DNA of 64,000 bases from assembly GCF_001905665.1 (NCBI RefSeq), contig NZ_LIVX01000007.1:434001-498000 (forward strand), given 5' to 3'. The translations under genes and the position numbers were made by a program. Positions 1 through 64,000 of the stretch are shown here, piece after piece. How positions within the stretch are numbered: the stretch's first letter is position 1; each line of letters begins with the position of its first letter. Below the pieces are notes generated by a model. That model had not been told where the DNA came from. It searched no databases and saw nothing but the letters and a program-made list of their open reading frames with translations. The stretch is from Streptomyces sp. CB02261 (GTDB lineage Bacteria; Actinomycetota; Actinomycetes; Streptomycetales; Streptomycetaceae).

Positions 1-1190
1 TGGCACGGCTCGGCTTCGAGAAGGTCATCGACCCCGACCAGATCGGCTCCGAACTGACGGCCGCACAGCGGCAGTTGGTGGAGATCCTGCGCGCCCTCAC
101 CGGCGAGGCCAAGGTCATCGCCTTCGACGAGCCGACCTCCTCCCTCGCGGAGAACGAGGCCGAGGCCCTGTTCGCGCTGATCGACCGGCTGCGTGCCCAG
201 GGCATCGCGATCATCTACGTCTCCCACCGCATGAAGGAGATCTTCCGTCTCGCGGACCGCATCGCGGTGCTCCGCGACGGTGCCTCCGCCGGAGTCCTCG
301 ACGCCGCGACGACCACCGAGAGCGAGGTCGTCCGGATGATGGTCGGCCGTGACCTCTCCTCGCTGTTCGTACGCCAGGACGTCGCCCGGGACGAGGTCGT
401 CCTGCAGCTGGACGGCGTCACCACCGACGACGTCAGCGACATCAGCCTCCAGGTGAGGGCCGGAGAGGTCGTCGCCCTCGCCGGTCTGATGGGCGCCGGA
501 CGCTCGGAGCTCGGACTCGCCCTCGCCGGCGACCGGCCCCTGCGCTCCGGACGGATCACCCTGAACGGCCGGCCCCTGCGGCTGCGCAGCCCGAAGGACG
601 CCATCCGCGCCGGTATCGGCCTGGCGCCCGAGGAGCGCAAGGCCCAGGCCCTTTTCCTGCACCGCTCCATCCGTGACAACACCTCCCTGGTCAGCCTGGA
701 GCGGCTGCGCCGGATGCGCTTCGTCCGCAGAGGCCAGGAGAAGACGGTCGCCCAGGAGTTCTCCGACCGGCTCAGGGTGCGCACCCCCTCCATCGAGCAC
801 GAGGTCCGCAAGCTGTCGGGCGGCAACCAGCAGAAGGTGGTCCTCGCCCGCTGGCTGCTGCGCCGGCCGAAGGTCCTGATCCTCGACGAGCCGACCCGTG
901 GCATCGACATCGGCGCCAAGGCGGAGATCTACCGGATCATCGCCGACCTCGCGCGCGACGGTGTCGCCCTGCTCGTGATCTCCTCCGAGCTCCCCGAGGT
1001 GCTCGGACTCGCCGACCGCGTCGTGGTGATGCAGAACGGCCGCATCACCGGCGAACTCAGCCGCGCCGAGGCGACCGAGGAATCGATCCTCAACCTCGCC
1101 ATGGCCGACGACCTCGCCACCGTGGACGCCGCCCCCACCCCGGCCGCCGCCCGGCCCCGTACCGACTCCGCCCATGGAGGCTCCCGATGA
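1..1190 (+). CDS. Sugar ABC transporter ATP-binding protein, RbsA/MglA type (5' truncated)
   Basis: Only the C-terminal part is present; the frame is already open at base 3. This is the double-ABC ATPase that powers CUT2-type monosaccharide import at the inner face of the membrane. The remaining part of ABC domain 1 has the AFDEPTSSL Walker B. Domain 2 has the degenerate P-loop GLMGAGRSE, with Arg in place of the usual Lys, which is normal for the second domain of this family. Its signature is LSGGNQQKV and its Walker B is LILDEPTRGID. The stop overlaps the next start (ATGA), so the ATPase and permease are translationally coupled. The substrate cannot be read from sequence. Arabinose or galactose would fit the neighbouring galactan genes, but that is inference. 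Confidence 0.93.
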   Translation, partial: ARLGFEKVIDPDQIGSELTAAQRQLVEILRALTGEAKVIAFDEPTSSLAENEAEALFALIDRLRAQGIAIIYVSHRMKEIFRLADRIAVLRDGASAGVLDAATTTESEVVRMMVGRDLSSLFVRQDVARDEVVLQLDGVTTDDVSDISLQVRAGEVVALAGLMGAGRSELGLALAGDRPLRSGRITLNGRPLRLRSPKDAIRAGIGLAPEERKAQALFLHRSIRDNTSLVSLERLRRMRFVRRGQEKTVAQEFSDRLRVRTPSIEHEVRKLSGGNQQKVVLARWLLRRPKVLILDEPTRGIDIGAKAEIYRIIADLARDGVALLVISSELPEVLGLADRVVVMQNGRITGELSRAEATEESILNLAMADDLATVDAAPTPAAARPRTDSAHGGSR

Positions 1191-2215
1191 CCACCGCCAC
1201 CACCTCCCCGGCCGAGACCGAGAAGACACCGCCGACGGCCCGCAAGCGCTCGCCGCTGGCCGCCCTGGGCGGGCAGAACCTCAGCCTCATCGGTGCGCTC
1301 GTCGTGGTCCTCGGGCTGTTCGGCGCCCTCAACGAGAACTACCTGAGCCTCTCCAACATCCAGGTGATCGCCGAGGCGGCCACCATCACCGGCCTCCTGG
1401 CCATCGTGCAGACCGTGGTCATCATCTGCGGCGGCCTGGACATCTCCGTCGGCTCCCAGGTCGGCGTCGCCTCCGTCGTCAGCGCCATGGTCTTCACCAG
1501 CACCGGCTCCAACGCCTACCTCGGCATGCTCGCCGCCATCGGCGTCGGCGTCCTGGTGGGCGTCCTCAACGGCCTGATCATCGTCTACGGCCGCGTCAAC
1601 CCCACCATCGCCACCCTCGCCGGACTCGCCGCCTACAAGGGCCTCGCCCAGCTCCTCTCCGACGGTCGCGCCCAGGGCTACGTCCTCAACGACGACTTCT
1701 TCGTCTTCCTCGGCCGCGGCAAGATCGCCGGACTCCCCGTCATGGTCTGGATCCTCATCGTCGTCGCCGTCGCCGTGCACGTGATGCTCAAGTACACCGA
1801 CATCGGCCGCAACCTCTACGCCATCGGCGGCAACGACACCGCCGCCCGCCTCGCCGGCATCAACATCAACAAATACCTCGTCGCCGTCTACGCCCTCATC
1901 GGCATCGTCGCCGCCGTCGCCGGCATCCTCCTCACCGCCCGCACCGGCTCCGGCCAGCCCGTCTCCGGCAGCGAAGGCCTCGAACTCAAGGCCATCACCG
2001 CCGCCGCCCTCGGCGGCTGCGCCCTCAAGGGCGGCAAGGGCGGCGTCGGCGGCACCCTCCTCGCCGTCGCCCTCCTCGGCGCCCTGGAGAACGGCCTCAC
2101 CGTCCAGGGCATCAACACCTTCTGGCAGAACGTCGCCCAAGGCGCCCTCCTCGTCGTCGCCGTCGTCATCCAGCAGCGCCGCAGCGGCGAACGAGCCGTC
2201 GGACTCCCGCACTGA
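1187..2215 (+). CDS. Sugar ABC transporter permease, RbsC type
   Basis: This 342-residue, very hydrophobic protein is the membrane channel partner of the preceding ATPase. The motif GGLDISVGSQVG near residues 84-95 is the conserved CUT2 permease signature, followed by several Ala/Val/Leu membrane spans up to a short polar C terminus. The start ATG overlaps the stop of the ATPase gene. A perfect 13-bp hairpin follows 22 bases after the stop, so this is the last gene of the operon. No binding-protein gene lies downstream, so it must be upstream of the window or elsewhere. Confidence 0.93.
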   Translation: MTTATTSPAETEKTPPTARKRSPLAALGGQNLSLIGALVVVLGLFGALNENYLSLSNIQVIAEAATITGLLAIVQTVVIICGGLDISVGSQVGVASVVSAMVFTSTGSNAYLGMLAAIGVGVLVGVLNGLIIVYGRVNPTIATLAGLAAYKGLAQLLSDGRAQGYVLNDDFFVFLGRGKIAGLPVMVWILIVVAVAVHVMLKYTDIGRNLYAIGGNDTAARLAGININKYLVAVYALIGIVAAVAGILLTARTGSGQPVSGSEGLELKAITAAALGGCALKGGKGGVGGTLLAVALLGALENGLTVQGINTFWQNVAQGALLVVAVVIQQRRSGERAVGLPH

Positions 2216-2237
2216 CCCGACGCACCACCGCACGGAC

Positions 2238-2267
2238 GAGGCCCGCTCCCTTCGGGGAGCGGGCCTC
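2238..2267 (+). terminator. Terminator of the RbsA/RbsC operon
   Basis: Perfect 13-bp inverted repeat (GAGGCCCGCTCCC and its complement) around a TTCG tetraloop, just after the permease stop. There is no U-run, as is common in Streptomyces. Confidence 0.85.
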
Positions 2268-2535
2268 GCCGCGTTCCGACGGCAGGAAGGCGGGCGCGGT
2301 GTCGTCCCACGGGAAGCGGGTCGGGGCGCCGAGGCGGCCCCTCGGACGTGAACGTCCGGGTGACGTATCGCCCGTGACCGCGCCGAGGCCGACCGTCGCC
2401 GGGCGTAGCCGGTACCGGCCCTCGGATGTGCGTACCTCGCCAAAGTGCTCCTCGCCCTCGAACGCACCCGTTCCCACCACCCCCGTCGCGTGCGGACATG
2501 TCCCCGCCTGGCCCTGGCGTGGGGGCGACGAGGAA

Positions 2536-2560
2536 AGCCCTCCCGGAAGCCGGGAGGGCT
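2536..2560 (-). terminator. Hairpin downstream of the beta-galactosidase gene
   Basis: Perfect 11-bp stem (AGCCCTCCCGG / CCGGGAGGGCT) with a 3-nt loop, about 70 bases beyond the GH35 stop. The remainder of 2216-2630 shows no coding sequence that can be defended. Confidence 0.6.
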
Positions 2561-2585
2561 GGGGCGGCGGGGAGGCCGACGGAAG

Positions 2586-2620
2586 CGGGCCCGGTCCGGG
2601 GTGCACCCGGACCCGGCCCG
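2586..2620 (-). terminator. Terminator of the beta-galactosidase gene
   Basis: 15-nt arms with one mismatch around a 5-nt loop, starting about 10 bases past the minus-strand stop at 2631. With the hairpin at 2536 it forms a double terminator between convergent operons. Confidence 0.7.
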
Positions 2621-2630
2621 CCGGGTGTTC

Positions 2631-4382
2631 CTACTCCTCGGTGGGGCCGAGGTCGGGCGTCTCGCGGAAGTCGACGGTACGGGCGCGGGGCCCGGCGTGG
2701 AGTTCCAGGACGACGATCTCGTTCGTACCGGCACGCAGGACGGGAGCGGGCACGTACAGCGACCGCTGAGGGCCGCGGGACCAGTAGCGGCCGAGCGCGA
2801 AGCCGTTGACCCAGGCGTTGCCCTTGGTCCAGCCGTCGAGGTGCAGATAGGTGTCGGCCACCTCGGTGAGCTCGAAGGTGCCCCGGTGGAACGCCGGGCC
2901 GACGGGAGTCGTCGTGGTGGCCGCGAAGGGGACGTCGTCCAGCGCGGTGAGCGGGAGCGGGTGGTTCGTCCAGGCCACCGGCTCGACGCCGTCGAGGAGG
3001 ACCGCGCCGAGGAGCCCCTTGCGGTCGTGGATGCCCTGGCCGTAGTTCACCCGGCCCTGGTTCTCCACCAGGATCGAGAGCACGCTGCCGGCCCCGGGGG
3101 ACGTGAAGGCCAGGGAGTGCTCGTGGTTCTCGCGCTCCAGGACGCCCACCGGCTGCCCGTCGACGAAGACCTGGGCCCGGTCGCGGACGTGCTCGACCTC
3201 GAGGAGGACGGGTCCGCGCAGCGGCAGGGTGGTCTCGTAGAGGACGAAGCCGAAGTCCTGCTCCATCTCCTCCATGGTCAGCGGCCGCCGCGAGTCGATC
3301 CGCGGCGCCAGCGCGGCCGCGCTCGGCAGCAGCTCGGCGCTCTGCGTCAACGCGACCGCGGGGACGGCCAGTTTGGCGCCGGGCGCGGGGACGGGCTCGC
3401 TCGGCACCGGCGCGTACTTGGCGATGATGTCGCGGAACGCGGTGTACTTCTCCGTCGGGTCCCCGGCCTCGTCGAGCGGCGAGTCGTAGTCGTAGGAGGT
3501 GACGGTGGGCCGGTAGGTGTGCTTGTCGTTGGCGCCGTTGGTGAAGCCGAAGTTGGTGCCGCCGTGGAACATGTAGAAGTTGACCGACGCGCCGGCGGCG
3601 AGGGCGTCGTCGAGCTCGCGGGCGGCGTCGTCGGGGTCGCGCACCACGTGCTGGGCGCCCCAGCGGTCGAACCAGCCGATCCAGAACTCCGTCGTCATCA
3701 GCGGCCCCTCGGGCCGCAGCGCGCGCAGGGTGGCCAGATGGTGCGAGGAGCGGCTGCCGAAGTTGGCGGTGGCGAGGACGCCGGGCAGCGCGCCCCGCTC
3801 CAGGTCGACCGGCTGGTCGCAGGTGAACAGGGGGACGTCGATGCCGCAGGCGCGCAGGGAGTCGGCGATGTGCTCCAGGTAGGCGGTGTCGTCGCCGTAG
3901 GCCCCGTACTCGTTCTCCACCTGCACGGCGAGGATCGGGCCGCCCCGCGAGGCGAGGTACGGCTGGAGCGGGGTGAGCAGACGGCGGAAGAAGTCGTCCA
4001 CCGCCGCGAGGAAGCGGGGGTCACGGGAGCGGAGCTGTATGTCCGGCTCGGTGAGCAGCCACGAGGGGAGACCGCCGCCCTCCCACTCCGCGCAGATGTA
4101 CGGGCCGGGGCGCAGCAGGACGTGCAGGCCCTCGGCGGCGGCGAGGTCCAGGAAGTGGGGGAGGTCGAGTCCGCCGTCCATCACGAAGCGGTCGGGGCGC
4201 GGCTGGTGCAGGTTCCAGGGCACGTAGGTCTCGACGGTGTTGAGTCCCATGAGCCGGGCCTTGCGGAGCCGGTCCTGCCACTGCTCGGGGTGTACCCGGA
4301 AGTAGTGCAGCCCGCCGGACAGGAACCGGAAGGGTTGACCGTCGAGCAGGAATCCGGCCTTGTCTGTCTGGAGAACGGGCAT
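2631..4382 (-). CDS. GH35 beta-galactosidase
   Basis: 583 residues. It hydrolyses terminal beta-galactosides and has no signal peptide, so it probably acts in the cytoplasm on imported galacto-oligosaccharides. The GH35 landmarks are present: GGLHYFRV near residue 23, RPGPYICAEWEGGGLP near 91-106, the acid/base Glu158 in ENEYG, and the nucleophile Glu232 in TEFWIGWFDRWG. The C-terminal half contains the galactose-binding-like beta domains that close GH35 enzymes, ending with a GNAWVNGFALGRYW jelly-roll signature. A LacI-type operator and a matching promoter lie 50-80 bases upstream, and it follows the CUT1 importer genes in the same direction. This suggests that the importer brings in oligosaccharides and this enzyme releases galactose from them. 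Confidence 0.95.
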   Translation of the reverse strand: MPVLQTDKAGFLLDGQPFRFLSGGLHYFRVHPEQWQDRLRKARLMGLNTVETYVPWNLHQPRPDRFVMDGGLDLPHFLDLAAAEGLHVLLRPGPYICAEWEGGGLPSWLLTEPDIQLRSRDPRFLAAVDDFFRRLLTPLQPYLASRGGPILAVQVENEYGAYGDDTAYLEHIADSLRACGIDVPLFTCDQPVDLERGALPGVLATANFGSRSSHHLATLRALRPEGPLMTTEFWIGWFDRWGAQHVVRDPDDAARELDDALAAGASVNFYMFHGGTNFGFTNGANDKHTYRPTVTSYDYDSPLDEAGDPTEKYTAFRDIIAKYAPVPSEPVPAPGAKLAVPAVALTQSAELLPSAAALAPRIDSRRPLTMEEMEQDFGFVLYETTLPLRGPVLLEVEHVRDRAQVFVDGQPVGVLERENHEHSLAFTSPGAGSVLSILVENQGRVNYGQGIHDRKGLLGAVLLDGVEPVAWTNHPLPLTALDDVPFAATTTTPVGPAFHRGTFELTEVADTYLHLDGWTKGNAWVNGFALGRYWSRGPQRSLYVPAPVLRAGTNEIVVLELHAGPRARTVDFRETPDLGPTEE

Positions 4383-4434
4383 GTGCTGCTTGCTCCTGTA
4401 CGTGAAGGTCGTGCGGGTGGAGACGCGACCCCAT

Positions 4435-4450
4435 ATGTTTACGCAAACAT
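4435..4450. promoter_or_regulatory. LacI-family operator upstream of the GH35 gene
   Basis: ATGTTTACGCAAACAT is a 16-bp near-perfect palindrome with a central CG, as LacI-family sites have. It overlaps the putative -10 of the beta-galactosidase promoter, an arrangement suited to repression. Near-copies lie at 7954, 10325, 10424 and 18895. Confidence 0.8.
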
Positions 4451-4464
4451 GCAGGGCGTGGCAA
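4436..4464 (-). promoter_or_regulatory. Putative GH35 promoter
   Basis: Read on the minus strand, TTGCCA (4464-4459) is followed after 17 nt by TAAACA (4441-4436). The -10 lies inside the LacI operator. It supports a separate transcription start for the beta-galactosidase, behind the terminator of the importer operon. Confidence 0.5.
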
Positions 4465-4484
4465 GCCCTTTCTGCGGGCTCGTC

Positions 4485-4513
4485 GGGGCGGAGCCGCGAT
4501 GCGGCTCCGCCCC
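4485..4513 (-). terminator. Terminator after the CUT1 binding-protein gene
   Basis: Perfect 13-bp stem (GGGGCGGAGCCGC and complement) with a GAT loop, 14 bases beyond the stop at 4527. Confidence 0.8.
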
Positions 4514-4526
4514 GTGGTGGAACGGA

Positions 4527-5867
4527 CTACTTGTTGACCGTGAAGCCCTGGTCCTTGCCGTACTTGACGCTGGCGTCCTGCCAGGTCTTCAGGCCCTCGG
4601 AGAGCTTCGTCGGGGAGACGTACGCCTTGCCGGCGGTGTCGTTGAAGATGGAGTTCGCGTACACCTGGAAGGGCAGGTAGGACCAGTCGGCGCCGACGTT
4701 GCGGGCGGAGTCGGCGAAGATGCGGTTGGCCTGCTGGCCGCCGAAGTACGGGAACTTGGTGTCGAGGAACGCCTTCGACTCCAGGTCGGCGCGGGTGGCG
4801 GGGAAGGCGCCCTGGGCGACACGGCTGCTGGCGCCGGCGCCGGTGGTGGCGAACTCGGTGAAGGCGTAGGCCAGTTCCTTGTTCTTGGCGGCCTTCGGGA
4901 CGGCGAGGGAGCTGCCGCCGTTCTCGGCGGTCGTCTTCTCGCCCTTCGTCCACTGCGGCAGCGGGGCGACCCGCCAGTCGCCGGAGGCGGAGGCGACACC
5001 GGAGGAGAGGTTGGCCGGCATCCAGGCGCCGATGGAGAGGGTGGCGATGGAGCCGTCGGCCAGACCCTTGTACCAGGCGTCGCTCCAGGAGCTGATCGGC
5101 GCGACCAGCTTCTCGTCGAGGAGCTTCTGCCAGGTGGCGGTGTACTTCTGGGTACCCTCGTCGGCGAAGTCGATGGTGACGTCGGTGCCGTCGGTCTTGT
5201 ACGGGCGTCCGCCGGCCTGCCAGATGAGGCTGGTCGTGGCGCCCGCGTCACCGGTGTCGTTGGTGATGAAGATCTTCGGGTCGGCCTTGTGCAGGGTGCG
5301 GGCCGCCTCGACGTACTCGTCCCAGGTGGTCGGGACCGCGATCTTGTGCTTGTCGAAGACCTTCTTGTTGTAGAAGAACGCCATCGGGCCCGAGTCCATG
5401 GGCAGGGCGTAGACGGACTTGTCCTCGCTCACCGCGTTCCACGGGCCGGGAGTGAAGGTCGTGCCGTACTTCTGGGCGCCGTAGGAGGAGAGGTCCTCGA
5501 CGGACTTGCCGATGGCGAACTGGCCGAGGGCGTAGTACTCGATCTGCGCCACGTCGGGGGCGCCGTTCCCGGCCGCTATGGCGTTCTGCAGGGCGGTGTA
5601 CTGCTTGTCGCCGGTGCCCGCGTTGACCAGCTCGATGTCGACCTTGGGGTACTTCTTCTCGAAGTCCTCCGCCACCTTCTTCAGCGTGGGCTCCCAGGCC
5701 CACACCGTCACCTTCCCGCCCTTCTCCAGTGCGGCGTTGACGTCCTTCGGGGCGCCGCCGCCGGAGCCGGAGTCCGAGGCGTCGGAGCCGCAGGCCGTGG
5801 CGGTCAGCGAGAGCGTGGCGAGCACGGCGAGGGCGCCGAGCAGTCTGCGGGTGGTGTGGGTACGCAT
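4527..5867 (-). CDS. CUT1 sugar-binding lipoprotein (extracellular solute-binding family 1)
   Basis: 446 residues. A twin-Arg-containing basic N terminus, a hydrophobic stretch and the lipobox-like end TATAC place the lipidated cysteine at residue 26; a Gly/Ser linker follows. The rest resembles MalE/UgpB-type binding proteins (for example VWAWEPTLKKVAEDFEKKYP and an IWQAGG segment), with the usual length. It captures oligosaccharides outside the membrane for the two permeases encoded just upstream. Because the operon sits among galactanase genes and shares their operator, the likely ligand is a galacto-oligosaccharide from arabinogalactan, which is inference. The gap to the upstream permease is 69 nt. 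Confidence 0.93.
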   Translation of the reverse strand: MRTHTTRRLLGALAVLATLSLTATACGSDASDSGSGGGAPKDVNAALEKGGKVTVWAWEPTLKKVAEDFEKKYPKVDIELVNAGTGDKQYTALQNAIAAGNGAPDVAQIEYYALGQFAIGKSVEDLSSYGAQKYGTTFTPGPWNAVSEDKSVYALPMDSGPMAFFYNKKVFDKHKIAVPTTWDEYVEAARTLHKADPKIFITNDTGDAGATTSLIWQAGGRPYKTDGTDVTIDFADEGTQKYTATWQKLLDEKLVAPISSWSDAWYKGLADGSIATLSIGAWMPANLSSGVASASGDWRVAPLPQWTKGEKTTAENGGSSLAVPKAAKNKELAYAFTEFATTGAGASSRVAQGAFPATRADLESKAFLDTKFPYFGGQQANRIFADSARNVGADWSYLPFQVYANSIFNDTAGKAYVSPTKLSEGLKTWQDASVKYGKDQGFTVNK

Positions 5868-5936
5868 GGGAGGTGCTCCTGGTCGGTGGTGCGGGTGGGA
5901 AGGGGCTTCCGGGTGGGACGGATCAGGGGCGGGCGG

Positions 5937-6917
5937 TCATTCCTTGACGCTGCCGGCCGCCAGGCCGGACTGCCAGTACCGCTGGAGCAGCAGGAAGACG
6001 GCCACGATCGGGAGGATCGTCAGCAGCGAGCCGGTGACGATGAGGTCGAAGACGGCCTCGCCGCCTGCCGTCTGGGCCTGCTGGTTCCAGGCGTTGAGGC
6101 CCAGGGTCAGCGGGTACCAGTCGGGGTCCTTGATCATGATCAGCGGCAGGAAGTAGTTGTTCCAGGTCGCGACCATGGAGAACAGCAGCACGGTGACGGT
6201 GCCCGGAACGAGGAGCGGGAGCGCGATCGTGAAGAAGGTCCGCAGCTCGCCGGAACCGTCGATGCGGGCTGCCTCGAGGAGCTCGGTGGGGACGGCTTCG
6301 GCGGCGAAGACCCACATGAGGTAAAGCCCGAAAGGCGAGATAAGTGAGGGAATGATGACCGCCCACGGGGTGTTCGTCAAGCCCATGTTGCTGAACATCA
6401 GGAACGTGGGGACCGCGAGGGCGGTGCCGGGGACGGCCACGGCGCCGATGACGACCGCGAAGACCGCCTTGCGCCCGGGGAAGTCGTACTTCGCGAGGGC
6501 GTAGCCGCCGAGGACGGCGAGGACCGTGGCGCCGCCCGCGCCCGCGAACACGTACAGCAGCGTGTTGAGGAGCCAGCGGACGAAGGCGCCGTCGTCGTAG
6601 GTGAGCGTGCGGGTGATGTTGTCCCACAGGTTGAAGTCGTCCGCGAACCACAGCCCGAAGGAGTCCAGGAGTCCCCGCTGGCTCTTGGTGGCGTTGATGA
6701 CCAGCCAGGCGAGCGGGAGCAGGGTGTAGACGAGCACCAGGCCGGTGACGAGGGTCAGCGGGATGCTGGGGCGCGGGTTGAGCGGGGTGTGCGGGAGGCG
6801 CTTGCGGCGTTTGGCCGTGGCCGGATCGGCGCGGTGCGAGGAGGCTGAGGCCCGGCCGGTCCGCGGCTCCGTGGACGGAGTGGGGTCGGCGGCCGCGGTG
6901 GTCATGGAGGTGGTCAT
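5937..6917 (-). CDS. CUT1 sugar ABC transporter permease, MalG type
   Basis: 326 residues with a Thr/Ala-rich cytoplasmic N terminus and about six membrane spans. The EAA loop reads EAARIDGSGELRTFFTIALP, which is where the ATPase docks. The start ATG comes 3 nt after the stop of the other permease, with AAGGG upstream. A second in-frame ATG lies 4 codons later. No ATPase gene is in the operon. This is usual for Streptomyces CUT1 systems, which share the multi-substrate ATPase MsiK encoded elsewhere (family knowledge). Confidence 0.93.
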   Translation of the reverse strand: MTTSMTTAAADPTPSTEPRTGRASASSHRADPATAKRRKRLPHTPLNPRPSIPLTLVTGLVLVYTLLPLAWLVINATKSQRGLLDSFGLWFADDFNLWDNITRTLTYDDGAFVRWLLNTLLYVFAGAGGATVLAVLGGYALAKYDFPGRKAVFAVVIGAVAVPGTALAVPTFLMFSNMGLTNTPWAVIIPSLISPFGLYLMWVFAAEAVPTELLEAARIDGSGELRTFFTIALPLLVPGTVTVLLFSMVATWNNYFLPLIMIKDPDWYPLTLGLNAWNQQAQTAGGEAVFDLIVTGSLLTILPIVAVFLLLQRYWQSGLAAGSVKE

Positions 6918-6920
6918 GGG

Positions 6921-7847
6921 TCAGCCCTTCCGCATGCCGCGCAGCTGGACCGTGTAGGCGATGATCGCGGTGATCACGCCCATCACGATCGCCACGGTCG
7001 CCGCGTAGTTGTGCTGCTGGCCCGAGAAGGACAGCGAGTACGTGTAGAGGTTGGGAGTGAGGTCGTTGGTGATGGCGTTGGGGGCGAGCTTCTGCAGGAT
7101 GCTCGGCTCGTTGAAGAGCTGGAAGCTGCCGATGATCGAGAAGATCGTGGCGATGACCAGCGCGCTGCGGATGGCCGGAAGCTTGACCGAGGCCACGATC
7201 CGCCACTCCCCGGCCCCGTCGATCGCCGCCGCCTCGTAGAGGGAGCGCGGGACGACCTTCAGGGCGGAATAGAAGATCAGCATGTTGTAACCGACGAACT
7301 CCCAGGTGACGATGTTGCCGATGGAGGCGAGGACCAGGGAGGGGGAGAGCGGGTTGGGCAGGGTGACGCCGAGCGCTTCGTTGATGTTGCCGACGAGACC
7401 GAACTGGTCGCCGTACATGAAGCCCCAGATGAGGCTGGCGACGACGGCGGGCACGGCGTACGGGAGGAAGATCGAGACCCGGAAGAAGGTCTTCCCGTAG
7501 AGGCGGCCGCTGTCGATCGCGAGGGCGGCGAGGAGCGCGATGCCCAGCATGATCGGTACCTGGATCAGCAGGAAGAGGCCGACCCGCATCAGGCCGTCCC
7601 AGAACCGGGGGTCCGTGAGGGCCTCGCCGTAGTTGTCGAGTCCCACGAAGGAGGTGCCGCCGATGAGCCGGTCCTGGAACAGGCTCAGGTATCCGGCGTA
7701 CCCGATCGGTGCGAGAAAGACGAGGCCGAAGACCGCGACGAACGGGCCGGCGAATCCCCAGCCCACGAGGGCCTCCTTGCGGAGGCGGAAGCGGGCTCGT
7801 GGGCGGGGCGGTGGTGCTGCCGTAGCACGCGTCGACAAGAGCGTCAT
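6921..7847 (-). CDS. CUT1 sugar ABC transporter permease, MalF type
   Basis: 308 residues and the first gene of the importer operon. A short basic N terminus (PRPRARFRLRKEA) precedes six hydrophobic spans, and the EAA loop is EAAAIDGAGEWRIVASVKLP. It is the partner of the MalG-type permease. The 193-nt gap to the divergent lacI-type gene contains a copy of the LacI operator at 7954, so importer and regulator are probably controlled together. Confidence 0.93.
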   Translation of the reverse strand: MTLLSTRATAAPPPRPRARFRLRKEALVGWGFAGPFVAVFGLVFLAPIGYAGYLSLFQDRLIGGTSFVGLDNYGEALTDPRFWDGLMRVGLFLLIQVPIMLGIALLAALAIDSGRLYGKTFFRVSIFLPYAVPAVVASLIWGFMYGDQFGLVGNINEALGVTLPNPLSPSLVLASIGNIVTWEFVGYNMLIFYSALKVVPRSLYEAAAIDGAGEWRIVASVKLPAIRSALVIATIFSIIGSFQLFNEPSILQKLAPNAITNDLTPNLYTYSLSFSGQQHNYAATVAIVMGVITAIIAYTVQLRGMRKG

Positions 7848-7953
7848 GGCTTTGGGGTCCTAGCGTCGGTGACCGGGCGATCCGGGGACGGGGAGCGAGA
7901 GGGTGGGCCTGAGGCCGAGAACCGACCCTGCGGGGAGGGCTGGCCGACGAGAA

Positions 7954-7969
7954 ATGTTTACGTAATCAT
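7954..7969. promoter_or_regulatory. LacI-family operator between importer operon and regulator
   Basis: ATGTTTACGTAATCAT matches the other locus operators with one broken half-site position. It lies between the divergent permease (start 7847) and regulator (start 8041) genes, consistent with importer repression and autoregulation. Confidence 0.75.
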
Positions 7970-8040
7970 CGGTAGCGTGATGGTGACATTCCCGCTGAGG
8001 GGCGTCAAGCACGAAGTGGCAGCGAATGAGAGGGATTCGG

Positions 8041-9123
8041 GTGACCGAGCAGAACGCGACCGGTCGGTCGGTGGCGGCCGTGAACGGCGGCCGGCGGGGG
8101 GCGCGGACCGGGCCGCGCCGTGTTTCCATGGCGGACGTGGCCCAGCTGGCGGGCGTCTCGTCGCAGACGGTGTCCCGGGTCTCCAACGGTGACGCGGCCG
8201 TCGTCGAGGCCACCCGGAAAAGGGTCCTCGACGCGATGAAGGAGCTGGGATACCGTCCCAACAGCGCGGCTCGCGCCCTCAAGAGGGGTGAGTTTCGAGC
8301 CATAGGCGTCATCACCATGGGGCTCACCAGCACCGGAAATGTCCGGACTCTGGACGCCATCGCCAACGCGGCGTCCGGCGCGGGCTACGCGGTCACGCTC
8401 ATTCCGCTCGACGCGCCCACGCAGGACAACGTCAAGGGGGCGTTCACCCGCCTCGACGAGCTGGCGGTCGACGCGGTCGTGCTGATCATGGAGGTGCACC
8501 TGCTCGACTCCGCCGCCCTCACGCTGCCGCCGCACCTCAAGGTGATCGTGGTCGACTCGGACGCCACGGAGTTCCCGGTGGTGGACACGGACCAGCGGCA
8601 GGGCGCCCGCGCGGCGGTGCGGCACCTGCTCGACCTCGGCCACGGCACGGTGTGGCACGTCGCGGGCCCCGAGGAGTCCTTCGCCGCCGGCCGTCGCGCC
8701 GAGGCATGGGAGGCGGCGCTCCGCGAGGAGGGCCGCACGGTGCCTCCGGTGCTCCGCGGCGACTGGACGCCCGAGTCAGGTTACGAGGCGGGCCTGAGAC
8801 TCGCCGACGAGGCCGACTGCACGGCGGTGTTCGTGGCCAACGACCAGATGGCCCTCGGTGTGCTGCGGGCCCTCCACGACCGGGGCGTACGCGTCCCCGA
8901 GGAGATCAGCGTCGTCGGCTTCGACGACATCCCCGAGGCGGCCTCCTTCATCCCGCCCCTGACCACGGTCCACCAGGACTTCGCGCAGGTCGGAGCGCTG
9001 TGCGTGAAGGCCGTGCTGCGGGCGCTGGCGGGGGAGACGGTGACGGGCGTGCAACTCGTGCCGACCACCCTGGTGGTACGGAACAGCACCGCGTCCCCGG
9101 GCACGGGAGGTCGGGAACGCTGA
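8041..9123 (+). CDS. LacI-family transcriptional regulator
   Basis: About 360 residues: a poorly conserved N-terminal tail, a LacI HTH (recognition helix VSSQTVSRV) followed by the hinge (PNSAARALKRG), then a periplasmic-binding-like sensor domain. The GTG at 8041 is preferred because GAGAGGG lies 6 nt upstream. The in-frame ATG at 8026 has no comparable ribosome binding site. The sensor domain contains the usual FVANDQMALGVL and VVGFDDIPEA motifs. It most likely represses the galactan genes and is released by a galacto-oligosaccharide or galactose. It is convergent with a second LacI gene. Confidence 0.93.
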   Translation: MTEQNATGRSVAAVNGGRRGARTGPRRVSMADVAQLAGVSSQTVSRVSNGDAAVVEATRKRVLDAMKELGYRPNSAARALKRGEFRAIGVITMGLTSTGNVRTLDAIANAASGAGYAVTLIPLDAPTQDNVKGAFTRLDELAVDAVVLIMEVHLLDSAALTLPPHLKVIVVDSDATEFPVVDTDQRQGARAAVRHLLDLGHGTVWHVAGPEESFAAGRRAEAWEAALREEGRTVPPVLRGDWTPESGYEAGLRLADEADCTAVFVANDQMALGVLRALHDRGVRVPEEISVVGFDDIPEAASFIPPLTTVHQDFAQVGALCVKAVLRALAGETVTGVQLVPTTLVVRNSTASPGTGGRER

Positions 9124-9215
9124 GCGGACCGTACGCCCGGACGGAAGGGTGACGGCGGGCGAAGCATGCCCACGGGGCGGGGCGAGGGTGTCGACGGCGG
9201 TGAGCCGGCGGGGGT

Positions 9216-10271
9216 TCAGGCCAGGCCGCCCGGCCGGGGCGGAGCCGTGCTCGAACGCACCACGAGGACGGGCTCCACCGCCCTGCGGCGCGGCCCGTCG
9301 GTACGGCCTTCGATCTGGTCGAGGAGCAGCGCGACGCAGTGCTTGCCGACGACCTCGAAGTCCTGGTGCACGGTCGTCAGGGGTGGATGGAGGTACGCCG
9401 CCTCGGCGATGTCGTCGAACCCGGCCACGCTGACGTCCTCGGGCACGCTCCTGCCCGATTCGTGCAGGGCCCGCATCAGGCCCATCGCCATCTGGTCGTT
9501 GGCGGCGAAGACGGCCGTGACGTCCGGCTGCCGGGCGATGTCGAGCCCCGCCCGGTAACCCGACCTCGCCGACCAGTCCCCGTACACCAGAGGCGGTACG
9601 GGCGCGCCGGCGTCGGTCAGGGTCCGTTGCCAGGCCTCGGCGCGCCGGCGGGCGGCGAACGAGTCGGGCGGGCCCGCGAGGTGCCAGACCGTGCGGTGGC
9701 CGAGGCTCAGCAGATGGGACACCACGCTGTGGGAGCCGTGGGCCTGGTCGAAGTCGACGTTGGGGTACTCGTGCCCGGTGTCGCCGTCGGCGACGACCAC
9801 CGGCATGGACGGGGGCAGTCGCAGCGACGGGGTGTCGAGCATCTGCGACTCGACCAGCACGATGCCGTCGACCGACTGCAGCATCAGGTGCTGGAACGCG
9901 TGACGGACGGCGGCCTCGGTCTGGGCGCGCACACCCATGAAGTTCACGGAGAAGTCGGCCTCGCGCGCGGCGTCGGCGATCGCGCCGAGCGTCCGGGCGT
10001 TGCCGTGCGCGCCCACGTCGAAGCTGACCACGCCGAGGGCGCCGAACCGGCCGGTGACCAGCGCGCGGGCCGCCGTGTTGGGGCGGTAGCCGAGCGCCTG
10101 CATGGCGGAGAGCACCTTCTCACGGGTGGCGGCGTCGACGTTCTCCCGGTTGTTCGCCACCCGGGAGACCGTCTGCGACGAGACGCCCGCCATCGTGGCG
10201 ACGTCCGCCATGGAAGGCCACTGGCGGGCGGGCCGTGAGCGCGGCGACCGAGTCCTGTTGTCCGTCGCCAT
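9216..10271 (-). CDS. Second LacI-family transcriptional regulator
   Basis: 351 residues from the ATG at 10271, which has AGGAAGG 8 nt upstream. An upstream in-frame ATG at 10340 falls inside an operator and is unlikely to be used. The HTH recognition helix is VSSQTVSRV, identical to that of the first regulator. The hinge is PNTAARALVTG and the sensor domain carries VFAANDQMAMGLM and VAGFDDIAEAAY. It is divergent from the first GH43 gene, and the gap contains two operators. The identical recognition helices imply that both regulators read the same site, possibly with different inducers; that is inference. Confidence 0.93.
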   Translation of the reverse strand: MATDNRTRSPRSRPARQWPSMADVATMAGVSSQTVSRVANNRENVDAATREKVLSAMQALGYRPNTAARALVTGRFGALGVVSFDVGAHGNARTLGAIADAAREADFSVNFMGVRAQTEAAVRHAFQHLMLQSVDGIVLVESQMLDTPSLRLPPSMPVVVADGDTGHEYPNVDFDQAHGSHSVVSHLLSLGHRTVWHLAGPPDSFAARRRAEAWQRTLTDAGAPVPPLVYGDWSARSGYRAGLDIARQPDVTAVFAANDQMAMGLMRALHESGRSVPEDVSVAGFDDIAEAAYLHPPLTTVHQDFEVVGKHCVALLLDQIEGRTDGPRRRAVEPVLVVRSSTAPPRPGGLA

Positions 10272-10324
10272 GCACGAAGCCTTCCTCACGCGTCCTGGTC
10301 CTACCGCGCGGTAGGGCCTTCCAC

Positions 10325-10340
10325 ATGTTGGCGTAAACAT
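10325..10340. promoter_or_regulatory. LacI-family operator upstream of the second lacI gene
   Basis: ATGTTGGCGTAAACAT is a one-sided degenerate copy of the locus operator, 54 bases upstream of the regulator start at 10271. It suggests autoregulation. Confidence 0.7.
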
Positions 10341-10378
10341 ACCGGCCGGTCAAACTTCGGCGGATCTTGTCCGAATCC

Positions 10379-10407
10379 TTGACAGTCCCTGTCGCCGCTT
10401 CCAAACT
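10379..10407 (+). promoter_or_regulatory. Promoter of the first GH43 gene
   Basis: TTGACA (10379-10384), a 17-nt spacer, then CAAACT (10402-10407). The same -35, spacing and -10 type recur before the paralogous gene at 18852. The operator begins 16 nt after the -10, just downstream of the expected start point. Confidence 0.6.
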
Positions 10408-10423
10408 CTCGTCCCAAGCGCTC

Positions 10424-10439
10424 GTGTTAACGCGAACAT
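10424..10439. promoter_or_regulatory. LacI-family operator controlling the first GH43 gene
   Basis: GTGTTAACGCGAACAT, a variant of the locus operator placed at about +10 to +25 relative to the predicted promoter. That is a roadblock or initiation-blocking position. The rest of 10272-10641 outside the marked sites is leader sequence with no gene seen. Confidence 0.7.
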
Positions 10440-10641
10440 GAGAAGGCGACACCTTCGCGTAACGCGGTGGTCACCTTCCGTCGGTGGCGCCGGACCCACC
10501 CGGCGGCCACCGTGCCGCACCCCCCGCGGCCCCATCGTGCGCCCTCATCCACGCAGGCATCCTCGCGCCGGAGGTGCGCTCCCGCCTGCCCCGCCAGCCA
10601 CACCAGCCACTCCATTCCCCCCAAACACGAGGTACGCGATC

Positions 10642-12084
10642 ATGCGACGCACATCCTCGGGGACGGCCACCGTGCTCACCGCACTCTGTGCCGTACTCCT
10701 GTCCCTGCTGGGCACCGTCGGCACCGCTCACGCCGCATCGGTGACCGTCACCAACGCCACCCAGTTCACCGACCCGGCGGGCAACCCCGTCCACGCCCAC
10801 GGCGGCGGGGTCCTCAAGGTCGGCGCGTACTACTACTGGTTCGGCGAGAACCGCAACGGCGACAACAGCTTCCGGTACGTCTCCGCCTACCGCTCCACCG
10901 ACCTGAAGACGTGGGAGTTCCGCAACCACGTCCTCAAGCAGGAGACGGACCCCGAGCTCCAGGGCGCCAACATCGAGCGGCCCAAGGTCATCTACAACGC
11001 CTCGACCGGCAAGTTCGTGATGTGGATGCACAAGGAGGGCAGCGCCACCGACTACAGCGAGGCCCGTGCCGCGGTCGCGGTCTCCTCCACCGTCGACGGC
11101 GACTACACCTGGCAGGGCAGCTTCCGCCCCGAGGGGCACATGTCCCGTGACATCACCACGTTCGTCGACACCGACGGCACCGGCTACATGATCTCGGCGG
11201 CCAACGAGAACGCGGACCTGCACATCTACCGCCTCACCGCCGACTACACCGCCATCGACGCCCAGGTGCAGAAGCTCTGGGCGGGCCACTGGCGCGAGGC
11301 CCCCGCGATGTTCAAGCGCAACGGCGTCTACTTCCTGCTCACCTCCGGCGCCACCGGCTGGTCCCCCAACCAGCAGAAGTACGCCACCGCCACCAGCATC
11401 ACCGGCACCTGGAGCGACCTGAAGGACGTCGGCGACGGGACCGCGTACGGCTCCCAGACCGCGTACGTCCTGCCCGTCCAGGGCACCTCCGGCACCTCGT
11501 TCCTCTACATGGGCGACCGCTGGGGCAACTCCATCGGCGGCATGGTCAACGACTCCCGGTACGTCTGGCTCCCGCTGAAGTTCCCCACCGGCACCACCAT
11601 GACCATGGACTACTTCCCGCAGGTCACCATCGACACCGCCACCGGCTCGGTGCAGGGCCTCGGCACCTGGGAGACGCTGAAGGCCTCCCACAGCGGCAAG
11701 TGCGCCGACGTCGCCGACCGCTCCACCGCCGACGGCGCCGCCCTCATCCAGTGGGGCTGCGGCAACAGCGTCAACCAGCAGTTCTGGCTCAAGTCGGCCG
11801 GCAACAACCGGGTGCAGATCGTCGCCCGCTACAGCGGCAAGTGCCTCGCCCCGCAGGGCGGCTCGACCGCCGACGGCACGGCCGTCGTCCAGTACACCTG
11901 CAACGGCACGGCCGCCCAGCAGTGGAGGGTGATCGGCTCCGGCAACACCGTCCAGCTGTCCGCCGTAGTGAGCAGCAAGTGCCTGGACGTCATGAACACG
12001 TCCACGAATGACGGCACCCCGCTCATCCAGTGGAGCTGCAACAGCGGCGCCGCCAACCAGAAGTGGCTCCGCACGGCTGCCTGA
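10642..12084 (+). CDS. Secreted GH43 exo-beta-1,3-galactanase-like enzyme with CBM13
   Basis: 480 residues. A signal peptide (RR start, hydrophobic core, cleavage near AHA-AS at 31/32) precedes a GH43 five-bladed propeller of the galactan 1,3-beta-galactosidase subfamily (about residues 35-345). A ricin-type CBM13 trefoil with three QxW-like repeats (about 347-480) follows. Glu219 in REAPAMFK is the likely general acid, and Gln272 in SQTAYVLP matches the unusual glutamine described for exo-beta-1,3-galactanases of this subfamily, which lack a normal base. GH43+CBM13 exo-beta-1,3-galactanases are known from Streptomyces. The enzyme would trim the beta-1,3-galactan backbone of arabinogalactan outside the cell. 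ATG 10642 is chosen because the signal peptide starts there and GAGGT lies upstream. Confidence 0.87.
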   Translation: MRRTSSGTATVLTALCAVLLSLLGTVGTAHAASVTVTNATQFTDPAGNPVHAHGGGVLKVGAYYYWFGENRNGDNSFRYVSAYRSTDLKTWEFRNHVLKQETDPELQGANIERPKVIYNASTGKFVMWMHKEGSATDYSEARAAVAVSSTVDGDYTWQGSFRPEGHMSRDITTFVDTDGTGYMISAANENADLHIYRLTADYTAIDAQVQKLWAGHWREAPAMFKRNGVYFLLTSGATGWSPNQQKYATATSITGTWSDLKDVGDGTAYGSQTAYVLPVQGTSGTSFLYMGDRWGNSIGGMVNDSRYVWLPLKFPTGTTMTMDYFPQVTIDTATGSVQGLGTWETLKASHSGKCADVADRSTADGAALIQWGCGNSVNQQFWLKSAGNNRVQIVARYSGKCLAPQGGSTADGTAVVQYTCNGTAAQQWRVIGSGNTVQLSAVVSSKCLDVMNTSTNDGTPLIQWSCNSGAANQKWLRTAA

Positions 12085-12103
12085 CAGCCGTCCGGACCGC
12101 ACC

Positions 12104-12136
12104 GGGCAGGCCCCGACCCCCCGGCGGGGCCTGCCC
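12104..12136 (+). terminator. Terminator after the first GH43 gene
   Basis: Perfect 12-bp stem (GGGCAGGCCCCG and complement) with a 9-nt loop, 20 bases past the stop. It would separate or attenuate transcription into the GH30 gene, for which no separate operator was found in the 91 bases that follow. Confidence 0.7.
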
Positions 12137-12227
12137 CATCCATGACCGACCGCCCGCACCAGCCGGCCGCGCCGGCCCGGCCGCGCGGTCCCCTCGGCGA
12201 GCAACGATCAACTCAGGGAGATCGACC

Positions 12228-14648
12228 ATGCGCTCCACCCGTGAACGACCCTCGAACCGCGTGCGCAGGAGCGGCGCGGTCCTGGCCGGCGCCGCCGTGG
12301 CCGCGCTCCTCGCGACCGGCCTCACGCCCGTGACCTCCGTGGCGGCCGAGGGCGCGGAGCAGGCGGTGACCGTCCGCCCCGACCCGAGCTACCAGCAGCA
12401 GCCGTTCGAGGGCTGGGGCACCGCGCTCGCCTGGTTCGCCAACGTGACCGGAGGCTGGCCGGACGCCCAGCGCAACGCGCTCGCCGACGCCCTCTACGGC
12501 GCGGACGGCCTCGGCTTCACCATCGCCCGCTACAACATCGGCGGCGGCGACAGCCCCGAGACCACCCCCTACATGCGGGCCGGTGCCGCCGTCCCCGGCT
12601 GGTGGAACCGCCCCGGGGCCGAGTCCCCCGACTGGTGGGACCCGAACAACCCCACCCACTGGAACCCGAACGCCGACGCCAACCAGCGCTGGTGGCTCAC
12701 CGCCGCCAAGGCGCGTGGCGCCGACAAGTTCGAGGCCTTCTCCAACTCCGCGCCCTACTTCATGACGAACAGCGGTCTCGTCTCGGGCAACTGGAACGCC
12801 TGGCACGACAACCTCCGCTCCGACCAGTACGAGCGGTTCGCCACGTACCTCTCCGGCGCCATGAAGCGCGCGCAGAACGCCACCGGTGTCACCTTCGGCA
12901 CCCTTTCCCCCATCAACGAGCCCAACACCAACTACTGGGGCGCGGGCGGCCGGCAGGAAGGCTCGCACTGGGACCCGGCCTCCCAGGCGCGCATGTTCAC
13001 CACCATGCGGGCCCGGCTGAACGCCGACGGCCTCTCCACGCGCATCGCCGCCATGGACGAGACCAACCCGAACACCTTCCGCACCAACTGGGACACCTAC
13101 GACACGGCGACCAAGGCCGCGCTCGGCCAGCTCAACACCCACACGTACAGCACCGGCGGCCGTATCGGTGCCCGTGACATCGCCAAGGGGACGGCCACCC
13201 CGCTGTGGATGTCCGAGGTGGACCTCGGCGGCAGCGTCGGGCAGAGCTTCACCGACATGAGCCCCGCCCTCGACCTCACCCAGCGCGTCAACGAGGACTT
13301 CCGCGAGCTGGAGCCCCGGGCCTGGGTCCTGTGGCAGGCCGTCGAGGACTACGAGAACATGACGCCGGACCACGAGAACTCCAACTGGGGCCTCATCCAG
13401 ACCGACTTCACCCCGGCCGACGCGGCCACCGAGCCGATCCGCAAGAACAAGAAGTACTGGGCGATGGCGAACTACACCAAGTTCGTCCGTCCGGGCGCCC
13501 GGGTCATCAACACCGACAACGCCGACACCTTCGCCGCGCTGCGGCCGGCCGGTCAGGGCGCGGTCGTCGTCCACACCAACCCGACGAACGAGCCCCAGCG
13601 GCTCACCCTGAACCTCTCCGGTTTCCAGAACGTGGGCACAGGGACCGTCCAGCGCTACACCACCGACGGCACCAAGAACCTCCAGCGCGAGACTGACCTG
13701 ACCCCCGCGGGCAAGACGCTCACCGCCACCGTGGGCGCGGGCTCCGTCACCACGTTCGTCCTCCCGGCCGCGACCGGCGTGAACATCTCCGACACCACGG
13801 CTCCCACCGGCGCCGCCCGGCAACTGCTCAACGACAACAGCGGCAAGGCCCTGGCCGTGGCCACCAGCGGCGGCCAGAGCACCCTGGTCCAGCGCACCTC
13901 CAGCCCCGGCACCACGACGCAGCAGTGGAAGTTCACCAAGCTCGCCTCGGCCGACTGGAGCAACACCGCGACCTACCGCATCACGAGCGTCGCCAACGGC
14001 AAGGCGCTCACCGCGCAGGGCGACGCCCTCACCCTGGTGAACTCGGGCACCTCCGCCGAACAGAAGTGGATGCTGTCCACCACCGGCGACGGGCACCACA
14101 CCCTCGTGAACAGCGCGAGCGGCAAGCTGCTCGACGTCGGCAACGAGTCGACGAGCGACGGCGCGCCCGTCGGCGTCTACCGTCCGACGACCGGGTCCAA
14201 CCAGTCCTGGACCTTCCGCTCGGTCGCCGCGGACACCTGGGCCCCGCTGCGTCTGCGCCACAGCGGGAAGTGCCTGGACGTGACCGGAGCCTCCCTCGCC
14301 GACGGCGCGCAGGTCGTCCAGTACACCTGCGGCGGCGCGACCAACCAGCAGTGGTCCCTCCGTCCCGCGGGCGGTGGCTACGTCAACGTCGTCGCCCGTC
14401 ACAGCGGCCGCTGTCTCGACGTCACCAACGAGTCGACCGCCGACGGCGCGATCGCCTTCCAGTACGCCTGCAACGGCGGCACCAACCAGCAGTGGGCGGT
14501 GCACAAGTCGGCCGACGGGTTCATCACCCTGCTGGCCCGCCACAGCGGCAAGTGCCTGGACGTGAGCGGCGCCTCCACGGCGAACGGCGCCGAGGTCGTC
14601 CAGTACACCTGCGGCACGGGCACCAACCAGCAGCTCAGCACCTCCTAG
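12228..14648 (+). CDS. Secreted GH30 endo-beta-1,6-galactanase-like enzyme with two CBM13 domains
   Basis: 806 residues. Signal peptide about 1-40; GH30 (beta/alpha)8 domain with FEGWGTALAWFA near 60-71 and an RYNIGGGD motif near 101-108. The acid/base is Glu231 (SPINEPNTNYW) and the nucleophile Glu330 (WMSEVDLGG). A beta domain follows to about 520, then two ricin-type trefoils (about 525-665 and 670-806) rich in SGKCLDV and NQQW repeats. The sequence fits the GH30 subfamily containing the Streptomyces endo-beta-1,6-galactanase. It would cut the beta-1,6 side chains of arabinogalactan while the GH43 enzymes attack the backbone. ATG 12228 has CAGGGAG upstream. The last trefoil ends abruptly after NQQLSTS, slightly short of the usual QxW. 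Confidence 0.87.
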   Translation: MRSTRERPSNRVRRSGAVLAGAAVAALLATGLTPVTSVAAEGAEQAVTVRPDPSYQQQPFEGWGTALAWFANVTGGWPDAQRNALADALYGADGLGFTIARYNIGGGDSPETTPYMRAGAAVPGWWNRPGAESPDWWDPNNPTHWNPNADANQRWWLTAAKARGADKFEAFSNSAPYFMTNSGLVSGNWNAWHDNLRSDQYERFATYLSGAMKRAQNATGVTFGTLSPINEPNTNYWGAGGRQEGSHWDPASQARMFTTMRARLNADGLSTRIAAMDETNPNTFRTNWDTYDTATKAALGQLNTHTYSTGGRIGARDIAKGTATPLWMSEVDLGGSVGQSFTDMSPALDLTQRVNEDFRELEPRAWVLWQAVEDYENMTPDHENSNWGLIQTDFTPADAATEPIRKNKKYWAMANYTKFVRPGARVINTDNADTFAALRPAGQGAVVVHTNPTNEPQRLTLNLSGFQNVGTGTVQRYTTDGTKNLQRETDLTPAGKTLTATVGAGSVTTFVLPAATGVNISDTTAPTGAARQLLNDNSGKALAVATSGGQSTLVQRTSSPGTTTQQWKFTKLASADWSNTATYRITSVANGKALTAQGDALTLVNSGTSAEQKWMLSTTGDGHHTLVNSASGKLLDVGNESTSDGAPVGVYRPTTGSNQSWTFRSVAADTWAPLRLRHSGKCLDVTGASLADGAQVVQYTCGGATNQQWSLRPAGGGYVNVVARHSGRCLDVTNESTADGAIAFQYACNGGTNQQWAVHKSADGFITLLARHSGKCLDVSGASTANGAEVVQYTCGTGTNQQLSTS

Positions 14649-14659
14649 CCGCCCCGGTC

Positions 14660-14687
14660 GGCCCGGAAGCCACCCGGCTTCCGGGCC
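14660..14687 (+). terminator. Terminator after the GH30 gene
   Basis: Perfect 12-bp stem (GGCCCGGAAGCC and complement) with a 4-nt loop, starting 12 bases after the stop. Confidence 0.8.
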
Positions 14688-14786
14688 GGCCTCACCTGTT
14701 CGAACGTGATGACTTCGATGGCCCTCCGTGCGGCCGTCGACCCGCACGGGCCCCGTGCTTGCCAGGAACCATTCAAAAATGGATAA

Positions 14787-17567
14787 ATGTGGAGCATGAG
14801 CGGAGAAACGGGTCATAAGCGAGGCGATCCGCGTGAGCCCCCAACCAGGGGGCCGTGGCGCATCAAGGCCTGGCTGACCACGCGCAGCGTCGCCCGCGAG
14901 GTCTTCCTCCTCCAGCTGATCCTCGTCATCCTGCTCGTCGCCGCCGCCGTCGTGGCCATCGTCGTCCAGGCCCGACGCGACACCATGACCGACGCCCGCC
15001 ACCGGACCGTCGCCGCCGCCCAGTCGTTCGCGCACGCCCCGGGCCTCGTCGAGGCCCTCGAGGAGGACTTCCCCACGGTCGTCCTCCAGCCCCTCGCCGA
15101 AGGGGCCCGCAAGGCCGCCGGCATCGACGCCCTGATCGTGTACGAACTCGACGGGATCACCCTCACCCACAGCGACCCCACCCAGCTCGGCAAGCACGTC
15201 ATCGGCCCGTACGCCGAAGCGGCGGCCGGCCGGCCCTTCACCCGTACCTTCCAGGGCGCCCTGGGCCTCTCCGTCGTCTCGGCCGCCCCCGTCAGGGATT
15301 CCGCCGGAGACGTGGTCGCCATCGTGTCCGCGGCCGTGACGGTCGAGAAGGTCCAGGACTCGGTGGACCAGCAGCTGCCCGTCTTCCTGGGCAGCGCGGC
15401 CGGCGCCCTCGGTCTCGTCGCCCTCGGCACGGGCCTGGTCAGCCGCCGTCTGCGCCGCCAGACCCACGGCCTGGGCCCGGTCGAGATGACCCGTATGTAC
15501 GAACACCACGACGCTGTCCTGCACGCCGTCCGCGAGGGCGTGCTCATCACCGGACGTGACGACCGGCTGCTCCTCGCCAACGACGAGGCCCGTCGCCTCC
15601 TCGACCTGCCGGAGGACGCGGAGGGCCGCCGCGTCACCGACCTCGGACTCGACAGCTCCCTCAGCACCCTCCTGGCATCGGACCGGATCGCCACCGACGA
15701 GGTGCACCTGGCCGCGGACCGGCTGCTCGCCCTCAACAAACGCGTCACCCTTCCCGTCGGCGGCGGTCAGCGGGGCAGTGTGATCACCCTGCGGGACACC
15801 ACCGAGCTGCGCTCCCTGTCCGGCCGGGCCGAGGTGGCGCGGGAGCGGCTGACACTGCTCTACGACGCCGGTGTCCGCGTCGGGACGACCCTGGACGTGG
15901 TGCGCACCGCCGAGGAACTGGCGGAGGTGGTGGTCCCCAGGTTCGCGGACGTGGTCACGGTCGAGCTCCTGGACCCCGTCCTGAGCGGCGAGGAACCGGC
16001 CGGGGCGAGCACCGAACTGCGCCGGACGGCCATCGCCGGCCTCACCGAGGACCACCCCCTCTACCCCTCGGGAGAGCTGATCCGCTTCGTCCCCGGAACC
16101 CCGGTGGAGACCAGCGTCAGCGAGGGCCGCTCCGTCGTGGTGACCGACCTCGCCTCCGATCCCGGCTGGCGCGCCCAGGACGAGGAGCGGGCCACCCGGA
16201 TCCTCCACTACGGCATCCACTCCCTGGCGGTCGTACCGCTGCGTGCGCGAGGGGTGGTCCTCGGCGTCGCGAACTTCTGGCGGTCGGGAGCCTCCACACC
16301 GTTCTCCGACGAGGACCTGTCCTTCGCCGAGGAGCTGGCGAGCAGGGCCGCGGTCTCCATCGACAACGCCCGCCGCTACACCCGCGAGCACGCGATGGCC
16401 GTCACCCTCCAGCGCAGCCTGATGCCACGCAACCTCCCCGAGGGCGAGGCCCTCGACGTGGCCTCGCGCTACATGCCCGCGGAGTCCGGGGTGGGCGGTG
16501 ACTGGTTCGACGTGATCCCGCTGCCCGGTGCCCGGGTGGCACTCGTCGTCGGCGACGTCGTCGGCCACGGTCTGCACGCCGCCGCCACCATGGGCCGGCT
16601 GCGCATCGCCGTACACAACTTCTCGGGCCTCGACCTCTCCCCGGACGACCTGATCGGACACCTCGACGAACTCGTGGCCCTGATCGACGTCCAGGGCGAG
16701 TCGACCGCGAACGACGCGGAGATGATCACCGGAGCCACCTGCCTGTGCGTCGTCTACGACTCCGTCTCCGGCGAGGTCACCGCCGCCACGGCCGGCCACC
16801 TGCCCCCGGCGGTCGTCCGCCCCGACGGCAGCGTCGAGTACCTCGCGGCCCCCGTCTCCCCACCGCTCGGCCTCGGCGCCGGCATGCCCGTCGAGACGAT
16901 CCGTACGACCCTGCCCGAGGGCTCCCGGCTCGTGCTCTACACCGACGGCCTCCTCGAGGACCGCAGCCGGGACCTCGACGCGAGCCTGGACGCCCTGCGC
17001 GAAGCCCTCACCGGGCCCGACCGCACTCCGGAGGAGACCTGCGCCTCCGTCATCGACACGATGCTGCCCGCGGGCTCGGGCGACGACGTCGCCCTGCTCG
17101 TGGCGCGCGTCCGTCGCCTCGCCCCCGACCGCGTCGCCGTCTGGGACGTGCCGCGCGACCCGGCGGCCGTGAGCCCGGTCCGCAACGCGTGCGCCCGCAA
17201 GCTGGCCGAGTGGGGGCTTGAGGACATCTCCTTCGGCACCGAGCTCATCCTCAGCGAACTGATCACCAACGCCGTCCGCTACGGCATCGAGCCGATCCAG
17301 GTGCGGCTCCTCCACAGCACCTCCCTGATCTGCGAGGTCTCCGACGGCAGCAGCACCTCCCCGCACATCCGGCGCGCCAGCGACACCGACGAGGGCGGCC
17401 GCGGCCTCTTCCTCGTCGCCCAGTACGCCGAGAAGTGGGGCACCCGCTACTCCCACCGCGGGAAGACCATCTGGGCCTCCCAGGCGACCGGCCCCGGCGC
17501 GGGACCCGACCCGGAGCGGATGGGGGAGGAGGACATCCTCAGCCAGTGGGACGACGTGGAGCTGTGA
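14787..17567 (+). CDS. Membrane sensor SpoIIE-type protein phosphatase (Cache-like/PAS/GAF/PP2C/HATPase)
   Basis: 926 residues. Membrane span about 38-62, an extracellular DcuS/CitA-like sensor about 63-195, a second span about 198-222, PAS about 240-340, GAF about 355-520 and a SpoIIE/PP2C phosphatase about 540-745 (GGDWFDV and ADG-type metal sites). A GHKL ATPase of anti-sigma-factor type closes the protein (about 760-895, ELILSELITNAVRYG). Such proteins dephosphorylate anti-anti-sigma factors and may phosphorylate them through the ATPase module, linking an outside signal to a sigma factor. The start is uncertain: ATG 14787 or 14796, and neither has a well-placed ribosome site. It lies inside the galactan locus, 98 nt ahead of a binding-protein gene. 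Confidence 0.9.
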   Translation: MWSMSGETGHKRGDPREPPTRGPWRIKAWLTTRSVAREVFLLQLILVILLVAAAVVAIVVQARRDTMTDARHRTVAAAQSFAHAPGLVEALEEDFPTVVLQPLAEGARKAAGIDALIVYELDGITLTHSDPTQLGKHVIGPYAEAAAGRPFTRTFQGALGLSVVSAAPVRDSAGDVVAIVSAAVTVEKVQDSVDQQLPVFLGSAAGALGLVALGTGLVSRRLRRQTHGLGPVEMTRMYEHHDAVLHAVREGVLITGRDDRLLLANDEARRLLDLPEDAEGRRVTDLGLDSSLSTLLASDRIATDEVHLAADRLLALNKRVTLPVGGGQRGSVITLRDTTELRSLSGRAEVARERLTLLYDAGVRVGTTLDVVRTAEELAEVVVPRFADVVTVELLDPVLSGEEPAGASTELRRTAIAGLTEDHPLYPSGELIRFVPGTPVETSVSEGRSVVVTDLASDPGWRAQDEERATRILHYGIHSLAVVPLRARGVVLGVANFWRSGASTPFSDEDLSFAEELASRAAVSIDNARRYTREHAMAVTLQRSLMPRNLPEGEALDVASRYMPAESGVGGDWFDVIPLPGARVALVVGDVVGHGLHAAATMGRLRIAVHNFSGLDLSPDDLIGHLDELVALIDVQGESTANDAEMITGATCLCVVYDSVSGEVTAATAGHLPPAVVRPDGSVEYLAAPVSPPLGLGAGMPVETIRTTLPEGSRLVLYTDGLLEDRSRDLDASLDALREALTGPDRTPEETCASVIDTMLPAGSGDDVALLVARVRRLAPDRVAVWDVPRDPAAVSPVRNACARKLAEWGLEDISFGTELILSELITNAVRYGIEPIQVRLLHSTSLICEVSDGSSTSPHIRRASDTDEGGRGLFLVAQYAEKWGTRYSHRGKTIWASQATGPGAGPDPERMGEEDILSQWDDVEL

Positions 17568-17665
17568 GGGCCCGCACGCGGGCGTGGTCCGCCCGGACAG
17601 TACGGAAACGCGCGAGTAGGCTGGGGATCACCCCCGCCGATCCCCCCGACCCTTGTGGAGACGCC

Positions 17666-18814
17666 GTGGTCGGACCTCGCAGGACACGTGCCACCGCCCT
17701 TGTCGCCTGCCTCTGCGCGGTGGCGCTGGGCCTCGGCGCCTGCGGGGAGGAGAGCGAGCCGGTGAAGGTGGTGCCCCCGGCCGTGGCCACCTCGGCCGAG
17801 GAGGCCGGCGGCATGGACGCGCTGATCAAGGCGGCGAAGAAGGAAGGCACGCTCCACACGACGACCCTGCTGCGGCACTGGGCGAACTACGGCGGTCTGA
17901 TGGACGGCTTCCAGAGGAAGTACGGAATCAAGATCGTCAACAGCAACCCGTTCGGGTCGAGCCAGCAGGAGATCGACGACATCAAGCGGAACCGCGGCAA
18001 GGCGAGCGCGCCCGACGTACTCGACCTCGGTGACGCCTTCGCCCAGTCCGCCGCGCGCGAGGGCCTCCTCGCCCCCTACCGGGTCGCCGACTGGGACAGG
18101 ATCCCGGCGAACCAGAAGGACCCCGACGGCGACTGGTTCAACAGCTACGGCGGATACGTGGCCATCGGCTGCGACGAGAGTCGGGTGAAGGTCTGCCCCG
18201 TCTCCTTCGCCGATCTGCTCAAGCCCGAGTACCGGGGCATGGTCGCGCTCAACGGCAATCCCACGACGGCCGGTTCGGCCTTCGCCGGTGTATACGCGGC
18301 CGCCCTGGCCAACGGCGGCTCGTTCGACGACATCCAGCCGGGCATCGACTTCTTCGCGAAGCTCGACGACGTCGGCAACTACAACCGCGGCAACCCCAAT
18401 CCGGAGGCGATCGTCCGCGGCGAGACCCCGATCAGCATCGAGTGGGACTTCCTCAACCTCCGTCACATCGACGAGCTGCGGGGTACCGACGTGCGCTGGA
18501 AGGTGTCCATCCCCTTCGACGGGAGCTTCTCGCAGTACTACGCCCAGGCGATCAACAAGTACGCCCCGCACCCGGCCGCGGCCCGGCTGTGGCAGGAGTA
18601 TCTCGCCAGTACGGAGGGTCAGAACCTGCGGCTGGGAGGGTACGCCCGCCCCGTGCTCATGGACGCGATGGCGAAGGACGGCTCCCTCGACGAGGAGAAG
18701 GCCGCGCGGCTGCCGACCATCGAGGGCGGCGCGCCGACCTTCCCCACCGACGCGCAGCTGAGCAAGGCGCTCCGGGTGGTCGAGGAGAACTGGACCAAGG
18801 CCATCGAGGGGTGA
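17666..18814 (+). CDS. Orphan ABC-type solute-binding lipoprotein
   Basis: 382 residues from the GTG at 17666 (GGAG 5 nt upstream). The N terminus is basic, then hydrophobic, ending LGLGAC, so Cys26 is the likely lipidated residue. The body resembles spermidine/iron-type binding proteins (an early DALIKAAKKEGTLHTTT-like segment and a late LWQEYLASTEGQN segment). No permease or ATPase genes are adjacent. It directly follows the membrane-anchored phosphatase and may deliver a ligand to that sensor rather than to a transporter. This is inference from order only. Confidence 0.85.
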   Translation: MVGPRRTRATALVACLCAVALGLGACGEESEPVKVVPPAVATSAEEAGGMDALIKAAKKEGTLHTTTLLRHWANYGGLMDGFQRKYGIKIVNSNPFGSSQQEIDDIKRNRGKASAPDVLDLGDAFAQSAAREGLLAPYRVADWDRIPANQKDPDGDWFNSYGGYVAIGCDESRVKVCPVSFADLLKPEYRGMVALNGNPTTAGSAFAGVYAAALANGGSFDDIQPGIDFFAKLDDVGNYNRGNPNPEAIVRGETPISIEWDFLNLRHIDELRGTDVRWKVSIPFDGSFSQYYAQAINKYAPHPAAARLWQEYLASTEGQNLRLGGYARPVLMDAMAKDGSLDEEKAARLPTIEGGAPTFPTDAQLSKALRVVEENWTKAIEG

Positions 18815-18851
18815 GCCGGCCGGCGGATCACACGGCGCGGCAAGACATGTC

Positions 18852-18880
18852 TTGACAGACATCCGCGCGGCTTTCAGACT
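18852..18880 (+). promoter_or_regulatory. Promoter of the second GH43 gene
   Basis: TTGACA (18852-18857), 17-nt spacer, CAGACT (18875-18880), the same architecture as at 10379. A 12-bp perfect palindrome, AAGACATGTCTT (18842-18853), abuts and overlaps the -35. Confidence 0.6.
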
Positions 18881-18894
18881 CTCTTCAACACCCC

Positions 18895-18910
18895 GCGTTA
18901 ACGTAAACAT
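18895..18910. promoter_or_regulatory. LacI-family operator controlling the second GH43 gene
   Basis: GCGTTAACGTAAACAT, placed just downstream of the predicted start point as at 10424. The remaining leader to 19134 shows no other gene. Confidence 0.72.
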
Positions 18911-19134
18911 GCGGAGGCGACACGCGGCCGTAACACGGCAGCCACCTTCCCCTCCGCGCACGGGCCGCGATCTCCCCGACCATCACCGCCGTCCACACGG
19001 TCCCGGTCGGCCGTCGCCTCCGCGTACGCCTCCTCGGTACGCAATCCACTCACACCACCCCTCACGGGTATGCCCGGTCCGGCGCGAGCGCCGACCCGGA
19101 CGTACGGGTTCAGCACAGCAAGAGGTAAGTGATC

Positions 19135-20586
19135 ATGTCGCGTAGAAGAACTGGGGCAACGGCCATCGTCGCCGCTCTGTCCGCTCTCCTCCTGTCCCTC
19201 GTGGGAGCCACGGGCACCGCCCACGCGGCCCCGGTGAGCATCGCCAACGCCACCCAGTTCACCGATCCGGAGGGCAACCCGGTCCACGCCCACGGCGGCG
19301 GTGTCGTCAAGGTCGGCGAGTACTACTACTGGTTCGGCGAGAACCGCAACGCCGACAACAGCTTCCGGTACGTCTCCGCCTACCGCTCCACCGACCTGAA
19401 GACGTGGGAGTTCCGCAACCACGTCCTCAAGCAGGAGACGGATCCCGAGCTCCAGGGTGCCAACATCGAGCGGCCCAAGGTCATCCACAACGAGGCCACC
19501 GGCCAGTTCGTGATGTGGATGCACAAGGAGGGCAGCGCCACCGACTACAGCGAGGCCCGTGCCGCCGTGGCCGTCTCCGACACGGTGGACGGCGACTACA
19601 CCTGGAAGGGCAGCTTCCGCCCGCTCGGCCACATGTCCCGTGACATCACGGCCTTCGTCGACACCGACGGCACCGGCTACATGATCTCCGCCGCCAACGA
19701 GAACGCGGACCTGCACGTCTACCGTCTGACGTCGGACTACACCGGCATCGACGCCCAGGTGAAGAAGCTCTGGGCGGGCGGCATGCGGGAGGCTCCCGCG
19801 ATGTTCAAGCGCAACGGCGTCTACTTCCTGCTCACCTCCGGCGCCACCGGCTGGGCCCCCAACCAGCAGAAGTACGCCACCGCCACCAGCATCACCGGCA
19901 CCTGGAGCGGCCTGAAGGACGTCGGCAACTCCACCGCCTACCGCAGCCAGACGGCCTACGTCCTCCCGGTGACCGGCACCAACGGGACCAGCTACCTCTA
20001 CATGGGTGACCGCTGGGGCAACTCGATGGGCGGCATGGTCCAGGACTCCCAGTACGTCTGGCTCCCGCTGAAGTTCCCCACCAAGACCACCATGACCATG
20101 GACTACTCGCCCAAGCTCACGATCGACGCCGCGGCCGGCAAGGTGACCGGCATGAACGTGATCTGGGAGACGCTCTCCGTCCGCAGCAGCGGCAAGTGCG
20201 CCGACGTCTCCAACTTCGACTCCGCCGACGGCGCCCCGATCGTCCAGTGGGGCTGCGGCGGGGACCTCAACCAGCAGTACTGGTTCAAGAACGTGGGCAC
20301 CAGCGGCTACGTCCAGATCATGGCCCGCAACAGCGGCAAGTGCCTCGAGGTGAACGGGGCGTCCACCGAGGACGGCGCCGTGGTCGTCCAGAAGACCTGC
20401 GGCACGGCGAAGAACCAGCACTGGAAGGTCGAGCCGGTCGGCGACACCGGCTACAGCCAGCTGGTCGCGCGGCACAGTGGCAAGTGCCTGGACGTCGCGA
20501 ACTGGTCGTACGCCGACGGCGGGGCGCTCGACCAGTGGACCTGCAACGCCGGTGACAACCAGCTGTGGGACCGGGCCATCGTCTGA
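19135..20586 (+). CDS. Second secreted GH43 exo-beta-1,3-galactanase-like enzyme with CBM13
   Basis: 483 residues, a close paralogue of the 10642 gene: the whole catalytic segment from ATQFTDP to TMTMDY is nearly identical. It has a signal peptide (AHA cleavage near residue 31), the GH43 propeller with MREAPAMFK general-acid motif and RSQTAYVLPV glutamine motif, then a CBM13 trefoil that differs more (for example SNFDSADGAPIVQWGCGG). ATG 19135 is chosen since AGAGG lies 9 nt upstream; a GTG at 19129 is too close to it. Duplication with a conserved promoter and operator suggests a dosage or substrate-fine-structure role, with the diverged binding domain as the likely difference. Confidence 0.87.
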   Translation: MSRRRTGATAIVAALSALLLSLVGATGTAHAAPVSIANATQFTDPEGNPVHAHGGGVVKVGEYYYWFGENRNADNSFRYVSAYRSTDLKTWEFRNHVLKQETDPELQGANIERPKVIHNEATGQFVMWMHKEGSATDYSEARAAVAVSDTVDGDYTWKGSFRPLGHMSRDITAFVDTDGTGYMISAANENADLHVYRLTSDYTGIDAQVKKLWAGGMREAPAMFKRNGVYFLLTSGATGWAPNQQKYATATSITGTWSGLKDVGNSTAYRSQTAYVLPVTGTNGTSYLYMGDRWGNSMGGMVQDSQYVWLPLKFPTKTTMTMDYSPKLTIDAAAGKVTGMNVIWETLSVRSSGKCADVSNFDSADGAPIVQWGCGGDLNQQYWFKNVGTSGYVQIMARNSGKCLEVNGASTEDGAVVVQKTCGTAKNQHWKVEPVGDTGYSQLVARHSGKCLDVANWSYADGGALDQWTCNAGDNQLWDRAIV

Positions 20587-20602
20587 CGATGACCGCCCCT
20601 CC

Positions 20603-20637
20603 GAGTGCCTCTCCATCCTCGCGGTGGAGGGGCACTC
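20603..20637 (+). terminator. Terminator after the second GH43 gene
   Basis: 13-nt arms (GAGTGCCTCTCCA / TGGAGGGGCACTC, one G-U pair) with a 9-nt loop, 16 bases past the stop. Confidence 0.7.
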
Positions 20638-20817
20638 CTCTGTGTGGGGACGCCCTTTGTCACGAGAGCATAACGGGTCTGAACCAGACGTCGTCGGCTG
20701 TTCATCTTCGAGGGCTGTTGTGTAAATCTGTTGATCCTCGGCCGGGCTCAGGCTCATCAACGCCCGGTCGCGCAACGGCCGTGCACCCCCCCCGACAGAA
20801 CCTCCCAAGGAGATTCC

Positions 20818-22338
20818 GTGCACCTGTCCCGCTCCCTTCGTGCCGCCCTCGCGGTCACCGTCGCGGCAGCCGTACTGCCGCTCGCCGCCGCCGCCCACGC
20901 CGACGCCGCGGGCAAGAAGGAAGGGTCGTCCTCCGCCGCCGCCGCGTCCGCCAAGCGCCCCAAGTCGCTGGTGATCGGCATCGACGGCGCCACCTTCGCC
21001 AAGTTCGAGAAGGCGAAGATGCCCAAGGTCAAGGGCCTCATGGCCGCCGGCATGACCGCCACCAGCAACCTGTACGCGAACCCGATGGCCCCCACCTCCT
21101 CGGGCCCGGGCTGGTCGACCATCGCCACCGGCGCCTGGCCCGACAAGCACAAGGTCATCGACAACAGCTTCGCCGGCGCCCGCTACGACCTCTTCCCCGA
21201 CTACGCCACCCGCCTGGAGAGCGTCAACTCCGCCTACAACACGCTGGTCGTGGGCACCTGGAGCCCGATCCGCGACACCGTCTTCGGCCCGGCGGTCGAC
21301 ACCCGCCTCGGTGGTGTCAACGACGCCGACACCACGACGACCGCCGTCTCCAAGCTCAAGACCACCGACGCGGACGCCACCTTCGTCCACCTCGACGAGG
21401 TCGACGGCGCCGGCCACTCCTACGGCACCGAGCACCGCGCCTACCTGACGGCCCTCGCCACCGCCGACACCCAGATCGGCCACATTCTCGACGCCGTCAC
21501 CTCCCGCGCCAGCTACGCGAACGAGGACTGGCAGATCCTCATCACCGCCGACCACGGCCACACGCCCGGCGGAGGCCACGGCGGCAACCAGCCCGGCGAG
21601 CGGCAGACCTTCGTCATCGCCAAGGGAACCGGCTTCACCCCGGGCTCGGTCCGCCATGACGTCAAGATCACCGACATCGCGCCGACCGTCCTCTCCCACT
21701 TCGGCGTCACCCCCGCCCCGGCGTGGCAGCTCGACGGCAAGGCGATCGGCACCCTCGCGCCCGACGCCTTCGACGCCCTGCGCCCCTCCCTGAACACCCG
21801 GGTCGACGAACTCGCCCTGCCCTCCACCCTCAAGGGCTGGACGACCACCGCGCCCGCCGGCTGGACCATCGACAACTCGGCCATGCCGTCCGGCGGTGTG
21901 ACCGAGTGGCGCGGCTGGTCCTTCGCGACCGACGAGTTCTGGACCAACGCCGAGCTGGGCCAGGGCCGCGAGACCAACGTGCGCGCCCGTGACGTCTTCG
22001 CGGTCGCCGACTCCGACGAGTGGGGCGACAAGGCCCACGGCGCCGGCCAGTTCGACTCCACCCTCGTCAGCCCCGCCTACGCCGTGACCGGCGGCACCAC
22101 GGCGACCGTCTCGTACGCGACGAACTACAAGGTGGACGGCCCGCAGACCGGCGACGTCTACGTCTCCTTCGACGGCGGCACCCCGCAGCTGCTGCAGTCC
22201 TACCGGGCGAACGTCAACACCTTCGAGAAGCTCACGGTCGCCGTCCCGGCCGGAGCCACCACCGCCCAGCTGCGCTTCCGCTACACGGGCACCAACAGCG
22301 CGTTCTGGACGGTCGACCAGGTCAACGTCAGCTCCTGA
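20818..22338 (+). CDS. Secreted type I phosphodiesterase/nucleotide pyrophosphatase-like enzyme
   Basis: 506 residues from the GTG at 20818 (AAGGAG 5 nt upstream). Signal peptide about 1-31, then an alkaline-phosphatase-superfamily fold. It contains metal site IGIDGAT near 60, the nucleophile region PTSSGPGWSTIATG near 90, HLDEVDGAGHSYG near 190 and the metal motif TADHGHTPGGGHGG near 245. The last about 170 residues form a beta-rich, carbohydrate-binding-like module (WRGWSFATDEFW, PQTGDVYVSFDGG). It probably hydrolyses phosphodiesters or nucleotides outside the cell. It has no operator of the galactan type, so its link to that locus is only positional. Confidence 0.85.
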   Translation: MHLSRSLRAALAVTVAAAVLPLAAAAHADAAGKKEGSSSAAAASAKRPKSLVIGIDGATFAKFEKAKMPKVKGLMAAGMTATSNLYANPMAPTSSGPGWSTIATGAWPDKHKVIDNSFAGARYDLFPDYATRLESVNSAYNTLVVGTWSPIRDTVFGPAVDTRLGGVNDADTTTTAVSKLKTTDADATFVHLDEVDGAGHSYGTEHRAYLTALATADTQIGHILDAVTSRASYANEDWQILITADHGHTPGGGHGGNQPGERQTFVIAKGTGFTPGSVRHDVKITDIAPTVLSHFGVTPAPAWQLDGKAIGTLAPDAFDALRPSLNTRVDELALPSTLKGWTTTAPAGWTIDNSAMPSGGVTEWRGWSFATDEFWTNAELGQGRETNVRARDVFAVADSDEWGDKAHGAGQFDSTLVSPAYAVTGGTTATVSYATNYKVDGPQTGDVYVSFDGGTPQLLQSYRANVNTFEKLTVAVPAGATTAQLRFRYTGTNSAFWTVDQVNVSS

Positions 22339-22352
22339 TCCTCACTGCCACG

Positions 22353-22395
22353 CGAAGGGCACCGGCGGGCGCGAACCGCTCGCCGGTGCCCTTCG
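22353..22395. terminator. Bidirectional terminator
   Basis: Perfect 15-nt arms (CGAAGGGCACCGGCG and complement) with a 13-nt loop, between the convergent phosphodiesterase and acyl-CoA dehydrogenase genes. It serves both strands. Confidence 0.8.
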
Positions 22396-22425
22396 CCGTG
22401 TGCGCGGAACGCCCGTCGCGGCCGG

Positions 22426-23499
22426 TCACGCCGGACCCAGGCCCAGGCCGGCCGCGAGCCGGGCGCGGTGCCAGGCCGGCGGGCCGAAGAGCTGGGCCGA
22501 GCCGTGGGCGCGTTTGAAGTAGCGGTGGGCGGCGTGCTCCCACGTGACGCCGATGCCGCCGTGCAACTGGATCATCTCGCCCGCCACCAGCGAGAACGCC
22601 TCCGAGCAGGCCGACTTGGCCGCCGCCGCGAGCCGGGACAGCTCCGCCGGCTCCCCGGCGGCCGCGAAGGACGCCCCGAGCGCCGCCGAGCGCGCCGACT
22701 CCACCAGCACGTACGCGTCCGCGAGCCGGTGCTTGACGGCCTGGAAGGAGCCGATGGGCCGGCCGAACTGAACCCGCTCCCCGGTGTAGGCGACCGTGAG
22801 CTCCAGACAGCGCGCGGCGCCGCCGACCTGTTCGGCGGCGAGCGCCGCGCACGCCACGTCCAGGACGTGCCACAGCACCCGTTCGCCGTCACCCTCGGTC
22901 CCGACGAGCCGGCCCTCCGCCCCCGTGAGCACCACGCGCGCCTGCGCCCGGGTGGCGTCCATCGTCACCGCCGCCCGCCGGTCCACACCCGGACCGTTCC
23001 CGGCCACCTCGAAGAGCGACACCCCCGCTCCGGTACGGGCGGCCACCAGCAACACCCCTGCCTCGGCGCCGTCCAGGACGTGCTCCTTGACACCGGTGAT
23101 CCGCCACCTCCCGCCGGGCCCGGGGGAGGCCTCGGCCCGTACCGCGGCCGGGTCCCACGAACCGCGCTCGGCCCACGCCAGGGACCCCACCACGGATCCC
23201 GAGGCGAGTCCCGGCAGGAGCCGTGCGCACGCCGCCGCGTCGTCGGAGTCGAGCAGCGCCCGCACCACGAGCACCGCGGAGCCGAGGTAGGGGACGGGGC
23301 TCAGTTCCCGCCCCAGCTCCTCCATCACCACGTGCACCTCCCCGGCGCCGCAGCCCGCGCCGCCGTACTCCTCCGGGACCGCGAGCCCGGTGACGCCGAT
23401 CTGCCCGGTCAGCGGGCGCCAGGCCGCAGCGCCCGCGTGACGCCCGAGCAACGTCCTTACAGCGGAACGCAGTTCCCGCTGCTCCTCGGTGAGTCTCAC
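22426..23499 (-). CDS. fadE33: Acyl-CoA dehydrogenase, FadE33-like subunit of the steroid C/D-ring pathway
   Basis: 357 residues from a GTG with GGAG-type sites upstream. An acyl-CoA dehydrogenase N domain starts LTEEQRELRSAVRTLLGRH; the flavin region is less canonical than in typical members, as in the partner subunits of hetero-oligomeric steroid FadEs. The C terminus carries the IQLHGGIGVTWEHAAHRYFKRA motif split over residues 315-337. It is the last of three consecutive fadE genes, in the same relative order and orientation as M. tuberculosis fadE31-32-33. It probably forms a complex with one of the neighbours to dehydrogenate a HIP-derived CoA ester or its ring-opened product. The symbol is given by synteny, not by identity. 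Confidence 0.8.
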   Translation of the reverse strand: MRLTEEQRELRSAVRTLLGRHAGAAAWRPLTGQIGVTGLAVPEEYGGAGCGAGEVHVVMEELGRELSPVPYLGSAVLVVRALLDSDDAAACARLLPGLASGSVVGSLAWAERGSWDPAAVRAEASPGPGGRWRITGVKEHVLDGAEAGVLLVAARTGAGVSLFEVAGNGPGVDRRAAVTMDATRAQARVVLTGAEGRLVGTEGDGERVLWHVLDVACAALAAEQVGGAARCLELTVAYTGERVQFGRPIGSFQAVKHRLADAYVLVESARSAALGASFAAAGEPAELSRLAAAAKSACSEAFSLVAGEMIQLHGGIGVTWEHAAHRYFKRAHGSAQLFGPPAWHRARLAAGLGLGPA

Positions 23500-23539
23500 G
23501 CCTCCGCTCCTCTCGGTCTCGGCCGGGTACGGGCGACGG

Positions 23540-24529
23540 TCAGGGCGCGAGGACGCGGGCGCGGCAGGCCGCCGGGGTGCCCCAGGCGTCGCGGAGCGGC
23601 CGGGCCTTGCGGATCCACAGGGCCAGGTCCAACTCGTCCGTGTAACCCACGGCGCCGTGCAGCTGCAGGGCGGTACGGGCGGCGGCGTACGCGGCCTCGC
23701 CCGCCGTGACCTTCGCGGCGGCGACCTCGGCGGAGCTTCCCTCCGCCCCCTCCGCCAGAGCCAGGGCCGCCGCGTGGAGCAGGGGCCGGGCGAACTCCAG
23801 GGCGAGGAGCGTGTCGGCCATGCGATGCTTCACCGCCTGGAACGAACCGACGGCCACCCCGAACTGGGTCCGCCGCGTCACGTGGGCGACGGTCCGGTCG
23901 AGCAGGGCGCGGCCGACACCCAGGGACTGCGCGGCGGTGACCAGGGCGGCGACGTCGACGGCGTACGCGGTCGCGGCGGCCACCACCGGACCCCGCGCCA
24001 GGACGGTCCCCCCATGGGGCCGGGCCAGCCGGCGTACGGGGTCGACCGAGGGCTGGACCGGGCCGGCGCCCTCCGCCAGGCGTACGGTGTCGCCCTCGAC
24101 GACGAGCACGGCGTCGGCGGCGTGCGGGTCCAGGGCGTACGGGCTTCCGGCCGCCGGTACGCACAGGGACACGACCGCCGCCCCCGAGGCGATCCGCGGC
24201 AGCCACGGCGCCGCGGCCCCGCCGTCCCCGAGCCGGTCGAGGAGCGCGGCGGCCGCGACGGTCTCGACCACCGGCCCCGGGACGGCGTGACGGCCGAGTT
24301 CGGTGAAGGCGACGGCGAGTTCGACGGGCAGCGGGCCCAGGCCTTCATGCCGTTCCGGTACGGCGAGGGCGAAGACCCCCGCTGCCGCGAGCCGTGACCA
24401 GAGCGCTCGGCCGGGTGCGGTGTCCCCGGCGGCCCAGGCCCGCGCCGCCCCCGGGACGTCGGCCGCCGTGAGCATGGCGTCGAGGGAGCGGGCGAACTCC
24501 CGCTGTTCGTCGTCGAGGAGGAACCGCAT
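23540..24529 (-). CDS. fadE32: Acyl-CoA dehydrogenase, FadE32-like subunit
   Basis: 329 residues. The start ATG overlaps the stop of the upstream fadE (TGATG), so it is translationally coupled. A longer open frame upstream runs inside the neighbour and is not used. The N domain begins FLLDDEQREFARSLDAML and the C domain contains LQLHGAVGYTDELDLALWIR. The short length and poorly kept flavin motifs fit the FadE32-type partner subunit. Family knowledge: steroid FadEs act as alpha2beta2 complexes in which each subunit supplies part of the FAD site. Its operon neighbours are the likely partners. Confidence 0.8.
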   Translation of the reverse strand: MRFLLDDEQREFARSLDAMLTAADVPGAARAWAAGDTAPGRALWSRLAAAGVFALAVPERHEGLGPLPVELAVAFTELGRHAVPGPVVETVAAAALLDRLGDGGAAAPWLPRIASGAAVVSLCVPAAGSPYALDPHAADAVLVVEGDTVRLAEGAGPVQPSVDPVRRLARPHGGTVLARGPVVAAATAYAVDVAALVTAAQSLGVGRALLDRTVAHVTRRTQFGVAVGSFQAVKHRMADTLLALEFARPLLHAAALALAEGAEGSSAEVAAAKVTAGEAAYAAARTALQLHGAVGYTDELDLALWIRKARPLRDAWGTPAACRARVLAP

Positions 24530-25698
24530 CACCGGCGTCCCTTCGGGAGACCGAGCAGCCGCTCGGCGATGATGTCGCGCTGGATCTCGTTGGTGCCGGC
24601 GTAGAGGGGACCCGCGAGCGAGAAGGTGTGACCTCCGGCCCAACTGCCGTGCGCGGGAGCGTCGGTGGCCTCGTCGGACAGCTCGCCGTACGGGCCGAGC
24701 AGGTCGAGGGCGGTCTCATGGAGGGCGATGTCCAGCTCGGACCAGAAGACCTTGTTGAGGCTGGACTCGGCGCCGATCGATCCACCGGCGGCGAGGCGGG
24801 ACGCGCCCGCGAAGGCGAACAGGCGGTAGGCGCGGGCGCCGACGACCGCGTCGGCGACCCGGTCGCGCAGGGCCGTGTCCGTGGGGTCGCCGCTCTCCCG
24901 CCACAGTGCGGTGAGGCGCTCGGCGGCGGCCGTGAATCGGCCCGGGCTGCGCAGGGTGAGCCCCCGTTCGTTGCCCGCGGTGCTCATCGCGACCCGCCAG
25001 CCCTGCCCGGGCGCCCCGATGACGTCCTCGTCGGGCACGAAGACGTCGTCGAGGAAGAGCTCGGCGAAGGCGGGCTTGCCGTCGAGCCGTCCGACGGGCC
25101 GTACGGTCACCCCGTCGGCGTCCAGCGGGAACATCAGGTACGTCAGGCCCTGGTGCGGCTTCCCGGCGTCGGGGTCGCTGCGGAAGAGGCCGAACGCGCG
25201 GTCGGCGAAGGCCGCCCGGGACGACCAGGTCTTCTGGCCGCTCAGGAGCCAGCCGCCGTCGGTCCGTACGGCCGTGGAGCGGAGCGAGGCCAGGTCGGAG
25301 CCGGACTCCGGTTCCGACCAGGCCTGCGCCCAGACGACCTCGCCGCCCGCCATGGGGGGCAGGACGCGGGCGCGCTGCTGGTCGGTGCCGTACTCGAAGA
25401 GGGTGGGGGCGAGCAGGTTGATGCCGTTCTGGCCGACCCGGCCGGGTGAGCCGGCCGCGTAGTACTCCTCCTCGAAGATCAGCCACCGGAGGATCGAGCT
25501 GCCCCGGCCGCCGTACTCCTCGGGCCAGGAGACCACCGACCAGCGGTCGGCGGCGAGGATCCGCTCCCACTCCCGGTGGGCCGCGAAGCCCTTCTCGGTC
25601 TCCAGGGAGGGCAGGGGGACGGGCGGCACATGGGCGGCGAGCCAGGCCCGGGCCTCGGCCCGGAAGGCGTCGTCGGCCGGGGAGAAGTCGAGGTCCAT
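24529..25698 (-). CDS. fadE31: Acyl-CoA dehydrogenase, FadE31-like subunit
   Basis: 389 residues, full-length. The N-terminal region has PEEYGGRG, the flavin/substrate motif WSEPESGSDLASL, and GQKTWSSRAAFAD. The C-terminal part contains LYAGTNEIQRDIIAERLLGLP. It is the first long gene of a three-gene minus-strand operon that diverges from the fadE30-like gene across a KstR2-like site. It should oxidise a CoA thioester to the enoyl-CoA and pass electrons to ETF. The ATG overlaps the stop of a 21-codon upstream frame. Confidence 0.85.
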   Translation of the reverse strand: MDLDFSPADDAFRAEARAWLAAHVPPVPLPSLETEKGFAAHREWERILAADRWSVVSWPEEYGGRGSSILRWLIFEEEYYAAGSPGRVGQNGINLLAPTLFEYGTDQQRARVLPPMAGGEVVWAQAWSEPESGSDLASLRSTAVRTDGGWLLSGQKTWSSRAAFADRAFGLFRSDPDAGKPHQGLTYLMFPLDADGVTVRPVGRLDGKPAFAELFLDDVFVPDEDVIGAPGQGWRVAMSTAGNERGLTLRSPGRFTAAAERLTALWRESGDPTDTALRDRVADAVVGARAYRLFAFAGASRLAAGGSIGAESSLNKVFWSELDIALHETALDLLGPYGELSDEATDAPAHGSWAGGHTFSLAGPLYAGTNEIQRDIIAERLLGLPKGRR

Positions 25699-25763
25699 CA
25701 GGCTCCCGCCGCCTTCCGCGCGGAGCGGAGGGGCGCCGGGGACGCGGTGTGGGCAGCGGACAT
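25698..25763 (-). CDS. Possible 21-residue leader ORF coupled to fadE31
   Basis: ATG 25763 has AAGGAG about 7 nt upstream. The frame runs 21 codons (MSAAHTASPAPL...) and ends in a TGA that overlaps the fadE31 ATG (TGATG). The best ribosome site in this leader belongs to this small frame rather than to fadE31, so translation of the dehydrogenase may depend on it. The peptide itself is unrecognised. Alternatively the real dehydrogenase start is as given and the small frame is accidental. Confidence 0.4.
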   Translation of the reverse strand: MSAAHTASPAPLRSARKAAGA

Positions 25764-25778
25764 CCGCTCTCCTTCCCT

Positions 25779-25792
25779 AACAAGTGTTTGGT
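25779..25792. promoter_or_regulatory. KstR2-like operator between divergent fadE31 and fadE30 operons
   Basis: AACAAGTGTTTGGT fits the mycobacterial KstR2 consensus AnCAAGnnCTTGnT at all but one fixed position. Its reverse complement shares 12 of 14 bases with the site at 32556. It lies 17 bases from the fadE30-like start. Confidence 0.7.
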
Positions 25793-25808
25793 AGGTTAAC
25801 GTACGGCC

Positions 25809-26978
25809 GTGAACGACGTCGAGGAGTTCCGCAGAGAGGTCCGCGGGTGGCTGCGCTCGAACCTCACCGGCGGCTTCGCCGCCCTGCGCGGGCGCGGCGG
25901 CCCCGGGCGGGAACACGAGGCGTACCCCGAACGCCTCGCCTGGGAACGGCACATGGCCGCCGCGGGGTGGACCTGCGTCGGCTGGCCGAAGGAGTACGGC
26001 GGCCGCGGTGCGACCCTCGAACAGCAGGTCGCCTTCCACGAGGAGTACGCCCTCGCCGACGCGCCCGCCCGCGTCAACCACATCGGCGAACAGCTCCTCG
26101 GGCCCACCCTCATCGCCTTCGGCACCCCCGGCCAGCGCACGCGCTTCCTGCCGCCGATCGTCTCCGTCCAGGAGCTGTGGTGCCAGGGCTACAGCGAGCC
26201 CGACGCCGGCTCGGACCTGGCGAACGTACGGACCCGCGCCGAGCCGCACGACGACGGGACGTGGCTGGTCACCGGCCAGAAGACATGGACCTCGCACGCG
26301 CACGAGTCCGACTGGTGCTTCGTCGTCGCCCGCACCGAACCCGGCTCCACCCGCCACCGGGGCCTGTCCTACCTCCTCGTCCCCCTGGACCAGCCCGGGG
26401 TGGAGATCCGGCCGATCGTCCAGCTGACCGGCACCTCCGAGTTCAACGAGGTGTTCTTCGACGGGGCCAGGACCGACGCGGCGAACGTCGTCGGCGCCCC
26501 CGGCGACGGCTGGAGGGTGGCCATGGCCACCCTCGGCTTCGAGCGGGGCGTCTCCACCCTCGGCCAGCAGGTCGGCTTCCGCCGCGAGCTGGAGGCCGTC
26601 ATCGCGCTGGCCCAGCGCACCGGCGCCGCCACGGACCCGCTGATCCGCGACCGCATCGCGCGCGCCTGGATCGGTCTGGAGACCATCCGCTTCAACGCCC
26701 TGCGCATGCTCGGCGGAGCCGCGGCCGGGGCGCCGGGACCCGAGGCGTCCATCGGGAAGATCTTCTGGGCCACCTGGCACCGGGAACTCGGCGAGCTCGC
26801 CATGGACGTCTGCGGCGCCGACGGGACGCTCGCCGCCGGCGAGCCGTACGACCTCACCGACTGGCAGCGGCTGTTCCTGTTCTCCCGCTCCGACACGATC
26901 TACGCGGGCTCCAACGAGATCCAGCGGAACATCATCGCCGAGCGCGTCCTCGGCCTGCCCAAGGAGGCCCGCCCGTGA
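25809..26978 (+). CDS. fadE30: Acyl-CoA dehydrogenase, FadE30-like
   Basis: 389 residues from the GTG at 25809. No ribosome site precedes it, but TAACGT lies 6 nt upstream, so the transcript may be leaderless. The motifs WPKEYGGRG, YSEPDAGSDLANV, GQKTWTSHAHESD and IYAGSNEIQRNIIAERVLGLPKE show a complete acyl-CoA dehydrogenase. In the HIP pathway FadE30 introduces the double bond into the propionyl-CoA side chain of 5-OH-HIP-CoA (family knowledge). The stop overlaps the next SDR (GTGA), the same fadE30-ipdF pairing as in mycobacteria. Confidence 0.85.
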   Translation: MNDVEEFRREVRGWLRSNLTGGFAALRGRGGPGREHEAYPERLAWERHMAAAGWTCVGWPKEYGGRGATLEQQVAFHEEYALADAPARVNHIGEQLLGPTLIAFGTPGQRTRFLPPIVSVQELWCQGYSEPDAGSDLANVRTRAEPHDDGTWLVTGQKTWTSHAHESDWCFVVARTEPGSTRHRGLSYLLVPLDQPGVEIRPIVQLTGTSEFNEVFFDGARTDAANVVGAPGDGWRVAMATLGFERGVSTLGQQVGFRRELEAVIALAQRTGAATDPLIRDRIARAWIGLETIRFNALRMLGGAAAGAPGPEASIGKIFWATWHRELGELAMDVCGADGTLAAGEPYDLTDWQRLFLFSRSDTIYAGSNEIQRNIIAERVLGLPKEARP

Positions 26979-27763
26979 CCGGCACGCCACCCCCCTACCT
27001 CCCGGGCCACCGTCTGCTCGCCGGGCGCGGCGCCGTCGTCACCGCCGCCGCCGGCGCGGGCATCGGCGGCGCGACCGCCCGCCGCCTCCTGGAGGAAGGC
27101 GCCCGTGTCGTCCTCTCCGACGCCCACGCCCGCAGACTGGAGAAGTCCACGGCGGAACTCGCCGCCGAGTTCGGCACGGACCGGGTCGCGGCCCTGCCCT
27201 GCGACGTCACCGACGAGACGCAGGTCGCCGCCCTGCTCGACCTCGCGGTGGAGCGCCACGGACACCTCGACATCGTCGTCAACAACGCCGGCCTCGGTGG
27301 CACGGCGGACCTGGTCGACATGACCGACGAGCAGTGGGACCGGGTCCTCGACGTGACCCTGAACGGCACCTTCCGCTGCACCCGGGCCGCGCTGCGCCGC
27401 ATGAAGGCCGCGGGCACCGGGGGCGTCGTCGTCAACAACGCCTCGGTGATCGGCTGGCGGGCCCAGAAGGGCCAGTCCCACTACGCCGCCGCCAAGGCCG
27501 GCGTCATGGCCCTCACCCGCTGCGCCGCCCTGGAGGCCGCCGCGTACGGGGTCCGGGTCAACGCGGTGTCCCCGAGCCTGGCCATGCACCCGCACCTGGC
27601 GAAGGTCACCAGCCCTGAACTCCTGGAGGAGCTGACCTCCCGCGAGGCCTTCGGACGCCACGCCGAACCCTGGGAGATCGCCAACGTGATCGTCTTCCTC
27701 GCCAGCGGCTACTCCTCGTACCTGACGGGTGAGGTCCTCTCCGTCAGCAGCCAGCATCCGTGA
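26975..27763 (+). CDS. ipdF: Short-chain dehydrogenase, IpdF-like
   Basis: 262 residues from a GTG overlapping the fadE30 stop. Rossmann cofactor motif TAAAGAGIGGAT near 23-34, NNAG near 103, Ser157, Tyr170 and Lys174 (YAAAK) form the usual SDR active site. IpdF oxidises the 5-hydroxy group of a HIP-derived CoA intermediate back to a ketone so that the ring can be opened (family knowledge). Length and position match the mycobacterial gene. Assignment rests on synteny; an unrelated SDR cannot be excluded from motifs alone. Confidence 0.78.
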   Translation: MTGTPPPYLPGHRLLAGRGAVVTAAAGAGIGGATARRLLEEGARVVLSDAHARRLEKSTAELAAEFGTDRVAALPCDVTDETQVAALLDLAVERHGHLDIVVNNAGLGGTADLVDMTDEQWDRVLDVTLNGTFRCTRAALRRMKAAGTGGVVVNNASVIGWRAQKGQSHYAAAKAGVMALTRCAALEAAAYGVRVNAVSPSLAMHPHLAKVTSPELLEELTSREAFGRHAEPWEIANVIVFLASGYSSYLTGEVLSVSSQHP

Positions 27764-27809
27764 CCCCCGCGCCCGCACGGCGCACAGTGGACAGAGAGAA
27801 GGAGTGGCC

Positions 27810-28967
27810 ATGGCCGAGGCATACATCGTCGAAGCGGTACGCACCCCGGTCGGCCGGCGCGGCGGCGGACTGTCCGCCGTCCACCCCGCCGACCTCGGCG
27901 CGCACGTGCTGAAGGCGCTCATGGAACGCTCGGGCGCCGACCCCGCCGCCGTCGAGGACGTCGTCCTCGGCTGCCTGGACACCGTAGGACCGCAGGCAGG
28001 GGACATAGCCCGCACCTGCTGGCTGGCCGCCGGACTGCCCGAGGAGGTGCCCGGTGTGACCGTGGACCGGCAGTGCGGCTCCTCCCAGCAGGCCCTGCAC
28101 TTCGCCGCGCAGGGAGTCCTGTCCGGCACCCAGGACCTGGTCGTCGCGGGCGGCGTCCAGAACATGTCCCAGGTCCCCATCGCCTTCGCAAGCCGCCGGG
28201 CCGCCGCCCCGCTCGGCCTCACCGAGGGCCCCTACGCCGGCTCCACGGGCTGGCGGGCACGCTACGGCGACCAGCCTGTCGACCAGTTCCACGGCGCCGA
28301 GCTCATCGCGGCCAAGTGGGACGTCTCCCGCCGCGCCATGGAGGAGTACGCGCTGCGCTCGCACCAGCGGGCCGTCCGTGCCGTCGACGAGGGCCGCTTC
28401 GACCGCGAGATCGTGCCGTACGGGGACGTGACCACCGACGAGGGCCCGCGCCGCGACACCACCCTGGAGAAGATGGCGGCCCTGCGGCCGCTGGTGGAGG
28501 GCGGCCGGCTGACCGCCGCGGTCGCGTCGCAGGTCTCCGACGGAGCCTCGGCGATGCTCATCGCGTCGGAGCGCGCCGTACGCGAGCACGGCCTCACGCC
28601 GCGGGCCCGGGTCCACCACCTGTCCGTACGGGGGGAGGACCCGATCCGCATGCTGTCGGCCCCGATCCCGGCGACGGCGTACGCGCTGAAGAAGGCCGGG
28701 ATGACGCTCGACGACATCGACCTGGTGGAGATCAACGAGGCCTTCGCCCCGGTCGTCCTGGCCTGGCTGAAGGAGACCGGCGCCGACCCGGAGAAGGTCA
28801 ACGTCAACGGCGGCGCCATCGCCCTCGGGCACCCGCTCGGCGCGACCGGCACCAAGCTCGCGACCACCCTGCTGTGCGAACTCGAACGCACTGGTGGCCG
28901 CTATGGCCTGCAGACCATGTGCGAGGGCGGTGGCCAGGCGAACGTGACGATCATCGAACGACTCTGA
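27810..28967 (+). CDS. fadA6: Thiolase, FadA6-like
   Basis: 385 residues from ATG 27810 with AGAAGGAG upstream. Nucleophile Cys89 lies in DRQCGSSQQA. The NEAFAPV region, the GGAIALGHPLGATG histidine motif and the C-terminal TMCEGGGQ cysteine motif are all present, so the thiolase should be active. In the HIP pathway FadA6 performs the thiolytic cleavage after both steroid rings have been opened, releasing acetyl-CoA and a methyl-oxo-octanedioyl-CoA (family knowledge). It sits in one operon with fadE30 and ipdF (46-nt gap) and is convergent with ipdC. Confidence 0.85.
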   Translation: MAEAYIVEAVRTPVGRRGGGLSAVHPADLGAHVLKALMERSGADPAAVEDVVLGCLDTVGPQAGDIARTCWLAAGLPEEVPGVTVDRQCGSSQQALHFAAQGVLSGTQDLVVAGGVQNMSQVPIAFASRRAAAPLGLTEGPYAGSTGWRARYGDQPVDQFHGAELIAAKWDVSRRAMEEYALRSHQRAVRAVDEGRFDREIVPYGDVTTDEGPRRDTTLEKMAALRPLVEGGRLTAAVASQVSDGASAMLIASERAVREHGLTPRARVHHLSVRGEDPIRMLSAPIPATAYALKKAGMTLDDIDLVEINEAFAPVVLAWLKETGADPEKVNVNGGAIALGHPLGATGTKLATTLLCELERTGGRYGLQTMCEGGGQANVTIIERL

Positions 28968-29051
28968 GCGGGCCTCCGGGGGAGGGCGGACCGGGCGTGG
29001 AGCCGGGGTGGGTGGTCGGCTCGTGAGGGACAGTGGTGCCGAGGTGGCCGG

Positions 29052-30116
29052 TCAGCCCGTGTGGGACAGGCCGCGCAGCGTCGTGCGCGCCTCGGTCATG
29101 ACGCGGTCGACGAGTTCGGCGCAGGAGGGCAGGTCGTCGATCAGGCCCGCGACCTGCCCGGCGGCCATCACCCCCAGGTCGGTACGGCCCTCCACCATCG
29201 ACGCCTTGAGCAGCATCGGGGTGTTGGCGGCCAGCAGGACCTGGCTCCACGTCAGGTCCCGGCCGCGCTTCATCGCCACCCCGTCGCGGACCATCCGCGC
29301 CCAGCTCGCCCCGGACTCACGCCGGAACGCCGCCGCGTGCCGGACCGCCCGGACCAGCGAGGCGGCGCGGCCCGAGCGTTCGAGCGCGTCGACGAGCTCG
29401 GTGCGCAGCATCCGGTGGGGCAGGCCGTCCACCTTCGTGGTGAGGGTGACGTCGGTGACCGCCGCGGCCAGGTACCTGGCCTTCACCGCGTCGGGGACCG
29501 TGCTGTCGGAGGTCAGCAGGAAGCGGGTGCCCATGGCGATCCCGGCCGCGCCGTAGGCGAGGGCCGCGACCAGGCCGCGCCCGTCGTGGAAGCCGCCGGC
29601 CGCGACGACCGGGATGTCCACGGCGTCCACGACCTGGGGCAGCAGGACGCTGGTGGCGACGCTCCCGGTGTGGCCACCGCCCTCCCCGCCCTGCACGATC
29701 ACCGCGTCGGCCCCCCACGCGGCGACCTTCTCCGCGTGCCGCCGCGCGCCGACGGAGGGGATGACGACGACCCCCGCGTCCTTGAGCCGCGCGATCAGTT
29801 CCCGGGAGGGGGCGAGCGCGAAGGAGGCGACCCGTACGCCCTCGTCGACGATGATCCGGACGCGCTCGGCGGCGTCCCCGGCGTCCGCCCGCAGGTTCAC
29901 GCCGAAGGGCGCGTCCGTGCGGGACCTGACCTCGCGCACCGCGGAGCGGAGCTGGTCGACGGTCATCGTCGCCGAGGCGAGGATGCCGAGGGCGCCGGCG
30001 TTCGCGGTCGCCGTGACCAGGCGGGGACCGGCCACCCAGCCCATGCCGGTCTGGACGACGGGGTGCCGTACGCCGACCAGTTCGGTGAGGGCGGTGGAGA
30101 GAGCGGCGTCGCTCAT
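29052..30116 (-). CDS. ipdC: Nitronate monooxygenase-like flavoprotein, IpdC-like
   Basis: 354 residues, the length of mycobacterial IpdC. TIM barrel of the 2-nitropropane dioxygenase family with VQTGMGWVAG near the N terminus, FMN phosphate motifs QGGEGGGHTG (142-151) and AAGGFHDGRG (172-181), and AMGTRFLLT. In the HIP pathway IpdC is a flavin-dependent reductase of a bicyclic enoyl-CoA, not a nitronate oxidase (family knowledge). The ATG overlaps the stop of ipdB. It ends the echA20-ipdA-ipdB-ipdC operon, in the same order as in M. tuberculosis. Confidence 0.83.
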   Translation of the reverse strand: MSDAALSTALTELVGVRHPVVQTGMGWVAGPRLVTATANAGALGILASATMTVDQLRSAVREVRSRTDAPFGVNLRADAGDAAERVRIIVDEGVRVASFALAPSRELIARLKDAGVVVIPSVGARRHAEKVAAWGADAVIVQGGEGGGHTGSVATSVLLPQVVDAVDIPVVAAGGFHDGRGLVAALAYGAAGIAMGTRFLLTSDSTVPDAVKARYLAAAVTDVTLTTKVDGLPHRMLRTELVDALERSGRAASLVRAVRHAAAFRRESGASWARMVRDGVAMKRGRDLTWSQVLLAANTPMLLKASMVEGRTDLGVMAAGQVAGLIDDLPSCAELVDRVMTEARTTLRGLSHTG

Positions 30117-30883
30117 GCCGGCACCTCGCGGTCCCGGAGCCCCATCGGGTCGATCTCCTCGCGGATCAGCCGCAGCTCCTCGGCGGTGGGATCGCGGGTG
30201 AAGGGCACCCCGTCCGGGACGGTGAGTGCGAAGCCGGTGGCCTCCGTCACCTGCTCGACCGTGACGCCGGGGTGCAGCGAGCGCAGGCGCATGCCCCGGT
30301 CCGGGGTCTCGAAGTCGAAGACGCCCAGGTCGCTGATGACGTCGGGCAGACGGTGGAACCGGGTCGCGGAGGGGCCGGCCGCGGCGGCCCGGTCGTACCC
30401 CACGCCGCAGACCAGGTCGACCCGCTCGACGAACACCCGCGGCGAGTGCCTGGGCACCCAGTAACTGGTCGGGTTGTTCAGGGTGTTGACCGGTGCGCCG
30501 CGCACACCGAGGAGCTGGCGCCGGGGCCGGTGCCAGTCGCCGACGCAGCTGATGTTCTGGTTGCCGTACCGGTCGAGCTGGCTCGCGCCCATCATCACGT
30601 GCCGCCGCCCGGTGGCGACCAGGGACAGGTGCTGGCGGTACGGCAACCAGCCCTCCACCACCCGGGGGACGGCACCGACCGCCGGCACGTCGCCGACGAG
30701 CAGCGCCTCGCCGTCGGTCAGCAGCAGGTCCGGGGAGAAGGTGAGCCGCGCGAGCCGGGCGCCGATCGTCGGGACGGTCCCCATCGGAGCGGCCAGGACC
30801 TCGCCTGCGCCGCGCCACGCCTCGGCGCAGGCGACCACGCAGTACTCGGCCCGTGTGACCGTACGCGTACGGGTGCCGCTCAT
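30113..30883 (-). CDS. ipdB: IpdB-like subunit of the ring-opening hydrolase (CoA-transferase fold)
   Basis: 256 residues, with both ends in 4-nt ATGA overlaps with neighbours. CoA-transferase family I beta-type fold (for example VMMGASQLDRYGNQNISCVGDW and LNNPTSYWVPRHSPRVFV). In mycobacteria IpdA and IpdB form a heterotetramer that hydrolyses the last steroid ring as a CoA thioester rather than moving CoA (family knowledge). Naming is from fold, length and the strict operon order. A generic 3-oxoacid CoA-transferase would be the alternative. Confidence 0.83.
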   Translation of the reverse strand: MSGTRTRTVTRAEYCVVACAEAWRGAGEVLAAPMGTVPTIGARLARLTFSPDLLLTDGEALLVGDVPAVGAVPRVVEGWLPYRQHLSLVATGRRHVMMGASQLDRYGNQNISCVGDWHRPRRQLLGVRGAPVNTLNNPTSYWVPRHSPRVFVERVDLVCGVGYDRAAAAGPSATRFHRLPDVISDLGVFDFETPDRGMRLRSLHPGVTVEQVTEATGFALTVPDGVPFTRDPTAEELRLIREEIDPMGLRDREVPA

Positions 30884-31746
30884 GCTTCCTCCTCGTGGAA
30901 GGCCGCCACCGCGGCCTGGTACGCGTCCTCGTCGCCGGAGAAGAACCGCGCGGTGAACGCCCGCCAGGCCTCCGGGTCGCGGGCCGCCTGGGCGTACGCC
31001 CGCTGGAAGGTCTCGTCCCGGTCGTGGTCGGGGGCGCAGGAGGTGAAGTGCGCGCCGTTCGGGGTCTCGACGACACCGTGCACGAACGCGCGCTTGACCA
31101 GCAGCGTCTGCGGCCCCGCGTCCTTCAGGAGCTCCGAGGTCTCCACGATCCGCTCGCAGGAGACGTACGCGGTGTCGGCGGCCTCGCAGAACAGGTCGTC
31201 GAAGTACGGGTCGGGGCCCAGGTACTGGCCGTTGCCGTGCACGTCGGCGCGGTTGAGGTGGACCAGGGCGGCGTCCAGGCGCAGCGCGGGCACGGCGACG
31301 AGCTCTTCGCCGTCGTCGTACGGGGACGTGACCGTCCGCAACGACGGGTTGACGTCCATCACGCCCGAACCGAGCCCGGCCCGGACGGGCATGAACGGCA
31401 GCCGCTGTGCGGCGGCGGTCAGGCCCCACATGACCATGGCCTCGTCCAGTTCCACCATCGCGAGGGACCCGCGCTGCCGGGCCGCGCCGAAATGCGGCTC
31501 CAGGGGGATCGAGTCGAGCGTCGCGAAGGCCGCGACCAGCGTGCGGATCTTCCCGGCGGCGGCCAGCAGCCCGACGTCCGGGCCCCCGTACGAGACCACG
31601 GTCAGATCGGTGACGTCCGACCGCAGCAGCGCCCGCACCAGGGCCATCGGCTTGCGCCGAGAGCCCCAGCCGCCGATGCCGATCGTCATCCCGCTGCGGA
31701 GACGGCCCACGACCTCGTCCGCGGTCATCGTCTTGTCCCCGCTCAC
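30880..31746 (-). CDS. ipdA: IpdA-like subunit of the ring-opening hydrolase (CoA-transferase fold)
   Basis: 288 residues from a GTG at 31746 (AAGGAG upstream), overlapping the echA20 stop by GTGA. Alpha-type CoA-transferase fold with MTIGIGGWGSRRKPMALVRA near residues 20-39. The acidic stretch MVELDEAM near 97-104 is about where the catalytic Glu of mycobacterial IpdA lies; the exact equivalence needs alignment. It pairs with ipdB immediately downstream. A longer upstream frame runs inside echA20 and is a shadow. Confidence 0.83.
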   Translation of the reverse strand: MSGDKTMTADEVVGRLRSGMTIGIGGWGSRRKPMALVRALLRSDVTDLTVVSYGGPDVGLLAAAGKIRTLVAAFATLDSIPLEPHFGAARQRGSLAMVELDEAMVMWGLTAAAQRLPFMPVRAGLGSGVMDVNPSLRTVTSPYDDGEELVAVPALRLDAALVHLNRADVHGNGQYLGPDPYFDDLFCEAADTAYVSCERIVETSELLKDAGPQTLLVKRAFVHGVVETPNGAHFTSCAPDHDRDETFQRAYAQAARDPEAWRAFTARFFSGDEDAYQAAVAAFHEEEA

Positions 31747-32534
31747 GTCCGCTCCTTCCGGTCCGTGCCGAGGGCGTCGCCCCGGCCGGTGCGCCCGCCC
31801 GTGCCGAACGTGCCGCGCACACGGTCGGCGACGCCGCTGAGGTTCGCCTCGAAGGTGAAGCCCTGCTCGAAGCGGTAGCTCCGGCGGACGTCCACCGGGT
31901 CGATGCCGTTGATGGCCGCCTTGGCGAGCCGGATCAGCTGTCCGTCCTTGGCGGCGATCTCCCGCGCCAGACCGAGCGCCGCGGCCGTCAGCTCCGCGCG
32001 CGGGACCACCCGCCACACCGAGCCGTGCCGGTGCAGCTCCTCGGCGGTGACCGTGCGCGAGGTGTAGTACAGGGTCCGCATCAGGTGCTGGGGGACGAGC
32101 CGGGCGAGGTGCGTCGCCGCGCCGAGCGCGCCCCGGTCCAGCTCGGGCAGGCCGAAGGTCGCGTCGTCGGAGGCGACGATCGCGTCGGCGTTGCCCACGA
32201 GGCCGACGCCGCCCCCGAGGCAGAAGCCGTGCACGGCGGCGACCACCGGCACCTCGCAGTCGTAGACCGCCGCGAACGCATCGTAGCAGCCGCGGTTGGC
32301 GCCGATGAGGGCGTCGTGCCCGGCCGTGCGCCGGATCTCCTTGATGTCGACGCCGGCGTTGAAGCCGCGGCCCGCGGCGGTGAGCACGACGCAGCGCACC
32401 TTCGGGTCGGCCCCCGCGGCGCGGACCGCGGCGGCGAGGTCGTACCAGCCCTGGACGGCGAGGGCGTTGACGGGTGGGAAGTCGACGGTGACGACGGCGA
32501 CGCCCTCGTCGGGGACGGAGGTGGAGACACCCAT
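31743..32534 (-). CDS. echA20: Enoyl-CoA hydratase-family hydrolase, EchA20-like
   Basis: 263 residues, crotonase fold. The oxyanion-hole segments RGFNAGVDIKEI and HGFCLGGGVGLV are seen, and FGLPELDRGALGAATHLARL resembles the active-site helix of ring-opening crotonases. In mycobacteria EchA20 hydrolytically opens the five-membered ring D of the HIP-derived CoA ester (family knowledge). It is first in the operon with ipdA, ipdB and ipdC. The KstR2-like operator lies 22-35 bases upstream. No convincing ribosome site precedes the ATG. A low-complexity, charged C terminus (about 20 residues) extends beyond the usual end. Confidence 0.83.
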   Translation of the reverse strand: MGVSTSVPDEGVAVVTVDFPPVNALAVQGWYDLAAAVRAAGADPKVRCVVLTAAGRGFNAGVDIKEIRRTAGHDALIGANRGCYDAFAAVYDCEVPVVAAVHGFCLGGGVGLVGNADAIVASDDATFGLPELDRGALGAATHLARLVPQHLMRTLYYTSRTVTAEELHRHGSVWRVVPRAELTAAALGLAREIAAKDGQLIRLAKAAINGIDPVDVRRSYRFEQGFTFEANLSGVADRVRGTFGTGGRTGRGDALGTDRKERT

Positions 32535-32555
32535 GAGGAGATCAGCTACCTTTCC

Positions 32556-32569
32556 ACCAAACGTTTGTT
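32556..32569. promoter_or_regulatory. KstR2-like operator between divergent echA20 and SDR operons
   Basis: ACCAAACGTTTGTT, with a perfect CAAACGTTTG core. It is the sister site of 25779 and occupies the divergent echA20/SDR promoter, as in the mycobacterial regulon. Confidence 0.72.
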
Positions 32570-32612
32570 AGGCGGAAGATAGCAGCGCAGCGCACGCTGC
32601 GGGAGGTGTCCC

Positions 32613-33413
32613 TTGGCCGTCGTCATCGATCTGTCGGGATCCGTCGCCGTCGTCACCGGCGGGACGCGGGGCGTCGGCGCCGGAATCGCCAGAGCCCTGC
32701 TCGAAGCGGGCGCGGAGGTCGTGACCTGCGCGCGCCGCCCTCCCGACGCGCCCGTCGAGGCGGCGGGGCGCACGGCCCGCCACCTCCCCGTGGACCTGCG
32801 CGACCCGGCTGCGGTCACGGCCCTCTTCGCCCGGGTGCGCGACGACCACGGAAGGCTGGACGTCCTCGTCAACAACGCCGGCGGCACGCCCTTCCGGCTG
32901 CTCGGCGACGCGGGAGCCGCACAGCAGGCCCGGGTCGTCGAGCTGAACCTCCTCGTCCCGCTGACCGTCTCGCTCGCCGCGTACGAGCTGATGCGCCATC
33001 AGGACCGGGGCGGGAGCATCATCATGATCGGCAGCGTCAGCGGCACCCGGCCCTCACCGGGCAGCGCGGCCTACGGAGCCGCCAAGGCCGGCCTGGACAA
33101 CCTCGCCCGCTCCATGGCGGTCGAATGGGCCCCCCGGGTACGGGTCAACACGCTCGTCCTCGGCATGGTGCGCACCGAACTGTCCGCCCTGCACTACGGC
33201 GACGAGGACGGGATCGCCGCCGTGGGCCGCACCGTGCCGCTCGGCCGGCTCGCCGAGCCCGCCGACGTCGGCGACGCCTGCGTCTTCCTCGCCTCCGACC
33301 GAGCCGCGTACATCAGCGGCGCCAGCCTGCCCGTGCACGGCGGCGGGGAACGGCCCGCCTTCCTCGACGCCGCCACCGCCGACCACACGCCCAGCGAGAG
33401 GAACACACCATGA
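32613..33413 (+). CDS. Short-chain dehydrogenase of the steroid cluster (Rv3549c-like by position)
   Basis: 266 residues from a TTG at 32613, chosen because GGGAGG lies 6 nt upstream. A GTG at 32606 is in another frame. Cofactor motif TGGTRGVG at residues 15-22, NNAG near 89, YGAAKAG active site near 153. It diverges from echA20 exactly as the SDR pair Rv3549c/Rv3548c diverges from echA20 in M. tuberculosis. Its step in ring degradation is not established. The stop overlaps the next gene (ATGA). Confidence 0.8.
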   Translation: MAVVIDLSGSVAVVTGGTRGVGAGIARALLEAGAEVVTCARRPPDAPVEAAGRTARHLPVDLRDPAAVTALFARVRDDHGRLDVLVNNAGGTPFRLLGDAGAAQQARVVELNLLVPLTVSLAAYELMRHQDRGGSIIMIGSVSGTRPSPGSAAYGAAKAGLDNLARSMAVEWAPRVRVNTLVLGMVRTELSALHYGDEDGIAAVGRTVPLGRLAEPADVGDACVFLASDRAAYISGASLPVHGGGERPAFLDAATADHTPSERNTP

Positions 33414-34321
33414 CCGGACTGTGCGGCGGACGCGTCGTCGTCGTCACCGGCGCGGGCCGCGGCCTCGGCCGCGCCCACGCGCTCGCCTTCGCCGCCGAGG
33501 GCGCCCGGGTCGTCGTCAACGACCTCGGTGTCGGCCTGGACGGCACGGGCGGGGGCACGGGACCCGCCCAGCGGGTCGTCGACGAGATCACGGCATCGGG
33601 CGGGGCGGCGGTCGCCCACGGCGGCGACATCGCCACCGCGGACGGCGCGGCCTCGCTGATCGCCACCGCCCTGGACGCCTTCGGCCGCCTCGACACCCTC
33701 GTCAACAACGCCGGGTTCCTGCGCGACCGCATGCTGGTCAACCTCGGCGAGGACGACTGGGACGCCGTCATGCGCGTCCACCTCAAAGGGCACTTCCTGC
33801 CGCTCAGGCACGCCGTGGCGCACTGGCGCGCCGAGGCCGGGGCCGGACGCACACCCGAGGCACGTGTGGTCAACACCAGCTCCGGGGCCGGGCTCCTCGG
33901 CAGTGTCGGTCAGGGCAACTACGCCGCCGCGAAGGCCGGGATCGTCGGGCTCACCCTCGTCGCGGCCGCCGAGACGGCCCGCTACGGCGTCCAGGTCAAC
34001 GCGATCGCCCCCGCCGCCCGCACCCGGATGACCGAGCGGACCTTCGCGGAGACGATGGCCGCCCCGGGCGGCACCGCCTTCGACGCCATGGCCCCCGAGA
34101 ACGTCTCGCCCCTCGTCGTGTGGCTGGGTTCCGCCGCGTCGGCCGGGGTCACCGGCCGGGTCTTCGAGGCCGAGGCCGGCCGGATCACCGTCATGGAGGG
34201 CTGGCGCCCCGGCCCGACGGCCGACAAGGGCGCGCGCTGGACGCCGGTGGAGGCGGGAGAGACGGCCCGGAGACTCCTCGCCGACTCCGAGCCCCCGCGG
34301 CCGGTGTACGGCGCCCGCTGA
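33410..34321 (+). CDS. Short-chain dehydrogenase of the steroid cluster (Rv3548c-like by position)
   Basis: 303 residues, longer than ordinary SDRs because of inserts such as DLGVGLDGTGGGTGPA near residues 39-54 and a C-terminal extension (WRPGPTADKGARW). This is typical of SDRs related to the multifunctional-enzyme hydroxyacyl-CoA dehydrogenase domain. Cofactor motif TGAGRGLGRA near 14-23; YAAAKAG active site near 170. Translationally coupled to the preceding SDR. Probably oxidises a hydroxyacyl-CoA in steroid ring or side-chain breakdown. Confidence 0.8.
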   Translation: MTGLCGGRVVVVTGAGRGLGRAHALAFAAEGARVVVNDLGVGLDGTGGGTGPAQRVVDEITASGGAAVAHGGDIATADGAASLIATALDAFGRLDTLVNNAGFLRDRMLVNLGEDDWDAVMRVHLKGHFLPLRHAVAHWRAEAGAGRTPEARVVNTSSGAGLLGSVGQGNYAAAKAGIVGLTLVAAAETARYGVQVNAIAPAARTRMTERTFAETMAAPGGTAFDAMAPENVSPLVVWLGSAASAGVTGRVFEAEAGRITVMEGWRPGPTADKGARWTPVEAGETARRLLADSEPPRPVYGAR

Positions 34322-34380
34322 CCGCGAAAGTGGTCCGCGCGAATCGGAATGCGTTGCGGACCGGGGGAGTTGGCACCGGC

Positions 34381-34839
34381 ATGACCCAAGGACCCGCGCC
34401 CCGCCCCCTGTCCGACGAAGCCCTCTCCGAGCTGCTCGGCACGCAGCAGTTCGGCACGCTCGCCTCCGTCAAGCGGAGCGGCCACCCTCATCTGACCACG
34501 ATGCTGTACAGCTGGGACCCCGAGGCCCGCGTCGCCCGCTTCTCGACGACCGCGGACCGGGTGAAGGTGACGCATCTGCGGCGTGACCCGCACGCGGCGC
34601 TGCACGTGCGGGGCGACGACGTCTGGTCGTTCGCGGTCGCCGAGGGCGAGGCCGAGGTCTCCGACCCGACGACGGCCCCCGGCGACGCGGTCGGCCGGGA
34701 ACTGCTCGCGATGATCCCCGAAGCGGCGAGGCCGGAGGACGAGGAGACCTGGCTGGCCCAGCAGACCGCCGAACGGCGCGTGGTCATCCGCCTGAAGGTG
34801 GACCGCCTGTACGGCACGGCCCTCGACATCGCCGGCTAG
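34381..34839 (+). CDS. PPOX/F420-binding split-barrel oxidoreductase family protein
   Basis: 152 residues from ATG 34381 (GGGGGAG upstream, rather long 11-nt spacer). Split beta-barrel of the pyridoxamine-oxidase-like family: FGTLASVKRSGHPHLTTMLY at the start and VTHLRRDPHAALHV in the middle are typical of actinobacterial F420-dependent members. It probably uses F420 or a flavin for a reduction. It lies 59 nt after the steroid SDRs in the same direction, but whether it belongs to their operon is unknown. Confidence 0.8.
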   Translation: MTQGPAPRPLSDEALSELLGTQQFGTLASVKRSGHPHLTTMLYSWDPEARVARFSTTADRVKVTHLRRDPHAALHVRGDDVWSFAVAEGEAEVSDPTTAPGDAVGRELLAMIPEAARPEDEETWLAQQTAERRVVIRLKVDRLYGTALDIAG

Positions 34840-34874
34840 GGGTACGGGCCCCCGCCCGCCGACCGCCTCCGCCG

Positions 34875-35035
34875 CTACCCGCGCCAACCCAGGGCGGCGA
34901 GGCCGTGGTCGTCGATCTCGTGGAGCTCGGCGGCGCGTCGAGCCCCCGCGCGAGCCGCCCGCCGAGCTCTCCCGCGTACGCCATGTCCCGCCGCCGGGCT
35001 CGCCGTTCGGCCTCTTCCCGGACGAGCCGTTTCAT
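34875..35035 (-). pseudogene. Possible small gene with a frameshift, downstream of the MFS gene
   Basis: ATG 35035 follows the MFS stop by 4 nt. It opens a highly charged frame (MKRLVREEAERRARRRDMAY). Near 34930 the coding signal (G or C at third positions) moves to another frame that ends in ELHEIDDHGLAALGWRG and a TAG at 34877. The span is not a multiple of three. Either this is a small gene broken by one indel or a sequencing error, or a chance arrangement. No function recognised. Confidence 0.3.
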
Positions 35036-35039
35036 GGAG

Positions 35040-36638
35040 TCACCCCAGGGCCTCGGCCTCGGGGGTGCGGCGCCGTACCCCGACGACGGCCAGCACGGCA
35101 CCGAGGACGCACAGCGTGCCCGCGACGAGTACCGAGGTGTGCACCCCGTTCATGAAGGCCTCGTGGCTGCCCTCGGTGACGGCTGCCCTGAGAGCGGCGG
35201 GCATGTCGGCGTTCACGGGGGCGACGCCCATGGCGACGGCGTCCTTGGCCTCGTGCAGCCCGGTGGCCATCGGCGCGGGGACCCCGGCGGAGCCGAGCTC
35301 ACCCGTCAGCGTCGTGCCGACGCGGCTGCTGATCAGGGAGACGAGCACGGAGGTGCCGAGCGCCCCGCCGATCTGGAGGGCCGTGGCCTGGAGGCCGCCG
35401 GCGACGCCGCCGTCCTTCACGGGGGCGTTGCCCACGATCGCGTCGGACGAGGACGCCATCACCATGCCGACACCCAGACCGAGCGCGATGAACGGCGGCC
35501 ACATCACGGCGGTGGAGGACTCCGGGCTCCAGCCGAGCATCGCGAAGCAGGCCGTGGCCTGCAGCGCCATGCCGAGCGGCATGGTGAGCCGGGGGCCGAA
35601 GCGTTCGGTGAGCGCGGCGCCGAGCGGGGACGCGACGACGGAGGCCAGGCTCAGCGGCAGCGTCCGCACGCCCGCCTCGACGGGGGAGAGACCACGGACG
35701 TTCTGCAGGTAGATCATGACGAAGAAGATCACGCCGAGCAGGACGAAGAAGTTCAGGGCCGTGATGACGGTGCCGATGGCGAGCGCGCGGTTGCGGAACA
35801 GACGCATCGGGAGCAGCGGGGAGGCGACGCGCGTCTCGTACCCGGCGAAGACCGCGAGGACCGCCGCACCGGCGAGGATGGCACCCAGGGTGCCGGCCGA
35901 AGTCCAGCCCCAGGTCTCACCCTTGACGACGCCGAACACGACGGCGAGCAGACCCGCGGCGAGGAGGACCACGCCGGCCAGGTCGAACGGCTCCCGCGCG
36001 GCGGAGGCGTTCCGGCTCTGCGGCAGGACGGCCATGCTGAAGACCAGGGCGATCACCCCGATGGGGGCGTTGATGTAGAAGACCGACTCCCAGTTCACGT
36101 GCTCGACGAGCAGACCGCCGACGATCGGCCCGAGCGCCGTGGACACGGAGGAGACCATGGCCCAGATCCCGACGGCCATGCCGAACTTCTTCGGCGGGAA
36201 GACGGCGCGGAGCAGACCGAGGGTGTTGGGCATGAGCAGGGCCCCGAAGAAGCCCTGGACGGCGCGGAAGGCGATGACGCCCTCGATGGACCCGGCCAGA
36301 CCGATGGCGACGGAGGCGAGGGTGAACCCGGCGACGCCGATCAGGTAGAAGGTGCGGCGGCCGAACCGGTCTCCCAGCTTGCCGCCGAGGATCAGCGCGG
36401 CGGCGAGCGCCAGCAGATAGGAGTTGGTGACCCACTGCAGATTCGCCGTGGATGCGCCCAGGTCCCGGCCGATCTCCGGGTTGGCGATGGCGACGACCGA
36501 GCCGTCGAGACCGACCATGAAGAGGCCGAACGCGACGGCGACCAGGGTCAGCCACGGGTTGGAGCGTGGGCCGCCGGCCGGAGTCGGGACCGGGGCGTGG
36601 GCGTGGGCCGGCGGAGCTGCCGGGGGTGCGGAGGGCAT
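35040..36638 (-). CDS. MFS drug efflux transporter, DHA2 (EmrB/QacA) type
   Basis: 532 residues, about 14 membrane spans after a Pro/Ala-rich N terminus. Motifs seen: LDGSVVAIANPEIGRDLG in span 1, the loop LGGKLGDRFGRRTFYLIG, and ALGPIVGGLLVEHVNWESVF in span 5, all typical of 14-span proton antiporters. It exports lipophilic compounds. It follows a MarR gene on the same strand with a 141-nt gap, and a palindromic operator lies before that gene, so the pump is probably MarR-controlled. Confidence 0.92.
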   Translation of the reverse strand: MPSAPPAAPPAHAHAPVPTPAGGPRSNPWLTLVAVAFGLFMVGLDGSVVAIANPEIGRDLGASTANLQWVTNSYLLALAAALILGGKLGDRFGRRTFYLIGVAGFTLASVAIGLAGSIEGVIAFRAVQGFFGALLMPNTLGLLRAVFPPKKFGMAVGIWAMVSSVSTALGPIVGGLLVEHVNWESVFYINAPIGVIALVFSMAVLPQSRNASAAREPFDLAGVVLLAAGLLAVVFGVVKGETWGWTSAGTLGAILAGAAVLAVFAGYETRVASPLLPMRLFRNRALAIGTVITALNFFVLLGVIFFVMIYLQNVRGLSPVEAGVRTLPLSLASVVASPLGAALTERFGPRLTMPLGMALQATACFAMLGWSPESSTAVMWPPFIALGLGVGMVMASSSDAIVGNAPVKDGGVAGGLQATALQIGGALGTSVLVSLISSRVGTTLTGELGSAGVPAPMATGLHEAKDAVAMGVAPVNADMPAALRAAVTEGSHEAFMNGVHTSVLVAGTLCVLGAVLAVVGVRRRTPEAEALG

Positions 36639-36779
36639 GGCGGAGCCATTCCTTACGTGTCAGAAGGGCGGGGCAGGGGTGGATCAGGGGGTGCTCAGGG
36701 GCAGCCGTCGACGGAACGCGGGCCAAGCCGCGCTCGGGGAGCCCGAGGGCGCCGGGCAGTCAGGGCCCGGCGGGCCTGA

Positions 36780-37259
36780 TCAGCGCGCCGGGCGGTGAAG
36801 CTGCCGGTTGAGTGAGCCGAGGGCACCGAGCGCGGAGCCGAGGGCGTCCAGCTCACCGTCGCTGAGGGCACGCAGCGCGCGGGCCACATGAGTGCCCATG
36901 AGGTGCTCCACCTCGGCGATCTCGTGCCGGGCGGTCGCGGTGAGGTGCAGACGGGCGACGCGCTTGTCGGCCGGGTCCTGCCGCCGTTCGAGCAGCCCCT
37001 GCTCGGTCAGCTGCCCGACCAGCGCGCTGACGTTGTTGGGCTTCATCAGCAGGGCCTCGGCGGCGTCGCGCACGGTGATGCCGCCGCGGGTCTCCACGAG
37101 CCGCAGCAGCGCGAGCTGCGCCTCCGACGGCTTGGCGGGCTTGGGGTACGAGTCGTCCAGGTCCACCCGCCGCTCGACAGCCCGGGAGAGCGCCGGAAGA
37201 CAGGCCACGAGCCCTGCGGCTACGCGGCGGATGTCCTCGTCGGACGCATTCTCGGGCAC
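36780..37259 (-). CDS. MarR-family transcriptional regulator
   Basis: 159 residues with a winged helix: GGITVRDAAEALLMKPNNVSALVGQLTEQGLLERRQDPADKR spans about 58-99, including the wing RRQDPADKR, flanked by dimerisation helices. It probably represses its own gene and the downstream MFS pump until a ligand binds. An inverted repeat 25-44 bases upstream is the likely operator. Confidence 0.92.
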   Translation of the reverse strand: MPENASDEDIRRVAAGLVACLPALSRAVERRVDLDDSYPKPAKPSEAQLALLRLVETRGGITVRDAAEALLMKPNNVSALVGQLTEQGLLERRQDPADKRVARLHLTATARHEIAEVEHLMGTHVARALRALSDGELDALGSALGALGSLNRQLHRPAR

Positions 37260-37283
37260 GTCGGCACCTTACGTATTCGAAGA

Positions 37284-37303
37284 TAGCTATGTCAACATAC
37301 CTA
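37284..37303. promoter_or_regulatory. Putative MarR operator
   Basis: TAGCTATGT-CA-ACATACCTA: 9-nt arms with 8 of 9 positions complementary and a 2-nt centre, in an AT-rich patch between the marR gene and the divergent lipoprotein gene. Size and position suit a MarR dimer. Confidence 0.65.
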
Positions 37304-37397
37304 TTGCGTCCTCAGGCGGATGCCCTCCTGGGAGACTGGGCGCCGGACGGACGCGCCCGGACGCGGCTGCGCGGGCGCTCGGGGGAGAGGCGGAACG

Positions 37398-37955
37398 GTG
37401 GACGCCGGAACGAGAAGGGCGCGGCGGGTGTGCCTCGCCACCGCGCTGAGCAGCGCGATCCTGCTGTCGGCGGCGGGATGTTCACCGGAGCTCCGGCCCC
37501 TGGCGGCGGTGTACGTCGACCAGCGGGGCACCGTACAGGCGCTGCTGCGCTCGTGCGACGACGACGGCCGGATAGCGAGCCCCTGGCTGCACGGCACCGT
37601 CGTCCGCCCGTCGGGCGAGGCCTCGTCGGACGACGCGGAGGACCCCGCGCCGGAGGCGTCGGCGACGGAGGAACCCTGGATCGGCTGGGACAGCCGAGGG
37701 GTCCACAAGGCGGCGGACTTCCCGCTCTTCACCCCGCCCCCGTCCTGGGCGGCCGAGACCCGCGGCCCCCGGACCCCGCAACCGGGCCACCGGTACGAAC
37801 TCGGGTTCGCCGACCCCGACGACTCCTACGTCTACAACGGCACCGTGACCTTCGACGCCCGTCGGCTCGCGGAGGTGCCGCCCGGCGAGGTACTGACCCT
37901 CCACGGCACCATGACGAGAGAGGCCTTCGAGGACCTCGCGGCCGAGGCCTGCTGA
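37398..37955 (+). CDS. Hypothetical lipoprotein
   Basis: 185 residues from the GTG at 37398 (GGGAGAGG upstream). An Arg-rich start, hydrophobic stretch and lipobox SAAGC put the lipidated cysteine at residue 28. The mature part has an acidic, Ala/Pro-rich segment (EASSDDAEDPAPEASATEEP) and then a small beta-rich domain ending VPPGEVLTLHGTMTREAFED. No family recognised. Its start lies 138 bases from the divergent marR start, so the MarR site may affect it. Confidence 0.75.
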   Translation: MDAGTRRARRVCLATALSSAILLSAAGCSPELRPLAAVYVDQRGTVQALLRSCDDDGRIASPWLHGTVVRPSGEASSDDAEDPAPEASATEEPWIGWDSRGVHKAADFPLFTPPPSWAAETRGPRTPQPGHRYELGFADPDDSYVYNGTVTFDARRLAEVPPGEVLTLHGTMTREAFEDLAAEAC

Positions 37956-38163
37956 CCCGACGCACCGTCCCGCCGCATCGGACCGCGCGGCCGAGGCCCG
38001 GTGATCGTCCGGGCTGCGTGGGTTCCGTACGCCTGGGCAGGCGCATGCCGGTAAGCCCCGTACGGAGGGCAGTGGGCGGCGCACGGTGTGCCGAAGCCCG
38101 GCGGCGGGGGAGGGGTGGCACGCTCGGGTGGAGCGGGACACCGTGAGCGAAGCGAGGTAGCAC

Positions 38164-39369
38164 GTGACGCAACGCAGTGAGCGGGGCGCCCGGTACGCCC
38201 GGCTGGGGCGGCGGCTGCGGAAGGATCCGTTCGTCGTACAGACGGTGCGGTCGACGGCGGCGGCGACCCTCTCGTACGTCGTCGCGCTCTGGCTCAGCAG
38301 CGAACCGGCGCCGCTGACCGCACCGCTGACCGCGCTCCTCGTCGTGCAGGTCACGCTCTACTCGACCCTCACCACGAGCCTGCGCCGGGTCAACTCCGTC
38401 GTCGTCGGCGTCCTCATCGCCATCGGGTTCAGCGTCCTCGTCGGACTCTCCTGGTGGAGCCTCGCCCTGGTCATCCTGGCCTCCCTCCTCGTGGGACGGC
38501 TCGTGAAGGTGGAGGAGTTCATCCCCGAGGTCGCCATCAGCGCCATGCTGGTGCTCGGCGTCACGCAGGTCGCCCACACGGCGTGGGACCGCGTCCTCGA
38601 GACCCTGATCGGCGCCACCGTCGGCATGCTCTTCAACCTGGTGCTCGCCCCGCCCGTCTGGGTGGACACGGCGGGCGAGTCGATCGAGGACCTCGCCCGG
38701 CGGATGCGGAGGCTGCTGCTCGACGTGGCGGAGGAGTTCGCGGGGGCGCCCCCCGTCGAGCGCGCCGCGGCCAAGCTGCACGAGGCGCGACGGCTCGACA
38801 ACGACGTGGCCGACGTGGACGGCGCCCTGCGCACGGCCGAGGACAGCCTGCGCCTCAACCCCCGCGTCAAGGAGGGCCTGCTGCACCGCATCGTGCTGCG
38901 CACGGGGCTCGACACCCTGGAGATCTGCGCCGTCGTGCTCCGCGTCCTCACCCGTACCCTCACCGATCTGGCCAAGGAACGGGACGGCGACGAGCTGCTG
39001 CCCCGACCGACCGCCCTCGCCCTGCAGGAGACGGCGCAGCACACCGCCGACGCCTTCGTCAGCTTCGCCGTACTCGTCACGGCTCCCGGCAGCGAGGCGG
39101 CCGAGGCGGCCGAGACCCGGCTCGCGGGCGAGCTCCGCGCGGCTCGCGCCTGCCGCGGCGGCGCCGCCGACCTGCTGCTCGCCCTCGCCCTGAAGGAACC
39201 CGAACGCTGGCAGCTGTACGGAGCCCTGCTCGCCGAGATCGACCGCGTCCTCGACGAACTGGACCCCGAGCACCGGGGCCTTCGCCTCATGGAGGAACTC
39301 GACCGCCATACCCGTGAACGCCGGCGCCGGCTGCGCCCCCGCTTCCGGCGCGCTCCCGCGGAGGCCTGA
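38164..39369 (+). CDS. FUSC/aromatic-acid-exporter-type membrane protein
   Basis: 401 residues from a GTG preceded by GAGGT. Residues 1-165 hold about five or six close-packed membrane spans with the typical TAPLTALLVVQVTLY and IGATVGMLFNLVLAPP segments. The remaining half is a cytoplasmic helical domain ending in an Arg-rich tail (RERRRRLRPRFRR). FUSC-family proteins are thought to export aromatic acids or similar solutes. The 208 bases before it show no other gene. Confidence 0.85.
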   Translation: MTQRSERGARYARLGRRLRKDPFVVQTVRSTAAATLSYVVALWLSSEPAPLTAPLTALLVVQVTLYSTLTTSLRRVNSVVVGVLIAIGFSVLVGLSWWSLALVILASLLVGRLVKVEEFIPEVAISAMLVLGVTQVAHTAWDRVLETLIGATVGMLFNLVLAPPVWVDTAGESIEDLARRMRRLLLDVAEEFAGAPPVERAAAKLHEARRLDNDVADVDGALRTAEDSLRLNPRVKEGLLHRIVLRTGLDTLEICAVVLRVLTRTLTDLAKERDGDELLPRPTALALQETAQHTADAFVSFAVLVTAPGSEAAEAAETRLAGELRAARACRGGAADLLLALALKEPERWQLYGALLAEIDRVLDELDPEHRGLRLMEELDRHTRERRRRLRPRFRRAPAEA

Positions 39370-39386
39370 GCGGCCGGCGGGGCCCC

Positions 39387-39779
39387 TCAGTCCCGGGGCA
39401 GCAGGGGGCCGAGCGGGCCGAGGTCGAGGTTGAGGTCCTCCAGCGCGAAACCGTGCTCGGCGCACAGGTCGGCGAGGCTGTCGTGCAGGGCCAGGAGGGT
39501 CGCTCCGAGCTCCTCCTCCTGGGCGTCGGTGAGGTCCCCTGCGTCCACGCGGCGCAGCGCCTGCCGCTCGATGAGCTGGCGCAGGAGCTCGACGATGGTG
39601 AGGACGAGTTTCAGCAGGTCCTCCTCGACGGTCTCGCGATCGGCACGCACGCGGTGGGCCGGGCGGTGCGCCCCGCCCTCGTGGGGGGCGGGCGGCGCCT
39701 GGGCGAGCCGGAAGGCCCGCGACATGGCGGCGCCGACGTCCTGGAGGCCCTGGCGCGGGGCGGCGGGGTCACTGCTCAC
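39387..39779 (-). CDS. gvpK: Gas vesicle protein GvpK
   Basis: 130 residues from a GTG overlapping the gvpS stop. The core LLKLVLTIVELLRQLIERQALRR (split here over 55-77) and DLTDAQEEELGATLLAL are the GvpK hallmarks, and the C terminus ends DLNLDLGPLGPLLPRD. GvpK is an accessory protein for gas vesicle assembly or size. Last gene of the gvp operon. Confidence 0.93.
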   Translation of the reverse strand: MSSDPAAPRQGLQDVGAAMSRAFRLAQAPPAPHEGGAHRPAHRVRADRETVEEDLLKLVLTIVELLRQLIERQALRRVDAGDLTDAQEEELGATLLALHDSLADLCAEHGFALEDLNLDLGPLGPLLPRD

Positions 39780-39991
39780 GGGGGGCCGCCGTCCCGCCCG
39801 CCGGGGGGCGCCGTCTCGGAGCCGACGGACACGATGAGCGCGCGCAGTGAGATCCGGACGAGGTCGATGTCCGCGATGGACAGGACGATGTCGCCGGTGA
39901 TGACCACTCCACCGCTGAGCAGCCGGTCCAGGAGGTCGACCAGGGCGACCTGCCGGCCGGGCAGCGGTTCGTGCCGCTCCGCGAGCGTCAC
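39776..39991 (-). CDS. gvpS: Gas vesicle protein GvpS (GvpA/J family)
   Basis: 71 residues from the GTG at 39991. The GvpA-family core is clear: LVDLLDRLLSGGVVITGDIV and DIDLVRISLRALIVSV. Minor structural homologue that probably sits at vesicle tips or nucleates assembly. It overlaps both neighbours by 4 nt. Confidence 0.9.
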   Translation of the reverse strand: MTLAERHEPLPGRQVALVDLLDRLLSGGVVITGDIVLSIADIDLVRISLRALIVSVGSETAPPGGRDGGPP

Positions 39992-40920
39992 GGCGCCGGC
40001 TCCCGGACGTCGCCCGCGTCGCCGGGGGAGGGGTCCTCGGCAGCCGGCATGGCGAAGGAGTACGGGGCCCAGGGGCCGGTGACCTCGACGAGGACGTCGG
40101 GAAAGTCCTGGGTGGCGTGGGTGACGGCGGCGCGGAACTCGTCGGCGTTCCGGTCGGGGACGAGGTAGGCGTCGTTGAGGACGTTCTCCCGGGGACCGGT
40201 CAGCGCACCGCTCTGCGGCGCGTGCCGCACCCGCTCGGAGGTGTAGCGGGCGGCGATGGCCTCGACGGTCCGCGCGGCCTCCTGGGCCTGCTGGTAGACG
40301 CGTTCGCGGGCGTGGTGCTGGATGCCGCGCCGCCGCAGGTACGCCTTGCCGGGCGACAGGGACTCGGCACCGTTCTGGTCGGTGGGAGGCCTGTCGGCGG
40401 CGGATGCGGAGGCGGTGGGGGCGGCGGGGTCGGAAGCGGCGGGGAGATAGATCTTGACGCCGTACTCGGTGTGGGCGTCGAGCTGGGCGAGTCGCGCGGC
40501 GAAGACGTGGCGCTGCCGTACGAGGGCTCCGCGGGCCCGGCTGTCGTCCTCGTAGACGGTGGCCATGCGCAGGGGGAGGACGGTGGCGCGGGCGGCGACG
40601 GCCTGGACGACGTCGTGGTGCGCGCGGGCGACGTTCTCCAGCCACCGCAGGTCCTCGAAGTGCTCCTTGAGAGCGGCCTCGTCGAAGTCACCGCGCGGGA
40701 CCGGACTGACGACGAACGCGAGGACGTCGGGGGCGTCGTCGGAGGGGGCCGGTGTGGCGGGGGCGCCGGAGGGGGCCGGCGCGACGGCGTCGGAGGCCTC
40801 GGTCAGGAGCGTGACCGGTGCCCGGTCGATGCCGTGCACGTCCGTCAGAAGCCCCCGCAGGGCCTCGGTGGGCCGGACGGCGGCGTAGACGTAGGTGAGG
40901 AAGTCCTGGCCGGTGCTCAC
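39988..40920 (-). CDS. gvpL: Gas vesicle protein GvpL (GvpL/F family)
   Basis: 310 residues, starting TYVYAAVRP, with the family features LPLRMATVYEDD in the first domain, YGVKIYL in the middle and VTGPWAPYSFA at the end. A disordered Ala/Pro/Ser insert lies around residues 45-65 and another near 160-180. GvpL/F proteins bind and chaperone GvpA during assembly. Longer than gvpF of this cluster. Confidence 0.93.
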   Translation of the reverse strand: MSTGQDFLTYVYAAVRPTEALRGLLTDVHGIDRAPVTLLTEASDAVAPAPSGAPATPAPSDDAPDVLAFVVSPVPRGDFDEAALKEHFEDLRWLENVARAHHDVVQAVAARATVLPLRMATVYEDDSRARGALVRQRHVFAARLAQLDAHTEYGVKIYLPAASDPAAPTASASAADRPPTDQNGAESLSPGKAYLRRRGIQHHARERVYQQAQEAARTVEAIAARYTSERVRHAPQSGALTGPRENVLNDAYLVPDRNADEFRAAVTHATQDFPDVLVEVTGPWAPYSFAMPAAEDPSPGDAGDVREPAP

Positions 40921-41351
40921 TGCGGACGCCTCCGCTTCGTCCCGGCCCCCGGACCGGGTGCCGCGTCGCCGGGCTCACCGCGGTCCTCGCCGCTCTCGAC
41001 GGGCTCCGGCTCGCCCGTCCGGTCGCGGCGCAGGGCCTCCAGCTCGGCCCGCAGGCGGCGGTTCTCCTGTTCCAGCGGGCTTCCGGTGTGCCGGGAGGAG
41101 AGCGAGGGGTCGTGCTCCCACCAGTCGATCCCCATCTCCTTCGCCTTGTCCACGGAGGCGATCAGGATCCGCAGTTTGATGGTCAGCAGCTCGATGTCGA
41201 GCAGATTGATGCGGATGTCGCCCGCGATCACGATGCCCTTGTCCAGGACCCGCTCGAGGATGTCCGCGAGGCTGGACGTGGAGCTCGACCCGTACGGCAT
41301 CGGGGCGCGGGAGGGGAAGCCTCCGGTTCGGCCGGGTAGCGGTTCACTCAC
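40917..41351 (-). CDS. gvpJ: Gas vesicle protein GvpJ (GvpA family)
   Basis: 144 residues from a GTG at 41351. GvpA-like core about 27-70 (LADILERVLDKGIVIAGDIR and LLTIKLRILIASVDKAKEMG). A coiled-coil segment (LEQENRRLRAELEALRRDR) and an acidic/Pro tail ending KRRRPQ follow. Minor shell or tip component. Overlaps gvpL by GTGA. Confidence 0.9.
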   Translation of the reverse strand: MSEPLPGRTGGFPSRAPMPYGSSSTSSLADILERVLDKGIVIAGDIRINLLDIELLTIKLRILIASVDKAKEMGIDWWEHDPSLSSRHTGSPLEQENRRLRAELEALRRDRTGEPEPVESGEDRGEPGDAAPGPGAGTKRRRPQ

Positions 41352-41373
41352 GACGGGGGCCTCGCTTCCGCGG

Positions 41374-41622
41374 TCAGACGGTCCGGTTCCGGAACTCTTC
41401 GATCTCCGCCAGCCGGTCGAGCAGCTCGTCCTCCCGGAGGTCGAACTCCTCCTCCGTCAGCTCTCCCGCGAGCAGCCTCCGCTCCAGTTCGCCGAGCTCG
41501 CGCCAGACCGGGGCGGGGTCGTAGTAGGCCTCCTCGGCCTCGTCGACGACCCGCTGGGCGACCCAGGTGACCATCCGGACCGGGGCGGCGGGCAGGGTCA
41601 GCAGGCTTGTCAGCAGTCCCAC
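41374..41622 (-). CDS. gvpG: Gas vesicle protein GvpG
   Basis: 82 residues from a GTG with GAGGAGG upstream. Starts GLLTSLLTLPAAPVRMVTWV and continues with a charged helical hairpin (LGELERRLLAGELTEEEFD), as GvpG proteins do. Assembly factor of the gas vesicle shell. Confidence 0.92.
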   Translation of the reverse strand: MGLLTSLLTLPAAPVRMVTWVAQRVVDEAEEAYYDPAPVWRELGELERRLLAGELTEEEFDLREDELLDRLAEIEEFRNRTV

Positions 41623-41667
41623 GGGTCGTCCTCCTCAGTCATGGCACTCACGGCACTCATGACGTAC

Positions 41668-42399
41668 TCATGGCGCCGAGGCCTGTACGAAGCTGTATGG
41701 AGGCAGGGGACCGGCGAACCGGAGGCCGGTGCCGCCGTCGATCTCGCGGGCCAGGTTGTCCCGCGCGGTGAGGAAGGCGTCCTTCCGCTCGTCCGCCACC
41801 AGGAGCGAGAGATTGAGGAAGTCGTTTCCGGTGGGCGGACGGGTCACGTGCTCACGGGCGAACGGCAGCAGCGCCTCGGACAGGCCGCCGGCCAGCACCT
41901 CCTGCCGCGCCTGCACCTCGCGTGCCACCAGCTCCCCCAGCGCGAGCGGCAGCTGCGGGTCGGGGTCGCCGCCGCGGATCCGGCGGTGGAGGTCCCCCGC
42001 CTCGGCCGAGTCCTTGAGGATCTGGAGGAGCAGCGGCTCCTCGTCCTCCTGGAAGGCCCGCACGTGGTACTCGGCGCAGCCCTCGACGCGTCGCAGCGCC
42101 GAGAGGTAGCCGTCCTCGTTCTCCTCCAGGACCTGGCGGACCGTCGTCTCGTCAGGAGCGATGTAGCCGAACTGCAGCGGCAGGACCGGCCCTTCGGACA
42201 TCAGGCGCTCCTGCACCTCCTGGTGGGCGAGGAGGTCCCGCCGCTTGGGCCGGATCTCTTCGGAGACCTCGCTGACGACCGCGCACAGGGGTCCCGCGGT
42301 GACCGTCTGCAAGGACGCCGGATGTGAACCGACACCGCTCAGACCGTCCAGGTGCCGTGGGTGCTCCCCAGCGGTGATCGAGTACACGTAGAGCGCCAT
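41668..42399 (-). CDS. gvpF: Gas vesicle protein GvpF (GvpL/F family)
   Basis: 243 residues; start ALYVYSITAG, core VLPLQFGYIAPDETTV and end LRFAGPLPPYSFVQ match GvpF. It is the chaperone-like partner of GvpA and follows gvpA by 3 nt. In this cluster there is no gene pair between gvpG and gvpJ, where several Streptomyces clusters carry gvpY and gvpZ. Confidence 0.93.
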   Translation of the reverse strand: MALYVYSITAGEHPRHLDGLSGVGSHPASLQTVTAGPLCAVVSEVSEEIRPKRRDLLAHQEVQERLMSEGPVLPLQFGYIAPDETTVRQVLEENEDGYLSALRRVEGCAEYHVRAFQEDEEPLLLQILKDSAEAGDLHRRIRGGDPDPQLPLALGELVAREVQARQEVLAGGLSEALLPFAREHVTRPPTGNDFLNLSLLVADERKDAFLTARDNLAREIDGGTGLRFAGPLPPYSFVQASAP

Positions 42400-42402
42400 C
42401 GG

Positions 42403-42861
42403 CTACTCCTTCTCTCGGCGTGCCGTGCGCCGTGCCGGGCGCCGTCGCCTAGGGGTCTCCGCTTCCTCCTCTTCCTCCTCCGGCTCCTCGTCCTTCGAGG
42501 ATCCGCCGGTCAGGGAGTCGGACACCGCTTCGACGGCTCCGCTCAGGGCGCCCTTGGACTTGCCGCGGGCGCCGCCCTCCATCATGTTCCCCACGACGTC
42601 GGGCAGCTGGGCGGGGGCGTTGCGGCCCGCTTCCAGGTCGAGGCGGTTGCATGCCTCGGCGAAGCGGAGGTAGGTGTCGACGCTGGCCACCACGATGCGC
42701 GCGTCGATCTTGATCAGTTCGATGCCCACCACGGAGATCCGGACGAAGATGTCGATGACCAGACCCCGGTCGAGAATCAGCTCCAGGACGTCGTAGAGGC
42801 TGCTCGTGTTGCCGCCGCCCCCTCGGGCGACGGCGCTGCCGCCTTGCGGCACCATGGTCAT
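42403..42861 (-). CDS. gvpA: Gas vesicle structural protein GvpA with a charged C-terminal extension
   Basis: 152 residues. The shell-forming core lies at about 19-67 (SLYDVLELILDRGLVIDIFV and IELIKIDARIVVASVDTYLR). An extension of about 80 residues follows, ending in an acidic block (KDEEPEEEEEEAE) and then a basic end (RRRRPARRTARREKE). Classical GvpA is about 70 residues, so the tail about doubles it, as known for actinobacterial GvpA. ATG 42861 has GGAGG upstream. Confidence 0.93.
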   Translation of the reverse strand: MTMVPQGGSAVARGGGGNTSSLYDVLELILDRGLVIDIFVRISVVGIELIKIDARIVVASVDTYLRFAEACNRLDLEAGRNAPAQLPDVVGNMMEGGARGKSKGALSGAVEAVSDSLTGGSSKDEEPEEEEEEAETPRRRRPARRTARREKE

Positions 42862-42889
42862 GGCGCCTCCTTCCCTCGGCGGCCCGTAC

Positions 42890-43216
42890 TCAGGTCGGCC
42901 GGTCGATCGTTCCTCTGCTGTAGCGGCGGGTGCGCTCGTAGGAGATCAGCTCGCCCTCCTCGTCCAGAGCGACCCGGTAGCTGGCCATCACGCTGGCGGT
43001 GTCCGGAATGCGTTCCAGTTCCACCACCTCCACCTGCGCCTCCCAGCCGTCCTGTGTCGGCTTGAGCGACGAGACGGAGTCGGGCGGTCTGCCGAGGAGT
43101 TGAGCCAGCTGCTCGGCCGCCGACTTCATGGCCGACGCGGCGTTGCGCACGCCCGAGCGCCGTCGGGAGGCAGCACGACGCGGCGTCTGCCGCTCGCGCC
43201 CTTCACCTTCTGCCAT
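42890..43216 (-). CDS. gvpO: Gas vesicle protein GvpO
   Basis: 108 residues: a basic, disordered N terminus (about 1-28), then the GvpO domain with LAQLLGRPPDSVSSL, GWEAQVEVVELERIPDTASV and a C-terminal ELISYERTRRYSRG. First gene of the gvp operon, with GGGGAG before the ATG. The gap to the divergent gene (43217-43355) is relatively AT-rich around 43250-43285 and should hold both promoters; no clear hexamers stand out. Confidence 0.92.
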   Translation of the reverse strand: MAEGEGRERQTPRRAASRRRSGVRNAASAMKSAAEQLAQLLGRPPDSVSSLKPTQDGWEAQVEVVELERIPDTASVMASYRVALDEEGELISYERTRRYSRGTIDRPT

Positions 43217-43355
43217 GGAGCACTCCCCTGGGGAGACCGCCTCTTAGAACCTAGAATGTCACTAAATGCGCCTATAAGCCTTTTGTCGAAGGCAGGAGCT
43301 CCTGAAGGCCAGGCGTCATCACCAGGTCCGCACGCACCCTGTCGAAGGGATGATC

Positions 43356-44564
43356 ATGCAGGACACGACCAAAGTCGCACTCGCAGCCGCCCTGGCCGGT
43401 GGTTATGTACTCGGCCGGGCCAAGAAGGGCCGCATGGCGTTCGCCGTGGCGACCTATGTGGCCGGCCGTCGTTTCGGCCTCGAACCGGGACAGCTGCTGA
43501 AGGCGGGCCTCTCCAAGGCCAAGGAGATGCCGCAGTTCGCCGAACTCGGCGACCAGCTGCGCGGAGAAGCCCTCGACGCGGGCAAGCAGGCCCTCAAGGT
43601 CGCCGCCGACCGCAAGCTGGCCGACCTCGCCGACTCCCTGAGCGCCCGCACCGCCGACCTCACTCGCTCCGGCGGCGGGCGGGACGAGGACGAGGCCGCG
43701 GACGAGGACGAGGAGCCGTACGAGGACGAGGACGAGGAGGAGGAAGAAGAGGAGGAAGAGGAGGACGAAGGAGCGGAACAGGGGGACGAGGAGCCGGAGG
43801 ACGAAGAGGAAGAGGAGGAGGAAGGGGCGGAGGAGCCCGAGGAGGAAGCCGAAGAGGAGCCGGAGGAACGCGAAGAGGAGCCCGAGGAAGAGGAAGAGGA
43901 GCCCGAGGAAGAGGAAGAGGAAGAGGAAGAGGAGCCCGAGGAAGCCGAAGAGGAGCCCGAAGAAGAGGAAGAGGAGCCCGAAGAAGAGGAAGAGGAGGAG
44001 CCGGAACCCGAGGAGGAGGAAGGCGAGGAAGAGGAAGAGGAAGAGGAACCGCCGCCCCCGCCGAAGCCCGCCCGTCCGACGTCCCGTGGTCGCGGTGGCA
44101 AGTCCGCGCAACGGGAAGGCGGTTCGAAGAAGGCGGCACCCGCCAAGAAGGCTCCTGCCAAGAGGGCAGCACCGGCGAAGAAGTCAGCGCCGGCCAAGAA
44201 GGCTCCTGCCAAGAAGGCCGCCGCCAAGAAGGCTCCCGCCAAGAAGGCGCCGGCCAAGAAGGCCCCGGCCAAGAAGTCAGCGGCGGCGAAGAAGTCGGCC
44301 CCCGCCAAGAAGGCTCCCGCCAAGAAGGCTGCACCGGCCAAGAGGGCGCCGGCGAAGAAGACCGCGAACGGGAAGCCTGCCGCCAAGTCGGCGTCCCCCG
44401 CCAGGAAGAGGGCCTCCAAGAAGTCCGCGGCGGAACCGAGGAAGCGGACCCCCGCCAAGAGCACCGCACGCAAGACGGCGGCCAAGAAGACCACCAGCCG
44501 TAGCCCGGCACGCAAGGCGGCCGCCAAGAAGACGGCGCCCCGCAAGCAGTCCGCGCGGAGGTAG
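43356..44564 (+). CDS. Gas-vesicle-associated polyampholyte protein (acidic block plus histone H1-like tail)
   Basis: 402 residues from ATG 43356, with GAAGGG placed better than for the ATG at 43350. A folded, Ala-rich helical N domain (about 1-105) is followed by an almost pure Glu/Asp/Pro block (about 110-230), a short PPPPPKP hinge, and a Lys/Ala/Pro-rich region (about 240-402) with AKKAPAKKA-type repeats like bacterial histone H1 homologues. Divergent from gvpO across 139 nt, so probably an accessory gas vesicle gene. Its role is not known to me. The tail could bind nucleic acid or fold back on the acidic block, or bind the acidic tail of GvpA. Confidence 0.75.
   Translation: MQDTTKVALAAALAGGYVLGRAKKGRMAFAVATYVAGRRFGLEPGQLLKAGLSKAKEMPQFAELGDQLRGEALDAGKQALKVAADRKLADLADSLSARTADLTRSGGGRDEDEAADEDEEPYEDEDEEEEEEEEEEDEGAEQGDEEPEDEEEEEEEGAEEPEEEAEEEPEEREEEPEEEEEEPEEEEEEEEEEPEEAEEEPEEEEEEPEEEEEEEPEPEEEEGEEEEEEEEPPPPPKPARPTSRGRGGKSAQREGGSKKAAPAKKAPAKRAAPAKKSAPAKKAPAKKAAAKKAPAKKAPAKKAPAKKSAAAKKSAPAKKAPAKKAAPAKRAPAKKTANGKPAAKSASPARKRASKKSAAEPRKRTPAKSTARKTAAKKTTSRSPARKAAAKKTAPRKQSARR
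43680..44050 (+). repeat. Purine-only low-complexity tract encoding the Glu-rich block
   Basis: Long run of GAG/GAA codons with interspersed CCC/CCG, giving strand asymmetry (nearly all purine on the plus strand) and many imperfect GAGGAAGAG-type tandem units. Likely length-variable by slippage and able to form mirror-repeat structures. Confidence 0.8.
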
Positions 44565-44567
44565 GAC

Positions 44568-45692
44568 ATGGCAACGTCAGACCGCGACACCGAGAAGAAG
44601 GAATCCGGTTCCGGGTTCGACAAGTTGCTCGGCGAGCTGACCCAGTACCTGGGCGCTCAGGCGGACCAACTGGCCGGAAAGGCGACGGACAAGCTCGGTG
44701 ACATCACCGACCAGCTCTACGACGTCGCCGACAACGGCGGCAAGCTCTCCGACGTCGCCGGAATCGGCGGCCGGATCCTGAAGGGCGACTCGCCGTTGAA
44801 GGCCTTCGCGGGCCAGAAATTCGGCAACATCAAGGACAAGGTGACCGAGACCGCGTCCAACCTGTTCGGCAAGGGCAAGGGTCGGAAGGGCGGCGGCGGG
44901 AAGATCGTCAACATCGTCGAGGCGATGGACGTCGGTCTGCCGCTGCGCAAGACGTACGACTACTGGACGCAGTACGAGAACTTCAGCAGCTTCGCCAAGG
45001 GCGTCCGCGACGTCTCGCGCGACGACGAGACCGGCAGTGACTGGAAGGTCAAGGTCGGCCCCTCCTCGCGCTCCTGGAAGGCCACCGTCCAGGAACAGAT
45101 ACCCGACGAGCGCATCGTCTGGACGTCGGAGGGTGCCAAGGGAAGCACCCGAGGGTGCGTCAGCTTCCATGAGCTCACACCGACGCTGACCCGCATCGTC
45201 CTCATCGTCGAGTACCACCCGGCGGGCTTCTTCGAGAAGACCGGCAACATCTGGCGGGCGCAGGGCCGCCGTCTGCGCCTGGACTTCAAGCACTTCCTGC
45301 GGTACGTCACGCTCAACACCGACGAGCCGGAAGGCTGGCGCGGCGAGATCCGCGACGGCGAGGTCGTCCGTTCCCACGAGGACGCCCTCGAAGCGGAGCA
45401 GGCCGAGGAGGAAGGCGAGGAAGGCGAGGAAGAGGGCGAGGAAGGCGCGGAGGACGAGTACGAGGAGGGCGAGGAGACCGACGAGGAGGACGAGGGCGAG
45501 GAGCCGGACGAGGACGGCTACGTCGACGAGTCCGAGGAGGAGGAAGAGGCGGAGCCCGACGAGGAGGGCGAGTACGAGGAGGAGGAGCCCGAAGAGGAGG
45601 AAGAAGGCGACGAGGAGGAAGAGCCCGAGGAGGAGGAAGAGGAGCCCGAGGAAGAGGACGAGACCTCGCCTCCCCGCCGACGCCGGCGGTGA
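44568..45692 (+). CDS. SRPBCC (cyclase/dehydrase-like) gas-vesicle accessory protein with acidic tail
   Basis: 374 residues, starting 3 nt after the previous stop. N-terminal helical region about 1-100 (LTQYLGAQADQLAGKATDKL). A START/SRPBCC domain spans about 110-255 (EAMDVGLPLRKTYDYWTQYE, VDVSRD-like turns, WRAQGRRLRLDFKHFLRYV). Then about 100 residues of nearly pure Glu/Asp/Gly end in SPPRRRRR. SRPBCC domains hold hydrophobic ligands or lipids. Location next to gvpO and the charge pattern shared with GvpA and the preceding protein suggest a role in vesicle assembly or clustering. Confidence 0.75.
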   Translation: MATSDRDTEKKESGSGFDKLLGELTQYLGAQADQLAGKATDKLGDITDQLYDVADNGGKLSDVAGIGGRILKGDSPLKAFAGQKFGNIKDKVTETASNLFGKGKGRKGGGGKIVNIVEAMDVGLPLRKTYDYWTQYENFSSFAKGVRDVSRDDETGSDWKVKVGPSSRSWKATVQEQIPDERIVWTSEGAKGSTRGCVSFHELTPTLTRIVLIVEYHPAGFFEKTGNIWRAQGRRLRLDFKHFLRYVTLNTDEPEGWRGEIRDGEVVRSHEDALEAEQAEEEGEEGEEEGEEGAEDEYEEGEETDEEDEGEEPDEDGYVDESEEEEEAEPDEEGEYEEEEPEEEEEGDEEEEPEEEEEEPEEEDETSPPRRRRR

Positions 45693-45728
45693 GTGTTTCC
45701 GGCCCGCTCCCGGCATCAGGAGGTACGC

Positions 45729-45932
45729 GTGAAGCCCGCCAGACGGAGCCGATCCCTCACTCGCTGGACACCTCCGGCCGTCGTCCGCCGCCTGCTCCTG
45801 GGGCTGGCGATGTGGGGGGTGCGCTGGGCCCTCCGGCGGGCGGTGCGCCGGGTGGCCCACCGGGGACCCCCGCCGCAGCCCGGCACACGTGGCCTGAGGA
45901 GGCGGTCCCCGCGGGTGGTCCACCGGCGGTGA
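45729..45932 (+). CDS. Small Arg-rich protein downstream of the gas vesicle accessory genes
   Basis: 67 residues from a GTG at 45729 with a full AGGAGGT 4 nt upstream, the best ribosome site in the area. The peptide is strongly basic with one hydrophobic/amphipathic stretch (VVRRLLLGLAMWGVRWALRR) and an Arg-rich end. No family recognised. It lies 36 nt after the SRPBCC gene and may be co-transcribed. Its opposite charge to the acidic tails of its neighbours is notable. Confidence 0.5.
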   Translation: MKPARRSRSLTRWTPPAVVRRLLLGLAMWGVRWALRRAVRRVAHRGPPPQPGTRGLRRRSPRVVHRR

Positions 45933-45981
45933 CCCCCCTCGCCGCAACCCGGCTCACACGGCCTGAGGAGGCGACCCGCGG
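45871..45981. repeat. Imperfect direct repeat, two copies of about 42 nt
   Basis: Copies at 45871-45914 and 45940-45981 share CGCCGCA-CCCGGC-CACACG-GGCCTGAGGAGGCG-CCCGCGG with small indels. The first copy lies in the end of the small Arg-rich gene, the second in the intergenic region. Likely a local duplication. Confidence 0.6.
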
Positions 45982-46079
45982 CGAGTCTGCGTAGCCTGAT
46001 ACCCACCCCCCGGGGGGACGGAAGGGCCGCGCAACGCCACCGCGCCGCGAGACGCCTTGAGGAGAGCCGCGGAGGTCGT

Positions 46080-47309
46080 GTGTCGACGTACGAGGATGTC
46101 CTTGCCGGACTGCTTGCCCGCTCCCATCTGCTGTCCGGACGGGAACTCGCCGGCCTCGTCCAGGACGCCGGCCGGCGCATGGGGCTGCGGGGCACGGCCA
46201 TGTACGTGGCGGACCTCCAGCAGATCCGGCTGGTCGCCCTGCCGCAGCCCGACGCCGGGGCCCAGCCCGCGCTCGACGTCGACACGTCCCTGGCGGGCCT
46301 GGCCTACCGCACGCAGCGGATGCAGCGGTCCAGGGACGGCGGGACGGCCTGGCTGCCGATGATCGACGGGGTCGAGCGGCTGGGTGTCCTGATGGTGACG
46401 GCGCCCTCGCTGGACGGCGTCGTGCTCGCGCGTGCCGAGGTGCTCGCCGGTGTCGCCGCCCTGCTCATCGTGTCGAAGTCCTCCCACAGCGACCTGCTCG
46501 TCGAGGCGGAGCGCACACGGGCGATGACGGTGCAGGCCGAGCTGCTGTGGGCCTTCCTGCCGCCGCGGACCATCGGCACGGCGGACGTCACCTCGTCGGC
46601 GGTCCTGGAACCGGCGTACGACATCGGCGGCGACACCTTCGACCACACCCTGGACGACAGTGGCCTGCACCTCACCGTCATCGACTCCATGGGCCACGAC
46701 CTCGCATCGGGCGGAGCCAGCGCCGCCGGGCTCGCCGCCTGCCGCGCGACCCGCCGCTCCGGCGGTTCGCTGACCGACATCGTCACCTCGATCGACCGGA
46801 TCCTGGACGAGTGGTTCACCGATCGGCTCATGACCGCCGTCGTCGCCCATCTGGACACCTCCGACGGCCTATTGAACTGGGTCAACTGCGGGCACCCGCC
46901 GCCCCTGCTGATCCGCCAGGGCCGGGTCCATCCGCAGCTGCTCGCCCGGGAGCCCGACCTGCCGCTCGGGTGGGGGTTCCTCGCCTCGTCGCCGCCGACC
47001 GAGCACACCGAGCGGCTCCAGCCCGGCGACCGGATCCTCCTCTACAGCGACGGAGTCATCGAGGCCCGTTCGCCCGAGGGGGACCTGTACGGCGAGGAGC
47101 GGCTCGCCGACACCGTCATCCGCGCCACCGCCGCGGGCGACCCCGCGCCCGAAGCCCTGCGGCGCCTGATCCAGGGCCTGCGTCAGCACCAGGACCACAA
47201 GTTGCGCGACGACGCCACCATCCTGCTCACCGAGTGGCACCCCACCGGCCTCGACGCGGAGACGCGCGGCCGGCCCACGCCCGCGCGTGCCGAGGACGTT
47301 CGCGGGTAG
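46080..47309 (+). CDS. SpoIIE-type PP2C protein phosphatase with GAF-like sensor
   Basis: 409 residues from a GTG with GGAGG upstream. A GAF-like N domain (about 1-135) is joined by a helix to a SpoIIE/PP2C domain (about 160-390) with EPAYDIGGDTFDH, VIDSMGHDLASG, NCGHPPPLL and YSDGVIEARSP, all metal-site motifs present. Soluble, without the ATPase module seen in the 14787 protein. Likely dephosphorylates an anti-anti-sigma factor. Confidence 0.9.
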   Translation: MSTYEDVLAGLLARSHLLSGRELAGLVQDAGRRMGLRGTAMYVADLQQIRLVALPQPDAGAQPALDVDTSLAGLAYRTQRMQRSRDGGTAWLPMIDGVERLGVLMVTAPSLDGVVLARAEVLAGVAALLIVSKSSHSDLLVEAERTRAMTVQAELLWAFLPPRTIGTADVTSSAVLEPAYDIGGDTFDHTLDDSGLHLTVIDSMGHDLASGGASAAGLAACRATRRSGGSLTDIVTSIDRILDEWFTDRLMTAVVAHLDTSDGLLNWVNCGHPPPLLIRQGRVHPQLLAREPDLPLGWGFLASSPPTEHTERLQPGDRILLYSDGVIEARSPEGDLYGEERLADTVIRATAAGDPAPEALRRLIQGLRQHQDHKLRDDATILLTEWHPTGLDAETRGRPTPARAEDVRG

Positions 47310-47352
47310 GCGTCGGTTCGACAGTGACCACGGATACCCGTCAGGAGGGTTC

Positions 47353-47592
47353 ATGAGCACGCCCCCGAACGATCCCGTCCCGCCGAGCCCCACGCCCCCG
47401 CCCGGGCCGGGGCCCGGTCCCACGCCGGGGCCGCTTCCGGGGCCCGTTCCCGGGCCCGGCGGCCCCGACCCCGTGCCGCCGACGCCGCCCCGGCCGGAGC
47501 CGGAGCCGCCTGTCCCGGGCCCGCCTCCGGACCCGTTCCCGCAGCCCGGCCCGCTGCCCCCGCCGGGGCCGACGCCGGAGCCGGCGACCTGA
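47353..47592 (+). CDS. Small Pro/Gly-rich protein
   Basis: 79 residues from ATG 47353 with AGGAGGG upstream. Apart from MSTPPNDPV it is made almost wholly of Pro, Gly, Glu, Asp and Thr (for example PPGPGPGPTPGPLPGPVPG). No membrane segment or signal peptide. It follows the phosphatase by 43 nt. The strong ribosome site argues for translation; function unknown and likely disordered. Confidence 0.5.
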   Translation: MSTPPNDPVPPSPTPPPGPGPGPTPGPLPGPVPGPGGPDPVPPTPPRPEPEPPVPGPPPDPFPQPGPLPPPGPTPEPAT

Positions 47593-47650
47593 GCGACTGA
47601 GCGACCGCCCCGGTCCGCCCCGCCCGCCGCCCGGCTCCCGGCTCCCCGGC

Positions 47651-48637
47651 TCAGGTGAGTGACGGCACCCGTTCGGACGGCGGCGGCGGTCCGGGCGGCG
47701 TGCCGTCCCCGAACGGCCGCCCGCCGAGCGCTTCCCGCCCGTGCGGCGTGAGCCAGCCCCGGAGGTCCGGGCCCAGGGGGACGATCCCGGTCGGATTGAT
47801 GTCGTGGTGGACGACGTAGTAGTGCGTCTTGATCTGCTCGAAGTCGATCGTGTCCCCGAAACCGGGCGTCTGGAACAGATCCCGCGCGTATCCCCACAGG
47901 GCCGGCAGCTCGGTCAGCTTCTGCCGGTTGCACTTGAAGTGTCCGTGGTACACGGCGTCGAACCGCACGAGGGTCGTGAAGAGCCGCACGTCGGCCTCGG
48001 TGATCGTGTCACCGACCAGGTAGCGCCGGCCGGAGAGCCGCTCCTCCAGCAGGTCGAGCCGCTCCCACAGGCTCCGGTACGCCCTGTCGTACGCCTTCTG
48101 GCTCCCGGCGAAGCCGCACCGGTAGACGCCGTTGTTCACGTCCCGGTACACGTCTTCGGCCACCTCGTCGATCTCGTCGCGCCACGGCTCCGGATAGAGG
48201 TCCGGTGCGCCGTCGCGCCGGTGGGCCGCCCACTGGCTGCCCAGGTCGAGGGTGATCCGGGCGAAGTCGTTGGTCACCACCTCGCCCGTGGGGACGTCCA
48301 CGATCGCGGGCACGGTGATGCCGCGGGCGTACCCCGGGTCGCGCCGGAAGAACGCCTCCTGCAGCCGCTCGATCCCGAGCACCGGGTCCCGGCCGGCCGG
48401 GTCCAGATGGAACGCCCAGCTGCGCTCGTCGTGCACGGGTCCCGCGACGCCCATCGAGAGCACGTCCTCCAGGCCCATGAGCCGCCGGACGATCGCGGCC
48501 CGGTTCGCCCAGGGGCACGCGCGTGCGATGACCAGCCGGTAGCGCCCGGGCTCCACCGGGTAGCCGTCCCGGCCGTCGGCCGTGATCCGTGTCGTGAGGT
48601 AGTTCCGGTCGCGTTCGTACGCACCGTCGCCGGTCAT
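47651..48637 (-). CDS. Xi-class glutathione-transferase-like S-conjugate reductase (ECM4/YqjG family)
   Basis: 328 residues. Thioredoxin-like N domain with the catalytic CPWANR (Cys41), followed by an all-helical C domain with YLVGDTITEADVRLFTTLVRFD and the YYVVHHDINPTGIVPLGP end typical of the family. These enzymes reductively remove glutathione from quinone conjugates; in actinobacteria mycothiol is the expected thiol. ATG 48637 as start. Confidence 0.92.
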   Translation of the reverse strand: MTGDGAYERDRNYLTTRITADGRDGYPVEPGRYRLVIARACPWANRAAIVRRLMGLEDVLSMGVAGPVHDERSWAFHLDPAGRDPVLGIERLQEAFFRRDPGYARGITVPAIVDVPTGEVVTNDFARITLDLGSQWAAHRRDGAPDLYPEPWRDEIDEVAEDVYRDVNNGVYRCGFAGSQKAYDRAYRSLWERLDLLEERLSGRRYLVGDTITEADVRLFTTLVRFDAVYHGHFKCNRQKLTELPALWGYARDLFQTPGFGDTIDFEQIKTHYYVVHHDINPTGIVPLGPDLRGWLTPHGREALGGRPFGDGTPPGPPPPSERVPSLT

Positions 48638-48700
48638 CGCTGCGATCCCAGCCCTTCTCGTGTGGTCTCCGCGTGGGTGTGGCCCCCGAGCGGGGGCGGC

Positions 48701-49837
48701 TCACTCGTCACGCAGGGTGCGGACGTCCTCCTCGCTCCACGCGCGGGTGTCGCGCGGCTCGACGTACGGCTCCGCGCCCGGCGGCATGCCACCGGCGACC
48801 GCCCGCTGGCGCAGCGCCTCGGCGTCGAACTCCAGACCGAGGAGCACGGCCAGATTGCTGATCCACAGCCAGATCAGGAAGACGATGACACCGGCCATGG
48901 TCCCGTAGGTCTTGTTGTACGAGGCGAACTCGGCCACGTACAGGGCGAACCCGGCGGAGGCGGCCATCCAGATCAACAGGGCGACGGCGCTGCCCGGGGT
49001 GACCCACCGCCAGCCCCTGCCCTTGGCGTTCGGAGCGCCCCAGTACAGGAGCGCGATCATCATCGTCACGAGCAGGACGAGCACCGGCCACTTCGCGATG
49101 GACCACACGGTCAGCGCGGTGTCGCCGAGGCCCAGCACGTCGCCCGCCCGGCGGGCCACGTCACCGGTGAACACGATGATCAGGGCGCTCGCCGCGGCCA
49201 TGACCATGAGCGCCGCGGTCATCCCCAGCCGGACCGGCAGGACCTTCCAGACCGGGCGGCCCTCGGGCATCTCGAAGATCTTGTTGGCGGCGCGCATGAA
49301 CGCCCCGACGTACCCGGAGGCCGACCACAGGGCCAGCACGAGGCCGACCACGGCCATGGCGGCTCCCGTGCCCGTGCCGCCCTGCACGTTCTCCACGGCC
49401 TTGCCGAGCACGTCACGGGCGGGTCCTGGGGCGAGTTGTTGCAGGGTGTCCAGCACCTTGTCCGCGGTGGACGGTCCGCTGACGCCGAGCAGCGAGACGA
49501 GGACGAGCAGCCCGGGGAAGAGGGCGAGCACGCCGTAGTACGTGAGGGCGGCGGCCCGGTCCGTCAGCTCGTCGGCGACGAACTCGCGCACCGAGCCCTT
49601 GAGGACCGCGACCCAGGAGTGTCGCGGCAGCTCGGTCGGCGAGTCGGGCGCGCGCTCCTCGACCTCGGGGCCGGGCCCGACGTCCTGCGGCTCCGGTACC
49701 GGCGGCGGTCCGCCGTCGGCGGGGGCGGCTTCCGTCGCGTGTTCGGCGTCCGGTGGCCCGTGATCGGCCGGCGCCTCCGTCCGGCGTTCCGCGGCGGCTT
49801 CCGTACGGCGTTCCTGGGGGGCGTTGCGATCGACCAT
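48701..49837 (-). CDS. YihY/BrkB-family membrane protein
   Basis: 378 residues from ATG 49837: an acidic Ala/Pro-rich cytoplasmic N terminus (about 1-75), then six membrane spans with the family features RAAALTYYGVLALFPGLLVL and LWSASGYVGAFMRAANKIFE. It ends with an acidic tail. Function in the family is poorly defined. The ATG directly abuts a 24-nt perfect palindrome and has no ribosome site of its own. An in-frame GTG at 49879, just after the AraC stop, would put the palindrome inside the gene. Confidence 0.88.
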   Translation of the reverse strand: MVDRNAPQERRTEAAAERRTEAPADHGPPDAEHATEAAPADGGPPPVPEPQDVGPGPEVEERAPDSPTELPRHSWVAVLKGSVREFVADELTDRAAALTYYGVLALFPGLLVLVSLLGVSGPSTADKVLDTLQQLAPGPARDVLGKAVENVQGGTGTGAAMAVVGLVLALWSASGYVGAFMRAANKIFEMPEGRPVWKVLPVRLGMTAALMVMAAASALIIVFTGDVARRAGDVLGLGDTALTVWSIAKWPVLVLLVTMMIALLYWGAPNAKGRGWRWVTPGSAVALLIWMAASAGFALYVAEFASYNKTYGTMAGVIVFLIWLWISNLAVLLGLEFDAEALRQRAVAGGMPPGAEPYVEPRDTRAWSEEDVRTLRDE

Positions 49838-49861
49838 GTCGTCGCGGGTACCCGCGACGAC
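49838..49861. promoter_or_regulatory. 24-nt perfect palindrome at the yihY start
   Basis: GTCGTCGCGGGT followed directly by its exact complement, ending one base before the ATG on the minus strand and 20 bases after the AraC gene stop. As RNA it would hide the start; as DNA it could be a dimer-binding site. No similar copy was noticed in the window. Confidence 0.6.
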
Positions 49862-49881
49862 GGGGCCTACGCACGGCACCC

Positions 49882-50931
49882 CTACACCCGTGCCTCCTCC
49901 GCGCGCCCCGCCGGGGCGCCCGTGCCGAAGGCACGGCGGTAGGCGGCGGGGGAGATGCCGAACGCCGTCCTCATGTGGACGCGCAGCGAGTTCCCCGAGC
50001 CGAGTCCGGCGCGGTGCGCGACCAGGTCGATCGGCAGGTCGGTGGTCTCGAGGAGCTGTTTGGCGAGCTCCAGCCGCTGCGCCGTGAGCCACTGCACGGG
50101 TGTCATGCCGACCTCGTCGCGGAACCGGCGGGTGAAGGACCGCAGGCTCATCCGGGCGTGTTCGGCGAGCCGGGCGAGGGTGAGGGGTTCCGCGAGGTGT
50201 TCGAGGGCCCAGGCGCGGGTCGCGGTGGTACTGGCCAGGGTGGGTTCCGGGACGGGGCGGTCGATGAACTGGGCCTGACCGCCGTCGCGCCACGGGGGGA
50301 CGACGCAGATGCGGGCCGCGCGGTTCGCGACCGCGGCCCCGTGGTCGCGGCGGATCATGTGCAGGCACAGGTCGACCCCGGCGGCCACGCCCGCGGAGGT
50401 CAGCACGTCGCCGTCGTCGACGAAGAGGACCTCCTCGTCGACCTTGACCCGGGGGTAGGCCCGGCGGAACTCCGGCGCCAGGTTCCAGTGCGTGGTGGCG
50501 GGCCGGCCGTCGAGCAGCCCGGCGGCGGCCAGCACGTACGACCCGGAGCAGATCGACACCAGCCGGGTGCCGGGCCGGATGCCGGCGATGGCGGCGGCGA
50601 CCTCGGGCGGCAGCGGGCCGCCCCGGCCGAGCTCGGGCATGGCGTGCGTGGGCGGGAGGATCACCGTGTCGGCTTCGGCGAGCGCCTCCGGCCCGGCGGC
50701 GGGCTGCACGGTGAATCCGGCGTCGCTGAGTACGGGGCCGCCGTCGACCGTGCAGACGGCGATCTCGTAGAGGGCGCGGCCCTCCGCGTCGATGGCGCTG
50801 CCGAAGACCCGCGAGGGGATGCCCAGTTCGAAGGGAGGGACGCCGGGGAGGGCGAGCACGGCGATGCGGTGCCGCCTCGACCGCTGCTCCGCGCCCTCGT
50901 CCCGCCCGGCTGTCCCACGGAAAGTACTCAT
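49882..50931 (-). CDS. GlxA-type AraC-family regulator (DJ-1/PfpI plus HTH)
   Basis: 349 residues. DJ-1/PfpI-like domain about 20-195, with the nucleophile-elbow region SICSGSYVLAAAGLLDGR, then two AraC helix-turn-helix motifs about 235-335 (LARLAEHARMSLRSFTRRFR and LVAHRAGLGSGNSLRVHMRT). It activates or represses genes in response to an unknown small molecule and is divergent from an NADP-dependent oxidoreductase gene, its likely target. An inverted repeat TGGCC-4 nt-GGCCA lies in the 127-nt gap near 50950. Confidence 0.92.
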   Translation of the reverse strand: MSTFRGTAGRDEGAEQRSRRHRIAVLALPGVPPFELGIPSRVFGSAIDAEGRALYEIAVCTVDGGPVLSDAGFTVQPAAGPEALAEADTVILPPTHAMPELGRGGPLPPEVAAAIAGIRPGTRLVSICSGSYVLAAAGLLDGRPATTHWNLAPEFRRAYPRVKVDEEVLFVDDGDVLTSAGVAAGVDLCLHMIRRDHGAAVANRAARICVVPPWRDGGQAQFIDRPVPEPTLASTTATRAWALEHLAEPLTLARLAEHARMSLRSFTRRFRDEVGMTPVQWLTAQRLELAKQLLETTDLPIDLVAHRAGLGSGNSLRVHMRTAFGISPAAYRRAFGTGAPAGRAEEARV

Positions 50932-51058
50932 GGCCAGATCCTGTCACATAGTGGCCTGGCGGCCAATGCCGCTGCGGGGCGGGATGCCCGATCGTGAGGT
51001 GGTCGCCGCCGGCAGGGATCCGGCGGCACGGAACCCGGATACGAAAGAGGCTGACGGT

Positions 51059-51982
51059 ATGCGTGCGATGGTCGTGGAGCAGTGGGGCGGACCCGAGAAC
51101 CTTGTCGAGCGCGAGGTGGAGCGTCCCGAGCCCGGCCTGAACGAGGTTCTGGTGCGGGTCCACGCGGCCGGCGTCAACCCCGTGGACTGGAAGACCCGCG
51201 AGAGCGGGGCGCTCATCGGCTGGGGCGCCGTCCCGGTGGTCGGCTGGGACGTGTCCGGCACGGTGGAGGCGGTCGGCCCCGGCGTGGGGAACCTCCGGCC
51301 CGGTGACGAGGTCTTCGGGATGCCGCTGTTCCCGCGCCAGGCGGGCGCGTACGCCGAGTACGTGGTGGCACCGGCCCGCCACCTCGCGCCGAAGCCGGCG
51401 TCCCTGACGCACGTGGAGGCGGCCGCGCTGCCCCTCGCCGCCCTGACCGCCTGGCAGGCCCTCGTCGACACGGCGGACGTCCAGCCGGGGGAGCGGGTCC
51501 TCGTGCACGCGGCCGCCGGAGGCGTGGGGCACTTCGCCGTGCAGATCGCCAAGGCCCGGGGCGCGTACGTCATCGGTACGGCGAGCGGGCCCAAGCACGA
51601 CCTGGTGCGCGAGCTCGGCGCCGACGAGGTGGTCGACTACCGCACGGACCGCTTCGAGGACGTCGTCTCCGGCGTGGACGTCGTCATCGACGGCCTCGGA
51701 GGGGAGACGGCCGAGCGCTCCATGAAGCTGCTCCGCGCCGGAGGCAGGCTCGTCACCCTGCCGGGCCCGGACGGCGTCCCCGCCGCCCAGGACGGTGTGC
51801 GGGCGGTCTGGGTCCTGGTCGAGCCGGACCACCTCGGCCTGCGCGAGATCGCGGCCCTGGTGGAGCGCGGGGAGCTGAGGCCGGTGGTCGACACCGTGCT
51901 GCCGCTCGCCGACGCGGCGAAGGCCCACGAGCTCGGCGAGCGGGGCCGTACGACGGGAAAGATCGTCCTGACGGTCGCCTGA
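51059..51982 (+). CDS. NADP-dependent oxidoreductase (zinc-free MDR, quinone reductase type)
   Basis: 307 residues from ATG 51059 (GAAAGAGG 8 nt upstream). Medium-chain dehydrogenase fold: GroES-like N domain with AAGVNPVDWKTRESG, and Rossmann domain with VHAAAGGVGHFAVQIAKARG near 150. It lacks the zinc ligands of alcohol dehydrogenases, so it belongs to the quinone/enone reductase branch. Diverges from the GlxA-type regulator. Confidence 0.92.
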   Translation: MRAMVVEQWGGPENLVEREVERPEPGLNEVLVRVHAAGVNPVDWKTRESGALIGWGAVPVVGWDVSGTVEAVGPGVGNLRPGDEVFGMPLFPRQAGAYAEYVVAPARHLAPKPASLTHVEAAALPLAALTAWQALVDTADVQPGERVLVHAAAGGVGHFAVQIAKARGAYVIGTASGPKHDLVRELGADEVVDYRTDRFEDVVSGVDVVIDGLGGETAERSMKLLRAGGRLVTLPGPDGVPAAQDGVRAVWVLVEPDHLGLREIAALVERGELRPVVDTVLPLADAAKAHELGERGRTTGKIVLTVA

Positions 51983-52032
51983 CCCGGCGCGGCCCGGGGG
52001 CGGCCGGTCACGGCACGCGCCGCCCCGCCGGA

Positions 52033-52986
52033 TCAGTGGCCGTAGCGGCCGGTGTCGACCTCCCAGCGGTGGTAGCCGGCGATCCAGGCGGCGAGGCCGT
52101 CGACGTACCGGTGGGCGGCCTCGCGCGCGTCCGGGGCGAGGCCGAGCAGCTCGCAGATCTCGGGCACCTCGGCCGACAGCTCCACGAAGCGGTCGACCAT
52201 CGTCTGGGCCTCCCGCATCACCTGGACGGCCGCCTCCTCGGGGGTGCCGCCGCGCTCCTCGCGGACGATCATCACCAGGTTGGCGACGTCGCCCCGGGCG
52301 AGCTCCTGGGCGTAGGAGTGCACGTCGTTGGTGAACGACGGTATGTCGGCGGCCAGTTGACGCATCCTGCGGAAGGCCGGGTGGTGCAGCACCTCCTGCG
52401 GCAGCTCGAACCGGTTCAGCCGCTCGACCATGTCGAAGAGGGTCTCCATGGCCGCCGTGCCACGGCGCAGCGCCAGGTAGCCCTCCCGGTCCGGAAGCCG
52501 GCCGGAGAGCCGGCCGGCCGCCTCGGCCGGGTGGCAGGCGAAATACCACTCCCAGTTGTACGCGGACCGGGCCCGCCACCGAGCCGACATGCCGCGCAGG
52601 CTGCGCTCCCAGAGGTCGGCGAAGGCCTGCTCGACCGGGGTGCGGGCGCCGGGTGGAGGGCCGTCCCCGTGCATGAGCGCCGTCAGCCGGGCGCAGACCT
52701 CCGCCACGCGCGCGGGTGCCCGGCCGAGGTCCGAGTCGAACCGGTCGTCGAAGAAGAAGTAGAAGCTGAGCAGGTCCGCGGCGAGGACGAGGTCGTCGCC
52801 GGCGCAGTAGGGGCTGGTGAAGGCGGCGAGGCGGGGGACGTCCCAACGGGCGTACGCCGTACGGTCGACGACTCCCGCGAGCCCCTCGTGACGGAGCAAC
52901 CAGTCCTGGTGGTGCGGCGCCACGGATCCCTGGTGCGGATTGCTGCGCGGCGGAAACGGCAGATCGAGCATCGCGGCGTTGAACAC
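52033..52986 (-). CDS. Class I terpene cyclase (sesquiterpene synthase-like)
   Basis: 317 residues from the GTG at 52986, which has GGGGGT 6 nt upstream. Longer frames up to 53070 lack a site. The metal-binding motif DDRFD is at 80-84, the NSE triad NDVHSYAQE at 220-228, and the Arg-Tyr pair near the end reads RWEVDTGRY. The N-terminal LPFPPRSNPH segment is typical of bacterial cyclases. The set is complete, so the enzyme should ionise a prenyl diphosphate, most likely farnesyl diphosphate by size. No P450 or prenyltransferase is adjacent, and the product cannot be predicted. Confidence 0.9.
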   Translation of the reverse strand: MFNAAMLDLPFPPRSNPHQGSVAPHHQDWLLRHEGLAGVVDRTAYARWDVPRLAAFTSPYCAGDDLVLAADLLSFYFFFDDRFDSDLGRAPARVAEVCARLTALMHGDGPPPGARTPVEQAFADLWERSLRGMSARWRARSAYNWEWYFACHPAEAAGRLSGRLPDREGYLALRRGTAAMETLFDMVERLNRFELPQEVLHHPAFRRMRQLAADIPSFTNDVHSYAQELARGDVANLVMIVREERGGTPEEAAVQVMREAQTMVDRFVELSAEVPEICELLGLAPDAREAAHRYVDGLAAWIAGYHRWEVDTGRYGH

Positions 52987-53211
52987 GGGAAACCCCCAAG
53001 GCGTTTCGACCCCGGGTGATTCCCAACCGCATCCCGGCGCGTTCGAAGCGTACTTGACTTGATCATCCACGACCAGGGACGACGGGGGGTGATCCGCGCA
53101 CTTCAGGGGTGCCCTCCGGCGCGGTCGCCCGCCGGTCCGCCCGCCCTCCGTGGTCAGTGGGTCGCCCTAGCCTGGGGGGTGTTCGAAGGAGCGCGTGAGG
53201 GGGGTGAATTC

Positions 53212-53686
53212 GTGGGTCGCGCAGGTGCGTTGAGGGTCGTCCTGATCGATGTGAACGACGAGGTGGTGGCGGCCTGGCGGTCCGCGTTCGCGGACACGCC
53301 CGGGGTCGAGATCCGGCGGGGCTCCCTCCTCGACGTCGATGTGGACGCGTGGGTGTCCCCCACCAACAAGTCGGGGCGGATGGACGGTGGCGTCGACGCG
53401 ATCGTGAAGCGGCACCTCGCACGGATTCGCCGACTACGACGAGTTGAGGGCCGCCGTCCTGGGGCAGCTCGCCGACATCGAGGCAGCCGGGCCCACGCGG
53501 CGGGTCCGGATCGCCGTGCCGCAGAGCGCGTCGGCGGGGGACCCGCTGGGACTGGCCGGGCTCTTCACCGGCGACGGTGAGCCGTGGCTGCCGTTGCCGG
53601 GCGGGTGTCCCGTCAGCGCGGAGGGGCCCGGACTCGTCGAGTCCGGGCCCCTCACCCGCGCCGTCATGGGGCGGCTCCTCAGATGA
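53212..53686 (+). pseudogene. Truncated macro-domain gene fused to an unrelated frame
   Basis: From the GTG at 53212 (GGGGGGTG upstream) the frame reads as the start of a macro domain (LRVVLIDVNDEVVAAWRSAF, RRGSLLDVDVDAWVSPTNKS, MDGGVDAIVKRHL). Coding character then breaks near 53420. The next about 85 codons of coding-like sequence are in another frame (GFADYDELRAAVLGQLADIE) up to a TGA at 53686, and a strong hairpin lies inside this last part. The central and C-terminal macro domain is missing. Best read as a deletion remnant joining two genes. Confidence 0.55.
53621..53653. terminator. Terminator for the PRC-barrel gene and the remnant
   Basis: 16-nt perfect arms (GAGGGGCCCGGACTCG and complement) around a single base; 25 bases past the minus-strand PRC stop. 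Confidence 0.75.
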
Positions 53687-54035
53687 AGCCGCCGGGGCGG
53701 TGGTAGTACGTGCCCAGCTGGTCGCGGTAGTCGGCGTCGCCGAGGTGGGTCTCCTGGTGGAACTCGGGGGAGTCCTTCACCTGCTCCTTGGTGCAGTCGA
53801 CGTAGATCTTCTGCTCCTGCGGGTCGACGCGGGAGACGATACCGGCGGGGATGAGCACCTCCTTGCCGAAGATCCAGACGCCGGTGTCGACGACCAGATA
53901 GGCGTCGCCGACCTCGTCGGAGTGCTTGTCGACCTTGCCGATGCTGCCGTCGGTCGCCTCGACCTTGTATCCGGTCAGGACCGTTCCGGCCAGGTGGCCC
54001 GAGGTCGAACCATAGCTCCACGCATGCTCAGTCAC
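53679..54035 (-). CDS. PRC-barrel domain protein
   Basis: 118 residues. PRC-barrel about 18-80 (GYKVEATDGSIGKVDKHSDE, YLVVDTGVWIFGKEVLIPAG), followed by a short charged tail with HQETHLGDADYRDQLGTYYH. Such small proteins are linked to stress or surface roles in actinobacteria, but no precise role is known. Divergent from the phosphonate-type transporter genes across 461 nt. Confidence 0.88.
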   Translation of the reverse strand: MTEHAWSYGSTSGHLAGTVLTGYKVEATDGSIGKVDKHSDEVGDAYLVVDTGVWIFGKEVLIPAGIVSRVDPQEQKIYVDCTKEQVKDSPEFHQETHLGDADYRDQLGTYYHRPGGFI

Positions 54036-54195
54036 GCGAACGACAACTCCTCCGGTGGTGGGGGACGACGAGGTGCTCCCCGTCGTCCTTTCCTTCTCCG
54101 TGTCGGACGGACGTACGTCGTGTCCCGCCCACGGTCCGCCTGCCCCGCCCTCGTGTTCTCATGCGCCGGGGACCGCAGGGCCGGCCCAGCAAGCG

Positions 54196-54209
54196 CTTGT
54201 AGATACAGC
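54196..54209. promoter_or_regulatory. Near-copy of the CTTGTA..TACAAG site
   Basis: CTTGTAGATACAGC matches 11 of 14 positions of the palindrome at 54294, about 98 bases away in the same gap. Possible second operator. Confidence 0.45.
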
Positions 54210-54293
54210 GAAATGGGCGCCGAACGGGAGTGAGCGTCAGTCACGCCGAGTGACAGGCGTCATCCGGTCAACAGGCAGGTGAACAACCGACTG

Positions 54294-54307
54294 CTTGTAC
54301 ATACAAG
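54294..54307. promoter_or_regulatory. Palindromic operator upstream of the phnD-like gene
   Basis: CTTGTA-CA-TACAAG, a perfect 6+2+6 palindrome of a type bound by GntR-family regulators. It lies about 190 bases upstream of the transporter start. Apart from the two sites, the 54036-54496 gap shows no gene that can be defended. Confidence 0.6.
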
Positions 54308-54496
54308 GCCTTGACCGGGGGTGGCGGCGGCTGAAAACGTGCCGTTGCCGGACCGGCATCGGCCACGAGCCCGCCCCTCCCGCTCTTCTTCGCACAGCCT
54401 CCCGCGTACCTCCCGCGTATCCGTGGGCGCCCGCCCGCCCGCCGGCTCCGCTCCCTCCTCGGCGTCTCCAGCTCTCACCCACCACCGGAGTCCTCC

Positions 54497-55399
54497 ATGT
54501 CCGTCCGCCGCCCCGCCCTCGCCGGCCTCCTCGCCGCCGTCCTCACGCTCACCGCCTGCGGCGGCGGCTCCGGGAAGCCGCACTCCGCCACCTGCCCCGG
54601 CGGCAAGATCCGCTTCGGCGTCGAGCCCTTCGAGGACCCCGCCAAGCTGACCCCCGCCGCCAAGGTGCTCGCCGACGGCCTCGGCGAGAGCCTGGACTGC
54701 CCCGTGGAACTCACCGTCACCGAGGACTACTCCGCCGAGGTGCTCGCCATGGAGAACGGCAAGCTCGACATCGGCATCTTCGGCCCCCTCGGCTATGTGT
54801 TCGCCAGCAAGCGCGCCAAGGCCGAGGCCGTCGCCTCCTTCGGCGACAGCGACGGCAAGCTGTCCAGCTACACCGCCGGCATCTGGGTGCCCAAGGACTC
54901 CGAGGTCACCACGATCGAGCAGCTGCGCGGCCACTCCCTCGCCCTCGGCTCGGTCGGCTCCACCTCCGGTGACGCCCTGCCCCGCAAGGCCCTCCTCGAC
55001 GCCGGCCTGAAGAAGGACGACGTCAAGGTCGCCTACGCCGGCGGCCACCCCGAAGCCCTGCTCGCCCTGGTCAACGGCACCGTCGACGCCGCCGAGATCA
55101 ACTCCCAGCAGCTCGGCAGCGCCACCGGGTCCGGCACCTTCGACCCGTCGAAGTTCCGCAAGGTGTGGACGTCGGAGCCGATCCCCAACGATCCGATCAC
55201 CGTCCGCGGAGACCACGACGAGGCCTTCAAGAAGGCCGTACGCGACGCGCTCCTCGGACTCCCCGCCGACAAGGTCGGCAAGATCGGCGCCCTGCTCGAC
55301 GTCGACCCGCCGGCGCCGCTCGTGGCCGTCGACAGGTCCACGTACAAGCCCCTCTTCGATCTCGCCGAGACGCTCAAGCTCACCGAGAAGGACGTCTGA
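54497..55399 (+). CDS. phnD: PhnD-type phosphonate/phosphite/phosphate binding lipoprotein
   Basis: 300 residues. Lipobox TLTAC at about residues 17-21. The mature part has the PhnD fold landmarks IRFGVEPFEDPAKLTPAAKV, MENGKLDIGIFGPLGYVFAS, GSVGSTSGDALPRKALLDAG and WTSEPIPNDPITV. It binds an oxyanion such as phosphonate or phosphite outside the membrane. No phosphonate-degradation genes are in the window. First gene of a three-gene operon; its stop overlaps phnC (TGATG). Confidence 0.9.
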   Translation: MSVRRPALAGLLAAVLTLTACGGGSGKPHSATCPGGKIRFGVEPFEDPAKLTPAAKVLADGLGESLDCPVELTVTEDYSAEVLAMENGKLDIGIFGPLGYVFASKRAKAEAVASFGDSDGKLSSYTAGIWVPKDSEVTTIEQLRGHSLALGSVGSTSGDALPRKALLDAGLKKDDVKVAYAGGHPEALLALVNGTVDAAEINSQQLGSATGSGTFDPSKFRKVWTSEPIPNDPITVRGDHDEAFKKAVRDALLGLPADKVGKIGALLDVDPPAPLVAVDRSTYKPLFDLAETLKLTEKDV

Positions 55400-56109
55400 T
55401 GCTCGCCCTGACGGGAATCACCGTCCGCTACGGCCGGCGAGAGGTGGTCCACGGCGTCGACATCACCGTCCCCCCGGGTGAACTCCTCGCGGTCCTCGGC
55501 GCCAACGGCTCGGGGAAGTCGACCCTGCTGCGCGCCGCCGCAGGCCTCGAACCGATGGCGGCCGGCGAGGTCACCCTCGACGGCGAGCGCTGCGACCCGC
55601 TCGACATCGCCATGGTCTTCCAGCACATCCATCTCGTCCGCCGCCGCACGGTCCTCGACAACGTGTGCTCCGGCGCGCTCGGGAGGCTGCCGCTGCGCCG
55701 GTCCCTCGTCCCCGCGCTCTTCCCCCGGGAACTGCGCGAGGAGGCCATGGCGTGCCTCGACCGCGTCGGCCTCGCCGACCGCGCCCACGACCGGGCGGGC
55801 AGCCTCTCCGGCGGACAGCAGCAGCGCGTCGCCGTGGCCCGGGCCCTGTGCCAGCGCCCGCGTGTCCTGCTCGCCGACGAACCCGTCTCCGCGCTCGACC
55901 CCGCCGCCACCGAGCAGGTGCTCGCCCTGCTCGCCGAACTCGCCCACGAGGAACAGCTCGCCGTCCTCGCCGTCCTGCACCAGCCCTCCCTCGCGGCCCG
56001 GCACGCCGACCGCCTCGTGGGCCTGCGCGACGGACACGTCGTCCTGGACGGCCCGCCGCGCCAGGACGTCGAGCTGCTCTACCAGCCCGCGATCGTGAAG
56101 GCCGTGTGA
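55399..56109 (+). CDS. phnC: PhnC-type ABC transporter ATP-binding protein
   Basis: 236 residues. Walker A GANGSGKST at 34-42, signature LSGGQQQRVAVARAL near 136-150, Walker B VLLADEPVSALDP near 157-169, and the switch histidine in VLHQPS near 200. Energises uptake through the PhnE-type permease. Overlaps both neighbours. Confidence 0.93.
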   Translation: MLALTGITVRYGRREVVHGVDITVPPGELLAVLGANGSGKSTLLRAAAGLEPMAAGEVTLDGERCDPLDIAMVFQHIHLVRRRTVLDNVCSGALGRLPLRRSLVPALFPRELREEAMACLDRVGLADRAHDRAGSLSGGQQQRVAVARALCQRPRVLLADEPVSALDPAATEQVLALLAELAHEEQLAVLAVLHQPSLAARHADRLVGLRDGHVVLDGPPRQDVELLYQPAIVKAV

Positions 56110-56927
56110 TGACCCTGCTCCACGAGGTACGGCGACTGCCCGTACCGCCCAAGCCGCGCCGCCCGCGGGCCGCGCTGGTGGGATCCGTCGTCACCGCCGT
56201 CGTCGTGGCCGCGCACGTGCTGGCCTGGGACGCCACCGAGATGTCCTTCGGCGCGCTCGCCGAGGGCTGGAGCGGCATGGCCGACTTCCTCGCCGAGGCG
56301 ATCCCGCCCGACCTGAGCTGGGAGGTCCTCCGACCGAGCCTCGACGGCGCCCTGGTGACCCTCTGGATCGGCCTCCTCGGCACCACCCTCTCCGTGCCGT
56401 TCTCGCTCGTCCTCGCCCTGCTCGCGGCCCGCGGCACCGCTCCCTCCCCGGCCGTCTACCAGGCGGCACGCTCCCTGCTGTCCTTCCTGCGGGCCGTCCC
56501 CGACGTGGTCTTCGCCCTCGTCTTCGTCACGGCGGTGGGCCTCGGCCCCTTCCCGGGTGTCCTGGCCCTGCTGCTCCACAACGTCGGAGTGATGGGCAAG
56601 CTGTGGGCGGAGGCCCTGGAGGACGCCGACACCGGCCCCGCCCAGGTGCTGCGCTCGGCCGGCGCGGGCCGGGTGCAGATCGCCGCGCACGCCCTCCTGC
56701 CGACGGTGACCCCCCAGCTGATCGGGCTGCTCCTCTACCGGCTCGACGTCAACGTCCGCTCCTCGCTGGTGCTCGGCCTGGTCGGCGCCGGCGGCATCGG
56801 CTTCCTCGTCAACCAGTCCATCAAACTGTTCCAGTTCGACGAGATGCTGACCCACATCCTCGTGGTCCTCGTCCTGATCATGGCGGTCGACCGCCTCTCG
56901 GCAGCCGTTCGGAAACACCTCTCCTGA
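56109..56927 (+). CDS. phnE: PhnE-type ABC transporter permease
   Basis: 272 residues, about six spans. The EAA-type loop reads LWAEALEDADTGPAQVLRSAGAGRVQ; the LRAVPDVVFALVFV and GLVGAGGIGFLVNQSIKLF segments are typical of PhnE. Completes the importer. Start ATG overlaps the phnC stop (TGATG). Confidence 0.92.
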   Translation: MTLLHEVRRLPVPPKPRRPRAALVGSVVTAVVVAAHVLAWDATEMSFGALAEGWSGMADFLAEAIPPDLSWEVLRPSLDGALVTLWIGLLGTTLSVPFSLVLALLAARGTAPSPAVYQAARSLLSFLRAVPDVVFALVFVTAVGLGPFPGVLALLLHNVGVMGKLWAEALEDADTGPAQVLRSAGAGRVQIAAHALLPTVTPQLIGLLLYRLDVNVRSSLVLGLVGAGGIGFLVNQSIKLFQFDEMLTHILVVLVLIMAVDRLSAAVRKHLS

Positions 56928-56974
56928 CCCCGCGCCGTCCCCCGGTCCGGGGACCGACCTGCGACGATCAGGGC

Positions 56975-57736
56975 ATGTCACGAACTTTCGAGGATCTGGT
57001 CACCGAGGCGGAAGAGGTCTCGGTGGAGGGCTGGGACTTCTCCTGGCTGCGGGGACGGGCCGACGAACAGCGCCCGTCCTGGGGCTACCAGCGTCTGATG
57101 GGCGAGCGGATGGCACGGGCCACCGCCGCGCTGGACATCCAGACCGGCGGCGGAGAGGTGCTGGCCGGGGTGCCGAAGCTGCCGCCCCTGGTCGTGGCCA
57201 CCGAGTCCTGGCCCCCGAACCTCGCCAAGGCCACCCGACTGCTGCACCCCCTCGGTGCCGTGGTCGTCGCGGACGAGGACGAGCCGCCCCTGCCGTTCGC
57301 CGACGCCGCCTTCGACCTCGTGGTCAGCCGTCACCCGGTCACCGTCTGGTGGGAGGACATCGCACGGGTCCTCCGGCCGGGAGGCACGTACCTCTCCCAA
57401 CAGGTCGGCCCGGCCAGCGTCTTCGAGCTCGTCGAGTACTTCCTCGGCCCGCAGCCGGAGGAGGTGCGCCGCGCACGCCACCCCGACGACGCCCGCAGGG
57501 CGGCCGAGGCGGCCGGCCTCGAGGTCGTGGACCTGCGCTCCGAGTCCCTGCGCACCGAGTTCCACGACATCGGCGCGGTGGTCTACTTCCTGCGGAAGGT
57601 GATCTGGATGGTGCCGGGCTTCACCGTGGACGCGTATCGCGACCGGCTGCGTGACCTGCACGAACAGATCGTGGGCGAGGGCCCGTTCGTCGCGCACACC
57701 ACACGGTTCCTGATCGAGGCCCGCAAGCCGGCCTGA
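56975..57736 (+). CDS. SAM-dependent methyltransferase
   Basis: 253 residues. Class I methyltransferase with an atypical motif I: the region around VVATESWPPNLAKATRLLHP replaces the usual glycine-rich loop. Later motifs LPFADAAFDLVVSRH and IARVLRPGGTYLSQQVG are canonical. It follows phnE by 47 nt and precedes the LanM gene by 161 nt. Its substrate is unknown; a link to the lanthipeptide locus is possible but not shown. Confidence 0.85.
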   Translation: MSRTFEDLVTEAEEVSVEGWDFSWLRGRADEQRPSWGYQRLMGERMARATAALDIQTGGGEVLAGVPKLPPLVVATESWPPNLAKATRLLHPLGAVVVADEDEPPLPFADAAFDLVVSRHPVTVWWEDIARVLRPGGTYLSQQVGPASVFELVEYFLGPQPEEVRRARHPDDARRAAEAAGLEVVDLRSESLRTEFHDIGAVVYFLRKVIWMVPGFTVDAYRDRLRDLHEQIVGEGPFVAHTTRFLIEARKPA

Positions 57737-57897
57737 CCGCACCGGCCCCCCGCCCCCGGCCCCCGCCCCCGGCTCGACCCGGGCGGGATCCGGTCAGGTC
57801 GAAAACATGGGGGACCGTCACCCATGTCGCGCACCCCCCGTCCGTACCAGGATCAGGGCAGGCACCGAGCGGTGGGCCGGGCGGCGGAGGAGGGACG

Positions 57898-61167
<3,270 letters not shown>

Positions 61168-61302
61168 CCGGCGCCACGGCCGGCCGCCGGAACGGCCCCA
61201 CAGAACGCTCCACCCGCCCCACCGCACCACCCCGCACAGCGCTCCACCGCACCACCCGGCACGACCACCACTCCTGCGGACACCAAGGACGAGTGAGGAC
61301 CC

Positions 61303-61503
61303 ATGCAGATCAGCGACTCGGTGATGTACGTCGACGGCGGCGCCGGCGCGGAGACCTCGGCCCACGAACACCCCGTGGGTGAGGTGACGTTCGGAGCGAG
61401 CGGCGCCCTCGGACTGCGCAGCCGGCTGCTCGGGACGTCGGGCCTCGACGCCGCCGCCTCCCTGGACATGCCCTACACCACCGGCACCGTCCCGCTGTCC
61501 TGA
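61303..61503 (+). CDS. Candidate LanM precursor peptide without cysteine
   Basis: 66 residues from ATG 61303 (GTGAGGA upstream). The N-terminal part (MQISDSVMYVDGGAGAETSA) is acidic like a leader. The C-terminal half (GLRSRLLGTSGLDAAASLDM and then PYTTGTVPLS) has eight Ser/Thr residues (40, 45, 46, 53, 59, 60, 62, 66) but no Cys anywhere. Position between an intact LanM and a strong terminator supports a precursor role. Without Cys it cannot form lanthionine rings by itself, so the product might be a dehydrated linear peptide, use an unusual nucleophile, or this gene may not be the true substrate. Not recognised as a known family. Confidence 0.55.
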   Translation: MQISDSVMYVDGGAGAETSAHEHPVGEVTFGASGALGLRSRLLGTSGLDAAASLDMPYTTGTVPLS

Positions 61504-61560
61504 GGCTGGTTCGATAGAGCCTTCCCGCCGAAGTCGCGTGGATCTCGTCTTGACGGAGCG

Positions 61561-61592
61561 GCAGGGGGCCGGGGTGATCCCCGGCCCCCTGC
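61561..61592 (+). terminator. Strong terminator after the lanthipeptide-like operon
   Basis: Perfect 14-bp stem (GCAGGGGGCCGGGG and complement) with a TGAT loop, 57 bases after the peptide stop. It separates the peptide operon from the regulator. Confidence 0.85.
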
Positions 61593-61624
61593 CGCCGGCG
61601 AAAAGGAGCAAGTAACCTGCGCCC

Positions 61625-64000
61625 ATGCGAGCGACGTCGTCGGTCATCGTGGGGCGGGAAGCCGAGATCGGGCTGCTTGACGATGCCCTGGAGGGCGTCC
61701 GAAGGGGCGCCGGGCGGGCGGTGTTCCTCGTCGGCGAGGCGGGGATCGGCAAATCCCGGCTGGCCGGCGAGTGCGCCTTCCGCGCGTACGACCGGGACAT
61801 GCCGGTGCTGCGCGGCCGCGCCACGTCCACCGGACTCGTGGTGCCGTTCCGGCCGTTGATCGAGGCGCTGTCCTCGCGCTTCCGGGCGGCCGGCGCCCCG
61901 GACGATCCGGAACTCGTCCCGTACCGCCCCGCGCTCGCCGGCCTCGTGCCGGAGTGGCGGGCCGGCGCGACGGCCCCCGGGTACGCGATCTCGCTGGTCG
62001 AGATGGCGGAGGCGCTGCTCAGACTCCTCGCGGTGCTCGGCCGCGAGCGGGGATGCGTGATCCTCCTGGAGGACCTGCACGACTCCGACACCGAGACGAT
62101 CGCGGTCGTCGAGTACGTCGTCGACAACGTGGCGGACCTGCCGGTCCTGCTGGTGGGCACGCTGCGGCCGGACCCCGGCCCGGCCCTCGACCTCGCGCTC
62201 GCCGCGGAGCTCCGCAACACCGCGTCGGTGCGCGAGCTGGAGCCCCTCGACGCCGACGCCGTACGGGACATGGTGGACGCGTGTCTCGACGCCGGTCCCG
62301 GCGAGGTGCCGCCGGCCGCCCACCGGCACCTCGCGCAGCGAGCGGGCGGGAACCCGTACCTGGTGGAGGTCTTACTCGCCGACCTGCTGGACACGGGACG
62401 GCTGAACAGGACCGAGGGCTGGTGGCAGCTCGCCGATCAGGGCGAGTCGACGGTGCCGACGGGCGCGGTCCGCAGCTGGGCGCGCCGGCTCGACCGGCTC
62501 GACGAGCCCGTGCGCGACCTGCTGCTCATCGCGGCCACCCTGGGCGGCCGGTTCTCCGTCGGGGCGCTCAGGGCGGTGACCGGGCTCGACGACCGGGCCC
62601 TCTTCGCCCATCTCCGGTCCGCCTCCGAAGCGGGCATCATCGCCCCGGACGGGGCCGCCCACGACGACTACACCTTCCGTCACGTCCTGACGGCCGACGC
62701 GCTCCGGGCCTCGCTGCCGCCCGCCGAGCAGGCCGCCCTCGCCCGGCGGGCCGCCTCCGCGATCGAGGAGTCCACCGGCGTACTGTCCGGCGAGGAGCGC
62801 CAGTTGGTGGCGACGCTCTGGCTGGCGGCGGGTGACAAGGCGACGGCCTCCCGGCAGTACGCCGAGGTCGGGCGGCAGATGCTGGACGCCGGCGCGTCCG
62901 GCTCGGCCGCCGTGCTGCTGGAACGCGCCCGGGGGCTCGCCGCCGACGAGGAACGCGACGCCATCACCGTACGACTGGCGATCGCCGAAGCCGAGTCCGG
63001 GCGGCTCGACACGGCCTCCACGCTCCTCGACGACCTGCCGCACGCGCCCGCCGGGTCACGGGCGGCGGAGGAACGGGCCCAGGCCCACACCCAGGTCGCC
63101 TGGGTCGCGACCATGGCGGAACAGCAGGAGGAGGCGCGCAGCCGCATCCGGGCGGCCCGCGCCCTCTTCGGGGGCGCGCCGAGCCCGGAGCAGGAGGCGG
63201 CACTCGTGGTGGTCGAGGGCCATCTCGCGCTCCTTCCGGGCCGGGACGGCGAGGACGGGCGTGCCCGGCTCAAGGAGGCGGAACGTTCCGCCAGACGTGC
63301 CGCGCTCACCGCGGAGCAGGGCGATCGGCCCGTCGTGGCCTGCCGTGCCTGGCAGCTCCTGGCCCTGCTCTCCCGGGAGCGGGGGTTCGACGAGGCCGAC
63401 GCCTGCCTGGTACGGATGCTCGAAGTCGCCGAGAAGCACCGGCTCGCGGTGTGCCGGGCCGAGGCCCTGGTACGGCTCGGCACCAACGCGTTCCTGCGGA
63501 CGGGGGAGGCGACCCAGCTGGAGACCGCCCGCGCGGCCGCCCACGAACTCGGCTCCCTCGCCCTGCTCCAGACCGTCGACGGGCTGCTCGCCATGCAGAG
63601 CGTGCTGGCGGGGCGGTGGGACCGCGCCCGGGAGATCGTCGAACGGTCCGTGGAGGCCAGCGCCCGCCTCCAGAACCTGTCGGCGCACCGCTATCTGCTC
63701 CTCGTCGACGCCATGCTCGCCGCGCACCAGGGGAAGGGCCGCGAACAGGAACGCGCCCTGGCCAGATTCCGCCGCGCGGGCGGTGAGGAGTCGATGCTCG
63801 TCCCCGTGCAGCGCGGACTCTGCCAGGCCGTCGGCGCGCTGATGGCGGAGGACCGGGCGAGGGCGACGGCCGAACTCGACGCGGTCACCGCCTGGGAACG
63901 GGAACACCCCAGCTTCTTCTACCTCAGCGGACGGTACGGGCTCCGCCCGCTGCTGCGGATCCTCGACGGCGACGACCGCGGCCGGCAGACGTACCACGAG
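61625..64000 (+). CDS. LAL-type ATPase regulator, LuxR family expected (3' truncated)
   Basis: 792 codons are present and the frame is still open at the window end. Walker A GEAGIGKS at 37-44, Walker B CVILLEDLHDSD near 143-154, and NPYLVEVLLADLLDTGRL near 245 mark the STAND/AAA ATPase core of large LuxR regulators. Helical repeats follow from about 400. The C-terminal DNA-binding domain would lie beyond the window. TAACCT ends 6 nt before the ATG and no ribosome site is well placed, so the transcript may be leaderless. Its position suggests it regulates the LanM locus, which is inference. Confidence 0.85.
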   Translation, partial: MRATSSVIVGREAEIGLLDDALEGVRRGAGRAVFLVGEAGIGKSRLAGECAFRAYDRDMPVLRGRATSTGLVVPFRPLIEALSSRFRAAGAPDDPELVPYRPALAGLVPEWRAGATAPGYAISLVEMAEALLRLLAVLGRERGCVILLEDLHDSDTETIAVVEYVVDNVADLPVLLVGTLRPDPGPALDLALAAELRNTASVRELEPLDADAVRDMVDACLDAGPGEVPPAAHRHLAQRAGGNPYLVEVLLADLLDTGRLNRTEGWWQLADQGESTVPTGAVRSWARRLDRLDEPVRDLLLIAATLGGRFSVGALRAVTGLDDRALFAHLRSASEAGIIAPDGAAHDDYTFRHVLTADALRASLPPAEQAALARRAASAIEESTGVLSGEERQLVATLWLAAGDKATASRQYAEVGRQMLDAGASGSAAVLLERARGLAADEERDAITVRLAIAEAESGRLDTASTLLDDLPHAPAGSRAAEERAQAHTQVAWVATMAEQQEEARSRIRAARALFGGAPSPEQEAALVVVEGHLALLPGRDGEDGRARLKEAERSARRAALTAEQGDRPVVACRAWQLLALLSRERGFDEADACLVRMLEVAEKHRLAVCRAEALVRLGTNAFLRTGEATQLETARAAAHELGSLALLQTVDGLLAMQSVLAGRWDRAREIVERSVEASARLQNLSAHRYLLLVDAMLAAHQGKGREQERALARFRRAGGEESMLVPVQRGLCQAVGALMAEDRARATAELDAVTAWEREHPSFFYLSGRYGLRPLLRILDGDDRGRQTYHE

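Follow-up and report, generated by a model that had tools for sequence, protein, structure and literature searches.

Charged C-terminal tails of GvpA, GvpY and GvpZ at a Streptomyces gas vesicle locus: a possible electrostatic layer on the vesicle

The gas vesicle (gvp) genes of Streptomyces include two S. coelicolor clusters, SCO6499-6508 and SCO0649-0657, for which passages in PMC5839063 give the order gvpOAFGYZJLSK, with gvpY as SCO6503 and SCO0653 and gvpZ as SCO6504 and SCO0654. A literature search found no tested function for either Streptomyces protein. The letters GvpY and GvpZ also appear in passages on Serratia sp. ATCC 39006 (PMC4982088; PMC10344784), which is probably a clash of names. 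The papers, in the passages concerned, give conflicting accounts of vesicle formation in Streptomyces: PMC4982088 and PMC5839063 state that no vesicles have been detected either in S. coelicolor or in soil bacteria, whereas PMC9501494 has soil bacteria, Streptomyces included, forming them.

Proteins that organise vesicles have been described in Bacillus megaterium, where passages in two papers report clustering by GvpU and GvpT (PMC10903477; PMC11445434), and the aggregation is said to depend on the extended C-terminus of GvpA (PMC10903477). According to parts of PMC11223475, B. megaterium vesicle clusters are loosened by guanidine and less so by salt, and the effect of GvpU could not be confirmed in that paper. 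The likeness to the locus described here would be one of description, namely that non-shell Gvp proteins are reported to organise vesicles through a long GvpA C-terminus; the difference is that GvpU and GvpT are described, in a passage of PMC10903477, as exclusive to Bacillota. Family scans of the proteins described here (Pfam and NCBIfam, which may or may not hold such models) named neither GvpU nor GvpT.

The window, that is, the whole stretch of 64,000 nucleotides analysed from Streptomyces sp. CB02261, holds the same gene set as the S. coelicolor clusters, and the identity of its Y and Z with the SCO genes rests on place and order. Its features, in window positions, are as follows.

39387..39779, minus strand: gvpK, a gene call conserved across loci
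39776..39991, minus strand: gvpS, a gene call with a PF00741 match at 39833-39946 (G000:C16:473833-473946 in contig coordinates); S by gene order
39988..40920, minus strand: gvpL (PF06386, E=5.4e-50); L by gene order
40917..41351, minus strand: gvpJ (PF00741, E=1.9e-16); J by gene order
41374..41622, minus strand: gvpG (PF05120, E=2.8e-27)
41668..42399, minus strand: gvpF (PF06386, E=6.4e-60); F, not L, by gene order
42403..42861, minus strand: gvpA, shell protein (152 aa), its C-terminus of the long actinobacterial type (PF00741, NF006872)
42406..42492, minus strand: GvpA tail, an acidic 12-mer then 17 basic-rich residues (tail test)
42890..43216, minus strand: gvpO (PF05800, E=1.5e-35)
43217..43355, no strand: divergent region between gvpO and gvpY, read by eye
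43356..44564, plus strand: gvpY (the 43356 protein), by homology and synteny to the Y of canonical clusters
43686..44048, plus strand: GvpY acidic stretch, largely acidic over about 120 residues, net about -97 (tail test, charge count)
44049..44561, plus strand: GvpY basic stretch of Lys/Ala/Pro repeats, 171 residues, net about +58 (tail test, charge count)
44568..45692, plus strand: gvpZ (the SRPBCC protein; PF03364, E=3.3e-20), also by fold match and synteny
45384..45662, plus strand: GvpZ acidic tail, largely acidic over about 93 residues (tail test, charge count)
45663..45689, plus strand: GvpZ terminal cap, nine residues, five of them Arg (tail test)

Unlike in the S. coelicolor clusters, the gvpY-gvpZ pair of the window lies outside the gvpOAFGYZJLSK operon, divergent from gvpO and pointing away from it. 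Since 49 of 80 named loci with relatives of the Y head have the same divergent layout, the place of gvpY gives no firm sign of membership; the layout also occurs in 9 of 60 stretches of another set and on one Kitasatospora plasmid. In a Kitasatospora cluster, the gene at the place equivalent to that of gvpK is annotated gas vesicle protein K. Across the relatives' loci, Y and Z remain paired while their place in the gvp cluster shifts. A second, complete gvp cluster in the same genome has no Y-Z beside it. Among the 49 divergent relatives, none had a SigB-type promoter motif in the region equivalent to the gvpO/gvpY gap. This motif was sought because the gvp operon of S. coelicolor is reported, in a passage of PMC5733086, to be SigB-regulated.

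GvpA is identified by PF00741 (46.7 bits against a cut-off of 25, E=3.6e-12) and as the long form by NF006872 (193.9 bits against a cut-off of 151, profile positions 8-142 of 143). Its tail is small and mixed in charge, with the acidic 12-mer at residues 124-135. GvpZ, of 374 aa, matches PF03364 over residues 122-245 (73 bits, cut-off 23.4), has a START/SRPBCC fold match to solved structures (E=2.1e-8) and is encoded beside gvpY. This domain is common to SRPBCC/polyketide cyclase-like proteins, from which GvpZ differs in having about 110 additional residues at the N-terminal side, modelled for the most part with low confidence, and in its tail, which is a polyanion, mainly Glu/Asp, with a short Arg cap.

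The tail of GvpY is an acid-basic diblock, with tandem repeats within 44134-44365 of the basic stretch. The protein has 404 aa if its start is the ATG at 43350; an alternative start, the ATG at 43356, agrees with that of several homologues. The net charge of its acidic and basic blocks together is -39, against a Streptomyces median of -3, and the absolute net charge is 10 or less in 41 of 58 Streptomyces loci. The head is homologous to the Y proteins that precede gvpZ in canonical clusters, and G18, Y19, G22, R23, K26 and A30 are invariant in an alignment of 31 rows. No consistent Pfam or NCBIfam family covers this N-terminal domain in 31 members, for which the scans gave scattered names only. 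Structure prediction gives helices (pTM 0.35), and the model had no PDB match below E=4.8.

The initial annotation had proposed that these three open reading frames, all found where it had placed them, carry a Glu-rich block followed by a basic end, at very different lengths. A strict acid-then-basic C-terminal test bears this out, and the basic ends do differ widely (net charge +58 for GvpY, +8 for GvpA and +5 for GvpZ). In a sample of 1044 proteins called by a simple gene finder (1.23 Mb of the 7.7 Mb genome, window included; 83% of the sample), exactly three pass the strict test, GvpA, GvpY and GvpZ, with thresholds fixed after the three tails had been seen. Looser settings pass 5 and 8 of 1044, and the reversed order, basic then acid, passes 0, 1 and 3 at the three settings. 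Within the sampled 1.23 Mb the tails are confined to the gvp locus rather than spread over unrelated proteins, so that in this sample the initial annotation passes the refuting check that it had named. Runs of seven GAN codons give 60 overlapping matches in the whole genome, and gvpY accounts for 20. Taken in order, the first 20 of these 60 matches fall in 12 distinct ORFs, several of which look like shadow frames and one of which runs off its locus, and none of the 12 passes the tail test. The gvpJ tail looks weakly acid-then-basic by eye and failed the strict test.

The tails recur in relatives. Among the relatives of the Y head, 557 in all, 80 named loci were kept, 74 of them with gvp genes, and among the ORF hits in these 74 closest and non-independent relatives the strict test is passed by Y in 73/74, A in 60/71 and Z in 49/73. 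The strict counts are given beside a whole-tail order statistic because the latter is weak for short or one-sided tails; in a wider sample it is significant for Y in 82/92, for Z in 44/94 and for A in 22/99. Outside Streptomyces 1 of 28 A tails passes (42 residues give such a test little power), and in family f18 1 of 10 Z tails does. The comparison across gvp loci thus upholds recurrence, while the order reaches significance in less than half of the A and Z tails. Tail lengths vary widely among relatives, and the medians of the wider sample show a strongly acidic Z tail at most loci.

GvpZ also tracks GvpA. Of 246 genomes of the class, 59 have a match to the GvpA query (one, G088, a weak match only and probably GvpJ), and 53 of these also have Z at E<=1e-50; conversely, such a Z occurs in 54 genomes, and 53 of these match the GvpA query, all counted by hand. 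Y adjoins Z in most stretches read. Complete clusters without adjoining Y-Z occur at L235, L238 and L239 and in one of the two clusters of L237. At L235 the GvpA tail is without an acidic block, and its source genome, G375, has no Z match at E<=1e-20. Genome G037 has Y and Z, with weak tails, and G185 has Z, and neither has a GvpA-query match or a match in a PF00741 search in which G000, G024 and G135 were positive.

We infer from these data, with a probability of a little over one in three, that the C-terminal tails of GvpA, GvpY and GvpZ form an actinobacterial electrostatic layer around the vesicles, by which these are held apart or brought into clusters. The tails would be disordered, and those of GvpA would stand out from the shell as a brush that is charged but nearly neutral overall. 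GvpY may dock through its conserved helical head and contribute the acid-basic diblock, and GvpZ may dock through its SRPBCC domain and contribute the polyanion. Together they would decide between repulsion, packing and clustering of the vesicles in the cytoplasm, and the layer would act much as GvpU/GvpT clustering is reported to do in B. megaterium. It is unlikely, on the same evidence, that actinobacteria evolved a salt-responsive condensate of their own, built from GvpY, GvpZ and the GvpA brush, which without any part for GvpU/GvpT would bring vesicles together or set them apart.

Counted in favour of the layer were the strict test, the recurrence, the tracking of gas vesicles by Y-Z, the paired movement of Y and Z and the charge-keeping in Y, as well as the frequent near-neutrality of Y, the joint lack of Y-Z and of an acidic GvpA block at L235, and the reported parallel in B. 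megaterium. Counted against it were the lack of between-protein co-variation, the dependence of co-variation within Y on length, the weak order and charge-keeping in A and Z, the complete clusters without adjoining Y-Z, the occurrence of Y-Z or Z without GvpA, and the conflict among papers over vesicles in Streptomyces. Z is widespread in the sampled GvpA-bearing genomes of the class. If the tails do organise vesicles electrostatically, this would give a first handle on GvpY and GvpZ and would add a separate instance of vesicle clustering, of use in engineering acoustic reporters.

Charge is kept most clearly in GvpY: when charged codons differ by a single base that alters the amino acid, charge is preserved in 129 of 199 cases, and a shuffled control compared with the window sequence gives 54 of 287; the corresponding counts are thin for GvpA (14/22 against 4/13) and the difference weak for GvpZ (135/166 against 111/169). 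The shuffled control was used because a count in which 13 loci are all paired with one another comes out too high, owing to the alignment and to the loci not being independent, and that count was set aside. For co-variation, 77 loci were kept (excluding L078, L237, the second gvp cluster of the genome itself, and loci that lacked A, Y and Z or the two anchor motifs) and ancestry was removed by independent contrasts. Although the raw correlations of tail size between proteins are significant, none of the seven pairs survives (all p>0.1; A acid vs Y acid r=-0.04, Y basic vs Z acid r=0.19), which leaves no between-protein charge co-evolution among these pairs. Since the size of a tail in one protein does not follow that in another, tail-to-tail pairing is not supported. 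Within A and Z the contrasts give r=0.19 (p=0.04) and r=0.25 (p=0.23). The acid and basic blocks of Y do co-vary (r=0.53, p=0.0002), but allowing for tail length the partial r is 0.12 (p=0.32); the relation follows from length and therefore gives no evidence of charge balancing within GvpY. Of the repeated charge pattern first proposed, the acid-then-basic order stands in all three proteins, while its form is a diblock in one, a polyanion in another and a mixed tail in the third. The further idea of one shared pattern acting between proteins is not supported, given the differing charge balance, the weak order in A and Z and the absent co-variation. Of the functions that the initial annotation suggested, vesicle clustering would have its parallel in the reports on GvpU/GvpT.

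SRPBCC/START domains commonly bind hydrophobic ligands. The START/SRPBCC fold of GvpZ, the strongly acidic Z tails and the position of Y-Z among assembly genes in canonical clusters would also fit a role in assembly, a possible though somewhat unlikely alternative. Through the acidic tails and the GvpZ pocket, hydrophobic GvpA and early assemblies would stay in solution, the tails acting by entropy and by charge, and subunits would be passed on to the shell as it grows. Several clusters, however, retain assembly genes without Y-Z beside them (a Y-Z elsewhere in the genome could serve some), and chaperoning by itself leaves the large Lys-rich block of Y unexplained.

That block could instead bind DNA or RNA in the manner of H1-like tails and so link vesicles to the nucleoid, which we consider quite unlikely. 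GvpY shares Lys/Ala/Pro-rich repeats with HC2 nucleoproteins, and a Kitasatospora homologue is annotated "histone protein", but the HC2 match (E=1.1e-6, 29.4 bits) and the H1-like NCBIfam match (E=1.6e-8, 35.1 bits) fall under their curated cut-offs of 40 and 80, so that membership of the histone H1-like family is not indicated by either. GvpY further differs from HC2 in its separate head and in its acidic block, which in cis matches or outweighs the basic block and should therefore weaken free DNA binding. Since the co-variation of the Y blocks follows from tail length, it no longer counts against such a tether.

Tandem-repeat arrays underlie both Y blocks and the Z tail, lengths vary widely and both Y blocks scale with tail length, all of which would suit loosely constrained growth of GAG/GAA and AAG-GCC repeats by slippage, with tails of little function. 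This appears decidedly unlikely given that Y charge is kept far above the shuffled control and that less repetitive versions of the tails recur in other families. Finally, a nitrogen or amino-acid store, as proposed in a passage of PMC5839063 for the Arg-, Glu- and Pro-rich Gvp proteins of S. coelicolor under ArgR (Arg+Glu+Pro up to 42% in GvpA2), is highly improbable here, as storage does not need ordered acid-then-basic blocks, and Lys prevails in the basic block of Y, as do Glu and Asp in the Z tail.

The gas vesicle locus of the window (G000, C16:434001-498000), in a genome whose nearest named relatives belong to Streptomyces, is arranged as follows:

gvpK, gvpS, gvpL, gvpJ, gvpG, gvpF, gvpA and gvpO; minus strand
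gvpY, from 43356; direction opposite to the gvpK-gvpO genes
gvpZ, from 44568; direction opposite to the gvpK-gvpO genes

The initial annotation ascribed acidic-then-basic C-terminal tails to GvpA (the shell protein), GvpY and the SRPBCC protein GvpZ, and suggested an electrostatic system. All three tails are real. A strict test for this tail type, its thresholds set post hoc with the tails already known, was passed by 3 of 1044 proteins predicted by a simple gene finder from 1.23 of the 7.7 Mb of the genome, all at the gas vesicle locus and none among the unrelated proteins. Looser settings gave 5 and 8 passes among the 1044, and the reverse order gave 0, 1 and 3. Acidic runs are present elsewhere in the whole genome, and none of 12 ORFs at such runs (first 20 of 60 matches) passes the strict test. 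Tail presence, and specificity to the locus within the genome sample, are established. Between core and tail, GvpA residues 97-113 (window 42523-42573) form a GARGKSKGALSGAVEAV stretch with recognizable counterparts in other families. A second gvp cluster in the same genome, outside the window (G000 C16:203334-206736), carries O, A, F, G, J, L, S and K without Y and Z, and the acidic stretch of its GvpA tail is shorter.

The tails also recur in relatives. The strict test was applied to ORF matches at 80 named loci, whose GvpY is close to the window's because they are the best 80 of 557 relatives of its head. At the 74 with gvp genes, it was passed by GvpY in 73/74, GvpA in 60/71 and GvpZ in 49/73; at the six whose stretch holds no gvp genes (one of them just 3.6 kb), by GvpY in 6/6 and GvpZ in 2/5. 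In a broader sample of mostly Streptomyces, non-independent rows, acid-before-basic order was significant in 82/92 scorable tails of GvpY, 44/94 of GvpZ and 22/99 of GvpA (sums over groups), with one GvpZ tail reversed. Passes outside Streptomyces fell to 1/28 for GvpA, and GvpZ tails passed in 1/10, 6/6 and 5/8 cases in families f18, f19 and f17, respectively. Therefore, the acid-before-basic order is robust for GvpY, a tendency for GvpZ, and mostly a Streptomyces matter for GvpA. A complete cluster without Y-Z (L235, G375 C16:383000-395000) encodes a GvpA whose Lys/Ala-rich tail, its acidic block absent, resembles the basic half of GvpY.

Charge conservation was scored at single-base amino-acid changes in charged codons between the window and up to 12 close relatives, with the partner's codons shuffled as control. 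The case for constraint is good in GvpY tails (charge kept in 129/199 changes vs 54/287 shuffled), thin in GvpA tails (14/22 vs 4/13) and weak in GvpZ tails (135/166 vs 111/169). GvpY charges nearly balance (|net| ≤10) at 41 of the 58 Streptomyces loci, and the median net charge is -3; the window's copy is unusually acidic (-39). The acidic and basic blocks of GvpY co-vary (r = 0.53, 77 loci) because of tail length, and this was rejected as a signal of its own (partial r = 0.12, p = 0.32). Between proteins, no tail co-variation is left after phylogenetic correction (77 loci).

In the GvpZ model, the SRPBCC domain is confident (pLDDT 84-98 per ten-residue block from residue 111, except for one block at 73), and START-like structures match it (best E = 2.1e-8); confidence is low for most of the first 110 residues. 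For the head of GvpY, helices are predicted (pTM 0.35), with no convincing PDB match and no consistent family in Pfam or NCBIfam. Judging by composition, the tails are probably disordered; they would face the cytoplasm and would control how vesicles are spaced or clustered. The closest working counterpart is the GvpU/GvpT pair of B. megaterium, which is reported to act via the long C-terminus of GvpA (PMC10903477; also Li et al., 2024, cited in PMC11445434). The GvpU effect could not be confirmed in PMC11223475, where vesicle clusters were guanidine- and salt-sensitive. Six GvpA proteins, apparently including that of S. coelicolor, are described as differing mainly at their ends (PMC12081810), and S. 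coelicolor Gvp proteins as rich in Arg, Glu and Pro, with a storage hypothesis (PMC5839063). Published statements disagree over vesicle production: according to two papers, neither S. coelicolor nor soil bacteria have been found to contain vesicles (PMC4982088; PMC5839063), whereas formation by soil bacteria including Streptomyces is stated elsewhere (PMC9501494).

For Streptomyces gvpY/gvpZ, searches by name, SCO number and Streptomyces gas vesicles found expression data alone in the text available: PMC5839063 for the S. coelicolor gvp genes, which lists both by name, and PMC3878966, with SCO0654 among whi-dependent genes. A 2022 review shows the S. coelicolor cluster with a gap at the Y-Z place (PMC9501494), and Serratia genes that share the names gvpY and gvpZ were deleted in PMC10344784. 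Literature searches on glutamate richness and disorder listed no title about actinobacterial Gvp tails. The tail finding is real, better defined and partly ordinary: the genes themselves were already described, and a curated family model covers the GvpA tail. New here are a measure of how rare such tails are in the genome, the evidence that they recur at gvp loci, and the charge constraint in GvpY.

Many other Streptomyces clusters place Y and Z between gvpG (or gvpF) and gvpJ (gvpOAFGYZJLSK). Among the 80 named loci (best 80 of 557), 49 share the window's divergent layout, which is also seen, as counted from a listing, in 9 of 60 stretches chosen around GvpZ matches, 56 of which have gvp genes beside Z. 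By hand count, 59 of 246 genomes of the class match the GvpA query, including a weak match in G088 that is probably GvpJ. GvpZ at E ≤ 1e-50 is found in 53 of these 59, and 53 of the 54 genomes holding it match the GvpA query. The six lacking it are G229, G233, G304, G305, G374 and G375; weaker GvpZ matches occur in G229 and G374 among the matches listed. PF00741 matches are absent from genome G037, which has Y and Z, and from G185, which has Z, in a search that included positive controls. The Y-Z pair of G037 (C22:244500-258500), a genome without GvpA or PF00741 match, has weak tails and a GvpZ end without an Arg cap. Streptomyces adustus carries two gvpY-like genes within a single contig: the first adjoins a gvp cluster; the other precedes Z in a stretch free of gvp genes. 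The module may travel between replicons, since Kitasatospora and Rhodococcus each have a plasmid record with Z beside gvp genes (L254, L255).
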